From the IMG/VR virus record IMGVR_UViG_3300037294_000266, positions 1 through 64,000 of that record: a stretch of DNA of 64,000 nt; one strand, 5' to 3'. The notes below the pieces were generated by a model that was not told where the DNA came from, did no database searches, and worked only from the letters and a program-made list of their open reading frames with translations. Origin of the DNA: a virus. The translations under genes and the position numbers were made by a program. Shown in pieces: positions 1 to 64,000 of the stretch; the stretch's first letter is position 1, and each line of letters starts with the position of its first letter.

Positions 1-46
1 TTTTAAATAACTGGCTTATTTTATTACTTGCTATTACCTTCTGTTA

Positions 47-76
47 GATAATGTATTGTTTAAAACGATTAGAGTG
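47..76 (-). promoter_or_regulatory. Class 1 promoter-like motif, leftward
   Basis: Read on the minus strand this site has CAATACATTATC preceded by an AT-rich block and CTCTAAT, matching eight other intergenic sites in the window. It sits just beyond the capsid terminator, so it would serve a gene to the left of the window. Promoter function is inferred from recurrence and position. Confidence 0.55.
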
Positions 77-92
77 GATTCCTGACTGACGA

Positions 93-122
93 CATAAAGC
101 GGAGCCGAAGCCCCGCTTTATG
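93..122 (-). terminator. Terminator after the capsid gene
   Basis: A 10-bp perfect stem (CATAAAGCGG / CCGCTTTATG) with a CTTCGG-type loop on the minus strand, about 80 nt beyond the capsid stop codon. The T-run lies on the plus-strand side, so it may work in both directions. Confidence 0.7.
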
Positions 123-199
123 TTTTTTGTCGTTTTAACCCTTACGGATTAAGGTCGACTACTAGCGCTGGAATCACTGGGGGTACCAGGTCTGCCAGA

Positions 200-2368
200 T
201 CAAGGGGCACCTGAGGTGTCACCGGGAAATGTGGCAACTGGGATCTTCCAGCCCTCCGACAACACTTCGTCCAGGCCGATCACGTTGATCTTGCCGAAGA
301 TCGGCAAGTGGTTCACGTGACGGTTACGCGGCTGAACCATCGCTTCACGGATCTGAGTTTCGTCACGGCTCACGTTAACGTGGCTGATCAGCTCAGGGAT
401 CCAGAAGTGAGTACCGCAGTTCAGTGGATCCAGGCCTTCGGTCTTGCGAGTGAAGGTCCAGAAGATCTGCTTGCGGATACGCTGGTCAACGGTCGACACC
501 TTAACGAAGTCGATGTCGTCGCCCAGAGTACGGCTGTCGCCGTCTTTCAGGATGTACGAAGCGGTCTTCGGATCGGAACCGATCAGCACGCACACTTTCT
601 CACCGGTGTAGCCGGTGTAAGCGTCGAGCGCAGTGCGGTAGTTGGATTCCAGGATTGCATCCTGAATGTCGCTACGCAGAACGTTAGCCAGAGCAGCTTG
701 GATGTCCTGCACGCGCTCGAGGGAACGCAGGCTGACAACCAGAGTACGCAGATCCAGATCACGCTCACGGAACCATGGGCGAACCAGGAAACGAGCGATG
801 CCTTCCACTTCCGGCAACAGGTCGTCGGCGTGGATGGTTTCTGCCATGAACTTCCAACGGCTCAGGCCGTCAGTGAAGCGCAGCAGGGTGGTAACAGCCA
901 TGTTGTCGTTACGCAGACGCGCAGCGGTAACCAGCAGATCGATGTCAGCCATGCCACGGGCTTCAGCCAATGGAGACGGGATCGACAGAGGGCTGCCCAG
1001 CATTACTGGATAACGCTCGGTGTACTCGGAGCTGTTCAGTTGCAGACCGCGCAGACGACGGTTGGCGTTGGACAGGCGAGCGTTCGGCTCCCAACCAATG
1101 ATAGCCAGGTCGGCCAGAGCATCAGCGATATCTTTACCTGGACCAGCAGCGGTCAGGCTCAGGCTTTCACCGGCGGCGTTGATTACTTTCTCAACAGTTA
1201 CTGGCGAGACGGAAACAGTGGCGTTGCCTTTCTCGGTGTCAGCGTTACCGGTAACAACCAGACCCAAGGTCACGGTGTAGCCGCCGTCAACGATCTGAGC
1301 GAGGGTAGCGTTACCCAGCACTTCGCCTTTGTAGTTCACGGAGCTGGCATTGATCTGTACCGAGCTGGTACGGAAGTTCAATTCCAGTTCGCGAGCCAGA
1401 CCCTGAGGGCCTTTGATGAACTGCGCACGCGGCAAGTTCTCAACGTCGAAACGCAGCACGTCGCTGTCGCCTTTACGCAGGTACAGAGCCTTCAGACCAA
1501 CAGCGCGGTCCATGGCATCAGTTTGGTTCGCTTGACCGGCGATCTTGACCAGAGTGTTCTGGGCCAGAGCTACCAGGTTAACGCGCTTGCCAACCAACAG
1601 TGGACTGGTGGTAACAGTGCGGTTGCCCAGATCGATCGAACGGCTTTCAACAACGGCAGTCGGAACGAACAGGTCCAGGTTGGCGTCGTGAATTTCTGGA
1701 ACCAATGCAGTGCTCTGGTCGGCCAGGATTTCGTAGTTGATCGCAGCTTCAAGCAGACGGCGCTGTTTGAAATCGGCGTGGTCGCCACGGGTGTTGTGCA
1801 GGAAGTGGTTCAGAACCAGGTGGCTGCGAATGGTGACGTCAGCGCCGCCCTGCTCAGGAGTCAGGATAACGGTGCGGTAGAAACCTTCAGCGAACTCGCC
1901 TTGTTTGGCAACTTTCTGGTTGTAGGTCATGGACAGACCGATGAAGTCGGTCAGGTTCGAGTTGTCGAACGCTTCCATGGAGGCAACAGCCTTTTCCATG
2001 AAGTCGTAGTCACCCAGCGACTCAACCGAAACAACGCTACCTTTGGCAGGAGCAGACATGTTCGAAGCAGCCAGAGCGCTACGAGCATACACAGCTGGAT
2101 CGTGGGCAGCCATTGCGATTACGCCAACGGCGTTACGCTGGGCTTCGCTCAGAACCACACCGTTGCTTTCCATCGACGGCATCAGGCCAGCAATGGCAGA
2201 TTCCATGGAAATGTTCAGGTTGTCTTTGTCCAGGACGCTCAGCGATTCCATCGAGGCGATGCCGCCGATAGTCGTGAAGCCTTGGTTGGCATATTTGGAC
2301 TGCAGATCCTGGGCTTGCTGATTCAGCATTTCCTGGCTGCTTGGCGTACGCTTACCGATCACGCTCAT
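200..2368 (-). CDS. Major capsid protein, prohead-protease processed
   Basis: Predicted major head protein of 722 residues, close in size to phiKZ gp120 (about 750 residues). The first 140 residues hold five S-x-E triplets (residues 39-41, 54-56, 65-67, 114-116 and 130-132), four of them SME. In phiKZ-like phages the prohead protease cuts after S/A/G-x-E and removes an N-terminal propeptide, so this region is probably lost on maturation. The remainder is a long soluble chain with no membrane segment, consistent with a HK97-type fold. The ATG is preceded by CGGAG. It is the only gene before the left-edge terminator. The call rests on size, processing motifs and remembered resemblance to phiKZ-like capsid proteins; another large virion protein is the main alternative. 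Confidence 0.82.
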   Translation of the reverse strand: MSVIGKRTPSSQEMLNQQAQDLQSKYANQGFTTIGGIASMESLSVLDKDNLNISMESAIAGLMPSMESNGVVLSEAQRNAVGVIAMAAHDPAVYARSALAASNMSAPAKGSVVSVESLGDYDFMEKAVASMEAFDNSNLTDFIGLSMTYNQKVAKQGEFAEGFYRTVILTPEQGGADVTIRSHLVLNHFLHNTRGDHADFKQRRLLEAAINYEILADQSTALVPEIHDANLDLFVPTAVVESRSIDLGNRTVTTSPLLVGKRVNLVALAQNTLVKIAGQANQTDAMDRAVGLKALYLRKGDSDVLRFDVENLPRAQFIKGPQGLARELELNFRTSSVQINASSVNYKGEVLGNATLAQIVDGGYTVTLGLVVTGNADTEKGNATVSVSPVTVEKVINAAGESLSLTAAGPGKDIADALADLAIIGWEPNARLSNANRRLRGLQLNSSEYTERYPVMLGSPLSIPSPLAEARGMADIDLLVTAARLRNDNMAVTTLLRFTDGLSRWKFMAETIHADDLLPEVEGIARFLVRPWFRERDLDLRTLVVSLRSLERVQDIQAALANVLRSDIQDAILESNYRTALDAYTGYTGEKVCVLIGSDPKTASYILKDGDSRTLGDDIDFVKVSTVDQRIRKQIFWTFTRKTEGLDPLNCGTHFWIPELISHVNVSRDETQIREAMVQPRNRHVNHLPIFGKINVIGLDEVLSEGWKIPVATFPGDTSGAP

Positions 2369-2488
2369 TTCTTGTTTCTCCGGAGTTGTGCTGCGCGCGC
2401 AGCGATAAATGCGATACCTGAGTTCTCTTTAGCGTCCCTCAGGACATGCGCAATTTTGCATACCATTGCAATAAACTCGCAACGGCCT

Positions 2489-3037
2489 TCAATAAAATAC
2501 ATGGTCTGTTGGTATTTCGTCTACGAAGCGTTGGAACACGCCCGTCTTAGAAACACTGCGTTGACCGATTCGACCGTGGAGTAACTTAGACACTTTCTTA
2601 GCGAACGTGGAGTTATCAGCCAGTTGATCTTCACTGCACTGACCGACAGGGATCAGACGCACTACCAGGGTTTCCAACTCTGTGAATTCAACTTCGACAC
2701 AGAGGCCGTCATTGATCATTGCTTCGTTAGTCGCCCCATAGATAAGAGTATCTAACGAAACATTAGCGCAGCTAGCACGTTCTTCCAAAGTAGGAGTTGG
2801 TAGAGCCGCATCAAAGCTGGCCATGATTACAGCGCGTTCGGCTGGGGCGTCAATACCGAACTTGACCAGTACATCACTGGCTTGAAAGTTCAGCATCTTG
2901 TAAATCAAAAGATCTCTGGGTGATAGTATGCCAGAAAGTTTTTCACAGTCAGCAAGATCATCGGACGTGACCTCCAGCTCCTTCATCACGAGGTTGAGCC
3001 AGCACGGTACAATGACCAATTTGATTTTGCTCATCAT
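2489..3037 (-). CDS. Hypothetical protein, 182 residues
   Basis: Not recognised. A soluble, mildly acidic protein with no signal peptide or membrane segment. It begins with two adjacent ATG codons after an AGAGGATG ribosome-binding site; the first is used here. It is divergent from the helicase gene, with only 39 nt between the two starts, so their promoters must overlap or lie inside coding sequence. It is followed leftwards by the capsid gene after a 120-nt gap with no obvious terminator, so it could be co-transcribed with it. Confidence 0.7.
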   Translation of the reverse strand: MMSKIKLVIVPCWLNLVMKELEVTSDDLADCEKLSGILSPRDLLIYKMLNFQASDVLVKFGIDAPAERAVIMASFDAALPTPTLEERASCANVSLDTLIYGATNEAMINDGLCVEVEFTELETLVVRLIPVGQCSEDQLADNSTFAKKVSKLLHGRIGQRSVSKTGVFQRFVDEIPTDHVFY

Positions 3038-3076
3038 CAGAATTCATCCTCTATTAGAGCAGTTTAGGACTATAGA

Positions 3077-4645
3077 ATGGACATCAAGTTATTCCTAGTC
3101 AAATCCGTTTCGCTGTTGTTTCTTGAAAGTCAGCTGGAAGGCTACCGGTCAGCAAACGCAACGATAATCAGACAGATCCTTACGGATCTCAAGCTCCCCG
3201 AAAACATCGGAGAGATCGGTGATGGGAGAAATGTCCTGTCGAACCTTCGCACCACAGTACTGTGGATGATTAATGAAGGTGATTCACAGAGATATGAGCC
3301 AGATACGCTCTTGCAGCGACTGCGCATGAATCTCCAATCGGACGAGACTACCTATAAAGCGTTCGAAAAGACCATCCGCGCTTACGCTGACGAGTCGGTT
3401 ATACGTAAGCACATTAACGACATTGGCCGAGAGTTACGTCGTTATAAAAGTCGCGAGAAGCTTAATGAGATCATGCGTAAAGCATCGTATCAGTTAGCGT
3501 TTCGTGAAGCAGAGATTGAAGATTGGGACGGGTTCATTCTTAACACTGCCCAAGACCTTCTTTCGGTTGACATGGAGAACGAAGAGAAGACAGACCCTGC
3601 CTTCATTACTAGTGTTAACTTCACCGATCGCGATTCCGTTGTCAACGCGTTTGATGACATGCATAAGTCGATGAGTACTGAAGGCATCATCAAGTGGCCA
3701 CTTAAGGCACTCAATCGGATGATGGGTAAACAAGCTGGAGGCCGGCGCGGTGAGTTCGGTCTTGTCAATGCCCTACCCGGCAACAACAAGTCAGGAACGC
3801 TTCTAGACCTCTTTGTAGGGACGTGTATCTTTAACGACCCTTATGTATTCAATGAAGGAAAGAAACCGCTGGTGCTGCTCTACAGTACCGAGGATGACGT
3901 GCCAGTCATCATTCAGAAGATCTACGTGATCCTCAAGCAGTTAGAACTCGGTCATGCGGTGTCACTTAAGGGTGTGTCGGCTACTGAAGCTGCTGACTAC
4001 GTCATGGGTAAACTGCAGGCTCGAGGATGGTACGCTGAGATTCACCGTATCAAGGGTTCTCAATTCAGCTATGCCAAATACATCAAACACCTTGAGCAAT
4101 ACAAAGCAAAAGGGTACGAGGTATGTGCATCGTTTGTTGATTACTTGGCCATGTACAGTAAAGACGGTTGTGTCCAAGGTTCTACTGGTGACGATCTTCA
4201 AGATCTTTACAAGCGTGTTCGTGAATACACAGCTCCTGAGAAGATCCTTCAGGTAACTGCACACCAGTTGTCTACTCAGGCAAAAGAAGAGAAGCGGATG
4301 AACCCGTCTAAGTTCATTCGAGACATGCCAGGTGGTGGTTACTACCAAGGCTGTAAGAAACTTGATACTGAAGTGGATTGGGAGTTCTACATCAACAAGC
4401 AGGTGGTTAACAACGGCACCTACTTCGAATACCTCTGGGGTAAACATCGTGGCGTGGTTGAGCCGACAGCGGAGACTCATAAGTACTTTGTAATGAAGTG
4501 CAATGATAACCACATGTACGGTATTCGTTACGACTATGATCTCGAGGAAGATCTGAGTTATAAGATCGTAGGCGGACGACCTAGTTCGGCTGGCGGTGGG
4601 ATGGCTTGGAACGACATTGAAGAAATGAACGACATGGCTGCATAG
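3077..4645 (+). CDS. DnaB-like replicative helicase
   Basis: Predicted hexameric 5'-3' replicative helicase that unwinds the fork for phage DNA synthesis. Residues 1-170 form an alpha-helical N-terminal region, and the RecA-like motor follows. The Walker A position near residue 229 reads ALPGNNKSGT, so the usual GxxxxGK[ST] has lost both glycines but keeps Lys-Ser. The Walker B region SFVDYLAM (about residue 350) and the later QVTAHQLS segment (about residue 390) match the DnaB H2/H3 'DY' and 'Q-L' motifs. The length of 522 residues fits phage DnaB-like proteins. It stands alone on the plus strand and ends at a hairpin shared with the convergent gene. The odd P-loop is probably a family trait rather than damage, because the rest of the frame is intact. 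Confidence 0.85.
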   Translation: MDIKLFLVKSVSLLFLESQLEGYRSANATIIRQILTDLKLPENIGEIGDGRNVLSNLRTTVLWMINEGDSQRYEPDTLLQRLRMNLQSDETTYKAFEKTIRAYADESVIRKHINDIGRELRRYKSREKLNEIMRKASYQLAFREAEIEDWDGFILNTAQDLLSVDMENEEKTDPAFITSVNFTDRDSVVNAFDDMHKSMSTEGIIKWPLKALNRMMGKQAGGRRGEFGLVNALPGNNKSGTLLDLFVGTCIFNDPYVFNEGKKPLVLLYSTEDDVPVIIQKIYVILKQLELGHAVSLKGVSATEAADYVMGKLQARGWYAEIHRIKGSQFSYAKYIKHLEQYKAKGYEVCASFVDYLAMYSKDGCVQGSTGDDLQDLYKRVREYTAPEKILQVTAHQLSTQAKEEKRMNPSKFIRDMPGGGYYQGCKKLDTEVDWEFYINKQVVNNGTYFEYLWGKHRGVVEPTAETHKYFVMKCNDNHMYGIRYDYDLEEDLSYKIVGGRPSSAGGGMAWNDIEEMNDMAA

Positions 4646-4648
4646 AAC

Positions 4649-4678
4649 ATACAGGGAGGGCAAACGCCCTCCCTGTAT
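4649..4678. terminator. Bidirectional terminator between convergent genes
   Basis: A 13-bp perfect inverted repeat (ATACAGGGAGGGC / GCCCTCCCTGTAT) lies between the helicase stop and the stop of the leftward gene at 4690. Confidence 0.8.
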
Positions 4679-4689
4679 GCCGTGTGCCG

Positions 4690-5313
4690 TTAAACGACTT
4701 CTTCAAGAACAGGCCACCAGCCACTTTCGTTACTGATGTAAGTGTCACCTGCAAATGAACCTGTCCGGATATTGCCTTTTGTACTGTTGCGACGGAGCTT
4801 AGCCGTTGGAGACCCTATGCGACTTTCCTTACAGAAAATAGAGAATCCATTACCAGACATGAATCCGAGAGTGGTCGCTGATAACTGCTCTAAACGAGGT
4901 CCTGTATAACTAGGATCACGGCCAGTACTGATCGAGTAGAACAGTTCATTGAACTCACAGTCATCATCATTCACGTTTGATTCTGTGGGATCGATCTCAG
5001 CACCTTGAAGGAGCCGACAGACATACTGTTTCCCGCCATAGTTAAATGTCTTGCCGAGAACCACCCCAGCCGCATTCAGCTGGTTCCATGACATCCCGTA
5101 ACGCATAGGGCCCTTAGAAATGTAACGTACCTTAGAACCCCTTTTAAACTTTATCCAGTCGCTGTCCGCCCGCGTGCCAGAAGTAAGGCCTACATACGCA
5201 GCCAGAGCAGATGAAGTGATTAGATTAGACGCTAAGACCACTCCCAGATACTCAAGAACTTCAACGACAGGCCCTTTCCGGATTCCAGCAGCAGCGGTTA
5301 ATTGTATTCTCAC
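4690..5313 (-). CDS. Tail-fibre-like protein, paralogue of 24559-25233
   Basis: Probable virion adhesin or fibre tip of 207 residues. The start is a GTG preceded by AAGGA. It opens with MRIQLTAAAG, a variant of an N-terminal peptide shared by four other fibre-like genes in the window. The body shares an ordered set of motifs with the gene at 24559: W-x-KF, Y-I-x-K, S-x-x-QLNA-x-GV, GK-x-Y-x-x-RLL, and a final GW-x-P-x-LE. This domain is known to me from phage and bacterial surface proteins, but I cannot name a ligand. The upstream partner gene ends 11 nt away, suggesting translational coupling. Fibre identity is inferred from the paralogue and context. Confidence 0.6.
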   Translation of the reverse strand: MRIQLTAAAGIRKGPVVEVLEYLGVVLASNLITSSALAAYVGLTSGTRADSDWIKFKRGSKVRYISKGPMRYGMSWNQLNAAGVVLGKTFNYGGKQYVCRLLQGAEIDPTESNVNDDDCEFNELFYSISTGRDPSYTGPRLEQLSATTLGFMSGNGFSIFCKESRIGSPTAKLRRNSTKGNIRTGSFAGDTYISNESGWWPVLEEVV

Positions 5314-5324
5314 TTCAATGTTCC

Positions 5325-5945
5325 TTAAGGGGCAGTTGCAGAAGCTATAGCTTCAATCAAAACGACCTGTTCAGCAATCGTTGCATTGAGCCGAGTGATT
5401 TCGTTACTCAGTCGTATGATCGTCGCCGTATCCGTTTCATTCACTGCTACGGCATTCTCACGAGCCAGAGTCAACTGAGCATGTTTTGTTTCACTGACGT
5501 AATCTGTAGCAATGCCACGGGTTGGGGTGATGACAGGGTCGACACCGATCTTTGCCGTCACTGCTTCACGAATGGCTTCTGTTACATCGTCAATGTTCCG
5601 GTAGTCAGGCCACATACCAAGCGACACACCGATGATCAACCGACTGTAAGGAACGCTGCCCATGTTCGGATATGCATCGACGTAGGTATCGGGTACATAA
5701 ATCAGATTACCTGCTTTATCTCGCAGACAAACGATCAACGCCCCTTCGGCTTTATCACGGTCAAGATCAGCCTGAGTCAGTTCGACTGGTGTGTAAACTA
5801 ACTTAAGAGGGTTCTGGTTACGGCTAATGACCTCATCGAATGAACGGTGAGCAATGACCGAATAACTAGCAGTGCTACTAACTGAGAACGGAGCTCTGAG
5901 TACGAATGATCCAGAGGCGCCCATTGGAGGAGTTTTACGTGCCAT
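5325..5945 (-). CDS. Putative virion structural protein
   Basis: A 206-residue protein of a type I remember as a phage structural protein. The N-terminal half contains AEGALIVCLRDKAGNLIYVP and a conserved-looking Y-PNMGSVPYSRL stretch. The last 45 residues (NETDTATIIRLSNEITRLNA and following) have heptad spacing suited to a trimeric coiled coil. A class 2 promoter-like site lies 43 nt upstream, in the same position as for other virion genes here. It forms a two-gene unit with the fibre-like gene at 4690. The precise location in the virion cannot be read from sequence. Confidence 0.6.
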   Translation of the reverse strand: MARKTPPMGASGSFVLRAPFSVSSTASYSVIAHRSFDEVISRNQNPLKLVYTPVELTQADLDRDKAEGALIVCLRDKAGNLIYVPDTYVDAYPNMGSVPYSRLIIGVSLGMWPDYRNIDDVTEAIREAVTAKIGVDPVITPTRGIATDYVSETKHAQLTLARENAVAVNETDTATIIRLSNEITRLNATIAEQVVLIEAIASATAP

Positions 5946-5987
5946 ATTAAATCTCTACCCAAAGAAAAAAAGAAAGGGCTGTTAAGC

Positions 5988-5998
5988 TGTCATAGGAT
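5988..5998 (-). promoter_or_regulatory. Class 2 promoter-like motif
   Basis: Minus strand reads ATCCTATGACA, 43 nt upstream of the ATG of the virion gene at 5945 and just past the terminator of the preceding gene. Confidence 0.5.
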
Positions 5999-6016
5999 AA
6001 CCAAAATAAAAGAAGG

Positions 6017-6036
6017 GGTGGGGCCGAAGCCCCACC
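6017..6036 (-). terminator. Intrinsic terminator
   Basis: Minus strand GGTGGGGC-TTCG-GCCCCACC followed by CCTTCTTTTATTTTGG. An 8-bp stem, a UUCG-type loop and a T-rich tail directly after the stop codon of the gene at 6040. Confidence 0.85.
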
Positions 6037-6039
6037 TTA

Positions 6040-6591
6040 TCAATCCAGGCCAGGCACAGCCCAAGGCATCGCCTCAGACAATTTAACCCGACGCTTACCG
6101 CGATACTTCTTTACAGTCTTAGCACGTTCTGCGCATGCTGCTGCAATAGCCGTAACGTAACGGTTATCTTTATCACGGCTATTACCACCACAGAAGTAGA
6201 CAGCCGGGACCTCAGCCATCTTACCCACACAGACGTAGTAGTACTGTACTTTACCAGTATCGCGAACAGACACGCAGACACCAGGTTCACCTACCTTGAT
6301 GGCTTTGGTATCACGTTCATGCAGGACCCGTCGAGTACCCGGCGCCAATAACTCGCTGTTGGCGTACAGGCACTTCATAGCTTCTTTGTACGATTGAGCA
6401 GCAGTGCCATGAACACTGTCGTAAAAGACAGCGTTACTGATTGCCTTGGAATCGTTGTTACGAGACACCGTCCAACGATGCCGGCCTTTGGTATGATCAC
6501 GGTACAGTCCCTTTACCTTTGGAACAAGGCCGAGGTTCTGGATGAAGTAAGCAGTGCTGAGTACCATTACATCAGAAGCATTGGAGTCCAT
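6040..6591 (-). CDS. Hypothetical basic protein
   Basis: Not recognised; 183 residues from the ATG at 6591, which has GAGG at correct spacing. A GTG four codons upstream in frame is less likely because it overlaps that site. The protein is rich in Lys and Arg near its C-terminus (KTVKKYRGKRRVKL), which could bind nucleic acid, and contains several cysteines. It is a single-gene unit: a class 1 promoter-like motif and a leader hairpin lie upstream and a strong terminator follows. Expression early or in the middle phase is inferred from the promoter class. Confidence 0.7.
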   Translation of the reverse strand: MDSNASDVMVLSTAYFIQNLGLVPKVKGLYRDHTKGRHRWTVSRNNDSKAISNAVFYDSVHGTAAQSYKEAMKCLYANSELLAPGTRRVLHERDTKAIKVGEPGVCVSVRDTGKVQYYYVCVGKMAEVPAVYFCGGNSRDKDNRYVTAIAAACAERAKTVKKYRGKRRVKLSEAMPWAVPGLD

Positions 6592-6613
6592 GTAAAACCT
6601 CACAGTGGTTATA

Positions 6614-6636
6614 AAGGGCTACTTCGGCAGCCCTTG
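6614..6636 (-). promoter_or_regulatory. Leader hairpin upstream of the gene at 6591
   Basis: Minus strand AAGGGCT-(gccgaagt)-AGCCCTT forms a 7-bp stem between the class 1 motif and the start codon. It could be a weak terminator of the upstream gene, an attenuator, or a 5'-end stabilising stem. Confidence 0.45.
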
Positions 6637-6643
6637 TCATTAG

Positions 6644-6673
6644 TAGAATGTATTGTTGAAAAACTTTCGAATC
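6644..6673 (-). promoter_or_regulatory. Class 1 promoter-like motif
   Basis: Minus strand begins GATTCGAA and ends CAACAATACATTCTA, the closest form to consensus. It lies 53 nt upstream of the ATG at 6591 and overlaps the stop codon of the preceding gene. Confidence 0.65.
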
Positions 6674-7451
6674 AATACGGACGAATGCCGATTGGTTTAT
6701 CATTACGGTCGTAGCAGATCGGATATTCGCAGAAACCACCTGCTGCTTGAACTGTAGTTTCCTGAACAACCGGCAGATAGTTACGCAGTTCAGCCTTTGG
6801 CACCTGTTTGCCATTGATGAAACATGAGTCGTCTAGCTGCGGCGCGCAGCGAGCTTCTTTGACCACTACCCCAGCATCCTCTTGGGTTTCAATCTTACCG
6901 CTCTTCCAAGTAGCGTAGCCGCCGTCATAGTGACGATCCATCTCCCAGACGATGCCGTCTTCTGGAACATTGGCATCTTGGTAGAACTGATGAAGGATAT
7001 TGCCTGCTTCACGGTACGAAACAGCCTCACCACCAAACCCAGGACCGGTATCGAACAGGTAGGCTACTGGTTTACCGTCACTGCTTTCGCTGATGTAGTA
7101 CCAGATCGACAGCCGGGCCCAGATGTCATCAGGATAGAAGCCAGCCTTATAGGTCTTGGCATTACATTTGCCATTGCGGCACTGGACGCCCATGTGGTTG
7201 GAGTAACGGATATTGCGTTGAGTCTGTGGGTCCCATTCTTCTATGTCACGAGGAATGCTCAACCAAGAACACAGAAGGAAGTCGGCAGCACCTGGGCGCT
7301 GATTGACTTTACATGGAATGGCTTCAGGCAGGCCTTCCTTAGAAAGTTCATTCGGAAATAACCGCCCACCACCTTCGTACGCCACACTGGCAGTAGCGAC
7401 ATTTGCCAGCAGTGTAATGACAACACCCATTAACATGATTGACTTTTTCAT
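6672..7451 (-). CDS. Secreted (periplasmic) hypothetical protein
   Basis: A 259-residue protein with a clear Sec signal peptide: Met-Lys-Lys, a hydrophobic stretch (IMLMGVVITLLANVATA), and a likely cleavage after about residue 21-24. The mature part is rich in aromatic residues and has at least nine cysteines in pairs (for example VQCRNGKCN and FCEYPICY), suggesting disulphide bonds and an extracytoplasmic location. No enzyme motif was recognised. It could act in the periplasm during superinfection exclusion or lysis; this is speculation. The start is set by the signal peptide. Confidence 0.75.
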   Translation of the reverse strand: MKKSIMLMGVVITLLANVATASVAYEGGGRLFPNELSKEGLPEAIPCKVNQRPGAADFLLCSWLSIPRDIEEWDPQTQRNIRYSNHMGVQCRNGKCNAKTYKAGFYPDDIWARLSIWYYISESSDGKPVAYLFDTGPGFGGEAVSYREAGNILHQFYQDANVPEDGIVWEMDRHYDGGYATWKSGKIETQEDAGVVVKEARCAPQLDDSCFINGKQVPKAELRNYLPVVQETTVQAAGGFCEYPICYDRNDKPIGIRPY

Positions 7452-7481
7452 TTTGCAGATTCCTTTTAAATAGACGGCATA

Positions 7482-7507
7482 AGAGGCTGGGGATTTCCCC
7501 AGCCTCT
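7482..7507 (-). terminator. Terminator hairpin
   Basis: AGAGGCTGGGG / CCCCAGCCTCT perfect stem just beyond the stop of the gene at 7518 and before the secreted-protein gene. Confidence 0.75.
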
Positions 7508-7517
7508 ATTACGGATG

Positions 7518-7919
7518 TTACTTACCGAGAGTGTCGTAAGCGTCGTAACACTTGACAGTCAGTTCTTCTGTGATGTTGACTCGAGTCTTGAGATCAGGGA
7601 TCTCGCCATCTTCAGACCAGACTTTCCAGAAACCAGGCCCAGGCAGTCCCATGTCACGGCCCGACTTACGTACAACAAGAACTGTAAGGTCAGGGAGGCC
7701 TATTCCTTTACAGAAATTGAATACGTCGTACAGTACCGGAGAGATGGCTTGTGCCAGAGCATTTCCTTTGGACGGGAGTCCTAGATAAATCGCCAAGGTT
7801 TCGTAGTTGATTGTCTCACGACGACATGCCAGCATTTGAAGGGTGTTGAGGCAGTGGAGAGCACGTAGTTGACGTACCGTCATTGCTTCGACTTCGTTTA
7901 CAAGGGGTTTAGCTTCCAT
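7518..7919 (-). CDS. Hypothetical protein, winged-helix-like
   Basis: A 133-residue protein. The middle part (YETLAIYLGLPSKGNALAQA, then GIGLPDLTVLVVRKSG and GLPGPGFW) resembles a small domain that I remember upstream of HNH nucleases and in stand-alone phage proteins, where a short helix-turn-helix-like block is followed by 'GLP-LT-LVV-K'. No nuclease residues are present here. Function unknown; DNA binding is a possibility only. It is followed leftwards by a terminator. Confidence 0.65.
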   Translation of the reverse strand: MEAKPLVNEVEAMTVRQLRALHCLNTLQMLACRRETINYETLAIYLGLPSKGNALAQAISPVLYDVFNFCKGIGLPDLTVLVVRKSGRDMGLPGPGFWKVWSEDGEIPDLKTRVNITEELTVKCYDAYDTLGK

Positions 7920-7986
7920 GGGAAGACTCCTTTGCTACATTGGTAGCGTGGGTTGTGTCACTTTAGTGACGGGTGGGTGTAACTGA

Positions 7987-8280
7987 TTAATCGTACGGCA
8001 GGAAATTGTTTATTGCTTTCCACCACGATTTAACATTGGCGAAGGTGGTCATGAAGCTGCCAATGTAAACTGCACTAGCAAACATCCAATGCTCTATCTC
8101 ACGACTATATGTCACCACGATAGCGGTAACGATACCCCATCCGATAAAGAGCATGATGAGTGTTATGCCAGAGGCCTTAGGAGGCGTTTGATTCAATAGG
8201 TAGCCTACGTGTAGGAAACCGTAGATGGCACACCATGTAAATACAACTGCTCCAATCAGGAGAATTACCCAAAGTTCCAT
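7987..8280 (-). CDS. Small membrane protein, three predicted TM segments
   Basis: A 97-residue protein with hydrophobic stretches at about residues 3-25, 39-60 and 66-83, so an inner-membrane protein. The last 14 residues are polar. It lies 8 nt from the two-TM protein at 8289. A pair of small membrane proteins like this could include a holin, but nothing specific supports that and no endolysin is nearby. Confidence 0.7.
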   Translation of the reverse strand: MELWVILLIGAVVFTWCAIYGFLHVGYLLNQTPPKASGITLIMLFIGWGIVTAIVVTYSREIEHWMFASAVYIGSFMTTFANVKSWWKAINNFLPYD

Positions 8281-8288
8281 CGTTATTC

Positions 8289-8498
8289 CTAGGGAGGTGA
8301 GTTAAAGTACAGGGCGTATGCAATATACAAAACCCCCCATACAATACCCATGGCTACAGGCCATTCTAGAGCAGATATAACCACCCAACGCAACAGAGCG
8401 ACGCGAAGACCGACGATAGAAAACACCTGCCATTGAGACAGCGTCATCAATGTAGCAATGACCATCGCTATCGCCATCAATAAACCATTGTCAGTCAT
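8289..8498 (-). CDS. Small membrane protein, two predicted TM segments
   Basis: A 69-residue protein with two hydrophobic helices (about residues 4-30 and 38-63) joined by a short Arg-containing turn. The ATG directly abuts the stop codon of the gene at 8499, so the genes are translationally coupled. Function unknown; a holin-like role cannot be excluded. Confidence 0.65.
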   Translation of the reverse strand: MTDNGLLMAIAMVIATLMTLSQWQVFSIVGLRVALLRWVVISALEWPVAMGIVWGVLYIAYALYFNSPP

Positions 8499-9113
8499 TT
8501 ACCGCCCCTTAAGAATAAGCGCTTTCATTTCAGCTTCATGGTAACTGTAGAAGATGTTCTTCTTCTCGACCTCAATGAGACGGTCATAGATGCGCTTCAT
8601 CAAATAACGGAAATCACCACCCACCTGTTTCCAGAGTTCGTAGTAAGCCGCCATCATGACTTCGACACTTTCAATCACGGTCTTCAACGGATTCTTCTGA
8701 CCCATGTGATCAACGTCTTCAATCGCCTTGGCTAGAATGCCTACATGCCGAATGAGTAGATTGAGTGGAGCATCACCATCCCAACCTTCACTCGACATGA
8801 ATTCTTCAAACTGATAGTTGCAAGTGTTCATCATGGAGAAAGCCACAATGAACCCATCAACGACCAGTATCTCCAGACGGCGGCGATTGTTATCGTGAAT
8901 GTTCAACTCACCCACGATGCCGTATTCCCGAATCGTCGTATGCAGATGGGCTACATATTTACACTGGTGTAAAACCAGATGCACCAAACGATGATGTTTG
9001 TTAAGGGTGTAAATGTCCGTGTGAAACAGTCTGTCGTGAAGCTCTTGCCGATACTGAAGATCTGCAAAAGCAAACGACATGTCACGTAACGACGGTTCTG
9101 GAAGTGTCGACAT
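8499..9113 (-). CDS. Hypothetical all-alpha protein
   Basis: A 204-residue protein, apparently all helical, rich in His, Met and acidic residues, with no membrane segment. It contains helix-rich stretches such as EVMMAAYYELWKQVGGDF. Acidic pairs on helices recall MazG-like pyrophosphohydrolases, but I cannot align the metal-binding EExxE pattern, so I leave it unassigned. It is part of a leftward operon with the DHH phosphoesterase upstream (30-nt gap) and two small membrane proteins downstream. Confidence 0.65.
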   Translation of the reverse strand: MSTLPEPSLRDMSFAFADLQYRQELHDRLFHTDIYTLNKHHRLVHLVLHQCKYVAHLHTTIREYGIVGELNIHDNNRRRLEILVVDGFIVAFSMMNTCNYQFEEFMSSEGWDGDAPLNLLIRHVGILAKAIEDVDHMGQKNPLKTVIESVEVMMAAYYELWKQVGGDFRYLMKRIYDRLIEVEKKNIFYSYHEAEMKALILKGR

Positions 9114-9143
9114 GGCAATCGCCTTGTTTAAATGAACTGTGGG

Positions 9144-10139
9144 TCATACCAGGTTCTTGGCGGTCAATGCCCACCAGACCAGCTTGAGTCGTTGCCTGAA
9201 GGTCGGCTTATCAAACGGGTTCTCCAACATCGTCCGAATGTTCAAACCATTCTCTGACGAATACGCCGCTGCTTGAGCATGCCCACCGCCATTCCACTGC
9301 TCAGCGATTTTAGAAACATCGACCCCATCTTTACGAGAACGTAAGCTGAAGATCGTACGCTCACTTCGACGGGTGTAGCAGCAGACGAAATCATACTCGT
9401 CGAGCAGTTTGTCACTGAGCTTGTTACGAAGATGGTGAGGCGAGTTGATCATCACGAATGAATGACCCTTATAATTACCCACCAGTGGATAGTTCTTACT
9501 GACCGACTTGATGATCCCAGAGTCATACTTCATCAGAACCATGCCGATGTCCATGATCGCCGGATGTACATCGCCATCATCATTGACCATTTCATCAAGA
9601 CGTTTAAAGTCATGACCACCGCCGTTCAGCAACCAGTCGTTTACTGGCATCGTGGCACTGAAGTTAAACTTCCATAGGTCATAATCTTCGATGTAACGGA
9701 GAGCCATTGGTACTCGATCAAGCCAACCTTCACGAGTCAGCTCATTGTTGAAGAAAGCCCAGGTCAGTACTGCACCCGAATGACCTACATCAGCAAGGAT
9801 CCAAATCGGAACATCTGCACTGTCGCGCTGCAGCAGGTAATTGGAATATGACCATACCGCCGGCAGATGAGACAATTTATCAATCGCCGTTTTATGGTGA
9901 TCGATAATCAAGATGGATTTAATGTGGCGTGGGTAAAGCATCTCGATCTGTTCGGGCGTTAACGACAGATCTACGACGATCAAATGCTTGTCGTAGATCA
10001 TCGCTGGCAGTTCTTCGCCGTACTGATACTGGATAAACTGAGTATCTTCAGGGAGGACTTTACTTGCTGCCCAGGCTGACGCCATGCCGTCATTACAGCC
10101 ACGGTGATACAGTACGACAGTCTTGATATTCATGTTCAT
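9144..10139 (-). CDS. DHH-family phosphoesterase (NrnB-like)
   Basis: Predicted Mn2+-dependent phosphodiesterase acting on short RNA or DNA oligonucleotides or cyclic dinucleotides in the cytoplasm. Motif I (YHRGCNDGMAS, residues 11-21), an Asp in VVDLSL (57) and the signature DHH at 80-82 (IIDHHKTA) are all present. The C-terminal DHHA1 motif GGGHAQAAA lies near residue 285. The length of 331 residues fits the NrnB group rather than RecJ. AAGGA precedes the ATG, and the upstream gene stops 9 nt away. In a phage it could recycle nanoRNA produced by host mRNA decay or degrade a signalling nucleotide; the substrate is not decided by the sequence. Confidence 0.82.
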   Translation of the reverse strand: MNMNIKTVVLYHRGCNDGMASAWAASKVLPEDTQFIQYQYGEELPAMIYDKHLIVVDLSLTPEQIEMLYPRHIKSILIIDHHKTAIDKLSHLPAVWSYSNYLLQRDSADVPIWILADVGHSGAVLTWAFFNNELTREGWLDRVPMALRYIEDYDLWKFNFSATMPVNDWLLNGGGHDFKRLDEMVNDDGDVHPAIMDIGMVLMKYDSGIIKSVSKNYPLVGNYKGHSFVMINSPHHLRNKLSDKLLDEYDFVCCYTRRSERTIFSLRSRKDGVDVSKIAEQWNGGGHAQAAAYSSENGLNIRTMLENPFDKPTFRQRLKLVWWALTAKNLV

Positions 10140-10148
10140 CAGATGTCC

Positions 10149-10529
10149 TTAAAACTTGGTGAGGTCGAAGGTAACGATTTCTTTCTTCATCTGCTTGTGG
10201 ATCGAGCGGATAGAGAAACCAAGATTATCGCCATCACGTGCAAGTGACTTCTTAATAACCTTATCCATTGGCCCACATGGCTCGACATCACCAACGATAC
10301 TTTCACCATCGTCACTCCGACGAATGTTGGTTATCTTGGCACAGATGCGATGATGATTGATTCGACTGTATTGGTCGTTGACTTCCTGCTGACTAGCGCC
10401 GGCTATTAACTTAGGGATTCCAAGTTCAGCCAGAAACCCCACAGTGTTAGATTTCTCCGTCAGTTTACGAAGAGTCTCGTCACTTACGTAACCTTCACCT
10501 TTTGCCAATGTCACAGTGGCCTTCTTCAT
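10149..10529 (-). CDS. Short prohead-protease-like protein
   Basis: A 126-residue protein from the ATG at 10529 (AAAGGA upstream); a longer frame to 10577 would overlap the previous gene. The segment from residue 59 reads HHRICAKITNIRR, then GESIVGDVEPCGP and later LGFSIRS. This order of His, a beta-hairpin ending in G-x-VEP, a helix, and G-x-S-x-RS is like the His/Ser core of T4 gp21/U9-type prohead proteases, but here it is shortened. It sits among nucleotide-metabolism genes, not head genes. It may be a non-proteolytic relative. The call is inference from the motif pattern. Confidence 0.55.
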   Translation of the reverse strand: MKKATVTLAKGEGYVSDETLRKLTEKSNTVGFLAELGIPKLIAGASQQEVNDQYSRINHHRICAKITNIRRSDDGESIVGDVEPCGPMDKVIKKSLARDGDNLGFSIRSIHKQMKKEIVTFDLTKF

Positions 10530-10545
10530 GGGTATGATTCCTTTA

Positions 10546-10881
10546 TTAACCGTAAATGATATTCTTACTGAAATCACTTACGGTCTTAGATGTGAAATCG
10601 ACTACGATAAACGCAACCGTTTGACGCTTACCATTAGATCCTGCTGCAAACATAAACATGAAGAATAAATCATTCTTCAGAACACTCGCATCCGTGAACC
10701 CAGGAACGATGCCTTCATGACTGTTGGTGAACAGCGCCGCTGCGTCATTGATCCCTTTACTTGTAAGCTCGGACATCTTAATGACCAGTTCTTTCAAGAA
10801 CACTTGACCAAATTCATGGTCGCGTGCACTGATATAGTCGGCAGATGCAATGACATCATTTTCAATCGTGACCAGACTCAT
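10546..10881 (-). CDS. Hypothetical protein, 111 residues
   Basis: Not recognised. A small soluble protein with a hydrophobic core segment (LFFMFMFAAGSNGKRQTVAF) and strand-like C-terminus. It is sandwiched between dcd (2-nt gap) and the prohead-protease-like gene, so it is almost certainly co-translated with dcd. No catalytic motif can be seen. Confidence 0.65.
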   Translation of the reverse strand: MSLVTIENDVIASADYISARDHEFGQVFLKELVIKMSELTSKGINDAAALFTNSHEGIVPGFTDASVLKNDLFFMFMFAAGSNGKRQTVAFIVVDFTSKTVSDFSKNIIYG

Positions 10882-10883
10882 GT

Positions 10884-11708
10884 TTACACCTTAGCTAGAG
10901 TGAGACCGCGTTGACCCTGGTACTTACCCATCTTGTCCTTATAGGAGAGAAGACATTCTTCATCGCCTTGAAGGAATACAAATTGGGAAATGCCTTCTTC
11001 CAAGTAACACCGGACAGGACTGCTTGTCACGTTGGCTACTTCAATCACCACTTCGCCTTCGAAGTCTGGTTCGATAGGCGTCACGTTACAGATAAGTGCA
11101 GAACGGGCATAGGTGCTCTTTCCGAGGACAACCACCAGTACGTCACGCGGAATGCGGAAATACTCCATGGTGGGGCCTTGGATGTAGCTGTGCGCCGGAA
11201 TCCAGACGAACCGAGAACCGTCTTCAGCGAGATGAACGTCAGGGGTGCCGAAGTTAGTCGGCTTCATGTTCTTTGGATCAATCTCCGGCTCATGGACGTT
11301 GGTGAATACCTTGATGTGCTCAGGGTTACCTGCCAGACGTACATCGTAACCATACGACGACGTGCCGAACGAGATTACCTTCCGCGCATGTGCAGGAGGT
11401 TCTTCGCCGTAAGGCACAAATACCGGCTCGCCAGTTGTACGATCTACGTAACGGACTGGTTTATCGAAATACCCTTCTATCATTGGCTTCCAGTCCGCCA
11501 GATCGGCGGCTGATAGAGGGACTGCATATTCTTTAGCCATGAATTTCTCATGGTTACGTTGAGTACAGTAGTTGCCGATGGCTTGGGCCTGATAAGGAGT
11601 GTAGGGAGGCGAAATCAATCGCACCTTCTCATTATTTTTCATGTCGTGGAAGCGGTGTGTCGGCTGAGTACATTGACGAATGATCCAGCCATCGGACTTT
11701 AATGACAT
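10884..11708 (-). CDS. dcd: dCTP deaminase
   Basis: Predicted to deaminate dCTP to dUTP, feeding dTTP synthesis. The core (about residues 90-265) carries GKSTYARSALICNVTPIEPD followed by FEGEVVIEVAN, the family signature with the catalytic Glu, and the C-terminal Y-Q-G-Q-RG-LAK tail typical of Dcd. At 274 residues it is longer than the usual 190 because of an N-terminal extension of about 70 residues of unknown role. It works in one pathway with the DHFR, ribonucleotide reductase and Nudix proteins in this window. No thymidylate synthase is present in the window. A bifunctional dCTP deaminase/dUTPase is an alternative. Confidence 0.87.
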   Translation of the reverse strand: MSLKSDGWIIRQCTQPTHRFHDMKNNEKVRLISPPYTPYQAQAIGNYCTQRNHEKFMAKEYAVPLSAADLADWKPMIEGYFDKPVRYVDRTTGEPVFVPYGEEPPAHARKVISFGTSSYGYDVRLAGNPEHIKVFTNVHEPEIDPKNMKPTNFGTPDVHLAEDGSRFVWIPAHSYIQGPTMEYFRIPRDVLVVVLGKSTYARSALICNVTPIEPDFEGEVVIEVANVTSSPVRCYLEEGISQFVFLQGDEECLLSYKDKMGKYQGQRGLTLAKV

Positions 11709-11716
11709 TGGTTATA

Positions 11717-12040
11717 TTACCTTATTAATGGCGAATTGGTTAGTGTGAAAGTCACGATGCGTTGTTGCTGACGTTCCACAACACGTAATTGTTCCATCAT
11801 CTCTTCTTTATAAAACAACTTATCTATAAAGCCAGCGCGCATGACGCTGGAATTAAACTTGATGATGTTTAAACGAAGGTCTCGCTCCAATATCCGTACT
11901 TCTAACGGATCCCTTATCGGACGAGTGTGAACGGCTCTGCGATCAATCATGTTCAATAGGTCGGCACTCTGTCGCATGATCAATTTATAGATCTCACGAC
12001 GTTCGAGGACTTGACTTTTAAACCGGCTAAGGCAGTGCAT
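11717..12040 (-). CDS. Hypothetical helical protein, paralogue of next gene
   Basis: A 107-residue, basic, strongly helical protein. Its layout (F-K-x4-LER-x-x-x-Y near the N-terminus, a central acidic/basic helix, then [IL]LD-LF or IDKLF and a final Q-rich helix) matches the gene at 12131. The two are probably an old tandem duplication. No function recognised. It lies 9 nt upstream of dcd. Confidence 0.6.
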   Translation of the reverse strand: MHCLSRFKSQVLERREIYKLIMRQSADLLNMIDRRAVHTRPIRDPLEVRILERDLRLNIIKFNSSVMRAGFIDKLFYKEEMMEQLRVVERQQQRIVTFTLTNSPLIR

Positions 12041-12130
12041 TTGTAGCTCCAGGTAACAAGGTTATATTGATGTTTGCTTCAGCCACGTTAAATTGACTAA
12101 AGCATATCATTTTTACCTTGAAGACCTTTT

Positions 12131-12460
12131 CTAATTTAAGTCGTATTCGCTTTCAAGCCGCCACACCTGACGCTTTAACAACTTAAGGTGATTGTTCTGC
12201 ACAGGCACGTTATGCTTGTCGAAAAGCATATCGAGGATATTAGAATCATCGCACGCTTTATAATACTGTTCGAGACACAGTGTCAATTCAGCCTTCTGCT
12301 TAAACAGCATCTTCGGGTTACTGTCATAGCCGACGTAGATACAAGACCCACTATCTAGCATGGCAATGAAAGTATTGGCAACGTGTACTGCCTTCAAATA
12401 GAGACGATTACGTTCAAGTGAACGTTCTTTGAATTCATGCCATAGCTTCACAGCGTTCAC
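12131..12460 (-). CDS. Hypothetical helical protein, paralogue of 11717
   Basis: A 109-residue helical protein. FKERSLERNRLY near the start and ILDMLF near residue 78 line up with FKSQVLERREIY and FIDKLF in the neighbouring gene. Its start overlaps the end of the gene at 12435 by 26 nt, indicating coupled translation. Function unknown. Confidence 0.6.
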   Translation of the reverse strand: MNAVKLWHEFKERSLERNRLYLKAVHVANTFIAMLDSGSCIYVGYDSNPKMLFKQKAELTLCLEQYYKACDDSNILDMLFDKHNVPVQNNHLKLLKRQVWRLESEYDLN

Positions 12461-12767
12461 CTCTAGAGACCTTGGCTTCCTTAGGACGAATCGCCCGAGT
12501 CAGGTTAAGTCGTGTTGTAGCCACGCCTATCTTTGTCTTGATGGCGTAGTTCTGAGCAAGTCTCATGACCGCTCGATGTATTTTGGAAAACTCATCAGTA
12601 GGACGAGACGCTTCAAAGAAGTTTCCAACGTAGTAAACGGTTACCGCTCCTGATCGATCCCCAGATCCATCTCGCACAGTGCAGGTACCCAATTGCTTAA
12701 ACCCAGGTAGCTCGTATAAGCTTACCACTAAGTTCTCATTGAGTTTGTGTACTGTTACCCCTTCCAT
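12435..12767 (-). CDS. Hypothetical protein, 110 residues
   Basis: Not recognised. The predicted secondary structure begins with beta strands (VHKLNENLVVSLYELPGF) and continues with a helix. It is the first gene of the leftward unit that runs towards dcd, with a class 1 promoter-like motif 74 nt upstream. The position suggests a promoter-proximal early or middle gene. Confidence 0.65.
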   Translation of the reverse strand: MEGVTVHKLNENLVVSLYELPGFKQLGTCTVRDGSGDRSGAVTVYYVGNFFEASRPTDEFSKIHRAVMRLAQNYAIKTKIGVATTRLNLTRAIRPKEAKVSRGERCEAMA

Positions 12768-12840
12768 AAAACCCCCTGTTTGGTCATAATCTAAAGCTAT
12801 TCTTTTTTATTTAACTGATATGTCGATGCTTCTTCATGGC

Positions 12841-12871
12841 GATAATGTATTGTCATAATCTCCTCGAATAT
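12841..12871 (-). promoter_or_regulatory. Class 1 promoter-like motif
   Basis: Minus strand contains ATTCGAGG and ends GACAATACATTATC, 74 nt upstream of the ATG at 12767. It lies in the divergent region between this gene and nrdA. Confidence 0.6.
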
Positions 12872-12893
12872 ACAAAAAATAACGATAGCGTAT

Positions 12894-12904
12894 AACCTAT
12901 GCAC
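12894..12904 (+). promoter_or_regulatory. Class 2 promoter-like motif upstream of nrdA
   Basis: Plus strand AACCTATGCAC, 59 nt before the nrdA ATG. It shares CCTATGCAC with the site upstream of the virion gene at 16801. Confidence 0.4.
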
Positions 12905-12962
12905 AGAGGACCATCTAGACACTCGATTGGTCTCAGGTTTAACTCAGTAGAGCATTTAATCA

Positions 12963-15458
12963 ATGATCAGAGAATTCATCAAACGTGACGGTCGGATAGT
13001 TTCATTCGACGCACCTAAGGCTCTTGGCTGGGGTAAGTGGGGCGCTAAGGGCTTTGCAAAGTACATTGACTGGCAGGCCATCGTGGTGTCAACTGTGGCA
13101 CAGATGCCAGAACGCTGCACAGCCAAAGAGTTCAATGAAGGACTCATCCGCAACGCATTGAATGAAGACACATGGGCCGGCCAGCTCATGGCAGGTCGGA
13201 TCTTTGCCACAGAGATCCACAAAGAAGTCTTCGGTAGTAAGAAGCGCCTCACATTGCGCGCTGTTCACAATGTAATGCAGGCTGCCAACGTCCTCGTTGA
13301 TCTGAATTACTCTGATGAAGAATACGCCCACATCGAAACGCTGATCGACCATGAGCGTGATTTCCACTGCGCCTGGTATCAGTTAAAGCAAGGTCGTGAT
13401 AAATACGCATTGCGTAACCGCATGACCGGTAAAGTCTACGAAAGTCGCCAGCATGCACTTATGCGTGTTGCGATGGTAGTCTGCGAGAAAGAAGATCCCA
13501 TCCTTCGGATGAAACGACTTGAATCGATGTTCAGTGACTTGTCTCACGAGCGTCTGTCAGCACCTACACCAAACCACAACAACATGGGCACGGGTCATAA
13601 CGGCTTCTTTAGCTGCTGCTTGTTCACCTGTGGCGACACCAAAGAATCAATCCACGCCTCGAGCACTATTGCTGAAGTAATGACGTACATGTCAGCCGGT
13701 CTCGGCGAGAACATGCAAGTACGTTCATTAGGTGATCCGATTCGTGGCGGTTCTATTCTGCACTCTGGTAAGATCCCTTACTACGGTAAACAGACAGGCA
13801 TTGTTAAGTCGAACAAACAAGGAAGTCGTGGCGGCAGCCTGAACGAATACTTCAGTGCGTACGATCCTGAAGTCGCGTCGATCATGGTGCTGAAGAACCC
13901 ACGCACACCGATCAACAAGCGCAATCGTTCCATCGACTACACGATGATGTTGAACCGTTGGCTGTTGTTGAAGTCTGCTCGTAATGAGAAAGTCTTCCTG
14001 TTCAACATCCATACGGCGCACGATCTTTATCGTGCTCTTTACGGTAAAGACATCAACAAGTTTGTTGAGCTGTATGAGAAGTATGAAGCAGACACTACCT
14101 TCAAGAAGAAGTATGTCTCTGCTCGCCAGTTAGTAGTCAATGCTCGGTCTGAAGGTTTTGAGACCGGCCGTTTCTACCTGGCCATGATCGATGAGATCAA
14201 CTTCCACACACCTCACCGTGACCAGATCTTGTCGTCCAACCTGTGTGTTGAGATTACTCAGCCCACTTGGCACTATGATCACGTCATTCAACTGTACAGT
14301 ACTGAGTTCCTCGGCTATATCAAGTTCAGCACTGACAAGTCCGAAGATGCATTCCTTGACAGTAACATTCCTGTTGAGATCAAAGGCGTCACAGGTGCTG
14401 TAGCGGCGTTGGAACTAAAGCCTGGCATGATGTATCGGAAAGCTATCCGTAAGGGCAGTGACGATGCATGGCAGACTGTTACAGCAGTGAAAGAAGCTAA
14501 ACAAGAGCCTGAAGTATCGCTCTGTGCTTTGGCAGCATTGATTCCAACGAACATCCACTCAGAAGAGCAGTACGCTGAGACTGCCTACAACGCGTTGTAC
14601 ATGATCGATTACTGTATCGATAACAATGACTACGCACTCCCGCACATGAAGCTCACTGCACAGGCACGTCGTAATGCCGGTGTAGGTCTCATGGACATCG
14701 CGCATTACATGGCTCAACGCAAGCTGAGCTACCACAGTCAAGAAGGCATGATGGAACTGCACCGCGTTGCAGAACGTCACGCTTACCACTTGATTCGTGC
14801 TTCCATCCGTTTGGGTAAAGAACGCGGCAATGCCGAGTGGATCCATAAGACCGACTGGCCACGTGGCTGGACACCACAGACCACGTACAACCGTAACGTA
14901 GACCGCCTGGCACCGTTCGTTAACCAGTATGACTGGGTTGAGGTGTCGCACGATCTGGTTGTACAAGGCGGTGGGCGATTCAGTTCTCTGATCGCGTACA
15001 TGCCCGGCGAGTCGTCGTCTAAATACAGTGCAGCTACTAACAGCGTTATGGAATTGCGCGACCTGTCGATCATTAAGACCGACGGCGACAATTCCATCTA
15101 CTGGGTTGCACCAGAAGCCGACACCCTGAAAGAATGGTACGGTATCGCATGGAACTCCACTCGTAAGCAACAGACCAATACTTACGGCATCTTCCAGAAA
15201 TGGACAGACCAGTCGATGAGTGCCGATCTGTACGCCACGTTTAAAGGGGATGAGAAAATCAGTTCGTCTGACCTCATCGAAGAAACCAACTACATTGCTG
15301 AAATGGGACAGAAGACCGTTTACTACACCAACTCAGATACTGCCGATAAGGAAGCACTGAAGTCGGTGATGGTGCGGGTACGCCGCGAAGTCGAAGATGC
15401 TGATGATGGACTTGATCTTTCAGGCCCTGTCTGCACAAGTGACGGCTGCTCGGTTTAA
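12963..15458 (+). CDS. nrdA: Ribonucleotide reductase class Ia, large subunit
   Basis: Reduces ribonucleoside diphosphates to deoxyribonucleotides together with NrdB. All catalytic residues can be seen: the active-site cysteine in FFSCCLFTCGD (about 217), the N-x-C-x-E set in SNLCVEI (C about 426), the second active-site cysteine in SLCALAAL (about 521), and the C-terminal redox pair C824 and C829 (CTSDGC). The 831 residues are slightly more than E. coli NrdA (761). An ATP-cone-like N-terminus (IKRDGRIVSFD) is present. The ribosome-binding site is weak. nrdB follows after 65 nt holding a hairpin. Dinucleotide and codon use match its neighbours, so there is no sign of recent transfer. Confidence 0.95.
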   Translation: MIREFIKRDGRIVSFDAPKALGWGKWGAKGFAKYIDWQAIVVSTVAQMPERCTAKEFNEGLIRNALNEDTWAGQLMAGRIFATEIHKEVFGSKKRLTLRAVHNVMQAANVLVDLNYSDEEYAHIETLIDHERDFHCAWYQLKQGRDKYALRNRMTGKVYESRQHALMRVAMVVCEKEDPILRMKRLESMFSDLSHERLSAPTPNHNNMGTGHNGFFSCCLFTCGDTKESIHASSTIAEVMTYMSAGLGENMQVRSLGDPIRGGSILHSGKIPYYGKQTGIVKSNKQGSRGGSLNEYFSAYDPEVASIMVLKNPRTPINKRNRSIDYTMMLNRWLLLKSARNEKVFLFNIHTAHDLYRALYGKDINKFVELYEKYEADTTFKKKYVSARQLVVNARSEGFETGRFYLAMIDEINFHTPHRDQILSSNLCVEITQPTWHYDHVIQLYSTEFLGYIKFSTDKSEDAFLDSNIPVEIKGVTGAVAALELKPGMMYRKAIRKGSDDAWQTVTAVKEAKQEPEVSLCALAALIPTNIHSEEQYAETAYNALYMIDYCIDNNDYALPHMKLTAQARRNAGVGLMDIAHYMAQRKLSYHSQEGMMELHRVAERHAYHLIRASIRLGKERGNAEWIHKTDWPRGWTPQTTYNRNVDRLAPFVNQYDWVEVSHDLVVQGGGRFSSLIAYMPGESSSKYSAATNSVMELRDLSIIKTDGDNSIYWVAPEADTLKEWYGIAWNSTRKQQTNTYGIFQKWTDQSMSADLYATFKGDEKISSSDLIEETNYIAEMGQKTVYYTNSDTADKEALKSVMVRVRREVEDADDGLDLSGPVCTSDGCSV

Positions 15459-15468
15459 CTGCCAAGGT

Positions 15469-15492
15469 AGGGCCCTGACTGATAAGGGCCCT
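15469..15492 (+). terminator. Hairpin between nrdA and nrdB
   Basis: AGGGCCC ... GGGCCCT stem, with the right arm inside a second perfect palindrome (GATAAGGGCCCTTATC). There is no T-run, so it may attenuate rather than stop transcription and set the nrdA:nrdB ratio. Confidence 0.5.
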
Positions 15493-15523
15493 TATCATCC
15501 CTCAGATAGAGAACGATTCTCCT

Positions 15524-16687
15524 ATGTTCGATCAAAGTATCTTCAACGCAGCGAAGACGGATTATGACAAATCAACGTTATTCCTCGGGCAACAAGCAGG
15601 GCTTCTCGATACGGTTAACAGCCATCATCCTGAGCTTTGGGATTATTACCGCTCCTTGCGCGGCCTGGACTGGGATACTCACGAGTTCGATTTCAGCCCG
15701 TGCCTCCTGGAATTTAAGAACGCCAATCCCGGTATAGCGCAAGCTATGATCCAAAACCTTGGCTGGCAATGGGAAGGTGACAGCGTAGCTGCCAACTCCA
15801 TCATGGCCGTCATGTGTCACTTCGTTACAGACTCGGGTCTGAAGACGGTGTGGGATCAGATTGTGGCCAACGAGAACCTGCATGCGACTACATATTCAGA
15901 AATCGTTCGTTACAGCTTCGACTCACCGAACAATGTATTGTCTGAAGTACTGGGGGTTAAAGAATCCTTAGCACGGATGGCCGTCATTGGTAAAGTGATG
16001 GGCGAATCACGGCAAGTGGGTCTGAAAGTCTCTCTCGGCCTGATCGAGCGAGATTCTAAAGAAGCTTACCGTGCAGCCTTCATGTTCACTGTAGCGCTGT
16101 TTATGCTAGAGCGTGTAGGGTTCATGGGGTCGTTCGCTGTAACAGGCGCTATCGCGCAGACTGGCATGTTCATGCCTATCTGTAAAGCAGTTCAGCGGAT
16201 CGCTCAAGACGAAGCTGAGATTCACGTGAACGTAGGTCGTTATGTACTGACCCACGAACTCACCACAGCTCGTGGCCGTGAATGTTTGAACGAGAACCGC
16301 CATGTCATTGACGACATGTTGATGGAAGTCCGTGCCTCCGAAATGCGGTGGCGTAACTTCCAACGTGATTCAGGCTCTATCGTTCCAGGCGTAGGTTGGG
16401 ATGAGATCGGTTCCTACATCTCGTTTAACGTGGCCGATGCATGTGACGTGCTCGAGCGCCCAGTGGACTTCAAAGCTCCTCTTGAAAACCCACTGCTTTA
16501 CATGAACAAGTGGCTAGACGTTTCAGCCACGCAGGCATCACCTCAAGAGCAAGATAACGGCCAGTACCGCGTTAACGTCATTAAGCATGACGACGATGGC
16601 CGACTGTTCGATTTCAACCTCGACCGCCATCCTGCAATCCACACCCAGCTGTATGTTCCAGATACCCGTCTGGCGCTTCCAGCATAA
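15524..16687 (+). CDS. nrdB: Ribonucleotide reductase class Ia, small subunit
   Basis: Provides the diiron-tyrosyl radical for NrdA. The ligand motif NENLHATTY places Glu117, His120 and radical Tyr124 with the same spacing as E. coli E115, H118 and Y122. WEGDS (84-87) supplies the first acidic ligand and further Glu/His pairs occur in helices around residues 205-245. The length of 387 residues matches the E. coli protein. The ATG sits after GATTCTCCT with only a weak ribosome-binding site. It is the second gene of the nrdAB unit and directly precedes a long run of virion genes. Confidence 0.94.
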   Translation: MFDQSIFNAAKTDYDKSTLFLGQQAGLLDTVNSHHPELWDYYRSLRGLDWDTHEFDFSPCLLEFKNANPGIAQAMIQNLGWQWEGDSVAANSIMAVMCHFVTDSGLKTVWDQIVANENLHATTYSEIVRYSFDSPNNVLSEVLGVKESLARMAVIGKVMGESRQVGLKVSLGLIERDSKEAYRAAFMFTVALFMLERVGFMGSFAVTGAIAQTGMFMPICKAVQRIAQDEAEIHVNVGRYVLTHELTTARGRECLNENRHVIDDMLMEVRASEMRWRNFQRDSGSIVPGVGWDEIGSYISFNVADACDVLERPVDFKAPLENPLLYMNKWLDVSATQASPQEQDNGQYRVNVIKHDDDGRLFDFNLDRHPAIHTQLYVPDTRLALPA

Positions 16688-16744
16688 CTAAAAGTCTCGT
16701 CGTGGTGACTACTGCCATGACGAGACTATGTCTGTTAGTAATGA

Positions 16745-16755
16745 ATCCTATGCAC
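16745..16755 (+). promoter_or_regulatory. Class 2 promoter-like motif
   Basis: Plus strand ATCCTATGCAC, 46 nt upstream of the chosen ATG of the virion gene at 16801. Confidence 0.5.
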
Positions 16756-16800
16756 GGTTGCGTGTGTAGTCACACTCCCCATGATTTCGAGGAACTCCGA

Positions 16801-17922
16801 ATGAGTAGCTCTTTTGTTGCTAAATCTGGCAAGGGTATCTTGCTGAATGCTATCAACCGCGGTATCGCTCTTGGCGAAAGCGGCGTTCAACTCCTGCCAG
16901 CCGACATTGTATTCGGTGACGTAGAAGGCTCTACCGACGAAAGTCGCGAATCGCAAGTGACTTTCGTTGGCGCTGAGGCCAGTCGTTTTGAAGGCAGCGA
17001 AGCTGTTGTTTACTTCGACCGCATTGACATTGGTCAGGTGTTCTTGGATGCCGGCGTTGAAGTTGTCGAAGTCGGTGGTGAATTGACTTCCATTGCCGAT
17101 GTTGTTGCTGCTGTTAACAGCAAGCATTCGGCCGGCTTCAGTGAAGAAGACATCGATCAGTCTGGCGACTTCGATCCTGAAGCATCGTCGGTACTATTGT
17201 CGACTCTCTCGACCTCGCACGGTTACAAAGGCGAGCTGCTCGTTCAGATCACTGCTGAAGATACTGGCGAAGGCGAACCTGTCGATCCGGAATTGCCGCC
17301 TGCCGTACCTGAATACGTCGTAGCGCCGACTGTCACTTCTGGTTCCATTAATGCTAAAGGCCAGAAAGAAGACGGCACCATGCTCGCAGGCACTGGCAAT
17401 CCAGTGGGAGAAATGACGGTTGCTTCTAACGGCGAACTCGAACTCTCCCTGAGCGCACGTGTTTGGAAGTCTGGCGATTTGCCAATTGCACAAGACGGTC
17501 ATTACGACGTAGTGATTGACGATGCCGCTGGCGATTGGAACTTCCCGTTCTCAATGAGTCTTCTTCAAGAAGAGCGCCCGGTTACTGAACTGTACGACAT
17601 CATCCTGACCATGCAATCTGTTGAGTCGAGTGTATCGCTTCCGTTCAATCTGTCTCGTGATGAAGGCGGCGTGTTCCACTTCATTAACGAAGAGTACAGT
17701 ATCGACATCAGCGATAGCGCTACCACAGCGCCAGGCGACACCGTTCAGAACATCCAACGTCTGACTTTCTATAAGCCTGTAATGGGTGCGATGTCACTCA
17801 GCACTAACGGTTCGCCTATCGGCGACTTCATTCTTACCTTGTCGGCCACTCGCCGCGAAGGTGAAGTTGAAGCCGTTGTCTGCGAGATCTCGGTTAACGT
17901 CCAGATCGAAGCTCAAGCGTAA
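16801..17922 (+). CDS. Putative virion / tail-fibre protein
   Basis: A 373-residue protein from the ATG at 16801, which has GAGGAACTC before it. A frame extending to 16702 would put the class 2 promoter-like site inside the gene. Residues 1-155 form a domain opening with KGILLNAINRGIALGESGVQ and including a VYFDRIDIGQVF strand. A Pro-rich linker (EPVDPELPPAVPEY) follows. The rest is beta-rich and includes VTELYDIILTMQSV and QNIQRLTFYKP, segments I associate with phage fibre proteins. No transmembrane segment. It opens the late-type cluster that runs to 22981. Exact virion role unknown. Confidence 0.65.
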   Translation: MSSSFVAKSGKGILLNAINRGIALGESGVQLLPADIVFGDVEGSTDESRESQVTFVGAEASRFEGSEAVVYFDRIDIGQVFLDAGVEVVEVGGELTSIADVVAAVNSKHSAGFSEEDIDQSGDFDPEASSVLLSTLSTSHGYKGELLVQITAEDTGEGEPVDPELPPAVPEYVVAPTVTSGSINAKGQKEDGTMLAGTGNPVGEMTVASNGELELSLSARVWKSGDLPIAQDGHYDVVIDDAAGDWNFPFSMSLLQEERPVTELYDIILTMQSVESSVSLPFNLSRDEGGVFHFINEEYSIDISDSATTAPGDTVQNIQRLTFYKPVMGAMSLSTNGSPIGDFILTLSATRREGEVEAVVCEISVNVQIEAQA

Positions 17923-17929
17923 TGTAATG

Positions 17930-17962
17930 CCCACCATCTGACTATAACGGTCAGATGGTGGG
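17930..17962 (+). terminator. Intrinsic terminator
   Basis: 13-bp perfect stem (CCCACCATCTGAC / GTCAGATGGTGGG) followed by TTTATG, eight nt beyond the stop codon. Confidence 0.85.
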
Positions 17963-18008
17963 TTTATGCCGTTACGGTATTTTATTACGTGTTTATCCCA
18001 GTGAACGC

Positions 18009-18019
18009 ATCCTATGTAC
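18009..18019 (+). promoter_or_regulatory. Class 2 promoter-like motif
   Basis: Plus strand ATCCTATGTAC, 41 nt upstream of the ATG at 18060 and after the preceding terminator. Confidence 0.5.
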
Positions 18020-18059
18020 AACGCTTCTTCTGTACGCTCGTTTCAGATGAGGGACGATC

Positions 18060-18572
18060 ATGTCTGAGGTAGAAAATCCGTGGACAGCGACGATCGGTCA
18101 ACTCACACCCATTGACTCTAACCTGTTATCTGTTGAAGACAGTGTCGAAATCACCGTCTCTACTCGCGTAGACGGCGGCGAAGGACTGGCTAAGAAAACT
18201 TACCGTACTTCGATCGGCGCTATCTTAGGTATTTTTGCTGCAAGGCGGGATAACCCAAATCAGGTCACAGCTGAACAAGTAGGTTCATACACGGTCCAAG
18301 CGATCACGGATCTATTAAGGGAGAAGTTGGGTGTAGACGATGTTGCTGTAGACGCACTTAAGTTAGATGGCAAGACTCGTAGTGAGATCATTGCGGAGGC
18401 TCGTGAAGGGGTTTCGTATGACTCGCAGAATCTTGGCGGGCGACCAGCAAGTGCGTACGTTCTGGTAGATGATTACCTCGCGGGAATTGTTGAAGTCAAG
18501 GAATATACCGATGGACTTGGTTATTGTTTGGTTGACATTATGAACGATGAGGCACAGTCACTAGGCGGTTAA
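18060..18572 (+). CDS. Fibre-associated structural protein, short
   Basis: A 170-residue protein. It carries LKLDGKTRSEIIAEA, the same 'LxGxTxxEI' module found in the large fibre protein at 18691, in the gene at 21337 and in the gene at 44264. It also has ARRDNPNQVTAEQVGSYTV, which parallels ARTDNPNSVTKAQVGLGAV in the next gene. It is therefore probably a shortened member of the same fibre family. GAGGGA precedes the ATG. The N-terminus could attach it to the virion. Confidence 0.65.
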   Translation: MSEVENPWTATIGQLTPIDSNLLSVEDSVEITVSTRVDGGEGLAKKTYRTSIGAILGIFAARRDNPNQVTAEQVGSYTVQAITDLLREKLGVDDVAVDALKLDGKTRSEIIAEAREGVSYDSQNLGGRPASAYVLVDDYLAGIVEVKEYTDGLGYCLVDIMNDEAQSLGG

Positions 18573-18576
18573 ACTG

Positions 18577-18597
18577 CCGACTTCATGTAGAGGTCGG
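18577..18597 (+). terminator. Weak hairpin after the gene at 18060
   Basis: CCGAC / GTCGG with an 11-nt loop directly after the stop codon. The stem is short, so this is a tentative terminator. Confidence 0.35.
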
Positions 18598-18690
18598 TAT
18601 CGTATGAGGTCAGGTCTTTTATTAAACGAGATCTGGTCACAATGGGGAGATCAATGCATCCCCCAAACTTAGGTTAAGAGGAATGCGATA

Positions 18691-21255
18691 ATGTCAATGA
18701 ACAATGCTGCGTTGGAACTGGCTCTACGGGCAGCGATGTCTCGCCTGACCCTCGCTGTAGCCAACCGCGACGCTCCAAACTCCCTGAAACTCGAGGGTCT
18801 GACCCTCGCCCAGGTAACTGCAACTATCCTGGCCGGTACCGCGTCTAACGCCACCCTCTTCGACGGCAAGACGTACGCTGAAGTCATCACTGCTGCCACC
18901 AGCGGCAACGCTGCTGACATCGACGCTCTGGAAGCTGCCTTCGCTACTTTCATCGCTCGTACCGACAACCCAAACAGCGTAACCAAAGCCCAGGTTGGCC
19001 TTGGCGCAGTTGAGAACTACGGCATTGCCTCCCAGGCTGATGCTGATGCGAAAGCTGCTGACAAGTACGTCACGCCTTCGATTGCCGACTACATGGTTCA
19101 GAAGGCCGTTGACGCTCTCGTTGGCGCGGCTCCTGAAACCCTGAACACCATCTCCGAAATCGCAGCCGCGTTGGGCGACGATCCGGACATCATCAACACC
19201 CTGCTGACTGCAATCGGTACCAAAGAAACTCCAGCCGGTGCCCAGGCAAAAGCTGATGCTGCTGTAACTGCTGCTGCTGCCGATGCCACCACCAAAGCTG
19301 ACGCTGCTCAAGCTGCTGCTATCGCTGCTGCTGCTCTGGACGCGACTTCTAAAGCTGACGCTGCCCAGGCTGCCGCCATTGCTTCTGGTGAATCGTACAC
19401 TGACACCGCTATCGCTGGTGTTGGCGCTTCGTTGGAACGTGCTACTCAGGCTGAAGCCGAAGGCGGTACTGACAACGTTAAACTGATGACTCCTCTGAGC
19501 TCTGCTCAGGCGATCGCAGCACTGGGCGCTACACTGTTCTTGGGTGTTGGTGCCACCGCAGTTGACTCGGCATTGCTCGAAGGCCAGACTCTGGCTCAGG
19601 TTATCGCCACTGCTCAAGCCGGCGTGGACATGTCCAACGTCGTGCAGAAGACTGACGATTTCGCTGCTTACAGCGTTGGCGAAGAAATCATCGGCGACCT
19701 CGTAACCAGCCTGCGTGCCGCAGACACTGCTAACGTTGATGCCATCACCGTTGTTTCCGATGCATTGGGTGCGTTCATCGCCTCCAAAGCAACTGAAGCC
19801 GAAGCCATTGCCGGTACCGATGATGTCAAGTACATCACAGCTCTGGCCCTTAAAGCCAAAGTTGACGCGGCTATCAACTCGGTGGTTGATGGTGCTCCAG
19901 AAGCCCTTGATACCCTGAAAGAACTGGCCATTGCTCTGGCTGATCAGGATAACGAAGTTGCGGCTATCGTTACCGTTCTCGACACCAAGCAAAACGCTGC
20001 GCAGGTTTCCGCTGCTATCGCCGCTGTTACCGATCTGCTGGCTGCTCGCGTTGATGCGTTGGAAGCTGAAGACGTTGTTGTTGACGGTCGTTTGGATGCG
20101 CTGGAAGCTGCTGTAGGTAGCGGTTCCAACTTCATGCAGACTGGCGTCACTGATCTGGGTACTAACCCAGTCGCGTTGGCATCCGACGTTCCAGAAGCTG
20201 CTCCGCGTTCGCTGAAAGCCATTGTTGATGCGCTGGAAGCTGCTGACGTTGTTGTCAACGATCGCATCACTGGTGAAGTTGCCGGCGTTAACTCGGCCAT
20301 CACTGCTGTTTCCGATGCTGCCGCTGCTGCTAACACACTGGTAGCTGATCGCGCCACTGCTCTGGAAGCTGCCGATGTTGTCTCTGACGGTCGTCTTGAC
20401 GTTCTGGAAACTGGCATCGCTACCAAGCTTGAGCAGAATGGCTCGTTGGACGCTGCTACCGTAAACCAGGACGTGGAAGGTACGCCTACCCAAGTTCTGA
20501 TCGGTACTGTATTGTCCGCTCTGGAAGCGCACATCACAGCCGTTGAAAATGGTGGTGCTGGTGACCTGGCTACGCTGCAGTCTGCTTTCAATGACTTCGT
20601 AGCTGCTAAAGCTACTGGCGCTGAAGTAATCGCCGGTACTGACGATGTTAAGTACACCACGTCGTTGGCCGTTAAAGCTGCCATCGTTGATGCAATCGAT
20701 GCTCTGGTTGGCGCTGCTCCGGCTGCGCTGGATACCATCAACGAGATCGCTGCTGCGCTGAACAACGATCCTAACGTCATCAACAACTTGATGACTGCGA
20801 TTGGTACTAAGCTCGATGCCACTGCTACCGCAGTTGACTCGGCTAAGCTGGGCGGCGTTGTTGCTGCTGACTACGCTACCAAAGTGTACGTCGACGATAC
20901 CGTTGAAGCTCTGACTGAAGGCTTCATTGCTTCGGCAGTAGATCTGGCCCCTAACTACAAGGGCGATCTGACCATCGCTAACTTGGGTTCTGGTTCGTAC
21001 GGTTTCAACGCCAGCGGTTCTATCGCTCCTGCTACCTACGGCTCAATCACTGTACAAGCTTTCCATTGGAACGCTTCGGTATTGACTGTTAAGGTTCTTG
21101 GCGACAAGACTGCTGCCGGTATTGACGCAGCCATCGTTAACTCGTTGGTTCTCAATGCCCCAGTGTCGGCTACCTTCGCTAGCGGCTCGACCACATTCGT
21201 GTTCACCGTTGACAAGGTTCTGCCTACCACTGGTGTAGTACCAGTAGCGTTCTAA
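18691..21255 (+). CDS. Large repetitive tail-fibre protein
   Basis: An 854-residue Ala/Asp-rich protein built from repeats. One unit, roughly 'T-E/K-A-E-A-I-A-G-T-D-D-V-K-Y-x-T' followed by a helix and 'GAAPE-LDTLxEIAxAL', appears at least three times (about residues 145-180, 365-420 and 645-700). LEALEAADVVV-type heptads (about 450-590) predict long trimeric coiled coil. The LxGxTxxEV module occurs near residues 30, 55 and 290. The last 150 residues are beta-rich and are likely the distal domain. This is typical of phage fibre shafts. RBS AAGAGGAA. The repeats make it prone to recombination with its paralogues. Confidence 0.8.
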   Translation: MSMNNAALELALRAAMSRLTLAVANRDAPNSLKLEGLTLAQVTATILAGTASNATLFDGKTYAEVITAATSGNAADIDALEAAFATFIARTDNPNSVTKAQVGLGAVENYGIASQADADAKAADKYVTPSIADYMVQKAVDALVGAAPETLNTISEIAAALGDDPDIINTLLTAIGTKETPAGAQAKADAAVTAAAADATTKADAAQAAAIAAAALDATSKADAAQAAAIASGESYTDTAIAGVGASLERATQAEAEGGTDNVKLMTPLSSAQAIAALGATLFLGVGATAVDSALLEGQTLAQVIATAQAGVDMSNVVQKTDDFAAYSVGEEIIGDLVTSLRAADTANVDAITVVSDALGAFIASKATEAEAIAGTDDVKYITALALKAKVDAAINSVVDGAPEALDTLKELAIALADQDNEVAAIVTVLDTKQNAAQVSAAIAAVTDLLAARVDALEAEDVVVDGRLDALEAAVGSGSNFMQTGVTDLGTNPVALASDVPEAAPRSLKAIVDALEAADVVVNDRITGEVAGVNSAITAVSDAAAAANTLVADRATALEAADVVSDGRLDVLETGIATKLEQNGSLDAATVNQDVEGTPTQVLIGTVLSALEAHITAVENGGAGDLATLQSAFNDFVAAKATGAEVIAGTDDVKYTTSLAVKAAIVDAIDALVGAAPAALDTINEIAAALNNDPNVINNLMTAIGTKLDATATAVDSAKLGGVVAADYATKVYVDDTVEALTEGFIASAVDLAPNYKGDLTIANLGSGSYGFNASGSIAPATYGSITVQAFHWNASVLTVKVLGDKTAAGIDAAIVNSLVLNAPVSATFASGSTTFVFTVDKVLPTTGVVPVAF

Positions 21256-21279
21256 GCCCTCACGTTGCGGCTATTCGTA

Positions 21280-21301
21280 AAGGGGTCTTCGTGACCCCCT
21301 T
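21280..21301 (+). terminator. Intrinsic terminator
   Basis: AAGGGGTC-ttcgt-GACCCCCTT after the large fibre gene; strong stem with a UUCG-like loop. Confidence 0.75.
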
Positions 21302-21336
21302 ACACTTTAAATCAATTTGCTTCAAAGGTGAGAAAG

Positions 21337-21918
21337 ATGAGTCAAGCTCTGTTGCTACAGGCGATGCAGAAACACGCCCTGGCTGTTAGAACGTTGTTGG
21401 CCACTGGTGTGGCAGGCGATGCAGCCAAATTGGAAGGCCTCACACTGGCGCAGATTCTTGCCAGTGCTGAGAACACCGCCAAACTGTACACCGATGCCGA
21501 AGTCCTCGACATGGTCGAAGGCAACGCTCTGATCGAAGCAGTCGATGCAGCTATTGCTGAATTGAGCGCTCCGATCGGTGGTGATTTCTACACGGCCATT
21601 ACCGAGCGTAGTGTTGCCCTGGGCGCTGGTGCTGCGATCAATGTATCGCAAGCCAACCATTACACCAAAACGGTAACTGGCAATACAACCTTCAGCGTGA
21701 CCAATGCCCCTGCGGCTGGCCGTGTTGGCGCGTTCGTACTGCACCTTACCAATGCTGGCGCTTCGGTTGTTCAGTGGTGGGCTAACGTTCGCTGGGCTGA
21801 AGGCCAGGCTCCAACCCTGTCGGCCGCTGGCCGTGACGTAATCGCCTTCTCCACCATGGATGGCGGCGCTACGTGGGACGGTTACCTGCTCGGCAAAGAC
21901 ATGAAGGCTGCTGCATAA
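21337..21918 (+). CDS. Tail-fibre protein with C-terminal tip domain
   Basis: A 193-residue protein from the ATG at 21337, which has AAAGGTGA at normal spacing; a GTG at 21328 overlaps that site. AKLEGLTLAQILAS near residue 35 is the shared LxGxTxxE module. The second half (NHYTKTVTGNTTFSVTNAP, then VVQWWANVRWAEGQAPTLSA) resembles the beta-structured domain common in phage tail proteins that end in 'DGGATWDGYLLGKDM'. Flanked by terminators on both sides, so it is transcribed as its own unit. Confidence 0.7.
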   Translation: MSQALLLQAMQKHALAVRTLLATGVAGDAAKLEGLTLAQILASAENTAKLYTDAEVLDMVEGNALIEAVDAAIAELSAPIGGDFYTAITERSVALGAGAAINVSQANHYTKTVTGNTTFSVTNAPAAGRVGAFVLHLTNAGASVVQWWANVRWAEGQAPTLSAAGRDVIAFSTMDGGATWDGYLLGKDMKAAA

Positions 21919-21936
21919 GCTCCTTCTTAACGTCAT

Positions 21937-21966
21937 AGAGCACGGTGGCTAATGCCACCGTGCTCT
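21937..21966 (+). terminator. Intrinsic terminator
   Basis: 13-bp stem AGAGCACGGTGGC / GCCACCGTGCTCT followed by TTAT. Confidence 0.85.
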
Positions 21967-21982
21967 TTATTTGGTATCTGAT

Positions 21983-22495
21983 ATGCGTAATCTTCTGCTG
22001 GCGGCTGCGGGCCGTAAGACTGGTGTTATTGACAAGACACCTTTCATTAATCAACTGTCGTCTACCGCTGGGCTGTCTCTTTTAGGAGGGGTTGAAGTTT
22101 ATGCTCCTGCCAATCAGTTCGATTCGCCAGGAGATGGCAAGCGTTATGATTTTTCCAGTTCATTGGCTGGTAAGAAAGTTAAACGCATCAAAGCCTCTTT
22201 CCGATACACCGCCAACACCAGCGCTCTCAGTGCATTTAACTTTGTTGTAGCTGAGTCTGGCAAGGCTCTCGTTTTGGCACTTGGTGTTTACGACGAATGG
22301 AACGCACAGACTGGATTCCGTTTAGTTGACGATTCCAATAACAGGACCTTGAGAACAAGTAATTGGAATGACTTCCTAGAGGTCACGTTTGACACGCCAG
22401 TTAAAATTGAAGATATTTACGTAAAAATCGGTGGTAGATCGGGGCTTACATACGCTCCAATTTACGTAAAAGACTTTGAAATAGAGTTCGTATAA
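21983..22495 (+). CDS. Fibre-like protein with shared N-terminal peptide
   Basis: A 170-residue protein. It starts MRNLLLAAAGRKTG, almost identical to the start of the gene at 24559 (MRNLILATSSIG). A TTG four codons upstream is not preferred. The remainder is beta-rich with alternating aromatic residues and no recognised motif. The N-terminal peptide is probably a virion-docking segment. It lacks a strong ribosome-binding site and lies only 16 nt beyond a terminator, so how it is expressed is unclear. Confidence 0.6.
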   Translation: MRNLLLAAAGRKTGVIDKTPFINQLSSTAGLSLLGGVEVYAPANQFDSPGDGKRYDFSSSLAGKKVKRIKASFRYTANTSALSAFNFVVAESGKALVLALGVYDEWNAQTGFRLVDDSNNRTLRTSNWNDFLEVTFDTPVKIEDIYVKIGGRSGLTYAPIYVKDFEIEFV

Positions 22496-22525
22496 CAGCA
22501 TTGTTATTTATCCGAGGAACGACCC

Positions 22526-22981
22526 ATGTTTATCAACACAGATACTAAAGAAGTACTTCGAGACGAAACAGCCCTGCGACTTGCACTGCGGCATATTTCA
22601 CTGCCACTAAATATCACGGACGATACCTTAACATCCGTGGGGTTTGCCCGTGTTCATGAAGGAATCGCACCTGAGCCAACCAATTACCAAATCGTTGAGC
22701 CTGATGGATTAGAGGAACGTGATGGTAAATGGTACCAGGTGTGGAAGGTGACTACCCGTAAGTTCAAAGAAACCTACGACAGCCATCCTCGCATCATCGA
22801 GATCAAGAATGAGCTGAAGGCGCTTGACGACCGTTCGATTCGACCATTGAGAGCACTCGTGATGCGTAAAGGAGGAGAACCCGACTACAATGTTCTTCTA
22901 GGTATCGAGAAAGAACGTGATGTGTTGATGGAAGAAATGGGTAACCTGATTGAATCCATTAAGATGGTTACGATTGAATGA
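22526..22981 (+). CDS. Tail-fibre assembly chaperone-like protein
   Basis: A 151-residue protein. The layout is that of phage fibre-assembly proteins: an N-terminal small domain, then 'YQIVEPDGLEERDGKWYQVW', then a long helical C-terminal half (EIKNELKALDDRSIRPLRAL). It follows a run of fibre genes, where such chaperones usually sit. CGAGGAA precedes the ATG. It ends at a hairpin shared with the convergent gene. Confidence 0.65.
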   Translation: MFINTDTKEVLRDETALRLALRHISLPLNITDDTLTSVGFARVHEGIAPEPTNYQIVEPDGLEERDGKWYQVWKVTTRKFKETYDSHPRIIEIKNELKALDDRSIRPLRALVMRKGGEPDYNVLLGIEKERDVLMEEMGNLIESIKMVTIE

Positions 22982-22985
22982 CAGC

Positions 22986-23015
22986 ATAGAGGCCGGGCTG
23001 ATGCCCGGCCTCTAT
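22986..23015. terminator. Bidirectional terminator
   Basis: 13-bp perfect stem ATAGAGGCCGGGC / GCCCGGCCTCTAT with a TGAT loop between convergent genes. Confidence 0.85.
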
Positions 23016-23026
23016 TACGCTGCTAG

Positions 23027-23584
23027 CTAATCAAGACTGCCTAATGGGATCACGCGAATCTGTCCTTCGTCTGTGACACGAAGACGTCCTCCATCAGTGA
23101 AGCGACGGATGCCCTCTGACCAGAAGATCTCAATTCGCTTACGACCGATGTAGATGTACGACTCTTCTTTGGCAAATATATCGACATGAGTAAAATGAGC
23201 CAGTGATGCAAACGGATCATTGATATCAATGTCAAACTCGCCATCGACCAGATTGAAATTCCCGTCCAGGTAGGCGACAAGCGCCTCTTTGTCAGAGATA
23301 TTGAACGCGTCTTTCAGGTCTATCTTGAATGTAGGGTAGTGGGTGTCAATGTCAGCACGGGCGTAGAACATGTCTTTCTCGCCTTTGTACGGACTGCCTT
23401 CCTTAGCCTTGATCAAGATAATGGAGTTATCGCCGTGTTCATCTAGGTCCATGGACCTAGGGGTTTCAATATCAACCATGGTGCCGTTGATAGGAACTCG
23501 ATTGGTCCGATAGATCAAAGCAAAGAAATTCTCTAGCGCTGTCTTTTCAGGATCAAACTTGAAGTCGTCTGTTTTACAGGCCAT
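23027..23584 (-). CDS. Putative virion protein
   Basis: A 185-residue acidic protein rich in Asp and aromatic residues, mostly beta. It begins FKFDPEKTALENFFALIYRT, a helical start like that of structural proteins in large phages as I remember them. It is the last gene of the leftward unit containing the Kelch-like and fibre-like genes; the gap to the Kelch-like gene is 12 nt. Function unknown. The structural call is from context. Confidence 0.55.
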   Translation of the reverse strand: MACKTDDFKFDPEKTALENFFALIYRTNRVPINGTMVDIETPRSMDLDEHGDNSIILIKAKEGSPYKGEKDMFYARADIDTHYPTFKIDLKDAFNISDKEALVAYLDGNFNLVDGEFDIDINDPFASLAHFTHVDIFAKEESYIYIGRKRIEIFWSEGIRRFTDGGRLRVTDEGQIRVIPLGSLD

Positions 23585-23596
23585 AGCATCCTCGCT

Positions 23597-24541
23597 TTAA
23601 TTAAGATATGTCATGTCGATTGTGACGATCTGATTACTTCTTGCAGCGTCGTCATACAAAGCCTGACCCGGATAAGAAACGCAACCACCGACAATATGTA
23701 ACTCATTTGTGGATTCGTCAATGTGACTCGTGTGGACATAACGACTGGTCTCAAACGTCACTTTGAATTGACGTGGTTTTGCAGAGAGATTCAACAGGTC
23801 GTATCTATCAATGGCACCAGTGCCGCTGATCACGTAAATAAAACGCCCGCGTGAAATTACAGATCCCCATACAGGAGATCGTGGAATAGAAAAGGTGCTC
23901 CACGTGTTAGTGGCAGTGTTGTAAATCTGCATAACCGGGTTTGCAACAGAACCCATAATGAACAGTTTATTATCGTACACTGCCGCAAAATGACCAATTG
24001 CTGTAAACGGCATGTCTGCCATCACATCCCACGTGTTAGTGGCAATGTTGTAAACATGACATTTCCGCGTAGCTGCTTCGTTAGACGCCCAACCGCCCAG
24101 GCGATAAATCTTTCCAGCATTATGTAGAATGATACTGGAGTGGCGATATGGTGTCGGTGCGTCGGCAAGGGGGGTGAGTGTACTCGGCGATGCAGCAATG
24201 GCCCGGCGACGGAAGGTGCCGTTGTAAGCCCCATTGTGACCATCTAGAAAATAAAGGTTGTCGTCAACCCCAATACCACTTGCCCACGTGTAAGTAGACG
24301 GCAATGCTGTTGATGATTTTTGTTTAGTACGTGTATTGAAATGAAGCGCTGTTGTCGGGTATCTGGCAGCGCCCACACCGCCGGAAAGACCACCCAGCAC
24401 TATCAGATCTCCTGTCAGCTTATTGTAACCACCAGCAAAGTTACTCCGACTCCCAGACATGGTATTGATTGATTTTATTGGGACTAATCGGATAGAATCT
24501 ATTTTGAATCTTTCTGCCGCTGCCAGATATAGGCCGTTCAT
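23597..24541 (-). CDS. Kelch-like beta-propeller fibre protein
   Basis: A 314-residue protein from the ATG at 24541 (GGAG upstream); a longer frame runs into the preceding gene. It starts MNGLYLAAAERF, a variant of the N-terminal peptide shared with other fibre genes. At least four Kelch-type repeats can be read, each with a hydrophobic strand, a GG pair or equivalent, and 'YN-x-ATNTW' (for example VYNIATNTWDVMADMP and IYNTATNTWSTFSIPRS). This predicts a six- or seven-bladed propeller, a fold suited to glycan or protein binding. A receptor-binding role is inferred. Confidence 0.75.
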   Translation of the reverse strand: MNGLYLAAAERFKIDSIRLVPIKSINTMSGSRSNFAGGYNKLTGDLIVLGGLSGGVGAARYPTTALHFNTRTKQKSSTALPSTYTWASGIGVDDNLYFLDGHNGAYNGTFRRRAIAASPSTLTPLADAPTPYRHSSIILHNAGKIYRLGGWASNEAATRKCHVYNIATNTWDVMADMPFTAIGHFAAVYDNKLFIMGSVANPVMQIYNTATNTWSTFSIPRSPVWGSVISRGRFIYVISGTGAIDRYDLLNLSAKPRQFKVTFETSRYVHTSHIDESTNELHIVGGCVSYPGQALYDDAARSNQIVTIDMTYLN

Positions 24542-24558
24542 TATAATCTCCGATATAT

Positions 24559-25233
24559 TTAGTTTACAAGCTCTAGCAGAGGGCGCCAGCCCATGCGGGA
24601 AGATGCGTCTGAGAACGTGGTATAGCCGAGATAAGTAACTGTACCGGGAGCCCCGCCGTACCCACGACATACTGCATAATTAGGATTGGCACCATGGACT
24701 TCTTTACAGATTGTAAAACTACCTTGCGACGGAGTGGCTCCTACACCAAGATCGGCATCTGAATACTCTGCCCAGTTTAAGTTACCTCCCTCTGATGTAA
24801 AGCTATCTGCTGCTACGCCATTACAGATATGATACATCAAGCGGTTCCACTCAGATCCATGTGATGCAGGAGCATCTATGCCGACGTTGTTCTGACTTGG
24901 ATCGGAGAAAGATCCTGAGAGGAGCCTTACTTTATACGACTTCCCACCAATAACAACCTGACGAGATCCAGTAATTACACCGACTGCATTCAACTGATCA
25001 CGACTTATTGAATGACGATAAGAACGTTTAGCGATATATTTAATCTTGCCGTCCGTCACATCGAAAAACTTAAGCCATCCGGCAGTAGAGTTCTGACTAA
25101 TGCCTGCTGTAATGCCCATGGCGACCGCTAACGCGTTTCCATTGATAAACTGATCGGCAGCCACTTCACCAAAGAATGTTGTCTTTGTAGGAAGTCTGCC
25201 AATACTTGAAGTCGCCAGTATTAAATTTCTCAT
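24559..25233 (-). CDS. Tail-fibre-like protein, paralogue of 4690-5313
   Basis: A 224-residue protein from the ATG at 25233, chosen because MRNLILATSS matches the N-terminus of other fibre genes and because a longer start overlaps the upstream gene. The body (residues 50-224) repeats the motif order of the gene at 4690: WLKF, IKYIAK, SRDQLNAVGV, GGKSYKVRLL, and a final MGWRPLLELV. It is probably a receptor-binding or fibre-tip domain. The 17-nt gap to the Kelch-like gene implies co-expression. Confidence 0.65.
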   Translation of the reverse strand: MRNLILATSSIGRLPTKTTFFGEVAADQFINGNALAVAMGITAGISQNSTAGWLKFFDVTDGKIKYIAKRSYRHSISRDQLNAVGVITGSRQVVIGGKSYKVRLLSGSFSDPSQNNVGIDAPASHGSEWNRLMYHICNGVAADSFTSEGGNLNWAEYSDADLGVGATPSQGSFTICKEVHGANPNYAVCRGYGGAPGTVTYLGYTTFSDASSRMGWRPLLELVN

Positions 25234-25261
25234 GCGGCACCGTATTAATGATGAGTATGTT

Positions 25262-25627
25262 TCATAGTATTTCACCCCCTGTTACGATGAGATATCCATT
25301 GTCGTCTGCAATCTCCACCATGTGAGAAACAAATAAGTGTCGATGGCAAAACTTACCCGCTGTACAGTAACAAGCTGCAGCAATAGGACCTTCCCGTTGA
25401 AGGAATGATTCAAAGACCTCAGGAGAGGCTCTAAACTGCTCTCTAAGACGCTTTAAGTAAAGTTCCGTATATAGGTCGTCAGAAACCTCACCGCGCTTGT
25501 ATGCCCATAGTACAGAAGCTTCTGGTGCAAAGGGTTTAAACCCCGACTTAACAGTGATGTCGAACAATTCAATGTTTCTAGCCTTAGCCTTACGCCACTG
25601 AGGTATTGCGATTGTATAAAGTTCCAT
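25262..25627 (-). CDS. DUF488-family protein
   Basis: A 121-residue protein. The central 'FAPEASVLWAYKRGEVSDD' and the C-terminal 'CYCTAGKFCHRHLF' are hallmarks of the DUF488 family. The conserved Cys/His cluster (C-x-C-x5-C-H-R-H) suggests metal or nucleotide binding, but the family has no settled biochemical role. AGAGGTGA precedes the ATG. It is the first gene of the leftward unit that continues into fibre genes, which is an unusual neighbour. Confidence 0.8.
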   Translation of the reverse strand: MELYTIAIPQWRKAKARNIELFDITVKSGFKPFAPEASVLWAYKRGEVSDDLYTELYLKRLREQFRASPEVFESFLQREGPIAAACYCTAGKFCHRHLFVSHMVEIADDNGYLIVTGGEIL

Positions 25628-25689
25628 AAGTCACCTCTATACATTACCTGTGATAATTCTGGAAGACGGCATAGAAAGAAAGCTGAGTA

Positions 25690-25987
25690 CATCCCCCAAC
25701 GTTTTAATCACTGCACGATCAAAACGTTGGAGGCTGCACTCTGTCAGACACGTTAGCGAGGAGTCGTCGCGTTTATGTCTGAAAGACTCTTTACCCACAA
25801 GGCCGGATGGGTCTAGAGTCTCTTTCTATGCGGCAGTACGGAGAACAAAGCTCAACGCACTATCGTTTACCATCGTGTGCCGCTGGGTAGCGAGGCAGCG
25901 GGCGATGGAACACACAACACTTGGCTATCACGACGAGTTTACCAAGCTGCAACGAATAAGTAGGGAGGAGCCATTGGCTCCTCCCTA
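25690..25987. ncRNA. Candidate structured non-coding RNA
   Basis: About 300 nt with no credible gene but dense inverted repeats. CCAACGTTTT / AAAACGTTGG (25697-25731) is a perfect 10-bp stem. TCAGACA / TGTCTGA, GAAAGACTCT / AGAGTC-CTTTC with an inner ACCCA / TGGGT, and CCATCG / CGATGG enclosing CCGCT / AGCGG follow. It ends at the strong hairpin 25961-25987. The strand cannot be decided from the stems. A plus-strand 112-codon open frame here looks like chance. Confidence 0.5.
25961..25987. terminator. Terminator hairpin
   Basis: TAGGGAGGAGCC-att-GGCTCCTCCCTA, a 12-bp perfect stem. On the minus strand it is followed by CTTATTCG. It could end the transcript of the acidic virion gene at 26141 or a plus-strand RNA. 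Confidence 0.75.
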
Positions 25988-25989
25988 GG

Positions 25990-26135
25990 TACGGCGATCC
26001 ATGGGGGATTGGAAGGCCGTTGCGTTTGAGGACAAGTCCTCAGTGCTTATACGCAATGAAGCGCATTGGGTGGACACTACTCGAGAGTAGATTCTTTTGT
26101 TAAAGAACACGTCCTACATAACATAGGTGGCTTTT
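25990..26135 (-). ncRNA. Structured 3' region after the acidic virion gene
   Basis: A second cluster of stems: GAGGAC-aa-GTCCTC nested in TTGCGT / ACGCAA, CTACTC / GAGTAG, TCTTT / AAAGA and CCTA / TAGG. Downstream of the stop codon at 26141 on the minus strand, so it may be a long structured 3' UTR or a separate small RNA. Confidence 0.4.
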
Positions 26136-26140
26136 GGCTA

Positions 26141-27664
26141 TCAACCTTCAACCAATGCCATCAGTGCACGCGTATTGGCGCTGCCATCACGTACCGCTGC
26201 GTTTACCCATGTGTCGTAATGTCGAACCAACACATCAGCTGTGGCTGGCAAGAACATGTCGTTTTCCAGGACGAAGTCCTCACCCACACCGCCTGTCAAT
26301 GCAGCACTGCCTTTCTCACTGAGGAGGTTGAGGCTTGAACAGGTGTCGAGTAGACTTGTCACTGCATCACGACGTGCAACCGTGGTTTCAGGAGTCAGTT
26401 TCAGATCGTCAATAACGATGGCTTCTGACAGTGATTCAGTTGAAGCAGTGGAGTCTTCTTCCTCTTCTTCATCGTCGTCCTTGCCATCATCCTTACCGTC
26501 CTTTTCTTCTTCTTCATCGTCACTGCCTTCAGCAGCATCCGCTTCAGTATCGAGATCCACATCGTCAGTGGTGTCTGGAACAACATCGTCCACTGCGGCC
26601 ACATCAGCAGCATCAGGGATTTCATCCAGGCCATCTACGGCGGTGTCGTCTTCACCTTCAGCAGCCGCAACATCGTCTACCGCAGCTTCTTCAGCTTCGG
26701 CTTCGACATCTACCGAAGCATCGGTATCATCGTCAGCTTCTTCTGACCCAACCGCTTCCAATTCCAAGCCGGGTTCACCATCGTCAGCCGCTGCGCCAGT
26801 ATCGACGTCATCGCCAATGGCTTCTGAGTCATCGTCTTCGGTGCCAGTTATATCGGACGAATCGGTAGGCGCTGGAGAATCGTTCTCGACTGTAGCCGCT
26901 GAAACACCATCGGCCAACTGAGGACCTACAGGCAGTTCTTCGCGATGGGCGTCGAGGACGTCGCCCATCTTGTCTTCGCCACCGGCGCCGACACCTTCTG
27001 ATTCGGCACGAGCAGCGTCGGAGATGCCAACTGCTTCTTCATGCGCCTTGTTAACCAGAGTCTCAATGCGATCGACAGCATCAGCCATTTCGCCCAAGAC
27101 CTGAGTTTGACCGATACCTTCCATCGAGATACCGAGCGCTGCAACGCCTTCGCCAGCGCGTGCCATCAAACGCAGCACCATCGGACGAATGGTATCGACA
27201 GACATGTTTTCCATCGAAGCGATCATTACCTTTACATCACCGACATGTTCTTTAAACAGGTCGAGGACTTCGGCGCGGTGATGTACGCTTTCCATCGATG
27301 ACGTTGTTTCGGCGTCACGAGTGGTGAATGGAACTACTTCGTTGGCATCGACCTTGGCCTGGAGAGATTGTTCAATCTCTTCGATCCCGGTCAGGCGGGG
27401 TGTCAAGATGTCCTGCATGATCAGTTCGACGACTGCAGCAGGTTCAGTCACGCCTTCAACGGCAGTGAGGTCGGCCTGATGGTCGGCTGACTCAAGAACG
27501 CCTTCGGTGAGAATCTTGTAAGCCGACGCTGAAGAATCTTCCATTGAGGGCTGAAGAAGAATGGTGCGACCGAGTTCCAGCAACGATTCGAGACTGGTGC
27601 GGTAGCCTTGAGCCTCAGCAAGCATTTGCGAAGCAGTGATTGTTGCAGGTGCAATACGAGTCAT
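26141..27664 (-). CDS. Acidic virion/core protein with protease sites
   Basis: A 507-residue protein. Residues 1-190 are helical and contain five S-x-E sites (SLE 24-26, then SME at 40-42, 123-125, 150-152 and 180-182) identical in form to those of the capsid protein. Residues about 200-430 are extremely acidic (long Asp/Glu runs with Ala), and a folded C-terminus follows. Acidic, protease-cut proteins are typical of head scaffolds and inner-body proteins of phiKZ-like phages. It is probably packed in the prohead core and cleaved during maturation. RBS AAGGGG. The acidic middle could also mimic DNA. The role is inferred from motifs and composition. Confidence 0.72.
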   Translation of the reverse strand: MTRIAPATITASQMLAEAQGYRTSLESLLELGRTILLQPSMEDSSASAYKILTEGVLESADHQADLTAVEGVTEPAAVVELIMQDILTPRLTGIEEIEQSLQAKVDANEVVPFTTRDAETTSSMESVHHRAEVLDLFKEHVGDVKVMIASMENMSVDTIRPMVLRLMARAGEGVAALGISMEGIGQTQVLGEMADAVDRIETLVNKAHEEAVGISDAARAESEGVGAGGEDKMGDVLDAHREELPVGPQLADGVSAATVENDSPAPTDSSDITGTEDDDSEAIGDDVDTGAAADDGEPGLELEAVGSEEADDDTDASVDVEAEAEEAAVDDVAAAEGEDDTAVDGLDEIPDAADVAAVDDVVPDTTDDVDLDTEADAAEGSDDEEEEKDGKDDGKDDDEEEEEDSTASTESLSEAIVIDDLKLTPETTVARRDAVTSLLDTCSSLNLLSEKGSAALTGGVGEDFVLENDMFLPATADVLVRHYDTWVNAAVRDGSANTRALMALVEG

Positions 27665-27835
27665 TTCTTAAACCCCTTATGGGACACATATCCGTTACAC
27701 GGAATATAAGATGTGCTTTAAATTCTGTCGAGGAGACAGCGTCTCACAATATAACCCCTTAGTATTTATAAAAAGAAGGATCGTTTAATTCGAGTCATCT
27801 TATGACTTTTACGTAAACCCTTAAGGAATTCTATC

Positions 27836-29890
27836 ATGTACGCCAGCTTTTCACGACTACTAGGGATCATCTCCGTGAAGGAGACACCGACCCACATCGT
27901 CGTCAGTGGTGTTCCTGGCTTACGGTTGTCCAAAGACATTTATAATGCTTGGAAGACAGGTAAGATCAGTGCGAACCTATTCACTTCGGTTTCTCGGTCA
28001 TCGGTGAAGTTCCCTAAGTTCTATGCGATCGAGATGTTGTACATCCTCGAACACCTGATGCAGTCACGCCGTACCTTTGTAGGGCGCCGTACCCTCAGTA
28101 AGATTGTTGATGAAATGGTGGCCAATACTTGGCTGCATAACATCGGTGGTCAGGACTTCAAAGCACGACTCGATTATTCAAAGCTAGACGAGCTCAACGT
28201 AATCCTGTTCACCTATCAGCGGAAGTTTATTGAAACGTACGACTGGGTGACTTACAAGTACAATCTACTTGGCATGCTGATGGATGTGGCAGCAGGTGGT
28301 GGTAAGACCATTACCAACTACGCCCTTGGCCACTGCCTCAAATCAGACACCTGCATATACGTCGTCCCTAAGAACTCGGTGATTGACGTTTGGGTGAAGA
28401 CAATCAGGTCGTTGTTCAAGACGCCGCAGGACTACTGGTACAGTCTGAGTGGTGTGGAGCCTGAAGCCGGCAAGAAGCATTACATCGTCCATTTCGACTA
28501 CCTGGAGAAGTTCTTAGACTTCGCCAAGAAGAACAAGTCGAAGTTTGGTAAGGTATTCATTGCCATTGATGAGTCGCATAACTTCAACGAAGATTCTGCA
28601 CGTACACGCTTCTTAGTTGATCTCTGCCACACGACCGATGCACGTGATGTCATCCACGCTTCAGGCACTCCATTTAAAGCGATGGGTTCTGAAGCCATTA
28701 CCTTGCTTAAGACAGTCTGTGCAGACTTCACTCCCGAGGTCGAACAGTCGTTCCGTAAGTTGTTTGGTAAGGAGGCCAAGAAAGCCCTTGAGATCTTGGC
28801 TAACCGAATTGGCATCGTGTCGTTTAAGGTGCTCAAAGACGAAGTCGAGACTCCTGGTGTAGATTACTTCGAACGACGCATCAAGATCAAGAACGGCAGT
28901 GACTATACACTGACAGCCGTGCGGGATAAGATGTCTGCGTTCATTACTCAGCGCTTGGAGATGTACAAGAAGCAAATGCCTGAGCATGAACTTATGTACG
29001 GCACATGCCTCGATCTACATGCCAAAGCCATCGGCGGGAGTAGTGCCGCTGTTACTGCGTTCGGTGAGTATAAGCGTAACATTGCGATTCTCCGGAAAGG
29101 TTACGATCCTGTGACCATGAAAGACCTCGTGATGGCCTGTAACCGCTACGAACTCAAAGTAATTGTTCCATCGCTTCCAGATAAGTACCGTAAGCCGTTC
29201 CTTAATGTACGGGCTATCATTAAATACGTCGATCTGAAAGTAATGGGCGAGGCGTTGAGTCAGGTTCTAGGGCGTTTGCGTATTCAGTGTCATTTGGACA
29301 TGCTTCCTGAAATGCCTTTGGATGAGATCATCGATAACTCCAAGAGCAAGACAGTTATCTTTACCAGCTACGTAGAAGTGGTGAAGGAACTTGAGATTCG
29401 TCTGAAGGAAGCTGGTTATAAGCCTCTGGTGGTGTATGGAGAGACTAACAAGGATCTTCCAGCCATCGTCAAGAAGTTTGATAATGACCCTGATGCCAAT
29501 CCATTGATTGCGACATTCAAGAGCCTGTCTACGGCGGTACCGTTGGTTTCAGCTAGCACTGAGATATTCACGAACTCTCCATTCAGGGAGTACGAGCGTA
29601 CCCAGGCGGTTGCACGAGTGGATCGAGTGGGTCAGGTACATCGCTGCTCTATCTACGATACGTTCTTGGACACTGAGATGGATCCAAACATCTCTACCCG
29701 GTCTAAGGACATTCTGGCATGGAGCAAGCAACAGGTCGAGGCGATCCTTGGGGTGCAGACTCCCGATGATCTAGATGTCTCGTTAGAGAACCTGGCTGAA
29801 GTGGACGGTGTCGTGTCTCTGGAATCGGTAGATCGGTTCATTGAGACGTTGTATCTGACTTTCCCCATTGATGTCATTGTCGATCAGTAA
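27836..29890 (+). CDS. SF2 DNA/RNA helicase
   Basis: Predicted ATP-dependent helicase or translocase of 684 residues. Motif I DVAAGGGKTIT (about 150-160), motif II IAIDESHNF (about 245), motif III ASGTPF (about 280), and motif VI QAVARVDRVGQ (about 600) are intact and ordered, as in Snf2/UvsW-like SF2 enzymes. The N-terminal 130 residues are family-specific. The C-terminus has two SLE triplets (649-651 and 661-663) in a loosely structured tail. It stands alone on the plus strand, divergent from the acidic virion gene, and ends at a bidirectional terminator. Roles in recombination, fork repair or transcription are possible. Confidence 0.85.
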   Translation: MYASFSRLLGIISVKETPTHIVVSGVPGLRLSKDIYNAWKTGKISANLFTSVSRSSVKFPKFYAIEMLYILEHLMQSRRTFVGRRTLSKIVDEMVANTWLHNIGGQDFKARLDYSKLDELNVILFTYQRKFIETYDWVTYKYNLLGMLMDVAAGGGKTITNYALGHCLKSDTCIYVVPKNSVIDVWVKTIRSLFKTPQDYWYSLSGVEPEAGKKHYIVHFDYLEKFLDFAKKNKSKFGKVFIAIDESHNFNEDSARTRFLVDLCHTTDARDVIHASGTPFKAMGSEAITLLKTVCADFTPEVEQSFRKLFGKEAKKALEILANRIGIVSFKVLKDEVETPGVDYFERRIKIKNGSDYTLTAVRDKMSAFITQRLEMYKKQMPEHELMYGTCLDLHAKAIGGSSAAVTAFGEYKRNIAILRKGYDPVTMKDLVMACNRYELKVIVPSLPDKYRKPFLNVRAIIKYVDLKVMGEALSQVLGRLRIQCHLDMLPEMPLDEIIDNSKSKTVIFTSYVEVVKELEIRLKEAGYKPLVVYGETNKDLPAIVKKFDNDPDANPLIATFKSLSTAVPLVSASTEIFTNSPFREYERTQAVARVDRVGQVHRCSIYDTFLDTEMDPNISTRSKDILAWSKQQVEAILGVQTPDDLDVSLENLAEVDGVVSLESVDRFIETLYLTFPIDVIVDQ

Positions 29891-29908
29891 CAAAGAAAAA
29901 AGAAAAGG

Positions 29909-29932
29909 AGAGAGGGGCTGATGCCCCTCTCT
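29909..29932. terminator. Bidirectional terminator
   Basis: AGAGAGGGGC-tgat-GCCCCTCTCT followed by TATT on the plus strand; A-rich flank (T-rich on the minus strand). Lies between convergent genes. Confidence 0.8.
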
Positions 29933-29986
29933 TATTCCGTCATGCCCCATAAAGGATCGGGGCTGAGCTTTAAAGGACACCGGTGT

Positions 29987-30205
29987 TCATGCCAGCGACT
30001 CGATGAAGGTTAGATCAGTTTCTTCATCGACATCAACGTGCGTTTCGAGATAGGTAATCTCAGCAAGCAGCAGGTGACATTCGAGTACAGCAGCCTGCCC
30101 AAACATCTTGGAACGAACATCTCCTTCCCAGATAGTGTTCCGCAGTTCCTGGAAACGCTTCTTCTTTGTATCAATCAGCCGGAGCCGATAGTCATTGTTA
30201 GCCAT
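29987..30205 (-). CDS. Small hypothetical protein
   Basis: A 72-residue helical protein with a basic N-terminal half (RLIDTKKKRFQELRN) and an acidic C-terminus. Not recognised. It is the last gene of a leftward unit of five small genes; the gap to its upstream neighbour is 12 nt. Confidence 0.6.
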   Translation of the reverse strand: MANNDYRLRLIDTKKKRFQELRNTIWEGDVRSKMFGQAAVLECHLLLAEITYLETHVDVDEETDLTFIESLA

Positions 30206-30217
30206 GTCAAACTCCTT

Positions 30218-30532
30218 TTAATGAACGATGTGAAGACCGTTGGCTTCAAGAGAGTTAATGGTACGACGCACCCAGTTCTCACTGGGCGGTTTCTTACCTG
30301 CTTTGTTAGCGACAGTGGAGCGGGTTGTAGCAGGGGCCACAAGAAGAGACAGTGGGTAGTACCCACATCGTCCGTCATATGGCGTGCCGTGCCGCACCAG
30401 TAGGTCGCGAGCAGAGTCAAGGTCTTCTGGAACGTCGTCAATATTGACTGCCAGATAACTGATCCCAGATTCTGCTTGTATCTTTCTGAAAACAACGCCG
30501 TACGGTTCGTGATAAACATTAGTAGTTTGCAT
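30218..30532 (-). CDS. Small hypothetical protein
   Basis: A 104-residue protein, not recognised. The end (SENWVRRTINSLEANGLHIV) could form a short helix-turn-helix, but the evidence is weak. It sits between small genes in the leftward unit ending near 29987, with a 17-nt gap to the gene upstream. Confidence 0.6.
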   Translation of the reverse strand: MQTTNVYHEPYGVVFRKIQAESGISYLAVNIDDVPEDLDSARDLLVRHGTPYDGRCGYYPLSLLVAPATTRSTVANKAGKKPPSENWVRRTINSLEANGLHIVH

Positions 30533-30549
30533 TGATTTCTCCAGCGCAC

Positions 30550-30921
30550 TTAGTTTTTGAGGTAAGTGGCGTTTTCATTGCGGTTATAGTCAATAAGTTC
30601 GATGGTGGTTGAATCTACCTTCACAGTAACTTGCACGCGGTAGATAGGATGATCTACCTTGTCACCCATGATGGGTAACTTATCTACAATATGGCCGTAC
30701 TGCTCGAACTTAGCGTAGTCTTCATTCACCAGCCAAGCTTTCAGTTCAGTCCCCATGGCTGTTTGCAAGGAGATGGTAGTACCTCCTCCCATAGACGGAT
30801 AGAACTCAACACGTTCTGCTGTTGGGAATTCGTCAGGACTTACTTTAAACAGGATGTTCTTATCGCCAGTGAAAATACGAACGGCTGGGATGATGGAACT
30901 GAAGATTATTTTATTGCGCAT
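30550..30921 (-). CDS. Hypothetical beta-rich protein
   Basis: A 123-residue protein. The ATG at 30921 has GGAG six nt upstream; a TTG four codons earlier overlaps that site. The sequence is mainly short strands with a central helix-poor region. The start overlaps the end of the preceding gene by 11 nt. Function unknown. Confidence 0.6.
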   Translation of the reverse strand: MRNKIIFSSIIPAVRIFTGDKNILFKVSPDEFPTAERVEFYPSMGGGTTISLQTAMGTELKAWLVNEDYAKFEQYGHIVDKLPIMGDKVDHPIYRVQVTVKVDSTTIELIDYNRNENATYLKN

Positions 30922-31420
30922 GGTGTTCTCCAATAGAACTGGTTAATTTGTTTAAGACGTTATTTATTTTATCAGTGAGAGCCTTTACAGTTAAAGTATT
31001 GAATCTGGACGGATCCTCATTTAACTTTCCATCGGCGATCTCTAACTGGTTCTTAAGGTCAGCATATTCCGTACGATCAAGTTCTTTCATCCGCCCAGAA
31101 TGTATAATCCATTCAACGGTGCGATTAAGTTCACAAACACTGCACCGGCTATGGTCGTGTGGTCGATGCACGTCACCAGCACTGCGCTTAACGATTGTGT
31201 GTGTTTTGACAACATTTTTTAATACGCGGTCGTTCCTAACTCGTTTATCTAGATATTCGATTTCATCATAACCCATCCTGTTTACGATAGTCTCACTAAA
31301 GAGCTCTCCGGTCGATAATTCCGAACTACATGTTGCAATCGACACCAGTGATGCTAATTCGAATGCTTCCTCTACTGTTAGGGATTCTGGATGGTCGATG
31401 GTGTCTAGAAGATCGTACAT
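30911..31420 (-). CDS. Hypothetical protein with His/Cys cluster
   Basis: A 169-residue, mostly helical protein. Residues about 84-96 read HRPHDHSRCSVC, a His/Cys cluster able to bind zinc. The last third (DKINNVLNKLTSSIG) is coiled-coil-like. No family recognised. It is translationally linked to the genes on both sides. Confidence 0.6.
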   Translation of the reverse strand: MYDLLDTIDHPESLTVEEAFELASLVSIATCSSELSTGELFSETIVNRMGYDEIEYLDKRVRNDRVLKNVVKTHTIVKRSAGDVHRPHDHSRCSVCELNRTVEWIIHSGRMKELDRTEYADLKNQLEIADGKLNEDPSRFNTLTVKALTDKINNVLNKLTSSIGEHHAQ

Positions 31421-31434
31421 GAACTATCCTCCTA

Positions 31435-31602
31435 TTAACGACTAGGCTTATTATAGCCAGGCACATCTTTAAGAAGAGGTTCTACGACCGCACGTACGCG
31501 CTCCATTTCAATCTTTTGCTTATTGTACTTGTCGTACAGGTAATAGCTTCCTGCACCGATAGCGGTTATAATGAGGGCAGTAGCAGCATTTTGAACGGAC
31601 AT
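31435..31602 (-). CDS. Small membrane-anchored protein, 55 residues
   Basis: A 55-residue open frame with a TTGGAG ribosome-binding site. A hydrophobic N-terminal segment (ATALIITAIGAGSYYLY) is followed by a charged helix rich in Lys and Glu. Expected in the inner membrane with a cytoplasmic tail. A class 1 promoter-like motif lies 40 nt upstream, so it heads the five-gene leftward unit. Similar tiny one-TM proteins occur at 55148 and 55270 under the same kind of promoter. Confidence 0.7.
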   Translation of the reverse strand: MSVQNAATALIITAIGAGSYYLYDKYNKQKIEMERVRAVVEPLLKDVPGYNKPSR

Positions 31603-31642
31603 GATAGTCTCCAAGACTTAGGTTATGTTTGGTACACATTGC

Positions 31643-31672
31643 TATCATGTATCTTTGAAAATAATTGGAATC
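31643..31672 (-). promoter_or_regulatory. Class 1 promoter-like motif
   Basis: Minus strand GATTCCAATTATTTTCAAAG then ATACATGATA, 40 nt upstream of the ATG at 31602 and downstream of a terminator. Nearly identical to the site at 35127. Confidence 0.7.
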
Positions 31673-31687
31673 TTGTCAATTCGGCAT

Positions 31688-31715
31688 ATAGAGGAGGGCA
31701 ACCGCCCTCCTCTAT
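31688..31715 (-). terminator. Terminator after the o-spanin gene
   Basis: ATAGAGGAGGGC / GCCCTCCTCTAT stem immediately after the o-spanin stop codon. Confidence 0.8.
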
Positions 31716-32000
31716 TTATTCTGCTTTATTGGATGCGTTGACTAACTTGATTCGGTCGTTACATTCAGCAGTCACTTTGACTTGAGCTATGTAAGCGTCT
31801 GTCATCAACACGGTCTGTTCATCAGGATTCGCGTCAACATACCGACCTGCTTGAGGCGGAGGAACAATGTCGCAGTAGGGTACGCTACGGTATTGTTTGG
31901 TCTCGCACCCACCCAGTAAGAATAACACGGCGATTAACAGACAGACTGCCAAAGCCATGGAAGGGCGCTTAGGACCTCCTGTTAACGAAATGGCTTGCAT
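31716..32000 (-). CDS. Outer-membrane spanin-like lipoprotein (o-spanin)
   Basis: A 94-residue protein with a type II signal: a hydrophobic stretch (ALAVCLLIAVLFLLGGC) ending in the lipobox LGGC, so Cys32 would be lipidated. The mature part is short and contains PPPQ and two further cysteines. It starts after a strong AAGGAGGAATC and overlaps the end of the gene at 31982 by 19 nt, the classic arrangement of Rz1 within or after Rz. Together they would fuse inner and outer membranes at the end of infection. No lysin or holin is adjacent. Confidence 0.7.
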   Translation of the reverse strand: MQAISLTGGPKRPSMALAVCLLIAVLFLLGGCETKQYRSVPYCDIVPPPQAGRYVDANPDEQTVLMTDAYIAQVKVTAECNDRIKLVNASNKAE

Positions 32001-32476
32001 GATTCCTCCTTATTGCCTGTAGCAGCACAATAGGCTTTCCAGGAGTTGTTAAGCGACCTTACACGGACTTCATCATTGACAGGACGCATAATGGCGCCAC
32101 CTGTCAAGATCTCAGCTCGGTCTGGATCTGTTGTTGGACATTGGGTAACACGGTCTCTCCATTTGACGACTTCGACTACAGTCGGTTTAGCCGGATCAAT
32201 GGCAGGGAGTGGAGCACTGTATCGTGCTGCGCACAATAGATCTACTTGGTCTTGCTCGATCCCACTGAAGGAATCATTACGAGTACTTTTGGTGTCTACG
32301 TAATCGTCAATCTCTTTCTGGAGAGTTTTAACGCTGTCCTCAAGAGCAGTGATGGTTGTCGCCTGGTTAGCAACCGTGGTGTTCATTCCTAGTGACCAAT
32401 TAACCCACAGCCCCAGACCGCTGAGCACAGCGCCAATGATGATTACGTAGATGACAATCTTCTGAATAGACGGCAT
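31982..32476 (-). CDS. Inner-membrane spanin-like protein (i-spanin)
   Basis: A 164-residue protein with one N-terminal transmembrane helix (about residues 7-26, IVIYVIIIGAVLSGLGLW) and a periplasmic coiled coil (TTITALEDSVKTLQKEID, about 40-60), followed by a Cys-containing periplasmic part. This topology and its overlap with a lipoprotein gene match the Rz/Rz1 i-spanin. A terminator separates it from the upstream lysine-rich gene. Alternative: a structural membrane protein unrelated to lysis. Confidence 0.65.
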   Translation of the reverse strand: MPSIQKIVIYVIIIGAVLSGLGLWVNWSLGMNTTVANQATTITALEDSVKTLQKEIDDYVDTKSTRNDSFSGIEQDQVDLLCAARYSAPLPAIDPAKPTVVEVVKWRDRVTQCPTTDPDRAEILTGGAIMRPVNDEVRVRSLNNSWKAYCAATGNKEESCKPFR

Positions 32477-32507
32477 GGTATTTAATTCCTGTCAAGGACT
32501 GCAAGCC

Positions 32508-32535
32508 ATAGGAGCAGGAATTACCCTGCTCCTAT
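32508..32535 (-). terminator. Terminator hairpin
   Basis: ATAGGAGCAGG / CCTGCTCCTAT stem just past the stop codon of the lysine-rich protein gene. Confidence 0.75.
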
Positions 32536-32542
32536 TTATAAA

Positions 32543-32890
32543 TCAGCGGTTAAGCAGCCATGCGGTGATGATGGCAGCTACCAATGCGCTTGGTGTCATG
32601 CCTAGTTTTTTGGCTTCTTTGGCCAGCAGTGCTTTTTGAGCAGCGGTGATTGCACCGCGACCTTCTGCATCGCGCTTAGCGCCGCCCTTGCCAAAATCAG
32701 CTACCAGCTTCTGAATAAGTTCGTCTGACACCACAACTTGTGGTTTCTTGGCAGCGACTTTCTTAGGGGCTGCTTTAACAGCCGCCTTCTTGACTGGCGC
32801 TTTGGCCACGGCCTTTACAGGCGCTTTCTTTACAACAGGTTTCTTGACAGGCGGAACTGTGATCGAAGGAGTGCGTTCTTTAGCAGGCAT
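32543..32890 (-). CDS. Lysine/alanine/proline-rich histone-like protein
   Basis: A 115-residue basic protein. Residues 10-52 are repeats of KKxPVKKAPVKAVAKAP type, as in histone H1 tails and Pseudomonas AlgP. The C-terminal part (SDELIQKLVADFGKGG, then TAAQKALLAKEAKKLG) is a folded helical piece of about 60 residues. It could condense DNA or bind RNA in the infected cell. The sequence is biased but the frame has a normal start and a terminator, so it is a real gene. DNA binding is inferred from composition. Confidence 0.7.
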   Translation of the reverse strand: MPAKERTPSITVPPVKKPVVKKAPVKAVAKAPVKKAAVKAAPKKVAAKKPQVVVSDELIQKLVADFGKGGAKRDAEGRGAITAAQKALLAKEAKKLGMTPSALVAAIITAWLLNR

Positions 32891-32944
32891 GGGTCATTCC
32901 TCTTGATTTACAAAATATGACAGCGAGATATCCGTCATATAATG

Positions 32945-33430
32945 CTATCGGCCCTCTTCTAACAGTCTGATTATACTCAATGTATAGTCTTTATTGCCGT
33001 ATACCTTAGTTGCTACAGTAGGGTCTCCTTTACGACTTGAGAGATCGAACATTAAATCAGCGTACTTTACATGAACTGTTGGGTAGTCTGACATCTTAGC
33101 TAGCGCAAGATCACCTGCAAGAAAGATAATATCCCGTGCCTTAACGCCTCTTTCTGGAACGAAGACAATCTGAACATTCGCAGCTGAAGTAAAACCACCT
33201 AGGCATGTCAATGAATCGAAATGACGCTTTACTCGATTAAACATCCCTGACGAGTAGAATTCATTAGACAGGTGAGCTTCGTCATAGATCTTGGCTATGA
33301 CATCAACCGCCGTAGTCCATACAGCCATGCGGGCATATTCTTCACCGAGCTTACGAACATCGAAGTATGACACATAAGTCGTCTTAGATAGAAAGACAGT
33401 TTCTACCCAGAGTCCTAGCGTCTTAATCAT
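32945..33430 (-). CDS. Hypothetical protein, 161 residues
   Basis: The ATG at 33430 overlaps the stop of the preceding gene by eight nt (ATGATTAA), so it is chosen over a longer frame that would overlap the neighbour by 160 nt. Soluble, mixed alpha/beta, no motif recognised. Co-translated with the gene at 33423. Confidence 0.6.
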   Translation of the reverse strand: MIKTLGLWVETVFLSKTTYVSYFDVRKLGEEYARMAVWTTAVDVIAKIYDEAHLSNEFYSSGMFNRVKRHFDSLTCLGGFTSAANVQIVFVPERGVKARDIIFLAGDLALAKMSDYPTVHVKYADLMFDLSSRKGDPTVATKVYGNKDYTLSIIRLLEEGR

Positions 33431-33917
33431 CTTCTTCTTTCGATACGGATGTAACAACAGGTCCAATAACATCTTCAGGAATCCTGTAGGTGTATTCTTT
33501 ACCATCGAAACTTTCCATGATTGGTTTGAGGTATGATTCGAAGAGTTCAGAGAGCTTTTTAGGGAGTCGGTAAATGAGGACATAATTGCCTTTACTGTGA
33601 AGAACAGCTCTTAAATTAAATACAGGTGACTTATAGGGAGCGAATAATTGAACAGCTCCTTTATGACAAGTTTCATCATTGTCATACGGGTCTGGACCAA
33701 TTACAAGAAAGTGCCAGAAGTCATACTTGTCATCTCCCTTGAAAACAATGTTCCACGATGACGTCAAGATAGAGATACCTCCTACTTGATAGTTATCCTG
33801 CACATCAGGTTCCATGTCAATGAAATCACTTCGTGTTACTTCGCTATCGTATAGGTAATCATCCAAATCGAACCTGTCTTGAACGAGCTCTTCTCTAAAC
33901 ACTAACATTTTCTTCAT
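33423..33917 (-). CDS. Hypothetical protein, 164 residues
   Basis: The start at 33917 has GGAG ten nt upstream; an in-frame ATG seven codons earlier has no good site. Acidic N-terminal half, then beta-rich. It is divergent from the gene at 33982 with a 64-nt gap. Function unknown. Confidence 0.6.
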   Translation of the reverse strand: MKKMLVFREELVQDRFDLDDYLYDSEVTRSDFIDMEPDVQDNYQVGGISILTSSWNIVFKGDDKYDFWHFLVIGPDPYDNDETCHKGAVQLFAPYKSPVFNLRAVLHSKGNYVLIYRLPKKLSELFESYLKPIMESFDGKEYTYRIPEDVIGPVVTSVSKEEDD

Positions 33918-33981
33918 GTGAGATAAGCTCCAGTTCACTACATGATCTGACCCATTGTTACTTATTAACGAGGATTAATCC

Positions 33982-34449
33982 ATGTCTCATCTCTATCACG
34001 GGTCGGGATACAAACAGACCGAACTGAAACCCGGTATCATGCACACAGGTGTATTGGTAGAGTGGGATAAAACGGAATCAAACGAATGGCTGTACGCCAC
34101 CGAACTAATGGAAGAAGCCATTGCTCAAGGCGTTGCGTCGACATTGGAGAAAACGTACAACCTGTCACGATATCGCTCTTCCGGCAATGAGATCATCATG
34201 ATCTTTGATGGAGCCGTTCCGACTCGCGCCATTCTTGATTCTCTGGAAGTCTATCTCTATAAGTTAGACTGGGCAAAGGACATGTGGGTCTCTGTCAATA
34301 ACCTCCATAATGGAATGGTTAACGAATATAAGACCAAGCAGGTTGTCAAGTCAGGGTTTATTGATTCGTGCGAAGCAGTTGATGTTAAGAAGTGGCTGTC
34401 CCGTAAGAAGGTAACTATCAAGGCCAAGACGGCTGCCATGAACTGGTAG
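33982..34449 (+). CDS. Putative ADP-ribosyltransferase-like protein
   Basis: A 155-residue protein. It starts LYHGSGYKQTELKPG (residues 4-18) and continues to NEWLYATELMEEAIAQG (about 35-51). The sequence His-Gly-Ser, a following basic/PG segment, then Tyr-Ala-Thr before a helix recalls the 'H-Y-[E]' ADP-ribosyltransferase fold as in DUF3990-like proteins. I cannot place the third catalytic residue with certainty. If active it would modify host proteins early in infection. Isolated on the plus strand and closed by a strong hairpin. Confidence 0.5.
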   Translation: MSHLYHGSGYKQTELKPGIMHTGVLVEWDKTESNEWLYATELMEEAIAQGVASTLEKTYNLSRYRSSGNEIIMIFDGAVPTRAILDSLEVYLYKLDWAKDMWVSVNNLHNGMVNEYKTKQVVKSGFIDSCEAVDVKKWLSRKKVTIKAKTAAMNW

Positions 34450-34467
34450 AACCAAAAAAAGAAAGCT

Positions 34468-34491
34468 AGAGGAGGCCCTAGGGCCTCCTCT
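34468..34491. terminator. Bidirectional terminator
   Basis: AGAGGAGGCCCT / AGGGCCTCCTCT perfect 12-bp palindrome between convergent genes, with A-rich left and TTAT right flanks. Confidence 0.8.
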
Positions 34492-34498
34492 TATGCTG

Positions 34499-35077
34499 TC
34501 AGTGGCCTTGCAAGTAAGCTTTGATACGATCGCTTGTAAGAACCGTAAGGTCGCGACTACCGAAGCGAGAGGCGCTTGTGGAGATACCTTGGAACTCACG
34601 CCCATCGAACACCACTGCACTCACATGCTGTTTGGTCACATGCATGATACCGTCATGACCATTCAGTACACATTTGTGCCATCCGCGACTGTGCTCCAAC
34701 TTACTACGATCGCCAAAGTCGGCCAAGGTAAGATCAACCACTTCAAGTCGACGAATCTCTTTCTGGAAATGAGACCAGAAGATTGGAGCAACCACTGGAC
34801 GTGCCCGCGCTACCGATAAGATAGAGTTTGGCCCGATAGGTTCAACGATATCTTCAACAGCCGCCGGTGTGACGACTACTTCAGGTTTCTCAACGATCTC
34901 CTCAACAGGCTCAATAACAACCTCCTCAACAGACGGCTTAGAGACAGTGTTAAGCGCTACAATCGCACCTTCAACCGAGCGCTTGGCCTTACCACGTTTC
35001 ATGAACTTGAGACTGACACCGCCAGCCACAACCGCAACCGCTACAACACCAACAGCAACAACAATAGGCTTGACCAT
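34499..35077 (-). CDS. Membrane-anchored protein with charged linker
   Basis: A 192-residue protein from the ATG at 35077 (GAGG upstream); a GTG one codon earlier is less likely. One N-terminal transmembrane helix (VVAVGVVAVAVVAGGVSL), a short basic stretch, an acidic Val/Glu/Pro-rich linker (about residues 50-85), and a folded C-terminal domain of about 105 residues. Probably inner-membrane with the domain in the cytoplasm because of the KRGKAKR after the helix. A class 1 promoter-like site lies 50 nt upstream. Function unknown. Confidence 0.7.
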   Translation of the reverse strand: MVKPIVVAVGVVAVAVVAGGVSLKFMKRGKAKRSVEGAIVALNTVSKPSVEEVVIEPVEEIVEKPEVVVTPAAVEDIVEPIGPNSILSVARARPVVAPIFWSHFQKEIRRLEVVDLTLADFGDRSKLEHSRGWHKCVLNGHDGIMHVTKQHVSAVVFDGREFQGISTSASRFGSRDLTVLTSDRIKAYLQGH

Positions 35078-35126
35078 CACGTAATCCTCATTACAGGTTA
35101 TGTAAGGTTAACTCCTTACTCGTGAC

Positions 35127-35157
35127 TATCATGTATCGTTGAAAATAATTGGAATCG
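35127..35157 (-). promoter_or_regulatory. Class 1 promoter-like motif
   Basis: Minus strand GATTCCAATTATTTTCAACG then ATACATGATA, 50 nt upstream of the ATG at 35077, just past a terminator. Confidence 0.7.
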
Positions 35158-35163
35158 ACATAG

Positions 35164-35184
35164 AGGAGGGCCTGAGCCCTCCCT
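35164..35184 (-). terminator. Terminator hairpin
   Basis: GGAGGGC-ctga-GCCCTCC stem just beyond the stop codon of the gene at 35193. Confidence 0.7.
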
Positions 35185-35192
35185 TATGCTGT

Positions 35193-35495
35193 TTAGCATT
35201 TGGCAGCGGCCATGGCATAGAACTCATGGTTGATCTTTATCAACTGATCCAACGTCATGGCGGTATGGAGTTCGTCCATGAACACACCAGTGATGGCTTG
35301 ACAAGTGACCATGAGATGTTTAGCTGATTCGAACTCTTCGCCCTGCAACGTCCCCTTAGGTGCTCGCAGTATCAACTGTAAGAACGTATTGAGATGACTG
35401 GCGGTAATCCGTGCTGCCAGCCAACGTTGCGGGTTGTCATTGTATCCAGGAGGGACAGGGGTTCCTATGGATGTCGTTACACTGACCATGCTCAT
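35193..35495 (-). CDS. Hypothetical helical protein
   Basis: A 100-residue, largely helical protein. It follows the fibre chaperone-like gene at 35499 by 3 nt, so the two are translationally coupled. It may be a partner subunit of that chaperone or an unrelated small protein. No family recognised. Confidence 0.6.
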   Translation of the reverse strand: MSMVSVTTSIGTPVPPGYNDNPQRWLAARITASHLNTFLQLILRAPKGTLQGEEFESAKHLMVTCQAITGVFMDELHTAMTLDQLIKINHEFYAMAAAKC

Positions 35496-35498
35496 GAT

Positions 35499-36119
35499 TT
35501 ACCCCTGTAATGAAAATGACCACGTAACCGCTTTCAAGGCGATACGGTCATCGGCAGCAACGGCTGCCAACATTTGTTTCTCAGCGCCGTGGCGGCGGGC
35601 TGTGATGGTTGCCAACGCTGGGCTGAAGATCGCATCATTGGTCAGTACTCGTTCAGCAAGACCATATATCCCGCCTGAAATACCTTCCATAGTGCGTTGA
35701 GCAGCAAGATCATAGATGAACGGCGCTAAGGCCCGTGGGAAGTCCTCGACCAGTCGAGTATCGTCCTCAGCCAACCAGGCCATCAATTTGACGGATTCAT
35801 CACGCTGGATAGACCACGTAATCACTTCAGACAATGGATAGGTCTGCTTCAAATACGCCACCATTATCTCGTAATCATTGTTCATGACTGCTAAGATGTT
35901 CTGATAGACACTCTGGATACTGGCTACTGGGAATGGGGTATCTGGCGCGCGTGTACTTGGAACATTACCCACACCTGCCTCGAGTATCCGGCCTTCCATC
36001 ATTTCTTGACGAAGTTCTTCAAACCGTTCTTCAGTCACCTCGACTGCATCTACCCAGATTTTGTTATCTTTGTTAAAAACCAATCGACTCGGAGAGAAAT
36101 AATACACTGGCGTCACCAT
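35499..36119 (-). CDS. Tail-fibre assembly chaperone-like protein
   Basis: A 206-residue protein, clearly related to the gene at 52997. Both have 'TYP-x-x-E-x-x-TW-x-x-Q' near the middle, then a 'P-F-x-x-x-L-x-x-QR' helix, 'LxxRVLxNxxIxSP', 'TARRHGAEKQ'-like, and end in TWSFSxQ. The pattern 'Y--E--TW--Q--E' is typical of phage fibre-assembly (DUF4376-type) proteins. This copy sits away from obvious fibre genes, next to a structured RNA region. A class 2-like site lies 15 nt upstream. Confidence 0.65.
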   Translation of the reverse strand: MVTPVYYFSPSRLVFNKDNKIWVDAVEVTEERFEELRQEMMEGRILEAGVGNVPSTRAPDTPFPVASIQSVYQNILAVMNNDYEIMVAYLKQTYPLSEVITWSIQRDESVKLMAWLAEDDTRLVEDFPRALAPFIYDLAAQRTMEGISGGIYGLAERVLTNDAIFSPALATITARRHGAEKQMLAAVAADDRIALKAVTWSFSLQG

Positions 36120-36133
36120 TAGATAAAGTTTAA

Positions 36134-36144
36134 ATCTATAGGAT
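36134..36144 (-). promoter_or_regulatory. Weak class 2 promoter-like motif
   Basis: Minus strand ATCCTATAGAT, only 15 nt from the ATG at 36119, so it is the least convincing member of the class. Confidence 0.3.
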
Positions 36145-36149
36145 AGGTA

Positions 36150-36353
36150 CTACAAAAATAAAAGAAAAAAGGCTTTGGGGTAACTCTTTGGCTAGCGAGC
36201 CCAGGGATGATCAATCCCCAGTCGTTAGCAATCTAAGAGTTCCCCGTGACCCTACAACATGACACTGACCTAAGACGGCCTTGGATTAAAATCCAATAAG
36301 TTCGAACTTAATCGATTTGAGTTTGGTTCGGTCTGTTTATACCGAGACTAGTC
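36150..36353 (-). ncRNA. Candidate structured RNA with terminal poly-U
   Basis: About 200 nt without a gene. On the minus strand GGGGAACTCTT pairs with AAGAGTTACCCC, enclosing a GGCTCGCTAGCC-like arm (GCTAACGA / TCGCTAGC) and an inner GGGAT / ATCCC stem, followed by AAGCCTTTTTTCTTTTATTTTT. Upstream lie TGGATTTTAATCCA and AAGTTCGAACTT palindromes. It is either a complex terminator of the unit ending at 36354 or a separate small RNA. Confidence 0.5.
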
Positions 36354-36737
36354 TTAGCTAACGAGTACCTTAAACACGCGCTTTGAGTCCTCTCGGTTGC
36401 TGAGGCTGCAATACTGAAACCCAGTGTGGCACACAATCCAATCAGACGATCGCCGTTCGAAGTTCCCACCTGCTCGTTCTTTTACAAACGAGTGCGAACG
36501 AATGATCCATTTCCACAGATCATCTTCCGAGTATGGGTTATCTTGAGGGGCTTCGGCTGATGAAGTTTTCCAGTACTGGACTGGTTCTTCGATGGCGCAT
36601 GCGACACTACAGTTCAGTAAGGCAGCGAGAGCAATTGCTCCGATGCTGATCGTTAACGCTCCATGGTCCGGGTTGGGATTGATCTTCTCGTCAGTATACT
36701 GGTAATACAGCTCACGGGAGCCACCCTTACGACCGCC
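36354..36737 (-). CDS. Secreted-type ORF lacking a normal start codon
   Basis: A 127-codon open frame that looks coding but has no ATG, GTG or TTG at a useful position. It reads GGRKGGSRELYYQYTDEKIN, then a hydrophobic TISIGAIALAALLN segment with CSVACA (signal-peptide-like), then a soluble part such as SEDDLWKWIIRSHSF and CHTGFQYCSLSNRED. It overlaps the gene at 36653 in another frame. It could be reached by a -1 shift at CAT-AAG near 36738, or start at ATC (36636-36650 area) after GGAGCG, or be part of a frameshifted pseudogene. The coding look is judged from composition only. Confidence 0.5.
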   Translation of the reverse strand, partial: GGRKGGSRELYYQYTDEKINPNPDHGALTISIGAIALAALLNCSVACAIEEPVQYWKTSSAEAPQDNPYSEDDLWKWIIRSHSFVKERAGGNFERRSSDWIVCHTGFQYCSLSNREDSKRVFKVLVS

Positions 36738-36925
36738 TTATGATCGTGGGTGGCGGCGATGCCTGTTAGTGCGCTGATGGAGATGCCTGTAGATCGTAGA
36801 GGGGTCAGCTTAGCCAGAGGCCCCAGCCTCAAACTGCCAATCGAACGCACCAGCGATACAACTCGCCAGATTGTACGTGACCAAAATAGACTTCCAAGTA
36901 ACCCACCTGAGAGGAATCCGAACAT
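36653..36925 (-). CDS. Small membrane-associated protein, possibly frameshifted
   Basis: A 90-residue frame starting at an ATG with AAGGA upstream. The N-terminus (FGFLSGGLLGSLFW) is hydrophobic. The first 63 residues look natural up to ATHDHK; the remaining residues in this frame are Arg/Ser/Thr-rich and less protein-like than the alternative frame that continues to 36354. A real two-part gene with a frame change near 36738 is therefore possible. Confidence 0.5.
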   Translation of the reverse strand: MFGFLSGGLLGSLFWSRTIWRVVSLVRSIGSLRLGPLAKLTPLRSTGISISALTGIAATHDHKAVVRVAPVSCITSILTRRSIPTRTMER

Positions 36926-36996
36926 TGCTGTCCTTATGATTCAGTTATCGGGAGTTTCACATAGATCATGTAACTATCGTAAATAAATACGGATGG

Positions 36997-37518
36997 TTAG
37001 GATAGCTGGGTTACTTCTGGGAACAAGACATTGAGCTTAGCGACGATGAAGTCAATCTTCATGGTCGTAAAGCCAGAACCGTTGGATACCCCCTGCTCAT
37101 TGAACTGTTTAAAGGTATCGTCATCAGAGAGACCTGCCGCGAGTATTGCCGCGATTAAGTCTCGATTGTACTCGCTATCGCTCATTGCCCAACTCACACC
37201 CAAGCCCTGAGGCAATGAATGGACATCGACTGTGTATGATTTATCATCGTCAATGTATATATCCGCTTGCCACAGCGCACCGTGTCTGTCGATGATCAGA
37301 GATGCTGATGTCGTTGATGTTTTGTACCACGTGTCGAATAGTACTCTACCTTCCAGAACTGAAGGCAGATCTGGACCGAGTCCGGTTAACGGATAGATAA
37401 ACCCATGGCGCGTGAAGAACTGATTTTCAGAAGATCCAGCTACCTTTATAGATAGACCTTCCCGAATTGGAGGAATGTTACTAAAACCGATTTTACCATC
37501 CCGGTAGAACAGCGTCAT
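36997..37518 (-). CDS. Ntn-hydrolase (proteasome/HslV-like) paralogue, divergent
   Basis: A 173-residue protein. The second of two adjacent ATGs (37518) is chosen because GGAGG is six nt away and it leaves Thr at position 2 (MTLFYRDGKIGF), aligning with MTAIVFHQGKIYG in the upstream gene. Later a helix reading LIAAILAAGLSDDDTF matches the 'A-x-x-x-G-x-x-x-x-EAF' helix of the HslV group. The G-[ST]-G stretch is less clear than in its partner. The start overlaps the upstream stop (ATGA). It may be an inactive or specialised partner subunit. Confidence 0.55.
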   Translation of the reverse strand: MTLFYRDGKIGFSNIPPIREGLSIKVAGSSENQFFTRHGFIYPLTGLGPDLPSVLEGRVLFDTWYKTSTTSASLIIDRHGALWQADIYIDDDKSYTVDVHSLPQGLGVSWAMSDSEYNRDLIAAILAAGLSDDDTFKQFNEQGVSNGSGFTTMKIDFIVAKLNVLFPEVTQLS

Positions 37519-38045
37519 CATTCACCTCCCTTAATAACAAACTGTTTAAGTCGTGTAGTATCGATCGTGTCGAACGTCGAACCAGAGAGGTAATCTAGAG
37601 TGGGCAAGCGTTTGAAGGCTTCGTTAGGAGTCAGACCACAGCGCAATAGAGAAGCAAGCATGGGCCCGCCGGTACCACAGGCATGAGTCTTACCGTCCAG
37701 ACGTACGACGAAAACAATCCCAGTGTCTTTTAAGGCATACTGAACATTCTTTGTACAGATTATTGCGTTGGTGAAATCAATGTCATTCCCGTGGCTGAGG
37801 TTGAGATCAGTTAATTTGATACAGTCTCGACCATTCAGATACATGGCTGTTATAAGTGCTCGAAACAAGGACTCGTACTTGTCGCGATTAAGTTCGGTAA
37901 CTGATTTACCCGAAACCGCATATGCGAAAGATTTGTCTTTACTGATAAGGACCTTCTCCCCATCAATGAAAGTAACGGGAGTAGTGAAAGAAACTTGCTT
38001 CCGATCGCCGTATATTTTACCCTGGTGAAATACGATAGCTGTCAT
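37518..38045 (-). CDS. Ntn-hydrolase (proteasome/HslV-like) protein
   Basis: A 175-residue protein with the outline of an Ntn-hydrolase such as HslV: Thr at position 2 (MTAIVFHQGKIYGDRK, with the conserved G-x-x-x-DR), a strand FAYAVSGKS (about 47-55), and ACGTGGPMLASLLRCGLTPN then EAFKRLPTLDYLSGS (about 120-150), which parallels 'GSG--YA-AAL--G----EA'. Phage HslV-like proteins are known from memory but their substrates are not. Met removal would expose Thr as the nucleophile. It forms a pair with the gene at 36997, suggesting hetero-oligomers. Confidence 0.65.
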   Translation of the reverse strand: MTAIVFHQGKIYGDRKQVSFTTPVTFIDGEKVLISKDKSFAYAVSGKSVTELNRDKYESLFRALITAMYLNGRDCIKLTDLNLSHGNDIDFTNAIICTKNVQYALKDTGIVFVVRLDGKTHACGTGGPMLASLLRCGLTPNEAFKRLPTLDYLSGSTFDTIDTTRLKQFVIKGGE

Positions 38046-38061
38046 AAAAGATCCGTCATAA

Positions 38062-38082
38062 AGGGGAGGCTGTGCCTCCCCT
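38062..38082 (-). terminator. Terminator hairpin
   Basis: AGGGGAGGC-tgt-GCCTCCCCT stem just after the stop codon of the gene at 38088. Confidence 0.7.
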
Positions 38083-38087
38083 AGTGA

Positions 38088-38408
38088 TTAACAGTTAAAA
38101 CCCTTCAAGAAGGCCGCATCGTCTTTATTGCAACCACGAGAACTCGGACTCTGCGCAACTGCTGCTGTTGGCAATGGAGCGCCGCCTTCAACTGGTTCGA
38201 TGGACAGATCATCCATGATCAGTTCGAACGAACTGCCGGCCTTGAGACCTTTCTTCGTATCGACCTCGACCGCTAACTGGATCTTGTCATCGATCTTGAA
38301 CTGAAGAGTATTGGAGTTATGCGTAACGACCACACAAATTATCTTGTCTTTGCCGCCAGCGATATGTTTCAACATCGAAGTCAGTGAATCATTACTATTA
38401 ATCTTCAT
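38088..38408 (-). CDS. Hypothetical protein
   Basis: A 106-residue protein with a small beta-rich core (IICVVVTHNSNTLQFKIDD) and a flexible Pro/Ser-rich tail ending in two cysteines. Not recognised. A terminator lies on each side, so it is transcribed alone or by read-through from the Nudix gene. Confidence 0.6.
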   Translation of the reverse strand: MKINSNDSLTSMLKHIAGGKDKIICVVVTHNSNTLQFKIDDKIQLAVEVDTKKGLKAGSSFELIMDDLSIEPVEGGAPLPTAAVAQSPSSRGCNKDDAAFLKGFNC

Positions 38409-38437
38409 GCGGTATTTCCTCAGGATGGATCAATTAG

Positions 38438-38469
38438 ACATAGAGGAGGGTTCGAACCCTCCTCTATGT
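38438..38469 (-). terminator. Terminator hairpin
   Basis: A perfect 16-bp palindrome (ACATAGAGGAGGGTTC / GAACCCTCCTCTATGT) just before the end of the Nudix gene at 38484. Confidence 0.85.
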
Positions 38470-38483
38470 TTGACGTGGATCAA

Positions 38484-39554
38484 TTAGCCTTGAACTTCTT
38501 CGCCATGTACGCCAGGGCTGAATGCAGCTTCTGCTTCCAGCTCTTGCAGATGAGGAATGAGGATCTTCGACCAGGCTTCGAAAAGCTCGGTATCAGCTTC
38601 CAACTGCTCACGGTTGTACCAACCCACTGTACGGTACTTGGTTTCACGAACAACGAAGTCGTATTCGGCCGGGATCTGAATAACACCCACGACAGCGATG
38701 TGAGTATTGCCAACGAAGCCTTTGACTTCTGGCTTGTAGTCAGACAAGAACGCGACCGGCAGGAGAGAGGCGTCGATCCTGCCTGCATTGCGAGTAGTGG
38801 GTTCTTTACCGAAGACGTCAGTGTAGACCGTGTTGATAGGGGTTGGTGTAGTGAATACCAACAGACCCTTTTCAGTATCTTCGGCCATTGGAATGATGAT
38901 GTACTCATCTTTAACCAACAGAGGTTCGCCAACAACTTCTGTCAGGTATTCAGACAACGGACCAGTAGCAGCAATGGCTTGGATGCCGGTCAGTTTGAAA
39001 TGAGTCAGAAGCTCGTTACTCATTTCCTGGGCATCGAGAGGACGCGGACTGTACTCCGGCAGCAACAACTGGATTTCTTCACCCAGTTCACGCACACCCG
39101 AACGCATGGTGGAGAAGTACGAAGACGGACATTCAGCATGATAGTCCACTTCGTTACCGTCTGCATCATAGACACCGTGACCTGTTACATCGCTCACGTC
39201 AACATGGCCACCAAAGCCAAAGCTGTAGTTGTCTTTCAACTTGTCTTCGCTACCGGCAGAGCGCTGGTATACGGCAAACAGAGTTTCGGTGCCGATCTTC
39301 TTGGTGACGACCATATATAGGATCAACTGGCGTACGGATTCGGTCTGGTCGATGGTGGAACGACGCATGCCAACGAACCCAGCATCCATTTCCATCATCT
39401 TGTTGCGGATCTCGTTCTCAGGATAGAACTTGGCCGAGCCGGACATATCCGGCACCAGGTCCTTCAGAACGAATTCTGGCAGATAACCGAAGGTGGTCTC
39501 ATCGCGCTTGGTACGGACGAATGGATTGAGTTTGACGATGTTTTGCTGGTCCAT
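38484..39554 (-). CDS. Large Nudix-like protein with split Nudix box
   Basis: A 356-residue protein. FGFGGHVD (112-119) and RELGEEI (155-161) are the two halves of a Nudix box (G-x5-E-x7-RE-x-x-EE), but they are separated by about 37 residues instead of the usual 12. The spacer (DVTGHGVYDADGNEVDYHAE and following) looks like an insertion. If active it would hydrolyse a nucleoside diphosphate linked to another moiety. A second C-terminal half, including a beta-rich segment GFVGNTHIAVVGVIQIP, resembles another Nudix-fold repeat. Similar large Nudix proteins occur in phiKZ-like phages as I remember them. It is flanked by terminators. Confidence 0.65.
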   Translation of the reverse strand: MDQQNIVKLNPFVRTKRDETTFGYLPEFVLKDLVPDMSGSAKFYPENEIRNKMMEMDAGFVGMRRSTIDQTESVRQLILYMVVTKKIGTETLFAVYQRSAGSEDKLKDNYSFGFGGHVDVSDVTGHGVYDADGNEVDYHAECPSSYFSTMRSGVRELGEEIQLLLPEYSPRPLDAQEMSNELLTHFKLTGIQAIAATGPLSEYLTEVVGEPLLVKDEYIIIPMAEDTEKGLLVFTTPTPINTVYTDVFGKEPTTRNAGRIDASLLPVAFLSDYKPEVKGFVGNTHIAVVGVIQIPAEYDFVVRETKYRTVGWYNREQLEADTELFEAWSKILIPHLQELEAEAAFSPGVHGEEVQG

Positions 39555-39585
39555 GAGGACTCCTTTACGTTTAAGAATATTGATT

Positions 39586-39604
39586 GGGGAGGGATTGCCT
39601 CCCC
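39586..39604 (-). terminator. Terminator hairpin
   Basis: GGGGAGG / CCTCCCC stem just past the stop codon of the gene at 39612. Confidence 0.65.
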
Positions 39605-39611
39605 CGTTGAA

Positions 39612-41474
39612 TTAGATGCTGACGGGAACGCCAGCGGTGGATGGTGCAGCAACATTAACTTCAGGAGCTTTAATGCTGCGGTCAGTGATCACCGGATACT
39701 TGTCGAAATCAGGCGCCACTGTCCAACCATTGGCATCAAAGCGATAACGCATGTCACGTGAACCGAAACGCGCCTGTCCTTCGTCATTCATGCGGACGTA
39801 AATGATGACGGCTATTGTGCGATCCTGACGTGGATGGCGAGGCCCGAAGACCATGGAAATACTCTGCTGTGTTTCAGCACGCGGAATCTCGGTCACACGG
39901 GAATAATCTTCCAGTGCACGACGGTGATCGCGGAACTCTGGCTTCATCGATTCTGCAAACAACGCAGGACGAGGAGCCATTGGCATTGAAATACCACCGA
40001 ACTGGAAGAAGATCATGTCTTCGTCATTCCGGGCACAGTAACCAATGGCCTTGTTCGTACTGATCGACAACACCGGCAACACTGCTTCACGATCTTTCAA
40101 AACGTGAGGCTGTGGGCGCAGTTGGTGCAGCTGATAGCCTTCGCTATATTTCCATGGAATGAACGGCGCACGATTCTCCTCAGTGTCCCAGCTGAAGATT
40201 GGTTTGGCTTCGCGGTTTGCCATGCCATTGATCAGAATCGGCATGAACGTAATGCCAGTGGCCACAAAGCCAATCTCGTCAGCAAACGGCAGTATTTCGT
40301 TTATGAAATAGCCGAGGTCTACTGGCACGATCGCCGAAGGAGTGGTCAGTGTAATGCCTTTCTTTTCAGCGAACGCTGCGAAACCATTGTCAGTTGGCTT
40401 ATGAGCCTCTTCGAATGTCCACGCGCGCTTGGCTTCCCAGATAACCGGGATATCGATCTCAGCAGCTTCTGTCTGCTCCAGAGAGGCCATCCAGTCACCT
40501 TCTTCAAGGAACCGCGCAGTCTTGGCCACTTGACTTTCAGTAGCTTCGGCAGTGGTACGGAGGTAGTTCAAACCACTGGTCTTTTCTGCCCAGAACTTAG
40601 CCAGACGATCCACTTGGTTTTCAGACGAACCGGCATTGAGGATTTCTTGAGCACGAATGAGCAATTCGCCGAGCATTGAGCTACGCAGACCAAGTAGCCC
40701 CATCGAACGCATGCCGGCCTTCCAGATCGAATTGACCACCATGGTTTCTTGGCTGTACGGGTTGACCGAGGTGCTGTATTCTGGCAGTGTTTTCAGGACG
40801 TTGATATTCAAGAGCAGTTGCATGAACTGTTCCATCATAAACTTACCAGAAGCAACATACTCGATGACCCGTGATTTAAACAGGTTATCAACGAAGACCA
40901 CTGTGTTTAAATCAACCTCGCCAATGATCCGGATGAGTGTGTTCACCCGATCCATCTGCGCGCTGATACGCCCGGTGTCAATCGCCGTGCCCAGTACCGG
41001 AACACGGTGACTCAGCACTACTTGCTCGATGTAGAAGTGTCGGAATGGCTTGCCGCCGAGATTGGTGTTCTCGATGTAGTGTTGATACGGACCATCGGTA
41101 TTGAAGAGATTGGTGATTCGGCTTTCTTCAACAAACCGCTTCATTCCTTCGACCACTGTTTTCATTACCGGGTCGGTAACGACTTCAGGGTTCCAATAGA
41201 TGCTCTTGACACCGGAGTCAGTACCCATGACAAGATGGCCTACACGTGCCATGAACTTGGAGCAGGTTGTGCACGTGTATTCTTGGACGTATGCAGCTAC
41301 GTCGAGAACATCGTGCTGAAAGGCGGCAATGCGCAGCATCTTCAGGTAGTGTTGGTTCAGTTTCTTACGAGACTGGGTTACGAACAGCACGCCAACGCCT
41401 GGGCGCAGGAGTTCAGTAGCCGCAGTGCGAAGTTGATCCAGGGTGACGTGATATGTATCGTCAACAGTCGACAT
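39612..41474 (-). CDS. Large hypothetical protein, 620 residues
   Basis: Not recognised. No membrane segment or signal peptide. A Cys pair in CTTCSK (about 68-73) could be metal-binding but has no partner close by. The middle is helical and the last 250 residues are mixed. It precedes the small gene at 41501 and the Nudix gene at 41755 in the leftward direction. It could be a large enzyme or virion protein; the sequence gives no firm hint. Confidence 0.65.
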   Translation of the reverse strand: MSTVDDTYHVTLDQLRTAATELLRPGVGVLFVTQSRKKLNQHYLKMLRIAAFQHDVLDVAAYVQEYTCTTCSKFMARVGHLVMGTDSGVKSIYWNPEVVTDPVMKTVVEGMKRFVEESRITNLFNTDGPYQHYIENTNLGGKPFRHFYIEQVVLSHRVPVLGTAIDTGRISAQMDRVNTLIRIIGEVDLNTVVFVDNLFKSRVIEYVASGKFMMEQFMQLLLNINVLKTLPEYSTSVNPYSQETMVVNSIWKAGMRSMGLLGLRSSMLGELLIRAQEILNAGSSENQVDRLAKFWAEKTSGLNYLRTTAEATESQVAKTARFLEEGDWMASLEQTEAAEIDIPVIWEAKRAWTFEEAHKPTDNGFAAFAEKKGITLTTPSAIVPVDLGYFINEILPFADEIGFVATGITFMPILINGMANREAKPIFSWDTEENRAPFIPWKYSEGYQLHQLRPQPHVLKDREAVLPVLSISTNKAIGYCARNDEDMIFFQFGGISMPMAPRPALFAESMKPEFRDHRRALEDYSRVTEIPRAETQQSISMVFGPRHPRQDRTIAVIIYVRMNDEGQARFGSRDMRYRFDANGWTVAPDFDKYPVITDRSIKAPEVNVAAPSTAGVPVSI

Positions 41475-41500
41475 GGTGTATTTCCTTGGTTGATGGCTAG

Positions 41501-41770
41501 TTATTTGCCATTGTTGGTGCGGTCGAAATATTTATCGAGCTTATTGTACAGCTTTTGTTTAGCTGGAGTGAGACGTTTACTGATGCCCTCTGGCTGATTA
41601 TTCTGAGGGTTCCAGTAAACATCGCGTAGACACGTGTGCGCGTTGAGTAAGCGGACACGATACATCTGGTCGAGGGGTCGGCCAGTACGAGTGTCTTTAT
41701 CGTACTTCAGTCGAGTGAGACCCTCACTTCCAACATATTGGAAATGTTTCTTACCTAAACGAATACACAT
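41501..41770 (-). CDS. Small basic hypothetical protein
   Basis: An 89-residue basic protein, not recognised. Its start overlaps the end of the Nudix gene by 16 nt, so the two are coupled. The C-terminus is Lys-rich, which may reflect nucleic-acid binding. Confidence 0.6.
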   Translation of the reverse strand: MCIRLGKKHFQYVGSEGLTRLKYDKDTRTGRPLDQMYRVRLLNAHTCLRDVYWNPQNNQPEGISKRLTPAKQKLYNKLDKYFDRTNNGK

Positions 41771-42402
41771 GGATCACCATCCTCGGTGTCAAACAGCGGA
41801 TAACGTTCTTGCATGTTGGCAAGAGGTAGGAAATGTGGCTTAGGGATATGTGGCCACATATGCCATTCCCAACCTTCGCATTTCTCAGGTTCGAGATTGA
41901 GAGCGATCTGAATGTCCGTGTCAGGGAGACGAGCCAACGTCCACAACGTAACGTAGTGTTTACCTTCCTCAGCGAAGATATCGTTGGTGGCGATCTTGCA
42001 CGGAATCACGGTGTCAAGAACGAGTCCTGTTTCTTCCAGCACTTCACGGCGAGCGCATTCTTCAATAGTCTCGCCGAACTCAAGATGACCGCCGGGTAAC
42101 GACCAACAACCAGCGCCGTGAGAACCTTTACGCTGACTGACAAGGAACTTACCATTACGGTAGACCATTACACCGACCCCAACCCCAATCTGAGCTTTGT
42201 CGTGAGGATTTGGCTGGGCAATGTCATAATCCACAAACGTAGAGATGTGGTCAAGTGGGTTACGGCCGCCCCAACGACATACCTCCCACGCATCTTTCCC
42301 ATTCCAAATCAGTTCGCCGTTGGAACAGTACCAGTGATTGGAATCCCAGCTATTAGCACCTTCGGGCATTGGTGTGGACGGTTTGCTAAATTGCTTTCTC
42401 AT
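41755..42402 (-). CDS. Nudix hydrolase
   Basis: A 215-residue protein with a textbook Nudix box at 105-127 (G105, E111, R119, E120, E123, E124 and G126; GGHLEFGE then REVLEETGL). The N-terminal 70 residues, with a Cys-containing segment HWYCSNGELIWNG, are not part of the Nudix fold and might bind the substrate or a partner. Expected substrates are (d)NTPs or nucleotide sugars; MutT-like dGTP/8-oxo-dGTP hydrolysis is one option. Overlaps its upstream neighbour by one nt at TGATG. Confidence 0.85.
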   Translation of the reverse strand: MRKQFSKPSTPMPEGANSWDSNHWYCSNGELIWNGKDAWEVCRWGGRNPLDHISTFVDYDIAQPNPHDKAQIGVGVGVMVYRNGKFLVSQRKGSHGAGCWSLPGGHLEFGETIEECARREVLEETGLVLDTVIPCKIATNDIFAEEGKHYVTLWTLARLPDTDIQIALNLEPEKCEGWEWHMWPHIPKPHFLPLANMQERYPLFDTEDGDPCVFV

Positions 42403-43511
42403 CAGAACCCCTTAGGAATCTTCACAGACTTTTCAAACACGTGCGTAACGCTGCCCGCATGTTCGTTCTTCAGGCCAAGGTGTACGCGAGCGTTCTCAAG
42501 AGAGATCTCGCCATCGGCGTTATCTTTCCGAATAACGCCACTGACTTCGATGGCCTTCTTCTTGAACATCTTGCGCCAGTATTCTGGAAGTTGATGACGA
42601 TTGATTTGAAGATCAAACAAATCACCATGCTTAACGTGATCGCGCCAGCTCTCAAACTCACGAGTGATGTCGAGAGTGTGGCCGTCATGGATAATTGCCA
42701 ATTTGCAGCCGTACTTCGACGGAACAAACCGCAGTTCACGAGCATTGACTTCGGGGAAGTATTTCTCAGTCGGCGCAGGCGGGTTGGTGTAGGCGCTGAG
42801 GGTCAAGGAGTATGCCAGGTGAGCCCGAGCATCCTTAGTCAGATGTCCACGATATTCGTTAAACCAAGTCGGGAAGTTATCCTGCGTCCACTTACGACGG
42901 CCCATGGCCTTCTTGACATACTCGGAATCGATCGTCCCGAATGTATCAGTGTAAAGTAACAGGTTACGGGTTGCTTCCAGCATGTCGTCAGTGACGTTAT
43001 CGGCGTTGGGAACAATGACGTGAGTATCCCCAACCTTAGGGAAGTCTTCAGGAACCGAATCAATGATCATGAACAGATCGGGATCTTGAGTCTTAGCGGC
43101 ATAGTCAGATAACGCTTGGAACCACTCTTGACCGCTGACCTTAGCGACACCGTGCTTTTCGAGTATGGCCTGAGCATCTGCCATAGCTCGACCTACGTCA
43201 TCGGAGGTGTCGTAGATGACTGGCTGTGGAAGGTCGTGCTCTTCGCATAATTTAAAACGTGATTGGCCGGTATAGACTTTAGCAAACACAACACCGCGGA
43301 ACATTACCAGACACTTGCCAAAGGTATCAGCTTCGACCATGGTAATGTCTTCACCGACTACATTCTCCTCGACAAAGACACCAGCTGCATATTTCAACAA
43401 TGCTTCGGCTTCAGCTGCGATGGCTACAGACTCGAGATAGATGTAATCAGAATCTGGACCGTATGTAATTGAACTATCAACGAGGCAGACGGCCCATTGT
43501 TTATCTGACAT
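42402..43511 (-). CDS. Hypothetical protein, 369 residues
   Basis: Not recognised. Opens with WAVCLVDSSITYGPDSDYIY, a strand-rich piece, and has a mixed alpha/beta middle that ends SLENARVHLGLKNEH. No membrane segment. Overlap with the Nudix gene by one nt indicates coupled translation and perhaps a shared pathway. Confidence 0.65.
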   Translation of the reverse strand: MSDKQWAVCLVDSSITYGPDSDYIYLESVAIAAEAEALLKYAAGVFVEENVVGEDITMVEADTFGKCLVMFRGVVFAKVYTGQSRFKLCEEHDLPQPVIYDTSDDVGRAMADAQAILEKHGVAKVSGQEWFQALSDYAAKTQDPDLFMIIDSVPEDFPKVGDTHVIVPNADNVTDDMLEATRNLLLYTDTFGTIDSEYVKKAMGRRKWTQDNFPTWFNEYRGHLTKDARAHLAYSLTLSAYTNPPAPTEKYFPEVNARELRFVPSKYGCKLAIIHDGHTLDITREFESWRDHVKHGDLFDLQINRHQLPEYWRKMFKKKAIEVSGVIRKDNADGEISLENARVHLGLKNEHAGSVTHVFEKSVKIPKGF

Positions 43512-43571
43512 GACATAATCTCCTAGTGTGCATAAAAAAGGTTACATTGGTTTTCTTTGACATGCGGCATA

Positions 43572-43596
43572 AAGGGAGAGCCTGAGCTCTCCCCTT
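43572..43596 (-). terminator. Terminator hairpin
   Basis: GGGAGAGC / GCTCTCCC stem just past the stop codon of the gene at 43602. Confidence 0.7.
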
Positions 43597-43601
43597 AAAC
43601 A

Positions 43602-44084
43602 TCAACGGTATTTCTCAAACCGGGTGTTATGGCTAGGCATTGCATTCTTAGCAATGACTTCAATCAAAGCCTTTCGTTCATCATGATTGAGAAGGTTGAT
43701 TGCAAAGCGCGCAAACTTAAGCGGGACAAGGTCACCTGTCCGTTCGTAGAGAAACCAGCCTTTCAACTCAGGTGCTCGGAAAGCACCAGGAAGCGTGTTG
43801 TTGACATAACCTGCAACAAGTCCAGCTTCTATCTTTGTAACTGCATGCGCATTCGATTCATCAACCAGCGAGAGTTCCTTTACTCGACTGGGCTTGACCG
43901 TACTGCGGCTGTTCTTTTCATAGATCTTTTCCAAAGCCTTTTCATCACGTTCCTGGATTGCCCGTTCAGACTCGAACTTGACAAGAGCAAAGCGTGACGA
44001 TCCAACAAGGGAACCTTTCACTAGGAAGAGTTCAGCACCCGGCTGCCCCATTACAACCGGGATGACGTATTTTCCTTTAGCCAT
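43602..44084 (-). CDS. Hypothetical protein, 160 residues
   Basis: Start at the ATG of MAKGKYVIPV; a longer frame has no ribosome-binding site and would run into the promoter-like motif. A soluble, positively charged protein with a hydrophobic N-terminal strand. Transcribed alone between a class 1 motif and a terminator. Function unknown. Confidence 0.65.
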   Translation of the reverse strand: MAKGKYVIPVVMGQPGAELFLVKGSLVGSSRFALVKFESERAIQERDEKALEKIYEKNSRSTVKPSRVKELSLVDESNAHAVTKIEAGLVAGYVNNTLPGAFRAPELKGWFLYERTGDLVPLKFARFAINLLNHDERKALIEVIAKNAMPSHNTRFEKYR

Positions 44085-44169
44085 GGAAAGCCATTCCGTT
44101 ATTATTAAGTGTTGGATGGATACACTACCAGACAAGTTATTGATTTAGTTGCCATTGGTTATTCTGCCT

Positions 44170-44199
44170 GATAATGTATTGTCGTGTTTTCTTCGAGTG
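44170..44199 (-). promoter_or_regulatory. Class 1 promoter-like motif
   Basis: Minus strand CACTCGAAGA...CACGACAATACATTATC, 86 nt upstream of the ATG at 44084. Confidence 0.6.
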
Positions 44200-44233
44200 A
44201 TAGTCCCGATTCATAATGATAGCACATCGCCAT

Positions 44234-44260
44234 ACAGGGCAGGGGATTCCCCTGCCCTGT
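44234..44260 (-). terminator. Terminator hairpin
   Basis: ACAGGGCAGGGG-att-CCCCTGCCCTGT, a 12-bp perfect stem just past the stop codon of the gene at 44264. Confidence 0.85.
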
Positions 44261-44263
44261 CTA

Positions 44264-45391
44264 TCATGGAACGCCCGGTGCACCCAGGGTGTGAAACTCA
44301 CCGTCGATGTCTAAGAAGTACGCTGTATTGCTTACACTGTCCTTATAAATAAGACCACGTTGCAGCGCACTTTCATTATCCATCGTGCCGGCATTGACCC
44401 AGGCATTGTTCTGCCAGCGCCAGACGACACCGTTACTGTTATCAATGATCTCGGACTTAACCATAGGCACTGAAACATTTTCCCACGTAGCACCCGCTTG
44501 GGACATAGCCACATAACCAATGGCGCATGGGGACAAGAAGATATCTGGAATAGCCCCTGTCCAGTAAACGGGAGTGGGCCATGGAGAACCGTCTGCTTTA
44601 GTCACCTCGATCTCAAATGTCTTATCGATCTTACGCTTAGCTACAACCCGAACGCCAAGACTTAGATCGACACCCACATCCCATGTTTGATTAACTATAC
44701 CAAGATTGGTAGAGAAAATAACATTCATACTAGGACGAGGATTGTTATAGACCAGACGAGCCTTGGCCTGTCCCGATGGCAAACCACCACCATCGACTAC
44801 AAGCATCAGCGTGTGTTCGACAGCCCCTACTTTCTTGTAAGCCAACATGATACCAATGGCGTCATCGTCAGCCACATTAGAAGACATAATGACTTCAAAG
44901 TTGTAGGTGTCAAAACGATCGTTGCTGATAAGACCTATAAGGCTCGTAGAATTCAGTGTCGAAGAGACTTTGTCCGTTGATGCATTGTACGACCAGCCAT
45001 CGAGTTCAGCTGGGATGGAGGGACTGGTCTCGGTGATGCCGTGACTGATTCGTTTCCATTTATCAAACACGTCAGCGAATGAGATGGTGGCAGCTTTTAA
45101 ACTATCAGCCTCAGCAGTCGTTGCAGCTATTCGAACAGTCTTGAACAATTGCATCGCCTTGAATGACATCGCCACGCCTTCTTGTTCGAAGACTGCTACT
45201 TCACCAGGTCTGCCGTTAATAGTTGCCAACTCATTGGAGATCACATCAGCACGCACTTCAGCAGCAGTCTTCCCCTCTAGCAGCGCCGAGTCGGCGGCTT
45301 GAGCGTCGACATCTAGCTTGCCGGTGAACGTGGAGTGAAGTCGCTTGAGCAGTGTGTCCAGTTTAGAGGACAGTGCGGATATACTAGCCAT
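44264..45391 (-). CDS. Fibre-like virion protein
   Basis: A 375-residue protein. The N-terminal helix is followed by DSALLEGKTAAEVRADV, the LxGxTxxEV module of the fibre genes at 18060, 18691 and 21337, on the opposite strand and 25 kb away. Residues about 110-300 form a beta-sandwich-like domain (YNFEVIMSSN, then LMLVVDGGGLPSG) resembling a lectin or LamG fold. The C-terminal tail (NAWVNAGTMDNESALQ) looks like a fibre tip. Probably a tail adhesin. Single gene between terminators. Confidence 0.65.
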   Translation of the reverse strand: MASISALSSKLDTLLKRLHSTFTGKLDVDAQAADSALLEGKTAAEVRADVISNELATINGRPGEVAVFEQEGVAMSFKAMQLFKTVRIAATTAEADSLKAATISFADVFDKWKRISHGITETSPSIPAELDGWSYNASTDKVSSTLNSTSLIGLISNDRFDTYNFEVIMSSNVADDDAIGIMLAYKKVGAVEHTLMLVVDGGGLPSGQAKARLVYNNPRPSMNVIFSTNLGIVNQTWDVGVDLSLGVRVVAKRKIDKTFEIEVTKADGSPWPTPVYWTGAIPDIFLSPCAIGYVAMSQAGATWENVSVPMVKSEIIDNSNGVVWRWQNNAWVNAGTMDNESALQRGLIYKDSVSNTAYFLDIDGEFHTLGAPGVP

Positions 45392-45443
45392 GATTTCCTC
45401 AAGAAAGAGTCACTAGAGTCATAACATGACACAAAAAATAAAG

Positions 45444-45461
45444 GAGGGGCCGAAGCCCCTC
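45444..45461 (-). terminator. Intrinsic terminator
   Basis: Minus strand GAGGGGC-ttcg-GCCCCTC followed by CTTTATTTTTTG, directly after the DHFR stop codon. Confidence 0.85.
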
Positions 45462-45464
45462 ATT

Positions 45465-45974
45465 TTACTTACGCACCCAAGTCTCAAAGATGAGACCGGT
45501 ATCCAGCTTGACTTCATCCACTCGTTCGAACTCGTCCCAGACAGAGTCTTCACCAGGTTGAGCAATCTTCACCACATCGCCCTGAAGATCGGGAACATCG
45601 ACAATGGTACGGTAGACAGTATCTGCCATATCCAGACCGCGCCGAATGATCTCGGCACCGCCGATGATGAATACTTCTTCTTCACCGACTTCACGACAGT
45701 CTTCAACAGCAAGGCCTACAGACGACATGAATTGGACAGAATCCAATCGACCGAGTCGCGCCAAGCTTTTCTTACGAGTGACGACATAGTGGAAGCGCCC
45801 AGGGAGCAGTCGAGGGAGACTCTCGAACGTGTGCGAACCCATGATGATAGGTTTGCCAACAGTGAGCTCTTTAAACCGTTTGAGGTCTTCAGGGAAATGC
45901 CACGGCAACGGCTCAGGTCCGGCAAAGCCAATGGCGCCGCTTTTATCCTGAGCGTAAATTACCGAGACCTTCAC
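45465..45974 (-). CDS. folA: Dihydrofolate reductase
   Basis: Reduces dihydrofolate with NADPH, needed for thymidylate synthesis. Features of the family are present: an early strand (VSVIYAQDKSGAIGF), LPWHFPEDLKRF with the acidic active-site residue, GKPIIMGSHTFESLP, LLPGR, and EEVFIIGGAEI. At 169 residues the length is normal. The start is GTG and overlaps the stop of the previous gene (GTGA), so the two are translationally coupled. dCTP deaminase and ribonucleotide reductase elsewhere in the window serve the same dNTP supply. Confidence 0.92.
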   Translation of the reverse strand: MKVSVIYAQDKSGAIGFAGPEPLPWHFPEDLKRFKELTVGKPIIMGSHTFESLPRLLPGRFHYVVTRKKSLARLGRLDSVQFMSSVGLAVEDCREVGEEEVFIIGGAEIIRRGLDMADTVYRTIVDVPDLQGDVVKIAQPGEDSVWDEFERVDEVKLDTGLIFETWVRK

Positions 45975-46567
45975 GCTACGCCTTCTTCAGTTGCCGCCGG
46001 TGTTGCCGCAGTGTTGCCGGCGCGGTTACGATGCAGTTCCAGTAGATCTTTCTGCAGACGATCCATGCGCGGCATGATGTAGTAGTTCATGGAGCATTCA
46101 TAAACACCGAACTCTTCTTCGGTATCGATGATCACCAGAACTTCCAAACCAATGCCCTTACCCTTAGCCGTCCACTTACGGATGAACGCAACCTTGAAGC
46201 CATATTCATCAAACGCAGTAAGTACCGAGCGATTGATTTCACGACTTTCATCGAGGAAGAGATTGTCTTCACACTGCAAGGTAGCCGGGACATTGGCCAG
46301 CTTGAGAATGTCACCGCCATCCAAACGAGTCCAGGGTTGCTGAGTTTCCAAGGCCAGGTTAGACTGGTATTGAACAACTGCTTCAGCCAATCGCCCGTCC
46401 TTCGACAGATCGTGACGATGAAGAACCTTGGTCACCAGGTTAGCGCTGTCGTAATGGACACGGAGATTGCAGTTACCGAATCCTTCACGGCCAGCCGAAG
46501 TAAGGGTTACCTTATCGCTGATGGCAGCTTTAAGGACAGCATTGATAGAAGCATAGATGTTTTTCAT
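45971..46567 (-). CDS. Hypothetical protein, 198 residues
   Basis: Not recognised. Mixed alpha/beta; a C-terminal stretch (LHRNRAGNTAATPAATEEG) is low-complexity. Overlaps folA by four nt and the gene at 46567 by one nt (TGATG). The three genes and ligA form a tight leftward unit of DNA-metabolism type. Confidence 0.6.
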   Translation of the reverse strand: MKNIYASINAVLKAAISDKVTLTSAGREGFGNCNLRVHYDSANLVTKVLHRHDLSKDGRLAEAVVQYQSNLALETQQPWTRLDGGDILKLANVPATLQCEDNLFLDESREINRSVLTAFDEYGFKVAFIRKWTAKGKGIGLEVLVIIDTEEEFGVYECSMNYYIMPRMDRLQKDLLELHRNRAGNTAATPAATEEGVA

Positions 46568-47019
46568 CAGGTTCTCTTCGGTAAGATGTTGTTGATAACC
46601 ACGTGATCGGCGTATTCGCGCAGACGAGTGAGGATGTAGCCGACAGCCATGTGGTCATCGTCCAAGACCAGCATCATCATGCCCTGACATGTCGGATCAG
46701 AGCGTTCTTGGATGACATGGACTTCCATCGCATCGAAGTGCCCGATCAGTGTATCGACTTGATCGCATCGCTTGAACCACTCACTTGCGGTGATTGCACC
46801 GTCCGGCATGTCGTACAGGTATTGAGCGATGTCATGCGTTAACGCTAACGCGTAGCGGTAGTGTTCACTCAGGCCGGTGGCCAACAACACCATCGACTTG
46901 ACGGTGGGCATGACCATCGACTGAACGCCCCATGCCAAAGCCCGATCGAAATCAGGCAGTTTCTGTACGGCATCGACGACGCTCAATGGTTTGTCGAACA
47001 TGACAAGTTCATTGCTCAT
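46567..47019 (-). CDS. Hypothetical protein, 150 residues
   Basis: Not recognised. Helical, acidic, with a short hydrophobic C-terminal helix that is too short to span a membrane with confidence. It lies directly upstream of the gene at 45971 and 9 nt from ligA, within the folA-ligA unit. Confidence 0.6.
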   Translation of the reverse strand: MSNELVMFDKPLSVVDAVQKLPDFDRALAWGVQSMVMPTVKSMVLLATGLSEHYRYALALTHDIAQYLYDMPDGAITASEWFKRCDQVDTLIGHFDAMEVHVIQERSDPTCQGMMMLVLDDDHMAVGYILTRLREYADHVVINNILPKRT

Positions 47020-47028
47020 CTGACTCTC

Positions 47029-49011
47029 CTAGATAGGTTCAATACGGGTGATTGCATTCGGGTTGACTAATCTGATCCCGTCTTCAAAGAAGCCGAGTTC
47101 CTTTGCCGTCTTAACCTTGTCAGGACCTGCGCCATAACCTACGAACACAAAGTCGGTTTTCTTACTGATGCTCTTTGTTAACTTACCGCCGCGAGCGACG
47201 ACATCGTTTTCCATTTCACTACGAGTCTTGCCATCGAAGTTACTTCCAGTGACCACGACAGTCTTTCCAATGAGATCTTGGATTTCTGCCTTAGGTACCT
47301 TAGGTGCAGTGTACGTCAGGATCTTATCAAGTGCTATCAGATCATGCATCATCCCTAAGCTCGCCCCATTTAGGTTAGCAGCAACCTTAGGACCTACGTC
47401 TGGGATTAACTGGAGCTCTAATGGATCAGCCGACAGCAGTTCACTGAAGTTGTGATACTTGACAGACAGCGCCTTTGCTGTACTGTCCCCAATCTCAGAG
47501 ATTCCCACCGCCCTCAACACTTTATAGAAAGGTTGTGACTTGGAACGCAAGATGCTGGCTTGGATCTTGTCAGTCATTGTTTCACCAAGACCCGCACCCA
47601 AGAAGTCTTCTTCAGACAAATGGAATAGCGAGCTAAAGGATCCCAATGAACCGATGTTGATCAATGCCTCTACCGCGGCAGGACCAAGGTTCTTCACATC
47701 GATACCATCACGACTTACAAAGTAAGCCATACGGTTGACGATTTGTGCAGGACACGTTGTCGAGTTGCTGCAATATAGTTCAATGCCTTCATCATCACGT
47801 TTCGAGACGGGCGAACCACAACACGGACATTCGGTAGGCGTCGATATGACGCCGTGGTCGTCCATTCTAAGCGACAGTACCACAGATTCAATCTTAGGTA
47901 TTACGTCGCCTCGACGTGACACCACTACCGTATCCAGAATACGCAGGCCGAGTCGCTCTATTTCTTCGAAGTTGTGTAACGTGACACTGCTAATGGTCAC
48001 GCCGCACAGCTTAACAGGCTTGATCTTAGCCACTGGCGTCAGGACGCCCGTACGGCCCACCTGTACCTCGATCGACTCGAGGACTGACGTTGTTGTCTGT
48101 GCTTCGAACTTGTACGCTACAGCCCACCGTGGAGACGTAGAACGGTTACCTAGCTTAGCGCGTACCTTGGGATCGATGATCTTGAGTACCATGCCGTCAA
48201 TATCGTAGTCCAGTTCATGCCGCCGTCTTTCAATATCGGCAATAGTGTCCATGATTTTGTCGTTAGAGCTGAGTAGCCCCTTCCACAGACTTTCGACCGT
48301 GTAGATCTGATCTAAGATTCCTTCACCCAGATGTTCAAGAGGCATCGACTCGGTCTTGCCGTTACGGTGCACAATTACATCGTAAGCAATGAAACGAATC
48401 CCCATACCCTGAAGACTTTCGCCTTCCTTACGGCGCATGAGACCGGCTACCATGTTACGAGGGTTGGCGTAGACCTTCTTACCCGCTGCCAGCCGGCGCT
48501 CACACGCCTTCTCAAAGAAGTGGTGAGGGACGATGCATTCGCCACGGATCTCTACCTTACCTTTGTAACTGATCTCGCTTGGAACCCCTTCAAAGTAAAC
48601 AGCATTGTCGGTGATATCATCACCGATTTCACCATCACCTCGAGTCAGACCTGTTTTGAGCTTGCCTTTGTCGTAAAGGAGATCAAGACTGCCGCCGTCT
48701 AACTTATATTCGAGAGACGCATAAGGCGCCATGCCAATGCTAGTGATCCAATCGAGGAGTTCTTCCTCGTTGTAAACGTTCATCAGACTGAGCATGGGTG
48801 ACAGATGACTTACTTTCGAGAATCCGCCATCAGAAGCAGCACCAACCATGTTAAGTGGGGATAGCGGATCGTCAGTTTCCCCCTCCAACTCTTTAAGCTG
48901 GCGTTTAAGGGAATCGAACACTTCATCAGTAACGTCTGATTCGCCCTGATTGAAATACAGATCGCTCAGACGTTTGATCTCTGCCCTTAAGGCGATGATG
49001 CGGTTGTTCAT
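47029..49011 (-). CDS. ligA: NAD+-dependent DNA ligase
   Basis: Seals nicks in replicating phage DNA using NAD+. The 660 residues cover the full bacterial LigA set. The adenylation motif EYKLDGGSLDLL puts the catalytic Lys near residue 103. An OB-fold follows, then a four-cysteine zinc finger (CPCCGSP, later CSNSTTCPAQ), HhH repeats, and a C-terminal BRCT domain (KTVVVTGSNFDGKTRSEME). The ATG at 49011 has AGGGG upstream; a longer frame overlaps the neighbour. Long ligases of this type are known in phages of the phiKZ/OBP kind from memory. Confidence 0.93.
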   Translation of the reverse strand: MNNRIIALRAEIKRLSDLYFNQGESDVTDEVFDSLKRQLKELEGETDDPLSPLNMVGAASDGGFSKVSHLSPMLSLMNVYNEEELLDWITSIGMAPYASLEYKLDGGSLDLLYDKGKLKTGLTRGDGEIGDDITDNAVYFEGVPSEISYKGKVEIRGECIVPHHFFEKACERRLAAGKKVYANPRNMVAGLMRRKEGESLQGMGIRFIAYDVIVHRNGKTESMPLEHLGEGILDQIYTVESLWKGLLSSNDKIMDTIADIERRRHELDYDIDGMVLKIIDPKVRAKLGNRSTSPRWAVAYKFEAQTTTSVLESIEVQVGRTGVLTPVAKIKPVKLCGVTISSVTLHNFEEIERLGLRILDTVVVSRRGDVIPKIESVVLSLRMDDHGVISTPTECPCCGSPVSKRDDEGIELYCSNSTTCPAQIVNRMAYFVSRDGIDVKNLGPAAVEALINIGSLGSFSSLFHLSEEDFLGAGLGETMTDKIQASILRSKSQPFYKVLRAVGISEIGDSTAKALSVKYHNFSELLSADPLELQLIPDVGPKVAANLNGASLGMMHDLIALDKILTYTAPKVPKAEIQDLIGKTVVVTGSNFDGKTRSEMENDVVARGGKLTKSISKKTDFVFVGYGAGPDKVKTAKELGFFEDGIRLVNPNAITRIEPI

Positions 49012-49058
49012 GGATTGCCCCTGTCGAGCAAAAGAAAGATTCGGGTAACCGCCCACCC

Positions 49059-49532
49059 TCACTCGAGAGGATCGGTTCTCACTTTAACAATGTTTACCAA
49101 AGTACGGCCTAGCGAAGCATCTAATGGATCAATGTCTTTAAGGTGTACCGTCAGGCGAAACGGCTTTAGAGCCGAGTGATTAAGGAGATGACCGCCAACG
49201 TACTGGACTCTCCCATGCAATACCCACAGTTCGTTTACTTTTACGAACCCGTGTACAGAAACATGCCCGATCTTCTTTGGTTTCAAGTGAGCATAAATGT
49301 CAGAAATGGTCGCAGACCGATCCTGAGTACTTGGGAGCCAAGGGTGTTCGGCTAAACGCCGTTTTGGCCAACCGGTCATGATCGGAAGAGGGTCTTCTTT
49401 TAAGCACTCCCAGAGTTGCTCTTCAGTGAAACCTTCAGAGCCATCAATCTGAAGTTCTACTTCGGAGTCATGTGCTTGAAAGCGACTCCCTACATTCAAA
49501 TCGTCATCAAGTAACGCTATAGACTGCTGCAT
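49059..49532 (-). CDS. Hypothetical protein, 157 residues
   Basis: Not recognised. Acidic N-terminal helix, then a beta-rich middle (KKIGHVSVHGFVKVNELWVL). Its stop is 47 nt from the ligA ATG and it begins 11 nt from the SspB-like gene, so it belongs to the same unit. No catalytic motif visible. Confidence 0.6.
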   Translation of the reverse strand: MQQSIALLDDDLNVGSRFQAHDSEVELQIDGSEGFTEEQLWECLKEDPLPIMTGWPKRRLAEHPWLPSTQDRSATISDIYAHLKPKKIGHVSVHGFVKVNELWVLHGRVQYVGGHLLNHSALKPFRLTVHLKDIDPLDASLGRTLVNIVKVRTDPLE

Positions 49533-49543
49533 GACACTTCCTT

Positions 49544-50026
49544 TTATTTGACGACAGTCAATGTCGGTCGTTTTGCTGGAGGTTCGGGTGGCTGTGGCGG
49601 TATCTCACCAGCCACAGCGCCAGCCGCACTGTAAGGACGTAGAACAAGCGATCCACATAAAGGCGACATGATGATGGTGGTTGGATCCAAAAGCATCATG
49701 TCATCGCCTGCTGGGCCGATACCGACTATGTCACCCAGTAAGATTCGAATAGTGAATGGCTGGCCTTTAAAGCGCGCTTCAAACAGCAGGTGATTGTTAT
49801 CACGTCGCTGATTGACTGCTGCCATTGAATTGACGTTGAAAATGACAAAACCTGACACACTACCCAAGTCATCTGCACTAATGACATGGTCGATCATTTG
49901 TGGATTGTCCTGTAACAACTGCTCAGTGGCAAGAACATAGAGGAATACCTTGACCTCCAGACTTTCAAAATAGGCCCGATACCCTAAATACTGGATCATG
50001 CAGAGTTCGTTAATATCGATCTTCAT
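49544..50026 (-). CDS. SspB-like ClpX adaptor
   Basis: A 160-residue protein similar in layout to E. coli SspB, which binds ssrA-tagged proteins and delivers them to ClpXP. Residues 60-112 (FVIFNVNSMAAVNQRRDNNH, then FEARFKGQPFTIRILLGDI) match the SspB core 'IVLNI-PRAV-NL' and 'F-ARFGG-P--I'. A linker (131-150) is followed by PPQPPEPPAKRPTLTVVK, and the last eight residues resemble the SspB XB tail RPALRVVK that docks on the ClpX N-domain. It would recruit the host protease, possibly to a phage-chosen substrate. The N-terminal 55 residues are less like SspB. Confidence 0.82.
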   Translation of the reverse strand: MKIDINELCMIQYLGYRAYFESLEVKVFLYVLATEQLLQDNPQMIDHVISADDLGSVSGFVIFNVNSMAAVNQRRDNNHLLFEARFKGQPFTIRILLGDIVGIGPAGDDMMLLDPTTIIMSPLCGSLVLRPYSAAGAVAGEIPPQPPEPPAKRPTLTVVK

Positions 50027-50373
50027 CGAGCATCCCTCGGATTAAGACATAGGTATTCAGGATACGCATCCTTCACCAACCTGACGAGAATAGCCTTACG
50101 CTCTTTCTTGACAGTGCACGGGAATTCAAACACCCTGATATCGTGATCTTTCGAATACAGTCCGTTGAGAAGTTTATTCGAATGCCGCCCAATTGACAAC
50201 TGGTTAAGCTGAGCATCGACTTCTTTACTGACGTGCTCATTCTGCCCTAAGAAGAACCGACCAGTTGCTACGTGTTCTAATACGTAACAGCCTTGGTCAG
50301 TTATCTTACTGCGTTTGCTTCTACCTGAGGACGAGTGTAGCCAGTTGATGGCAGTGCCCTGGGTTTCAGCCAT
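50023..50373 (-). CDS. Degenerate GIY-YIG-like protein
   Basis: A 116-residue protein. GCYVLEHVATGRFFLG (28-43) stands where GIY-x10-YIG belongs, and HVSKEVDAQLNQLSIGRHSN follows as the 'K/R-W-x-x-H-x-x-x-L-x-x-G-x-H-x-N' helix. The second Tyr is replaced by Phe and the conserved Arg of the helix is replaced by Glu, so nuclease activity is doubtful. It may bind DNA. It overlaps the SspB-like gene by four nt. Confidence 0.55.
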   Translation of the reverse strand: MAETQGTAINWLHSSSGRSKRSKITDQGCYVLEHVATGRFFLGQNEHVSKEVDAQLNQLSIGRHSNKLLNGLYSKDHDIRVFEFPCTVKKERKAILVRLVKDAYPEYLCLNPRDAR

Positions 50374-50378
50374 TGTAT

Positions 50379-50693
50379 TTAATCCGTAGGAAGGAGTACT
50401 GTGGATATCACGGGAGTGAACGTGACTTTCATTTTCACCACGGCGATAGTACGCTGACCTGGAAAGTCTTCGATTGCTTCAATGCCCCGCGCTGGACGAT
50501 AGACATCCCGGCAGATAGCCACCAAAGCTTTCAGTGCCGCTTCAGCAGTACGGGTGTCTTGGAACGTCAGTGCTTCTTCGAGGAACACCGTGTAGCCAAT
50601 AGAGGCTTCACCAACATGCTTGATGTAACTTGTCTTACAGTTTGTTTCTTCGATCTTTACAACGATCTTTTCACCAACATCTGCAATTCCCAT
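50379..50693 (-). CDS. Hypothetical protein, 104 residues
   Basis: Not recognised. Alternating helices and strands; soluble. It precedes the GIY-YIG-like gene by 5 nt and belongs to the leftward unit that starts with the membrane protein at 51284. Confidence 0.6.
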   Translation of the reverse strand: MGIADVGEKIVVKIEETNCKTSYIKHVGEASIGYTVFLEEALTFQDTRTAEAALKALVAICRDVYRPARGIEAIEDFPGQRTIAVVKMKVTFTPVISTVLLPTD

Positions 50694-50723
50694 AACACTC
50701 CCCTCGGTGATGTCGCCGTATAT

Positions 50724-51284
50724 TTATCGGCAGAATGAATCGTAGCCTACATAGGCCGCTTTCTTTTGTGTGGTAAACACATAGGACATAGCTGGCTTCA
50801 GGATCTGAATACCTTGTTCGCCAGTATCGACATAGAGCGAATACCAACTATCCTTACTAAGACCCACTACAGTGATGGCAGAACCATTCACATCAATTTG
50901 CGTCTGTTCATCGACCTTGGATGTATCTCGGAACTGGAAACCAAGAATTGAGTGTTGCATGTACGAGTATGACCGCCGGCCTGTGATAGTGATGCCAGTC
51001 TTTTCATCTTCGTATTTACACGGACGATAATCTACATAGCGCACACCCGATGTGGTGTATTCGTTATAACCATAATAGCCCAAGCCACCAACAGCCCCAA
51101 ATAGAACTAGTGTGATGAGCAGATACGTGCGCACCATTACTTTCTTAAGCTGCGCAGCACGAGCGTTCATGCGATCTCGTGCGATACTTCCTGGATCTCG
51201 TCGAATCCCAGAAGCCAGTCGGCTGAGGTCTGCAGCATTAACTTCATCATTGTTTTTATCTTGGATAACTAGTGCTTCACTCAT
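50724..51284 (-). CDS. Membrane protein with one TM helix
   Basis: A 186-residue protein. Residues 1-50 are polar and basic, one transmembrane helix follows (about 52-72, TYLLITLVLFGAVGGLGYYGY), and the C-terminal 110 residues, with two cysteines (RPCKYE and the final DSFCR), lie on the far side, probably in the periplasm. The positive-inside rule places the N-terminus in the cytoplasm. A class 1 promoter-like site lies 44 nt upstream. Unknown function. Confidence 0.7.
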   Translation of the reverse strand: MSEALVIQDKNNDEVNAADLSRLASGIRRDPGSIARDRMNARAAQLKKVMVRTYLLITLVLFGAVGGLGYYGYNEYTTSGVRYVDYRPCKYEDEKTGITITGRRSYSYMQHSILGFQFRDTSKVDEQTQIDVNGSAITVVGLSKDSWYSLYVDTGEQGIQILKPAMSYVFTTQKKAAYVGYDSFCR

Positions 51285-51327
51285 TTGTAAATCCCCATTA
51301 GTGGTGAACGTTGTATGTATCCAGGTG

Positions 51328-51358
51328 TATAATGTATCGCTCTAATTTTTTTAATTAA
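51328..51358 (-). promoter_or_regulatory. Class 1 promoter-like motif
   Basis: Minus strand ends GAGCGATACATTATA; the upstream half is AT-rich (TTAATTAAAAAAATTAG) rather than ATTCGAA. It lies 44 nt from the ATG at 51284. Confidence 0.55.
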
Positions 51359-51383
51359 GGGAAATAAAAAATGGTCATACCGC

Positions 51384-51415
51384 ATAGAGAGCCAGGCAGT
51401 TGCCTGGCTCTCTAT
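51384..51415 (-). terminator. Terminator hairpin
   Basis: ATAGAGAGCCAGGCA / TGCCTGGCTCTCTAT, 15-bp perfect stem directly before the stop of the gene at 51416. Confidence 0.85.
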
Positions 51416-51805
51416 TTAACGAGTGTAGCCAATTTCAACATGAGGGTCTTCTTTATCAGGGTCTTGTAGAAACCCTATCAATGTAGGTTTCACCTCGGTG
51501 ACAGTAGGTTTCACTGTTTTATGACCGAGGATACGTTTCAACCAATCAAGATTAAACCCACTTGCTTCACGCACACCGCCATGAGATATCACACAGCGCT
51601 TCAACTTGAAGATGGATGCAAATTCTTCCATGTGTCGCTTATAGGACATGACCGTATAGAACACTGTATCTGGGTCGAGGATATAAATTGATTCGAGTGA
51701 CTTAAGCACGCTGGGTTCTCCGATGTCGAGTATCTTACAGATAGCTTCGACTTCTTCGTACGAGTCTGCAATGATTAAGTTGATGCCACTAGATGCTCCA
51801 TTCAT
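51416..51805 (-). CDS. Hypothetical protein, 129 residues
   Basis: Start at the ATG of MNGASSGINLII, with GAGG six nt upstream; earlier ATGs would place the promoter motif inside the gene. Soluble alpha/beta. A Ser-His-Gly-Gly turn (SHGGVREASG) sits in the C-terminal half. Transcribed alone from a class 1 motif. Not recognised. Confidence 0.65.
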   Translation of the reverse strand: MNGASSGINLIIADSYEEVEAICKILDIGEPSVLKSLESIYILDPDTVFYTVMSYKRHMEEFASIFKLKRCVISHGGVREASGFNLDWLKRILGHKTVKPTVTEVKPTLIGFLQDPDKEDPHVEIGYTR

Positions 51806-51841
51806 GATAAACCTCATTGGTTGGTTATGGTTGTTCGCCAT

Positions 51842-51869
51842 TATCATGTATGATTGAAAACAATTCGAG
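51842..51869 (-). promoter_or_regulatory. Class 1 promoter-like motif
   Basis: Minus strand CTCGAATTGTTTTCAATC then ATACATGATA, 37 nt upstream of the ATG at 51805. Confidence 0.7.
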
Positions 51870-52265
51870 TTAGGTGCCGATCACTTTGATCATCACAGTG
51901 ACAACACCTGCACTGATCATAGTTTCACCCTTACCAACCCTAGTGTCTCCTTGAACAACCTTCCCTCTGCACGACGTGAGTGACACTGCATTAAGTGATG
52001 TGAACACTTGATCGCTAAATGAAGACGTGTCGAATATAGCTTGTGGATCGACGTGTAGGATTTCAGTAAATCCAGAGCCCGCGTAATTAAACGAGAACGA
52101 GCCATTTACTGACATGGTGACCCCATACCACTCCTTGACTTGCTTGGTCACGTCCTTGCCATCTTTGCCAATCACTTTTCTAGCATCCAGCACTGTCTGT
52201 TTGGCGACCGCTTTAGACAGTTTGGCAATACTCCCTAATAGGGATGAAAAGTTCTTGTTGCTCAT
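51870..52265 (-). CDS. Putative virion-associated protein
   Basis: A 131-residue protein. A helical N-terminus (LLGSIAKLSKAVAKQTVLDA) is followed by a beta-rich part ending in GVVTVMIKVIG, a shape common in short fibre or baseplate-associated proteins. It begins the second fibre region. AGGATG precedes the ATG. The gap upstream holds the candidate RNA at 52298-52440. Virion role is by context. Confidence 0.5.
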   Translation of the reverse strand: MSNKNFSSLLGSIAKLSKAVAKQTVLDARKVIGKDGKDVTKQVKEWYGVTMSVNGSFSFNYAGSGFTEILHVDPQAIFDTSSFSDQVFTSLNAVSLTSCRGKVVQGDTRVGKGETMISAGVVTVMIKVIGT

Positions 52266-52297
52266 GATTCATCCTACATTAGTAATTTCGGCAAATA

Positions 52298-52326
52298 AGA
52301 CCTGTGTGGCTTTCACCACACAGGTC
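52298..52326 (-). terminator. Terminator hairpin
   Basis: AGACCTGTGTGG / CCACACAGGTCT, a 12-bp perfect stem followed on the minus strand by TATTTGCC. Confidence 0.8.
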
Positions 52327-52440
52327 TCGAGTACAGGCGCCGTTGGCTGCGCAGCATCGTCTCACGACGTTACCATCGCGCTGCCGGGTTAGAACTATGC
52401 TGGATCACCCCCTTACTCGACAGTTATACTGCCCGTACAT
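52298..52440 (-). ncRNA. Candidate small RNA complementary to the 16S 3' end
   Basis: A 143-nt stretch without a standard gene, closed by a strong terminator. On the minus strand (positions 52415-52399) it reads TAAGGGGGTGATCCAGC, complementary to the last 17 nt of bacterial 16S rRNA (GCTGGATCACCTCCTTA) with one G-U pair. A stem with a GNRA loop follows (CGTC-GTGA-GACG) inside GCAGC / GCTGC. No ATG, GTG or TTG start at useful spacing gives more than 12 codons. It could sequester the anti-Shine-Dalgarno, or be a C4-like antisense RNA, or lead a short peptide from an ATA start. Confidence 0.5.
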
Positions 52441-52449
52441 ATAATTAGA

Positions 52450-52968
52450 TTAAAACCTAAATGTCCGCTGTACCTCATCTTGAGGTAAGTCAACATAGCA
52501 GCGATACCATACGCGAGTAGCGTTGTATTCTGGCTGCCAGATGACCGAATGAAAATGTAGGACATATTCTCCAAAACTACCTAGCATTGGAAAGGGCAGC
52601 CCTGCATAATTACCAACGAATACAAACGTGAACCATCGCCAAGGACCTCCGGGACCGTTCCCAGCGCTGTAATCATTAGAACCATATTCCACATTAGCTA
52701 TATTTACATATGGGTTATATAGATTCAATGAAGCAGGCGTGAGACTTCCAGGCGGGTTGTATGAGGGGACATATCCTAGTCTAGGTCCGTATACATAGTT
52801 CCAGGCAAGTTTAGCAACTGCATCTATAAGAACAGGAGATGTAGGTTCTGCCACTGAATACCAAGTCCCTGCTACGTTTAAAAATGCTCGTTGGGCGTTT
52901 CTCCAAGTCCCTGCTACGTTGACACTAGGTAGTACAATTTTCCATGTGTTCGATACATTGACTTTCAT
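52450..52968 (-). CDS. Fibre-region virion protein, aromatic-rich
   Basis: A 172-residue protein. The first 40 residues repeat 'V-x-V-AGTWR/Y' (VNVAGTWRNAQRAFLNVAGT), a pattern also seen, less clearly, in the gene at 53595. The remainder is beta-rich and high in Tyr, Trp and Pro. It looks like a small fibre or baseplate attachment protein. It is followed by the candidate RNA and preceded by the chaperone-like gene. Confidence 0.55.
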   Translation of the reverse strand: MKVNVSNTWKIVLPSVNVAGTWRNAQRAFLNVAGTWYSVAEPTSPVLIDAVAKLAWNYVYGPRLGYVPSYNPPGSLTPASLNLYNPYVNIANVEYGSNDYSAGNGPGGPWRWFTFVFVGNYAGLPFPMLGSFGEYVLHFHSVIWQPEYNATRVWYRCYVDLPQDEVQRTFRF

Positions 52969-52996
52969 TATCGAAATTCCTTCACGAACACTGAAC

Positions 52997-53584
52997 TCAC
53001 TCAGACTGAGTGAAACTCCATGTGATTTCTTCGACTGCTTCGATGGATGCGGTTACATTAGCTGCAACATAAAGAGCCTGCTCAGTCGCGTGACGAATGG
53101 CAGTCAGACGGGAGATCTCAGGACTGTATATTTCATTATTAGACAGTACTCGATCAACCAGATCTTCCAGACCACTCCCAACATTATTAATGTCTCGCTG
53201 GGATGTCAGATCGTTAAGGAAAGGGGTCATTGGTGCATCGCTGATCCGCCCCGCCTTACGCCATGCGTCGTATTCTTGCGATTCTTTTATCTGCACTGGC
53301 CAGGTGGTGGTTTCAGCGAACGGATACGTCCCACGAAGATTGGCGACATGCACTTCGTATTCTGCATTGCATTCGTTCAGACGGTTGGCCATCAGTTGCA
53401 ATGGTGTCAACGCTGCTGGAGGTGATTGTACAATGCCAATTGGTAGATTGTTTTCGCCAATGGCAATGCTGCCTCCGTTGCTGACAATCTCCATTACTTC
53501 ATTGTGCAATTCGTCCGTAACTTCCAAACAGTCCCCTGTCGCATCCGAACTGTAAAAGTGTTTGGTACTTGGTGAAAATAACAT
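52997..53584 (-). CDS. Tail-fibre assembly chaperone-like protein
   Basis: A 195-residue protein related to the gene at 35499 over its whole length. 'TYPFAETTTW-x-x-Q' (about 95-110), 'TPFLNDLTSQR', 'LVDRVLSNNEIYSPE' and a final EEITWSFTQSE all have counterparts there. It lies between two aromatic-rich virion genes, so it probably assists folding or trimerisation of one of the neighbours. Confidence 0.7.
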   Translation of the reverse strand: MLFSPSTKHFYSSDATGDCLEVTDELHNEVMEIVSNGGSIAIGENNLPIGIVQSPPAALTPLQLMANRLNECNAEYEVHVANLRGTYPFAETTTWPVQIKESQEYDAWRKAGRISDAPMTPFLNDLTSQRDINNVGSGLEDLVDRVLSNNEIYSPEISRLTAIRHATEQALYVAANVTASIEAVEEITWSFTQSE

Positions 53585-53594
53585 AACGCCACCT

Positions 53595-54086
53595 TTAGAA
53601 TTTTAATGTATGAGTGCCGGAGTTAGGCAACTGTACTGAGAAACCGAGTATGATTTCTGTCAGGTTATACAGAGCAATGTAGTTGACAGAAATTACTTGT
53701 ACACTTCTATATCCTGCAAATTCAGCTGCAGGAATGTCAACGCCACTGACATTACCGGGAATGGCAAGCTGCAACCATCTAAGTGGTCCGTAACTACCTC
53801 TGGAATCAGCGGCTACCTGACAGAGCTGGAGAAGGGTCCCGTCTTTCAATGTAGTCGGACTAGCGCTACCATAGTTACTCCGACTGTACCCCCAATTGTC
53901 GACTCCGCCGAAGTTAACATACCCCATGGTGATACTACCCTCATAGAGCGCATCATACGCTCTATGAACACGTCTCCATACACCACCGCTGTTAACGTAA
54001 ACATACCTGCATCTACGCCACAATGAACTAACACTGACGTAAACCTCTGTCATGGTACGCCATACTGAACTTATTCTTGCTAACAT
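53595..54086 (-). CDS. Fibre-region virion protein, aromatic-rich
   Basis: A 163-residue protein. 'VWR-x3-x-YVSV-x2-LWRRCRY-YV--GGVWRR' repeats fill residues 5-45 and resemble the repeats in the gene at 52450. The rest is beta-rich with many Gly and Tyr. Short gap (12 nt) to the fibre gene at 54099. Role unknown but likely in the fibre or baseplate. Confidence 0.55.
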   Translation of the reverse strand: MLARISSVWRTMTEVYVSVSSLWRRCRYVYVNSGGVWRRVHRAYDALYEGSITMGYVNFGGVDNWGYSRSNYGSASPTTLKDGTLLQLCQVAADSRGSYGPLRWLQLAIPGNVSGVDIPAAEFAGYRSVQVISVNYIALYNLTEIILGFSVQLPNSGTHTLKF

Positions 54087-54098
54087 GATACCTGTACC

Positions 54099-54791
54099 TC
54101 AATACTGGAACCAGACGTCGCCGTCAACACCGCCAGATGGACCGGCTGTACTAATGGTGACATTTCGTGACCCCATGTTGTAGTTACCGCCGGTACCGCC
54201 CCGCGCAGTCGGAATTACGCCACTGGTCAGTTTACTTGTATCGAGCGCTGGGATGTCACTGGCTGCCAGTGCTGCGCCGCCTGTAACACGCCCTTTAGCA
54301 TCTACAGTGACCTTAGGGTAAACTCCCGCTGTGACACCAGAGTTAGCTAATGTGAAGCCAGCAGATACGTTTGCACTACCATCTAGACTGACCGTCCACG
54401 AGCCATCGCCAGTGATACTGACAGAACGTGCGGTAGCTAATTTAGTAGCTGTTGCGGCATTGCCTGTGGTACTTTGGTTCAAGGTAGGTACGTCAGCAGC
54501 TAGCAATGTTCGACCGGCCGTGGCACGGCCTTTAGAATCGACTGTCAACACTGCATAACTGCCCGCAGCAATACCAGAGGCTGCTAGAGTAACTCCCAAG
54601 TTCAACGTAGTAGAACCGTCAGTTGAGCCGCTGGCAGAAGCATCGCCAGTGAGCTGCACTCCAAACGCAGTTGTTAATCGATTGGCAGTTTCAACAGGAG
54701 TACCGACATCCATTTTGGACTCAAGTGTCTCCATGACAGTGAGGATCCATCGATTGAATGCTTGGATCATCGGAGATGATGGGAGTGGCAT
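54099..54791 (-). CDS. Tail-fibre protein with VTVDAKGRVT repeats
   Basis: A 230-residue protein. It holds repeats of 'G-x-Y-x-x-x-TVD-x-KGR-x-T-G-x-x-LxAxDIPxL' (for example VYPKVTVDAKGRVTGG, near residue 158), found in many phage fibres, and a 'TLNQSTTGNAATATKLATAR' segment. The gene at 60958 has the same repeats. AGAGG precedes the ATG and a class 2 site lies 36 nt upstream. The C-terminal residues (GGVDGDVWFQY) resemble a fibre tip. Confidence 0.8.
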   Translation of the reverse strand: MPLPSSPMIQAFNRWILTVMETLESKMDVGTPVETANRLTTAFGVQLTGDASASGSTDGSTTLNLGVTLAASGIAAGSYAVLTVDSKGRATAGRTLLAADVPTLNQSTTGNAATATKLATARSVSITGDGSWTVSLDGSANVSAGFTLANSGVTAGVYPKVTVDAKGRVTGGAALAASDIPALDTSKLTSGVIPTARGGTGGNYNMGSRNVTISTAGPSGGVDGDVWFQY

Positions 54792-54826
54792 GAGGTATAC
54801 CTCTAATTAAACAAAAAAGAAAGGAT

Positions 54827-54837
54827 CGTCATAGGAT
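54827..54837 (-). promoter_or_regulatory. Class 2 promoter-like motif
   Basis: Minus strand ATCCTATGACG, 36 nt upstream of the fibre gene start at 54791. Confidence 0.5.
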
Positions 54838-54845
54838 AGAACAAA

Positions 54846-54877
54846 AAAGAAAAGGATAGACTAGTCTCCTTTTCTTT
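54846..54877 (-). terminator. Terminator hairpin
   Basis: AAAGAAAAGGA / TCCTTTTCTTT stem, A/T-rich, overlapping the stop codon of the gene at 54876. Confidence 0.6.
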
Positions 54878-55085
54878 ATGCATTGAAGCGATAGACAGAC
54901 TTCTGAACAGCAAAAGTCATGTTATTCCACAGTTCAATATGAATACCAGCATCGCTGATAGCAATGTCCAAGATGACCTGAGCAGACAGTTTCTTAGCGA
55001 TGATGATGGCAGTCAGTTTATCAACGCCTGCTTTGATAAGAGCAGTTACGTTTTCCAACATACGAGTTTGTTTGATAGTGTACAT
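54876..55085 (-). CDS. Small hypothetical protein, 69 residues
   Basis: Not recognised. Helical with an amphipathic middle (ALIKAGVDKLTAIIIAKKLS). It lies past the terminator of the two tiny membrane genes and before a fibre gene, and has a good ribosome-binding site (AAGGAG). Function unknown. Confidence 0.6.
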   Translation of the reverse strand: MYTIKQTRMLENVTALIKAGVDKLTAIIIAKKLSAQVILDIAISDAGIHIELWNNMTFAVQKSVYRFNA

Positions 55086-55110
55086 GATGAATCTCCTTTA
55101 AGCGCATAAA

Positions 55111-55136
55111 AGAGAGAGTGGAAATCCACTCTCTCT
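55111..55136 (-). terminator. Terminator hairpin
   Basis: AGAGAGAGTGG / CCACTCTCTCT stem just past the stop codon of the tiny gene at 55148. Confidence 0.75.
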
Positions 55137-55147
55137 AGATTTAGATG

Positions 55148-55258
55148 TTACTTGGTAGCTAGAGCATCCTCTAGCAACTTACTTTGCTTTACAATGACCT
55201 GATGGCCCATGTATGCAATGATACCGCCGATAGTAAAACCGATGATAAATTTAGTCAT
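55148..55258 (-). CDS. Tiny membrane protein, 36 residues
   Basis: A 36-residue frame: one hydrophobic helix (FIIGFTIGGIIAYMGHQVIV) and a short charged tail. It follows the similar 39-residue gene by 11 nt and has AAGGAG-like spacing. Expected in the inner membrane. Confidence 0.6.
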   Translation of the reverse strand: MTKFIIGFTIGGIIAYMGHQVIVKQSKLLEDALATK

Positions 55259-55269
55259 GTCAATACTCC

Positions 55270-55389
55270 TTATTCTGAAATAGTTTTGCTTACAGCAGCC
55301 AGTGCATCATGAATAGCCTTGTTACGAGACTGTTCAGTGATACCCACGACAACCCAGTAGCCAACAATAATACCTAGAAATACTTTCAT
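55270..55389 (-). CDS. Tiny membrane protein, 39 residues
   Basis: A 39-residue frame: KVFLGIIVGYWVVVGI as one transmembrane helix, then a charged helix (TEQSRNKAIHDALAAVSKTI). First gene of a two-gene unit 52 nt after a class 1 promoter-like motif. The two tiny genes may be diverged copies and recall the 55-residue protein at 31435. Confidence 0.6.
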   Translation of the reverse strand: MKVFLGIIVGYWVVVGITEQSRNKAIHDALAAVSKTISE

Positions 55390-55440
55390 ACTGATCTCCT
55401 AGACCACGGTTAGAGGAAGATCGTTCTTCCTATTCACCTG

Positions 55441-55470
55441 TACTATGTATTGTTGAAATAAATTCGAATC
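55441..55470 (-). promoter_or_regulatory. Class 1 promoter-like motif
   Basis: Minus strand GATTCGAATTTATTTCAAC then AATACATAGTA, 52 nt upstream of the ATG at 55389. Confidence 0.65.
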
Positions 55471-55518
55471 GCATTTCTAGAATTCTATGGGGTTGGTGTT
55501 TAATCGAGAGGATTCAAA

Positions 55519-57534
55519 ATGAGACAGTTAATGATGGCTGCAGCCGTCCAGTATGCAAACCGGTTTCTTCTTGGGACTGTGTCAGATTCCATTTGGGACA
55601 AGACAGTCGCCCGCGTCATTCAGGAAAATGATGTCACCTTCGACATTAAAGCCGATCGAGAAAGCGTCAATAACGTGGACATCGGTGCAGGACGATTCGG
55701 TACTCAATGTCCTCGTTTCAGCACGTCTGCCAAACGCCTTACGGTTACGGGCAGTCCGTTCGCTCTTTATTCAGACTTCACTATAGAAGGTCATTTCTAT
55801 TTTGAAGATATCGAGGCAAGTACTAACCAGTACATGATGGACTACGGTACTAACGGATTTATTCTCCGTTATTATGGTGGCGGGATCGCAGTGTACAACG
55901 GTGGTGGTGTCATTATTCAGAGCGGCATAAAGCCTCAGAATAATCGCTGGTATCATGTTGCGGTGGTTCGTTATAACCAAACCCTGACCCTTTACATCGA
56001 TGGGGTATCTGTCGGGTCGGCGGTCTTTACCACTGGACTTGCGTACACTTCATACACCCTCGGTAATTATGGTGGTGGTGGGTATGCAGTACGTGCACGC
56101 ATTGACCAATTCCGTGTGGTTCAGGAAGCACTATATACCGGGACGTTTACCGTGCCGGCGGCACCTTTTACAGTCGGCGGTCAAGAAGCAACGTACGATC
56201 CATATTGGAGTAATACAGTCGCCTTACTCGACAGTGCTAATGGCAGCACTCTACTTGACAGTACTGGTAAGTACACCGTTGAGAACGTAGGCGGGGCTTC
56301 AATCATTTCTTCGGGTGTTAAGATTGGGGCAGCTGCGGTTCAGTTTACAGCAGCTGATCAATATCTACGTATCCAAGACTCACTGAACGAATTCGATTTC
56401 GGGACTGTGAACTGGACTGTTGAGGCATGGGTAAAGCCAAGTGCCAAGCCAACAGGTGTGTTGTATCTAATTGGTCGTGGTACTGCGGCTGCAATGGGCG
56501 GTTGGTCACTGGTCCTGAACAACATGCGTCCTCAGTTACGTTGGTCCACGACAGGGACCAGTTGGAACAAGGTCACGCCACTTGATAACGATACGGCACT
56601 TGAGACAGGTCGCTGGTATCACATCGCCATTGCTCGTCTTGTCGATACGTTCCAATTGTTCATCAACGGAAGACTGCATTACAGTGTTGCTGCTGCCGAT
56701 ACGTTGGCGGCATCTACACTTCCCGTCACCATTGGTAATGGTGAAGGCGGTACAGCACAGTTCTTGGGTGTGATGGACAGTATCCGCATCACGCGTGGCA
56801 TCTCGCGATACCATAGTGAGTTCACTCCTAAACTGAAGACCCGTTATGCATCGAACGGCAATGTGATACCGTCCTCTAACGATCCATATTGGCCGCGCGT
56901 AGTCGGATTGCTTGAATATATAAGTGACATTGGCGCTGGACCCGACCAGTTCTCAGTCGTACTCAAACGAACTGGAGCTGTAATTGATCCAGCGACTCCA
57001 TTGTTTGGCAAGCCGAGCATGCGGGTGACGTCTGGTTCGGGAGGCGGTCTTAATTATTCAAATGGGTCTAAAACTACACTAGGTAGTCTTGACAACACCG
57101 TCGAAGGATGGGTCAATACTGACTACACAGGCGGTACAGTTGCGTTACCGATCATTGGACAGTACCACGCCACGATAACAGGAGCTTGGGTATTGGGTGT
57201 TTACGCAGGCAAAGCCCTGTTCTTTATTCGTGGTGGCAATACGTTACAAGGTACGAAAAACATCAATGATGGACAGTGGCACCATGTCGCCGTATCCATT
57301 CGATCAGGTGTCATGTACCTGTATGTTGATGGCGTGCTTGAAGCTCAAACTTCCTGGGGTGTGGCACCTACCTATAATGGAAACATTCAGGTAGGTTACA
57401 ACATCAGCGTCGAAACTCCGGCTGGATTTCGAATAAATGTCGGGCGTGTAAGAATCACTAAAGGACGAGGACGGTACACTAGCAACTTCGTAGTTGATGA
57501 AGACACAGTACAGCTGTCGAGTCTGGCAGCATAA
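55519..57534 (+). CDS. Tail adhesin with three LamG-like domains
   Basis: A 671-residue protein. It starts MRQLMMAAAVQYANR, the shared fibre N-terminal peptide. Three concanavalin/LamG-like domains follow, at about residues 75-220, 270-430 and 490-660. Each has 'FTIEGHFYF' or 'WTVEAWV'/'TVEGWV', then 'NRWYHVAVVR'/'GRWYHIAIAR'/'GQWHHVAVSI', then 'LYIDG' or 'LFINGR' or 'LYVDG', then 'IDQFRV'/'MDSIRITRG'/'VGRVRITKG'. LamG domains bind glycans, so a receptor-binding role is likely. Its domains are separated by DPYW linkers. It lies on the plus strand, alone, closed by a strong hairpin. Confidence 0.82.
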   Translation: MRQLMMAAAVQYANRFLLGTVSDSIWDKTVARVIQENDVTFDIKADRESVNNVDIGAGRFGTQCPRFSTSAKRLTVTGSPFALYSDFTIEGHFYFEDIEASTNQYMMDYGTNGFILRYYGGGIAVYNGGGVIIQSGIKPQNNRWYHVAVVRYNQTLTLYIDGVSVGSAVFTTGLAYTSYTLGNYGGGGYAVRARIDQFRVVQEALYTGTFTVPAAPFTVGGQEATYDPYWSNTVALLDSANGSTLLDSTGKYTVENVGGASIISSGVKIGAAAVQFTAADQYLRIQDSLNEFDFGTVNWTVEAWVKPSAKPTGVLYLIGRGTAAAMGGWSLVLNNMRPQLRWSTTGTSWNKVTPLDNDTALETGRWYHIAIARLVDTFQLFINGRLHYSVAAADTLAASTLPVTIGNGEGGTAQFLGVMDSIRITRGISRYHSEFTPKLKTRYASNGNVIPSSNDPYWPRVVGLLEYISDIGAGPDQFSVVLKRTGAVIDPATPLFGKPSMRVTSGSGGGLNYSNGSKTTLGSLDNTVEGWVNTDYTGGTVALPIIGQYHATITGAWVLGVYAGKALFFIRGGNTLQGTKNINDGQWHHVAVSIRSGVMYLYVDGVLEAQTSWGVAPTYNGNIQVGYNISVETPAGFRINVGRVRITKGRGRYTSNFVVDEDTVQLSSLAA

Positions 57535-57536
57535 AG

Positions 57537-57570
57537 ACATAGGGAGGAGGCTTGCGCCTCCTCCCTATGT
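57537..57570. terminator. Bidirectional terminator
   Basis: ACATAGGGAGGAGGC / GCCTCCTCCCTATGT, 15-bp perfect stem between convergent genes. Confidence 0.9.
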
Positions 57571-57576
57571 CGTCAG

Positions 57577-57984
57577 TCAGTTATTCAACGGAAGATAGTA
57601 CTTAGAACCAAACAACCGAACCCCAATGAAAAACACCGATGCCCTCCACCGAGCTACACCTTCAGCACGTAACGCCCTGTATAGAACTCTGTCTGCTTCA
57701 ATGCGTGACACTTTAACGAAGACCCCATTAAGATTAATGAAGCCTCCTCGATTGTAAAGAAAGTCATGTACAGTAGCAGACTTGTCTCCATAACCTGCTA
57801 GTAGTGCGTACACTGGAAACAGTACGATGTTCTTCAGGCCATCTATTGAAGCGTAATTGGTAACAAACCCTTTTACCGCAGTTATCGGCCCTAGTACATC
57901 ATCGTAGAAAACAAGGTCGTCCAACAATTGATAGAGTCGTTTACCAATCTCACGGGTATCGAAATTACTATAGCGAGCTGTCAT
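57577..57984 (-). CDS. DUF1353-family protein
   Basis: A 135-residue protein. 'GFVTNYASIDG' followed by 'ATVHDFLYNRG' and 'EADRVLYRALRAEGVARWRA' is the DUF1353 layout, found in phage and prophage genes near the tail and lysis region. The conserved His-Asp and Arg-x-Asp patterns suggest a metal-dependent hydrolase-like fold, but the activity is not established. A class 2 motif lies 64 nt upstream. Confidence 0.75.
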   Translation of the reverse strand: MTARYSNFDTREIGKRLYQLLDDLVFYDDVLGPITAVKGFVTNYASIDGLKNIVLFPVYALLAGYGDKSATVHDFLYNRGGFINLNGVFVKVSRIEADRVLYRALRAEGVARWRASVFFIGVRLFGSKYYLPLNN

Positions 57985-58047
57985 GATCCCGTTCCATACG
58001 CTTCTTATTCATTACCGTTAACCTCACAGTTGACATGTATTTCTACA

Positions 58048-58058
58048 CCACATAGGAT
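58048..58058 (-). promoter_or_regulatory. Class 2 promoter-like motif
   Basis: Minus strand ATCCTATGTGG, 64 nt upstream of the ATG at 57984 and just past a terminator. Confidence 0.5.
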
Positions 58059-58064
58059 TCGGCA

Positions 58065-58090
58065 TAGATGGCGGCTACGGCCGCCATCTA
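58065..58090 (-). terminator. Terminator hairpin
   Basis: TAGATGGCGGC / GCCGCCATCTA stem just past the stop codon of the gene at 58096. Confidence 0.8.
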
Positions 58091-58095
58091 CATTG

Positions 58096-58869
58096 TCAGT
58101 CTGGCGTGCTAGCGAACTGGACTCGAGCAGTGAATGCTTTATCAAGATCGTCAGCGTCCTGGACTTCAGTTGCATGACTAGGTTTTATCTTAAAACCAAA
58201 CACTGCGTTATACACAGTGCCGTCAAGGGTACGAGGTGACTTACCAAAGAACTTACCAATGAAGTTCCCAACACCGATCAGCGTCTTGACAATGGCTAGG
58301 CGGACGCCTTCATTACGTTCATTGGCCACTACGTAACGATAACCGTAATAGACACGGCCGGTGGTTTTATCAACCGAACGGATGAAATACCAACCGTCTT
58401 TGATAGGGGCTTTGTCAGAGACATCGCCAGTACCCCACGATTCGATAATACAATCATTTACGAAGCATGCAAAGAACCGACTGGTACGTTTGCCTTGATT
58501 ATAGGCATTTCGACAAAGCCACATGTACTGGTTCCAGAACGTATGTTCCATCCCGCCACATGAAGCACTGTGTTTACCAGAAGGCTCACCACGCAAGCCA
58601 TCTTCATAGTTATTCCACCGACTGATGAACCGCCAGGCAGAAGCCCAGAATTGCCAATGCCCAGAGGAACCTTCGTCGATGTATTTCTGTTTGTGCGTAG
58701 CCTCAGACTCACCCATGTGATTCTTCGTGTGCTTCGCAGTAAGAATGACCAAGAACCCCATCGGGAAATAGGTCAGTAACACGGTGATGCCCAGGATGAA
58801 GCCTACGCCCATCCATTGGATAACTGCTGCCAGTACGTATTTAAACGGTGGCATTTTAGGACTTTCCAT
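58096..58869 (-). CDS. Hypothetical phage membrane protein
   Basis: A 257-residue protein with a hydrophobic N-terminal region (about residues 10-45, two closely spaced helices). The cytoplasmic-type remainder has 'WASAWRFISRWNNYEDGLRG', a block I remember from a phage family of unknown function, and many Trp and Cys. It lies 11 nt from the large virion gene at 58881, so it is co-expressed with it. Confidence 0.65.
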   Translation of the reverse strand: MESPKMPPFKYVLAAVIQWMGVGFILGITVLLTYFPMGFLVILTAKHTKNHMGESEATHKQKYIDEGSSGHWQFWASAWRFISRWNNYEDGLRGEPSGKHSASCGGMEHTFWNQYMWLCRNAYNQGKRTSRFFACFVNDCIIESWGTGDVSDKAPIKDGWYFIRSVDKTTGRVYYGYRYVVANERNEGVRLAIVKTLIGVGNFIGKFFGKSPRTLDGTVYNAVFGFKIKPSHATEVQDADDLDKAFTARVQFASTPD

Positions 58870-58880
58870 AATCTAACTCC

Positions 58881-60947
58881 TTAAGTGGAAGTAGCGCCTG
58901 TGTTCATAAAGTGATCTTTGATCAACTTCAGGTTCTTTGGCTGTTCAACACTGTACTGTATCCCAAGACCAGGATAGACATTAGAAATGTCACTGATCAT
59001 CTTAGAGACACGCTCAATTGGTGTAAGTGAAGGTTTCCAGGATTTCAACGTATTGTTGATCTCTGGAAGATTACCACCTAGTTGGAACGTGGGTTGAAAG
59101 CGCTTGACAGTGACTGCAATGGTCATCGGAACCGGACTGGTCAGTACCAGCCTAAGTTCGTCGTTGTTATTGAATTTCACTATGTCAATGTCGTTGGGGA
59201 ATGTCAGGTAATACCTACCCAGTGCCATGTCGAATCGAGCTGTGGCCAGAGACACGGTTCCACGATACAGCGTTCCCACCGATGCTTCGGTTAACGTCCC
59301 AATCAATCCAACTGCCACAGGGACTTTATTCTTCACCCCTATGTCAGTAGAGTGTCCATTATCTTTCGCAATTCCATCAATGATCAATTTAACTGCGAAA
59401 TCAACCACGTAATAAATCACGCGACTGGTGACAATCTGTCCTCCTGTCAATACTGCTGCCACCTGGATTGTTGTCCGCCCTGCGCCGATAGCGAATGGAC
59501 CTACAGCACTTGGAGCAACCGATGCGAATATTGCCACACTAACCCGACTTTCAGACCCACCTGCGTTGATAGACTCGCTGTCGCTCATCGATTCATAAAG
59601 CGGATGGTCGCCGTACGTAGATCTTAAAAACCCTACGTTAATGGGTGTTCGATTGTAGTCGCCAGAGAACCATGCTCCGAATCCAGTTATAATTGCGTTA
59701 GCCGTGGCGAAGAACCCTCCTTTATTGGAAGACGTCGCTTCGGCGATCGTGTTTATAACAGGACCGTGGTCGGTTATCAGATAGATGCCATTACCGTTTT
59801 CACGGTAGGTCATCATAGCGTCACGGCAATTCTGAGTTATCAGGTAAGCGTCGTTGGCATTCTGATACGCTGTAGAAAATACAATCACTGCGCAGTACTG
59901 TTCAAGTTCACTCAACGGAGCATCAATAAGGCCACCGGCCCATTCGTTACGATACTTGTAAGTAAACTGGTACCCGCACAACAACCCAAGTCGGGCGAGG
60001 GTTGTGCCGAACCCACCTCCTGCAACAGTATCTTTAATGAGATAGCTGCCGCCGGGTATCGCATCACCGATTATCAAGACCTTTTTATTACCGGCTGCTA
60101 CTTTGGTCTGATTGGCAATGAACTTCAACGCGTTGTAGAAGTATTTGTAACTCGCTGCCAAATGCGCCCTGACATCAACAACTGTTTTACTGATAGCAGA
60201 ATACTGATTAGCGCCGGTCGTGCTATTGACCAGTCCTGGGATGTCAAGTGTCTTCTCAAACAACGTTTCCTTAATCGTACCTGAACTATTAAGAATGTAG
60301 ATGTCTTTAAAGAACACCGTATATGTCCCGGCAGTATCGTTCTCAAAAGCAATTGTCCATTCATTAATAGTCCTGCCAGCTTGCGAAGACAGGTCTATGG
60401 TGCGTTTGTACCATTTGCCGTTGGCATGAGCTGAGAGATCGGAGGTCGGATGACACGACACTCCGTTCTGATCTACGATAGACGTCCCACGTAACCACTG
60501 AGGACTACCACTTGAAAACGTACCATCGACCCCTGCCTTTATTTGGGCATCGTTGGAGAAGATGTGATACACCAACTTATCGCCAGCAGCAATGGTCACT
60601 TGTCGGGAGGACAGCATCTGATAGTGATACGCATTGACGCCACCGGCACAGGTGCCAATCAGTCGCACAGCTGCATCAAACGGCTCTAGCGTAGCAGACG
60701 GCGCATATGTGTTATAAAACTTAGGAAACCCTCCGTCGTATACCACATTGCCACGACCGTCTTGGGTCACCGCAATGAATGGCACCGGTGGTACGCTCTG
60801 GTCATATGCCACATACTTAGATATCGAAGGAGCCCCGCCATTAACACTAAATTGGAGACTCTGGACATCTGAAGATAAGATCATGTTTACAGTGAATGGA
60901 TTTAGGTAGTAGCCTGGATCCACATCGTACGTGATTTCATTAGCCAT
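58881..60947 (-). CDS. Large virion/tail protein
   Basis: A 688-residue protein. It begins EITYDVDPGYYLNPFTVNMI and reads as a multi-domain, mostly beta structure. Residues about 280-420 (KKVLIIGDAIPGGSYLI, then GNGIYLITDHGPV) form an alpha/beta unit of flavodoxin or class-I amidotransferase-like type with a nucleophile-less look. The position after the VTVDAKGRVT fibre gene at 60958 (10-nt gap) suggests a tail protein, possibly an adhesin with an enzymatic domain. No signal peptide. The specific role is not recognised. Confidence 0.6.
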   Translation of the reverse strand: MANEITYDVDPGYYLNPFTVNMILSSDVQSLQFSVNGGAPSISKYVAYDQSVPPVPFIAVTQDGRGNVVYDGGFPKFYNTYAPSATLEPFDAAVRLIGTCAGGVNAYHYQMLSSRQVTIAAGDKLVYHIFSNDAQIKAGVDGTFSSGSPQWLRGTSIVDQNGVSCHPTSDLSAHANGKWYKRTIDLSSQAGRTINEWTIAFENDTAGTYTVFFKDIYILNSSGTIKETLFEKTLDIPGLVNSTTGANQYSAISKTVVDVRAHLAASYKYFYNALKFIANQTKVAAGNKKVLIIGDAIPGGSYLIKDTVAGGGFGTTLARLGLLCGYQFTYKYRNEWAGGLIDAPLSELEQYCAVIVFSTAYQNANDAYLITQNCRDAMMTYRENGNGIYLITDHGPVINTIAEATSSNKGGFFATANAIITGFGAWFSGDYNRTPINVGFLRSTYGDHPLYESMSDSESINAGGSESRVSVAIFASVAPSAVGPFAIGAGRTTIQVAAVLTGGQIVTSRVIYYVVDFAVKLIIDGIAKDNGHSTDIGVKNKVPVAVGLIGTLTEASVGTLYRGTVSLATARFDMALGRYYLTFPNDIDIVKFNNNDELRLVLTSPVPMTIAVTVKRFQPTFQLGGNLPEINNTLKSWKPSLTPIERVSKMISDISNVYPGLGIQYSVEQPKNLKLIKDHFMNTGATST

Positions 60948-60957
60948 GACGCCATCC

Positions 60958-61866
60958 TTACGGCACTGCTGGATAGACCAGTACTTTTACATAGAGGCTG
61001 ATAGCCAAGCCGGACTGGTTATCAATGAGAAGACGCTCTTCATCTTTAATCCCATATACGACAACACTTTCTGCGTTCAGGTACGCTCCTTCAGTTGGAG
61101 AGCCGATAGTGCTATTGAGAACACGAATCGTGATGTCTGCAGACTTGATGTCAAATGCAGCCGCATTGACTCCCAGCAAAGTAGTAATGTTGTATTCTTT
61201 CAGTTCATCTACAGTCAGTGAAACGTATTCGTTCACGACCATAGCTGTACTGGCAGGAATGTCAACTGCAATCTCTTCTACTGAAGTGACACGGCCTTTA
61301 GCATCCACCGTGATCTTCGGTATACTACCTGCACTACCGTAGACGCCCGCTGAAACAGCGGTGTTTGAAAGCGTCATTACGGATGAGACCGCTAACGCAC
61401 CGTCAAAGGTGACTTCCCATTCGCCGTCTCCAGTCATGGAGATCTTCCGACCGGTAGCCAGCTTAGTGGCAGTGGCTGCATTGCCTGTAGTGTTTTGATT
61501 CAGCGTTGGAATCCGCGCCGCAGCAAACACACCGGCTGTTGTCTTACCAGCGTCCAACGAAGGAATGTCAGCAGCCAACAGAAGTTGACCACCTGTGACA
61601 CGGCCTTTAGCATCCACTGTGACTTTAGGGTACGTCCCAGCCGCGACACCCGTCGTGTTGAGAGCAATGCTCCACGTAACGTCAGCATCGCCTTGGATGT
61701 TAACGTTACCAAGCAAGTCACCGCCCGCTGTGAGTGTGAACGGAGCTGTCAGTTTATCTGCACTGACGGCAGCCGCAGTACCATCTAGTTTACTGTCAAT
61801 GGACTCGCTGATTGCAGCCAGCATTGCGGCAAACTTAATCTTAAGGATATTGATTTTTGGTGACAT
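60958..61866 (-). CDS. Tail-fibre protein with VTVDAKGRVT repeats
   Basis: A 302-residue protein, paralogue of 54099. TYPKVTVDAKGRVTGGQLLL (about residue 80), TLNQNTTGNAATATKLATGR and KITVDAKGRVTSVEE (about 185) are the diagnostic repeats. The N-terminal helix (INILKIKFAAMLAAISESID) probably trimerises. The C-terminal 85 residues differ from those of the paralogue and may form a distinct tip. A class 2 site lies 48 nt upstream. Confidence 0.8.
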   Translation of the reverse strand: MSPKINILKIKFAAMLAAISESIDSKLDGTAAAVSADKLTAPFTLTAGGDLLGNVNIQGDADVTWSIALNTTGVAAGTYPKVTVDAKGRVTGGQLLLAADIPSLDAGKTTAGVFAAARIPTLNQNTTGNAATATKLATGRKISMTGDGEWEVTFDGALAVSSVMTLSNTAVSAGVYGSAGSIPKITVDAKGRVTSVEEIAVDIPASTAMVVNEYVSLTVDELKEYNITTLLGVNAAAFDIKSADITIRVLNSTIGSPTEGAYLNAESVVVYGIKDEERLLIDNQSGLAISLYVKVLVYPAVP

Positions 61867-61913
61867 GAGTACTTACCTTACTGGCTAATCCCACTTGTTA
61901 TAAAGGGGTTACG

Positions 61914-61924
61914 ATACATAGGAA
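61914..61924 (-). promoter_or_regulatory. Class 2 promoter-like motif
   Basis: Minus strand TTCCTATGTAT, 48 nt upstream of the fibre gene start at 61866. Confidence 0.45.
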
Positions 61925-61955
61925 TAGTCGTTTAACATGGCAAACAAAAAAAGAA

Positions 61956-61977
61956 AGAGCGGGGATATCCCCGCTCT
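61956..61977 (-). terminator. Intrinsic terminator
   Basis: AGAGCGGGGAT / ATCCCCGCTCT followed on the minus strand by TTCTTTTTTTGTTTG. Directly past the stop codon of the gene at 61980. Confidence 0.85.
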
Positions 61978-61979
61978 CT

Positions 61980-62777
61980 TTACCGTTTACTCGCAGCCCA
62001 GACCGACAGTGTAGATTTCTTCCAGAAAGGAGAACGCCCGTGGTATTTGTCAGGCTGAGGGAATGGAGCATAACCAGCTGGTATTTCCCCGGTACGATAA
62101 CGGCCAAGTGATGTCTTTGAAACTTTAAGATAATCGGCTGCGGCTGCCGCTGTTAGCAGATCATCGTAGTCTGTTGCACCCCTAGTGAAATGAGTACTAC
62201 ATAAAGAGACATCTTCGCGAATTGCTTCTTGCCATTGACGCATGACCGCTGCTCTTACTTTGTCTGATAGCAATGCAGTGGCGCGTCCAACGCGTTGATA
62301 GAGATGCTCCATCAAACGTTCATAAGTGACAATAGTTCCTTCGTCGATAATGCTGCCATTGATTAACACTCCTGCCTGTGGCTTTCCAAGGGCACGGAGC
62401 ATTGTTACGCTGTCTATCTTCATGGCAAGTTGGACGGATGTCTTAAACTCCATGATAAGCGTTTGATGTCCAGGAGGTCCAAAGACCTCGTGGTTGTCGC
62501 CGTGAACACGCATGACCCCAGTGATTGCTTTGACCACCTTCAAATCGTGTTCCAGTGAACTAAGAATGCGTGACTGATCTTTCAAATCCACCAATCCTTC
62601 AGGTGGGTGCTTAAGATCAAAGATAACTATCGTGGATGATGCATTAGTCAGGTAGTCGGAGCGGCTAAACGCGACGCGGTCGCCCAGTGATGATGGCTTG
62701 TAGATGCACTCGACTATATCTTTTTCGTTATTGTAATAGTAACCATAGGGACGAGATATTTCTTCATTGATACACAT
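61980..62777 (-). CDS. DNA-binding protein, excisionase-like C-terminus
   Basis: A 265-residue protein. The last 60 residues (about 207-265: AADYLKVSKTSLGRYRTGEI, then GRSPFWKKSTLSVWAASKR) are a MerR/AlpA-type winged helix as in excisionases and phage repressors. The N-terminal 200 residues are not recognised and may sense a signal or bind a partner. It may regulate the genes in this part of the genome; no operator was identified. Confidence 0.7.
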   Translation of the reverse strand: MCINEEISRPYGYYYNNEKDIVECIYKPSSLGDRVAFSRSDYLTNASSTIVIFDLKHPPEGLVDLKDQSRILSSLEHDLKVVKAITGVMRVHGDNHEVFGPPGHQTLIMEFKTSVQLAMKIDSVTMLRALGKPQAGVLINGSIIDEGTIVTYERLMEHLYQRVGRATALLSDKVRAAVMRQWQEAIREDVSLCSTHFTRGATDYDDLLTAAAAADYLKVSKTSLGRYRTGEIPAGYAPFPQPDKYHGRSPFWKKSTLSVWAASKR

Positions 62778-62807
62778 GGGTTAATCTCTGATGGTAATAG
62801 CACATGA

Positions 62808-63056
62808 CTATTGCGGGAACAATTCCACCATATCGCCAGCAAATGTTCGACACATCACGGACGTCACCGTGGTTGGATCGAGACCGTAGTCTTTCATGGC
62901 AGCTGCAATAACAGTGCCACATGACCAGTCTGGGAATGCGGATACCTTAAATCGAAACCAGTAGTCTGTTTTATAGTGGTAGACGAAGTCTTCACCTCGC
63001 ACCACTATATCAAAACTAGCAGACGCTACCGGCACTACCGGTATCAGTTCTATCAT
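62808..63056 (-). CDS. Small hypothetical protein
   Basis: An 82-residue protein, not recognised. Strand-rich start (LIPVVPVASASFDIVVRGED) with a short C-terminal helix. It overlaps the end of the gene at 63016 by 41 nt, which shows tight coupling. Confidence 0.6.
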   Translation of the reverse strand: MIELIPVVPVASASFDIVVRGEDFVYHYKTDYWFRFKVSAFPDWSCGTVIAAAMKDYGLDPTTVTSVMCRTFAGDMVELFPQ

Positions 63057-63438
63057 ACTTACTCCACCAAAGGTCAGGATCTTTAGTCATCAATAACCCC
63101 ACCTTCTTCATCCCGAACAGGTCGACTATTCTAACGAATGTACGATAAGTAATCAACGCGTCCAAGAGCAGAGTTTGCGGGATATCTCCCTTTGAGACTA
63201 TGTATTGTAAGTACATCCATACACGGTCTCGTTTGACATGACGACTCGAGTAAACGGCCTTGAAAGCAGCTTCTTCTACCGACATCGAACCTGCATGTTT
63301 GTACATACCATGAAGTGCTTTCCATGTCTCTGTCGTTTGTATATCGACTTCAAAAGCTTCGAATATGGCGTAGAGATCATGTTTAGCTCGATGGAAGAAC
63401 CAGATGTCTTTAAGATATTCACGGATACTTGAAAGCAT
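63016..63438 (-). CDS. Hypothetical helical protein
   Basis: A 140-residue, mainly helical protein. Contains RHVKRDRVWMYLQYIVSKGD and a C-terminal KDPDLWWSKY segment. Not recognised. It lies in a tight unit with the genes at 62808 and 63448. Confidence 0.6.
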   Translation of the reverse strand: MLSSIREYLKDIWFFHRAKHDLYAIFEAFEVDIQTTETWKALHGMYKHAGSMSVEEAAFKAVYSSRHVKRDRVWMYLQYIVSKGDIPQTLLLDALITYRTFVRIVDLFGMKKVGLLMTKDPDLWWSKYDRTDTGSAGSVC

Positions 63439-63447
63439 AAGTTTCTC

Positions 63448-63768
63448 CTAGAAGTAACATTCCTTACCTAGGTTGGAAAGGTCAGTGGTGTAAGGTTGGA
63501 ACTGGGAACTGCCAGGTCCTTCTGAACGCGGGGTGACACTGGCCAGGAAACCCATTGCCATCGGGAGCGCTGATTGAGGATTGAGGACAATTGCGTTAAT
63601 CAGCATTGCCTGGTCATCATACCCGTTGAGGTAGTATGCCTTGCCGATTTTGAATTTACTGATGTCAAGTTCAGTCAGTGCCTTGGCCTTCTTCAACTGG
63701 GCCTTTAACTGAGAGGTGATGGAGAACATACCACGGACATCAAGTACTTCTTCGTTGTCATCACTCAT
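63448..63768 (-). CDS. Hypothetical protein, 106 residues
   Basis: Not recognised. A mixed alpha/beta protein with a long N-terminal helix (ITSQLKAQLKKAKALTELDI). It overlaps the partial gene at 63765 by four nt (ATGA type), so translation is coupled. Confidence 0.6.
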   Translation of the reverse strand: MSDDNEEVLDVRGMFSITSQLKAQLKKAKALTELDISKFKIGKAYYLNGYDDQAMLINAIVLNPQSALPMAMGFLASVTPRSEGPGSSQFQPYTTDLSNLGKECYF

Positions 63769-64000
63769 TTCTTTCTTCCTATTGGGAATTGACGTTTATC
63801 ACCGCGAACACGATGAGGGATTCGCTCACGCCGAGGTATCTTGACATTGGCGTCAAGGCCGAACACTTGATGAGTGAGTTCGTTATACATGTCGCCGTGC
63901 ATTCTTAGCAATTCGTCCAGATTATTCTTAGGGGGCTCATATGAATTGACGAGCACGATGTCCGGCAGTCCTTTGAGTAGTTCTATTAACCGCTGATGCA
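63765..64000 (-). CDS. Partial hypothetical protein, cut by window edge
   Basis: The frame stays open to the right edge, so the listed part is only the C-terminal 78 or so residues; the natural start lies outside. The visible part (LIELLKGLPDIVLVNSYEPP, then VFGLDANVKIPRRERIPHRV) is basic at its C-terminus. A GTG at 63956 could be taken as a start but the codons before it (HQRLIELLKGLPDI) look coding. Confidence 0.7.
   Translation of the reverse strand, partial: HQRLIELLKGLPDIVLVNSYEPPKNNLDELLRMHGDMYNELTHQVFGLDANVKIPRRERIPHRVRGDKRQFPIGRKK

Follow-up and report, generated by a model that had tools for sequence, protein, structure and literature searches.

The stretch of DNA analysed here, called the window, comprises positions 1-64,000 of the virus record IMGVR_UViG_3300037294_000266, which totals 266,646 bases. 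On its minus strand lies a gene whose product is, by sequence comparison, a very divergent homologue of SspB, which in bacteria delivers substrate proteins to the ClpXP protease (Table 1). The open reading frame is a real gene. Its ATG overlaps the stop codon of the upstream frame by four bases (ATGA), and downstream lie a 157-residue protein for which no family match was found and a DNA ligase. The same order of genes (GIY-YIG, SspB-like, unknown, NAD ligase) occurs in Pseudomonas phage pPa_SNUABM_DT01 (DT01), the one clear relative returned by tblastn with our query; scans of viral contigs with the query, its DT01 orthologue and the alignment of the two yielded no relatives. The syntenic DT01 protein, PA10_00271 (QTH80469.1), likewise has an SspB core, ends in RPSLKVVK and is already annotated as a 'putative ClpXP protease specificity-enhancing factor'. 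It is 29% identical to our protein and 8 residues longer.

Within the window lies a set of jumbo-phage genes, for a major head protein, a DnaB-like helicase, ribonucleotide reductase and dihydrofolate reductase. Elsewhere the record encodes a chimallin homologue, which aligns to the nuclear-shell protein of phiKZ along almost all of its length (25% identity, E 2e-26), and DT01 likewise encodes a homologue of this protein. Because of the chimallin homologue and the jumbo-phage genes, the source virus is probably a nucleus-forming jumbo phage. Its host, judged only by the relatives of the phage, would be Pseudomonas-like.

Table 1. Positions of the SspB-like gene, its parts and neighbours, and of two further genes of the same record
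Feature	Position	Strand	Remarks
NAD-dependent DNA ligase	47029..49062	-	syntenic in DT01, 66% identity
Downstream ORF, 157 aa, function unassigned	49059..49532	-	same place in DT01, 36% identity
SspB-like ORF (P0001), putative adaptor	49544..50026	-	160 aa, ATG start
XB-like C-terminal tail PPAKRPTLTVVK, residues 149-160	49547..49582	-	candidate docking peptide for the ClpX N-domain
Proline-rich linker, residues 105-148	49583..49714	-	low model confidence; 16% identity to DT01
Central SspB-like region, residues 58-104	49715..49855	-	phmmer alignment to H. influenzae SspB; model and PDB matches
Upstream overlapping ORF, degenerate GIY-YIG-like 'endonuclease' family	50023..50373	-	PHROG 13862, E 6e-29
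Second SspB-like ORF, outside the window	78792..79271	-	found by the same kind of HMM
Chimallin homologue, outside the window	153359..155155	-	

Homology to SspB

An earlier note on this DNA had read the core of the protein as SspB-like and had proposed alignment to SspB and structure prediction as checks. We built a hidden Markov model (HMM) from 11 SspB sequences (10 phage, 1 cellular), the phage proteins having been gathered with cellular SspB as query, and left out both our protein and its DT01 orthologue. Among the 1059 frames of at least 30 residues in the window, the SspB-like frame ranked first with 20.6 bits (E 2e-5); the runner-up scored 7.0 bits, and the highest of 2000 shuffled query sequences 6.4 bits. 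The DT01 orthologue matched the same model at E 9e-15. With the tails removed, a core-only model still gave the query 16.8 bits (E 2e-4). When aligned by hhalign to five SspBs, the query alone reached E 2.5e-7, and the query together with its orthologue E 4e-14. The central region (SGFVIFNVNSMAAVN...FEARFKGQPF...GDIVGI) belongs to a core that retains the conserved Asn, Ala, Arg and Gly positions of SspB. Thus the SspB-like core, as first read, was borne out by profile methods, which do not depend on that reading by eye.

Simpler searches returned little. The query does not match the Pfam family model: a search with it against SspB (PF04386) gave nothing at E<=1, and the DT01 orthologue, tail included, scored 21 bits (E 4e-4), short of the Pfam cut-off of 27. 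The match of the query to PHROG 8945, 'stringent starvation protein SspB-like', was marginal (E 0.0041, residues 42-103). In a single-sequence phmmer search of the PDB, SspB chains came out on top, yet at a non-significant E of 0.2. Because these matches are weak or absent, the case for homology rests on the profiles, the orthologue and the tail.

Structure prediction pointed the same way with moderate confidence. The AlphaFold2 model, computed from a 12-sequence alignment that contained SspBs but not the DT01 orthologue and in which the N-terminal helix was misplaced, had a mean pLDDT of 58; residues 61-100 were modelled best, at about 73-82. Its 13 best PDB matches were all gamma-proteobacterial SspB chains (E 1.4e-4 to 1.6e-3, probability 1.00), followed by a gap to E 0.09, and its viral structure matches included proteins annotated as SspB. 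TM-scores to SspB were 0.49-0.57 of the target. Two attempts at realigning the core fragment left the N-terminal part misaligned, and a single-sequence control gave a pLDDT of 35 and no usable fold. Since the alignment already held SspBs and the control was uninformative, the model supports the SspB fold but is no independent proof of it.

The C-terminal tail and its phage relatives

The protein ends in GEIPPQPPEPPAKRPTLTVVK, with KRPTLTVVK as its last residues. A C-terminal XB (ClpX-binding) motif is thus present after the linker, a candidate docking peptide by its sequence. Only this frame, one of the 1059 in the window, ends in the pattern P-x-[LI]-x-[VI]-[VI]-K. Cellular SspB (PF04386; Salmonella, E. 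coli) is likewise built of a core, then a linker, then an XB tail, with RPALRVVK in place of RPTLTVVK. Identity to the cellular proteins is about 17-23%, and the linker of our protein is short and proline-rich whereas theirs is long and acidic; the acidic stretch of enterobacterial SspB is missing from it.

Conservation between our protein and the DT01 orthologue is uneven: 67% identity over the last 12 residues, 32% in the central region, 28% in the N-terminal part and 16% in the linker. The earlier note's reading of the C-terminus as an XB motif agrees with this retention and with the uniqueness of the pattern in the window. At the same time, the SspB-like gene shows the lowest identity (29%) among the 12 genes whose matches between the window and the DT01 locus cover most of the gene; the others reach 34-66%. 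A fast-diverging core joined to a constant tail suggests that the client side of the protein has changed and the ClpX side has been kept.

XB-like tails recur across diverse phage SspBs (RKKPTLRVVK, KKPTLTVVK, SRPKLTIVK, ERPSLKVVK, TPKLTVIKGGKK), and related tails end most of the phage proteins in our set, the exceptions being LucasX and two Vibrio proteins. Phage SspBs are already known, and ours is a new divergent one, not a new system. One was reported earlier in Pseudomonas phage pf16 (gp18, tail KKPTLRVVK; PMC5587285); since it is about 54% identical to cellular SspB, it is much closer than our protein to the host protein, and it belongs to a T4-like phage in which chimallin was undetected. 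Erwinia phage RAY, a nucleus-forming jumbo phage, encodes a cytoplasmic SspB-like ClpXP adaptor, gp039 (PMC10299810), which shares with our protein the SspB core and the tail PTLTVVK but is 17% identical and lies in a different neighbourhood. The Pseudomonas jumbo phages phiKZ (gp232), PhiPA3, 201phi2-1, Phabio, Noxifer, EL and Psa21 also encode an SspB core with, mostly, a related tail; unlike ours, these proteins mostly have longer C-terminal regions, several of which end in IKGGKK or IEGGKD. The phiKZ protein (local coordinates 2471-3379), which carries no annotation, has 302 residues and the C-terminal tail PKLTVIKGGKK. In phiKZ, PhiPA3, 201phi2-1, Phabio, EL and others these genes are mostly unannotated. 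Among the papers searched, which take in a minority of those behind subscriptions, we came across no phage SspB whose function had been tested.

An SspB-like match was found in 18 of the 22 records searched, but most of these 18 had been chosen because they matched. The unbiased subset consists of nine jumbo phages selected by name, of which five (201phi2-1, EL, PhiPA3, Noxifer, Phabio) gave a match and four (OBP, SPN3US, Goslar, PCH45) gave none. Chimallin was detected in 12 of the 20 other records by a phiKZ-protein query only, so that absences in distant phages may reflect the query. By these counts, SspB-like genes are frequent in the nucleus-forming group without being present throughout, and phages in which chimallin was not detected, pf16 among them, can have them too. 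Vibrio phage D69 (local coordinates 469-1911) has its SspB-like gene near a gene annotated 'protease', with one small frame between them. A tree of 24 cores left 12 of its 21 inner branches open, had very long end branches, and placed our protein beside that of D69, away from the syntenic DT01 orthologue; because it is so poorly resolved, we draw no inference from it on origin or duplication.

Possible roles of the protein

By analogy with cellular SspB, the gene probably encodes a phage tethering adaptor. Its N-terminal and central SspB-fold domain would bind a client peptide, the flexible linker would join this core to the XB peptide, and the XB peptide would dock on the N-domain of host ClpX, thereby tethering the adaptor to ClpXP. 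In favour of this reading, the C-terminal peptide of SspB competes for the zinc-binding domain of ClpX (PMC7226468), and the RAY relative gp039 is cytoplasmic (PMC10299810). If the adaptor works in this manner, a protease central to the host would be reprogrammed by nucleus-forming phages. Since such genes are widespread and present in the model phage phiKZ too, a tractable system would be at hand for asking which proteins in the cytoplasm, outside the phage nucleus, these phages seek to have degraded or protected.

The main rival to delivery is competition, because in vitro the turnover by ClpXP that depends on another adaptor, RssB, is inhibited by SspB, or by the SspB tail peptide on its own (PMC7226468). 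The phage protein would dock on ClpX by its tail and deliver nothing, and host SspB and other N-domain adaptors would be displaced, so that phage proteins are protected or the host stress response is altered. Such a decoy would fit a protein whose tail is its most conserved stretch while the whole is the least conserved of the matched genes, and competition with host SspB at RseA was proposed by the authors of the pf16 study (PMC5587285). The conserved SspB residues kept in the core would, however, be superfluous in a pure decoy, and we consider this explanation unlikely.

It is more improbable still that the protein serves as an auxiliary to ribosome rescue, binding ssrA tags as host SspB does and speeding the removal of truncated products during infection. 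Homology to SspB and the presence of ssrA complexes among the best PDB matches would agree with such a role, but the relation of the core to SspB is distant, a gamma-proteobacterial host has its own SspB for the task, and no tmRNA was found above the Rfam cut-off in the phage record. A weak tmRNA match of 28 bases and 15 bits lay below the cut-off and was rejected.

The notion, raised in the earlier note, that the overlapping GIY-YIG gene might be a partner, with one protein serving the other as client or cofactor, is barely credible. The two genes adjoin and overlap in the window and in DT01, yet the pair was seen side by side only there. The phiKZ members of the two families are separated by about 23 kb (gp232 at about 229 kb, the GIY-YIG relative gp272 at about 252 kb), and other phages carry their SspB-like genes in other contexts, for example near thymidylate synthase (phiKZ, Phabio, Noxifer), so the upstream frame is probably a neighbour and not a partner.

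A second SspB-like gene

The record contains another SspB-like frame (Table 1), which the HMM search placed at 78960-79259, with a DT01 orthologue at 208426-208902; the two are 56% identical. On a model built without any of the four proteins, this pair scored E about 1e-7, a stronger match than that of the query. The tails of the pair, AELQLVRRQ in the record and SELQLVVRRS in DT01, are degenerate and only loosely XB-like. Nucleus-forming phages of this lineage might carry two diverged SspB-type adaptors, of which one has kept the canonical tail for docking on ClpX and the other has a changed tail (ELQLVRR). The two would split ClpXP delivery between two sets of clients, or one would regulate the other; we regard this arrangement as possible but rather doubtful.

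No convincing second copy was found in the other records searched, and an extra SspB-like frame beside the 201phi2-1 gene, at 0.9 bits, was unsupported. In Aeromonas phage phiA8-29, two different proteins (A0A1W6DXU6 and A0A1W6DY71) match the SspB-like model, and this phage may therefore carry two copies.
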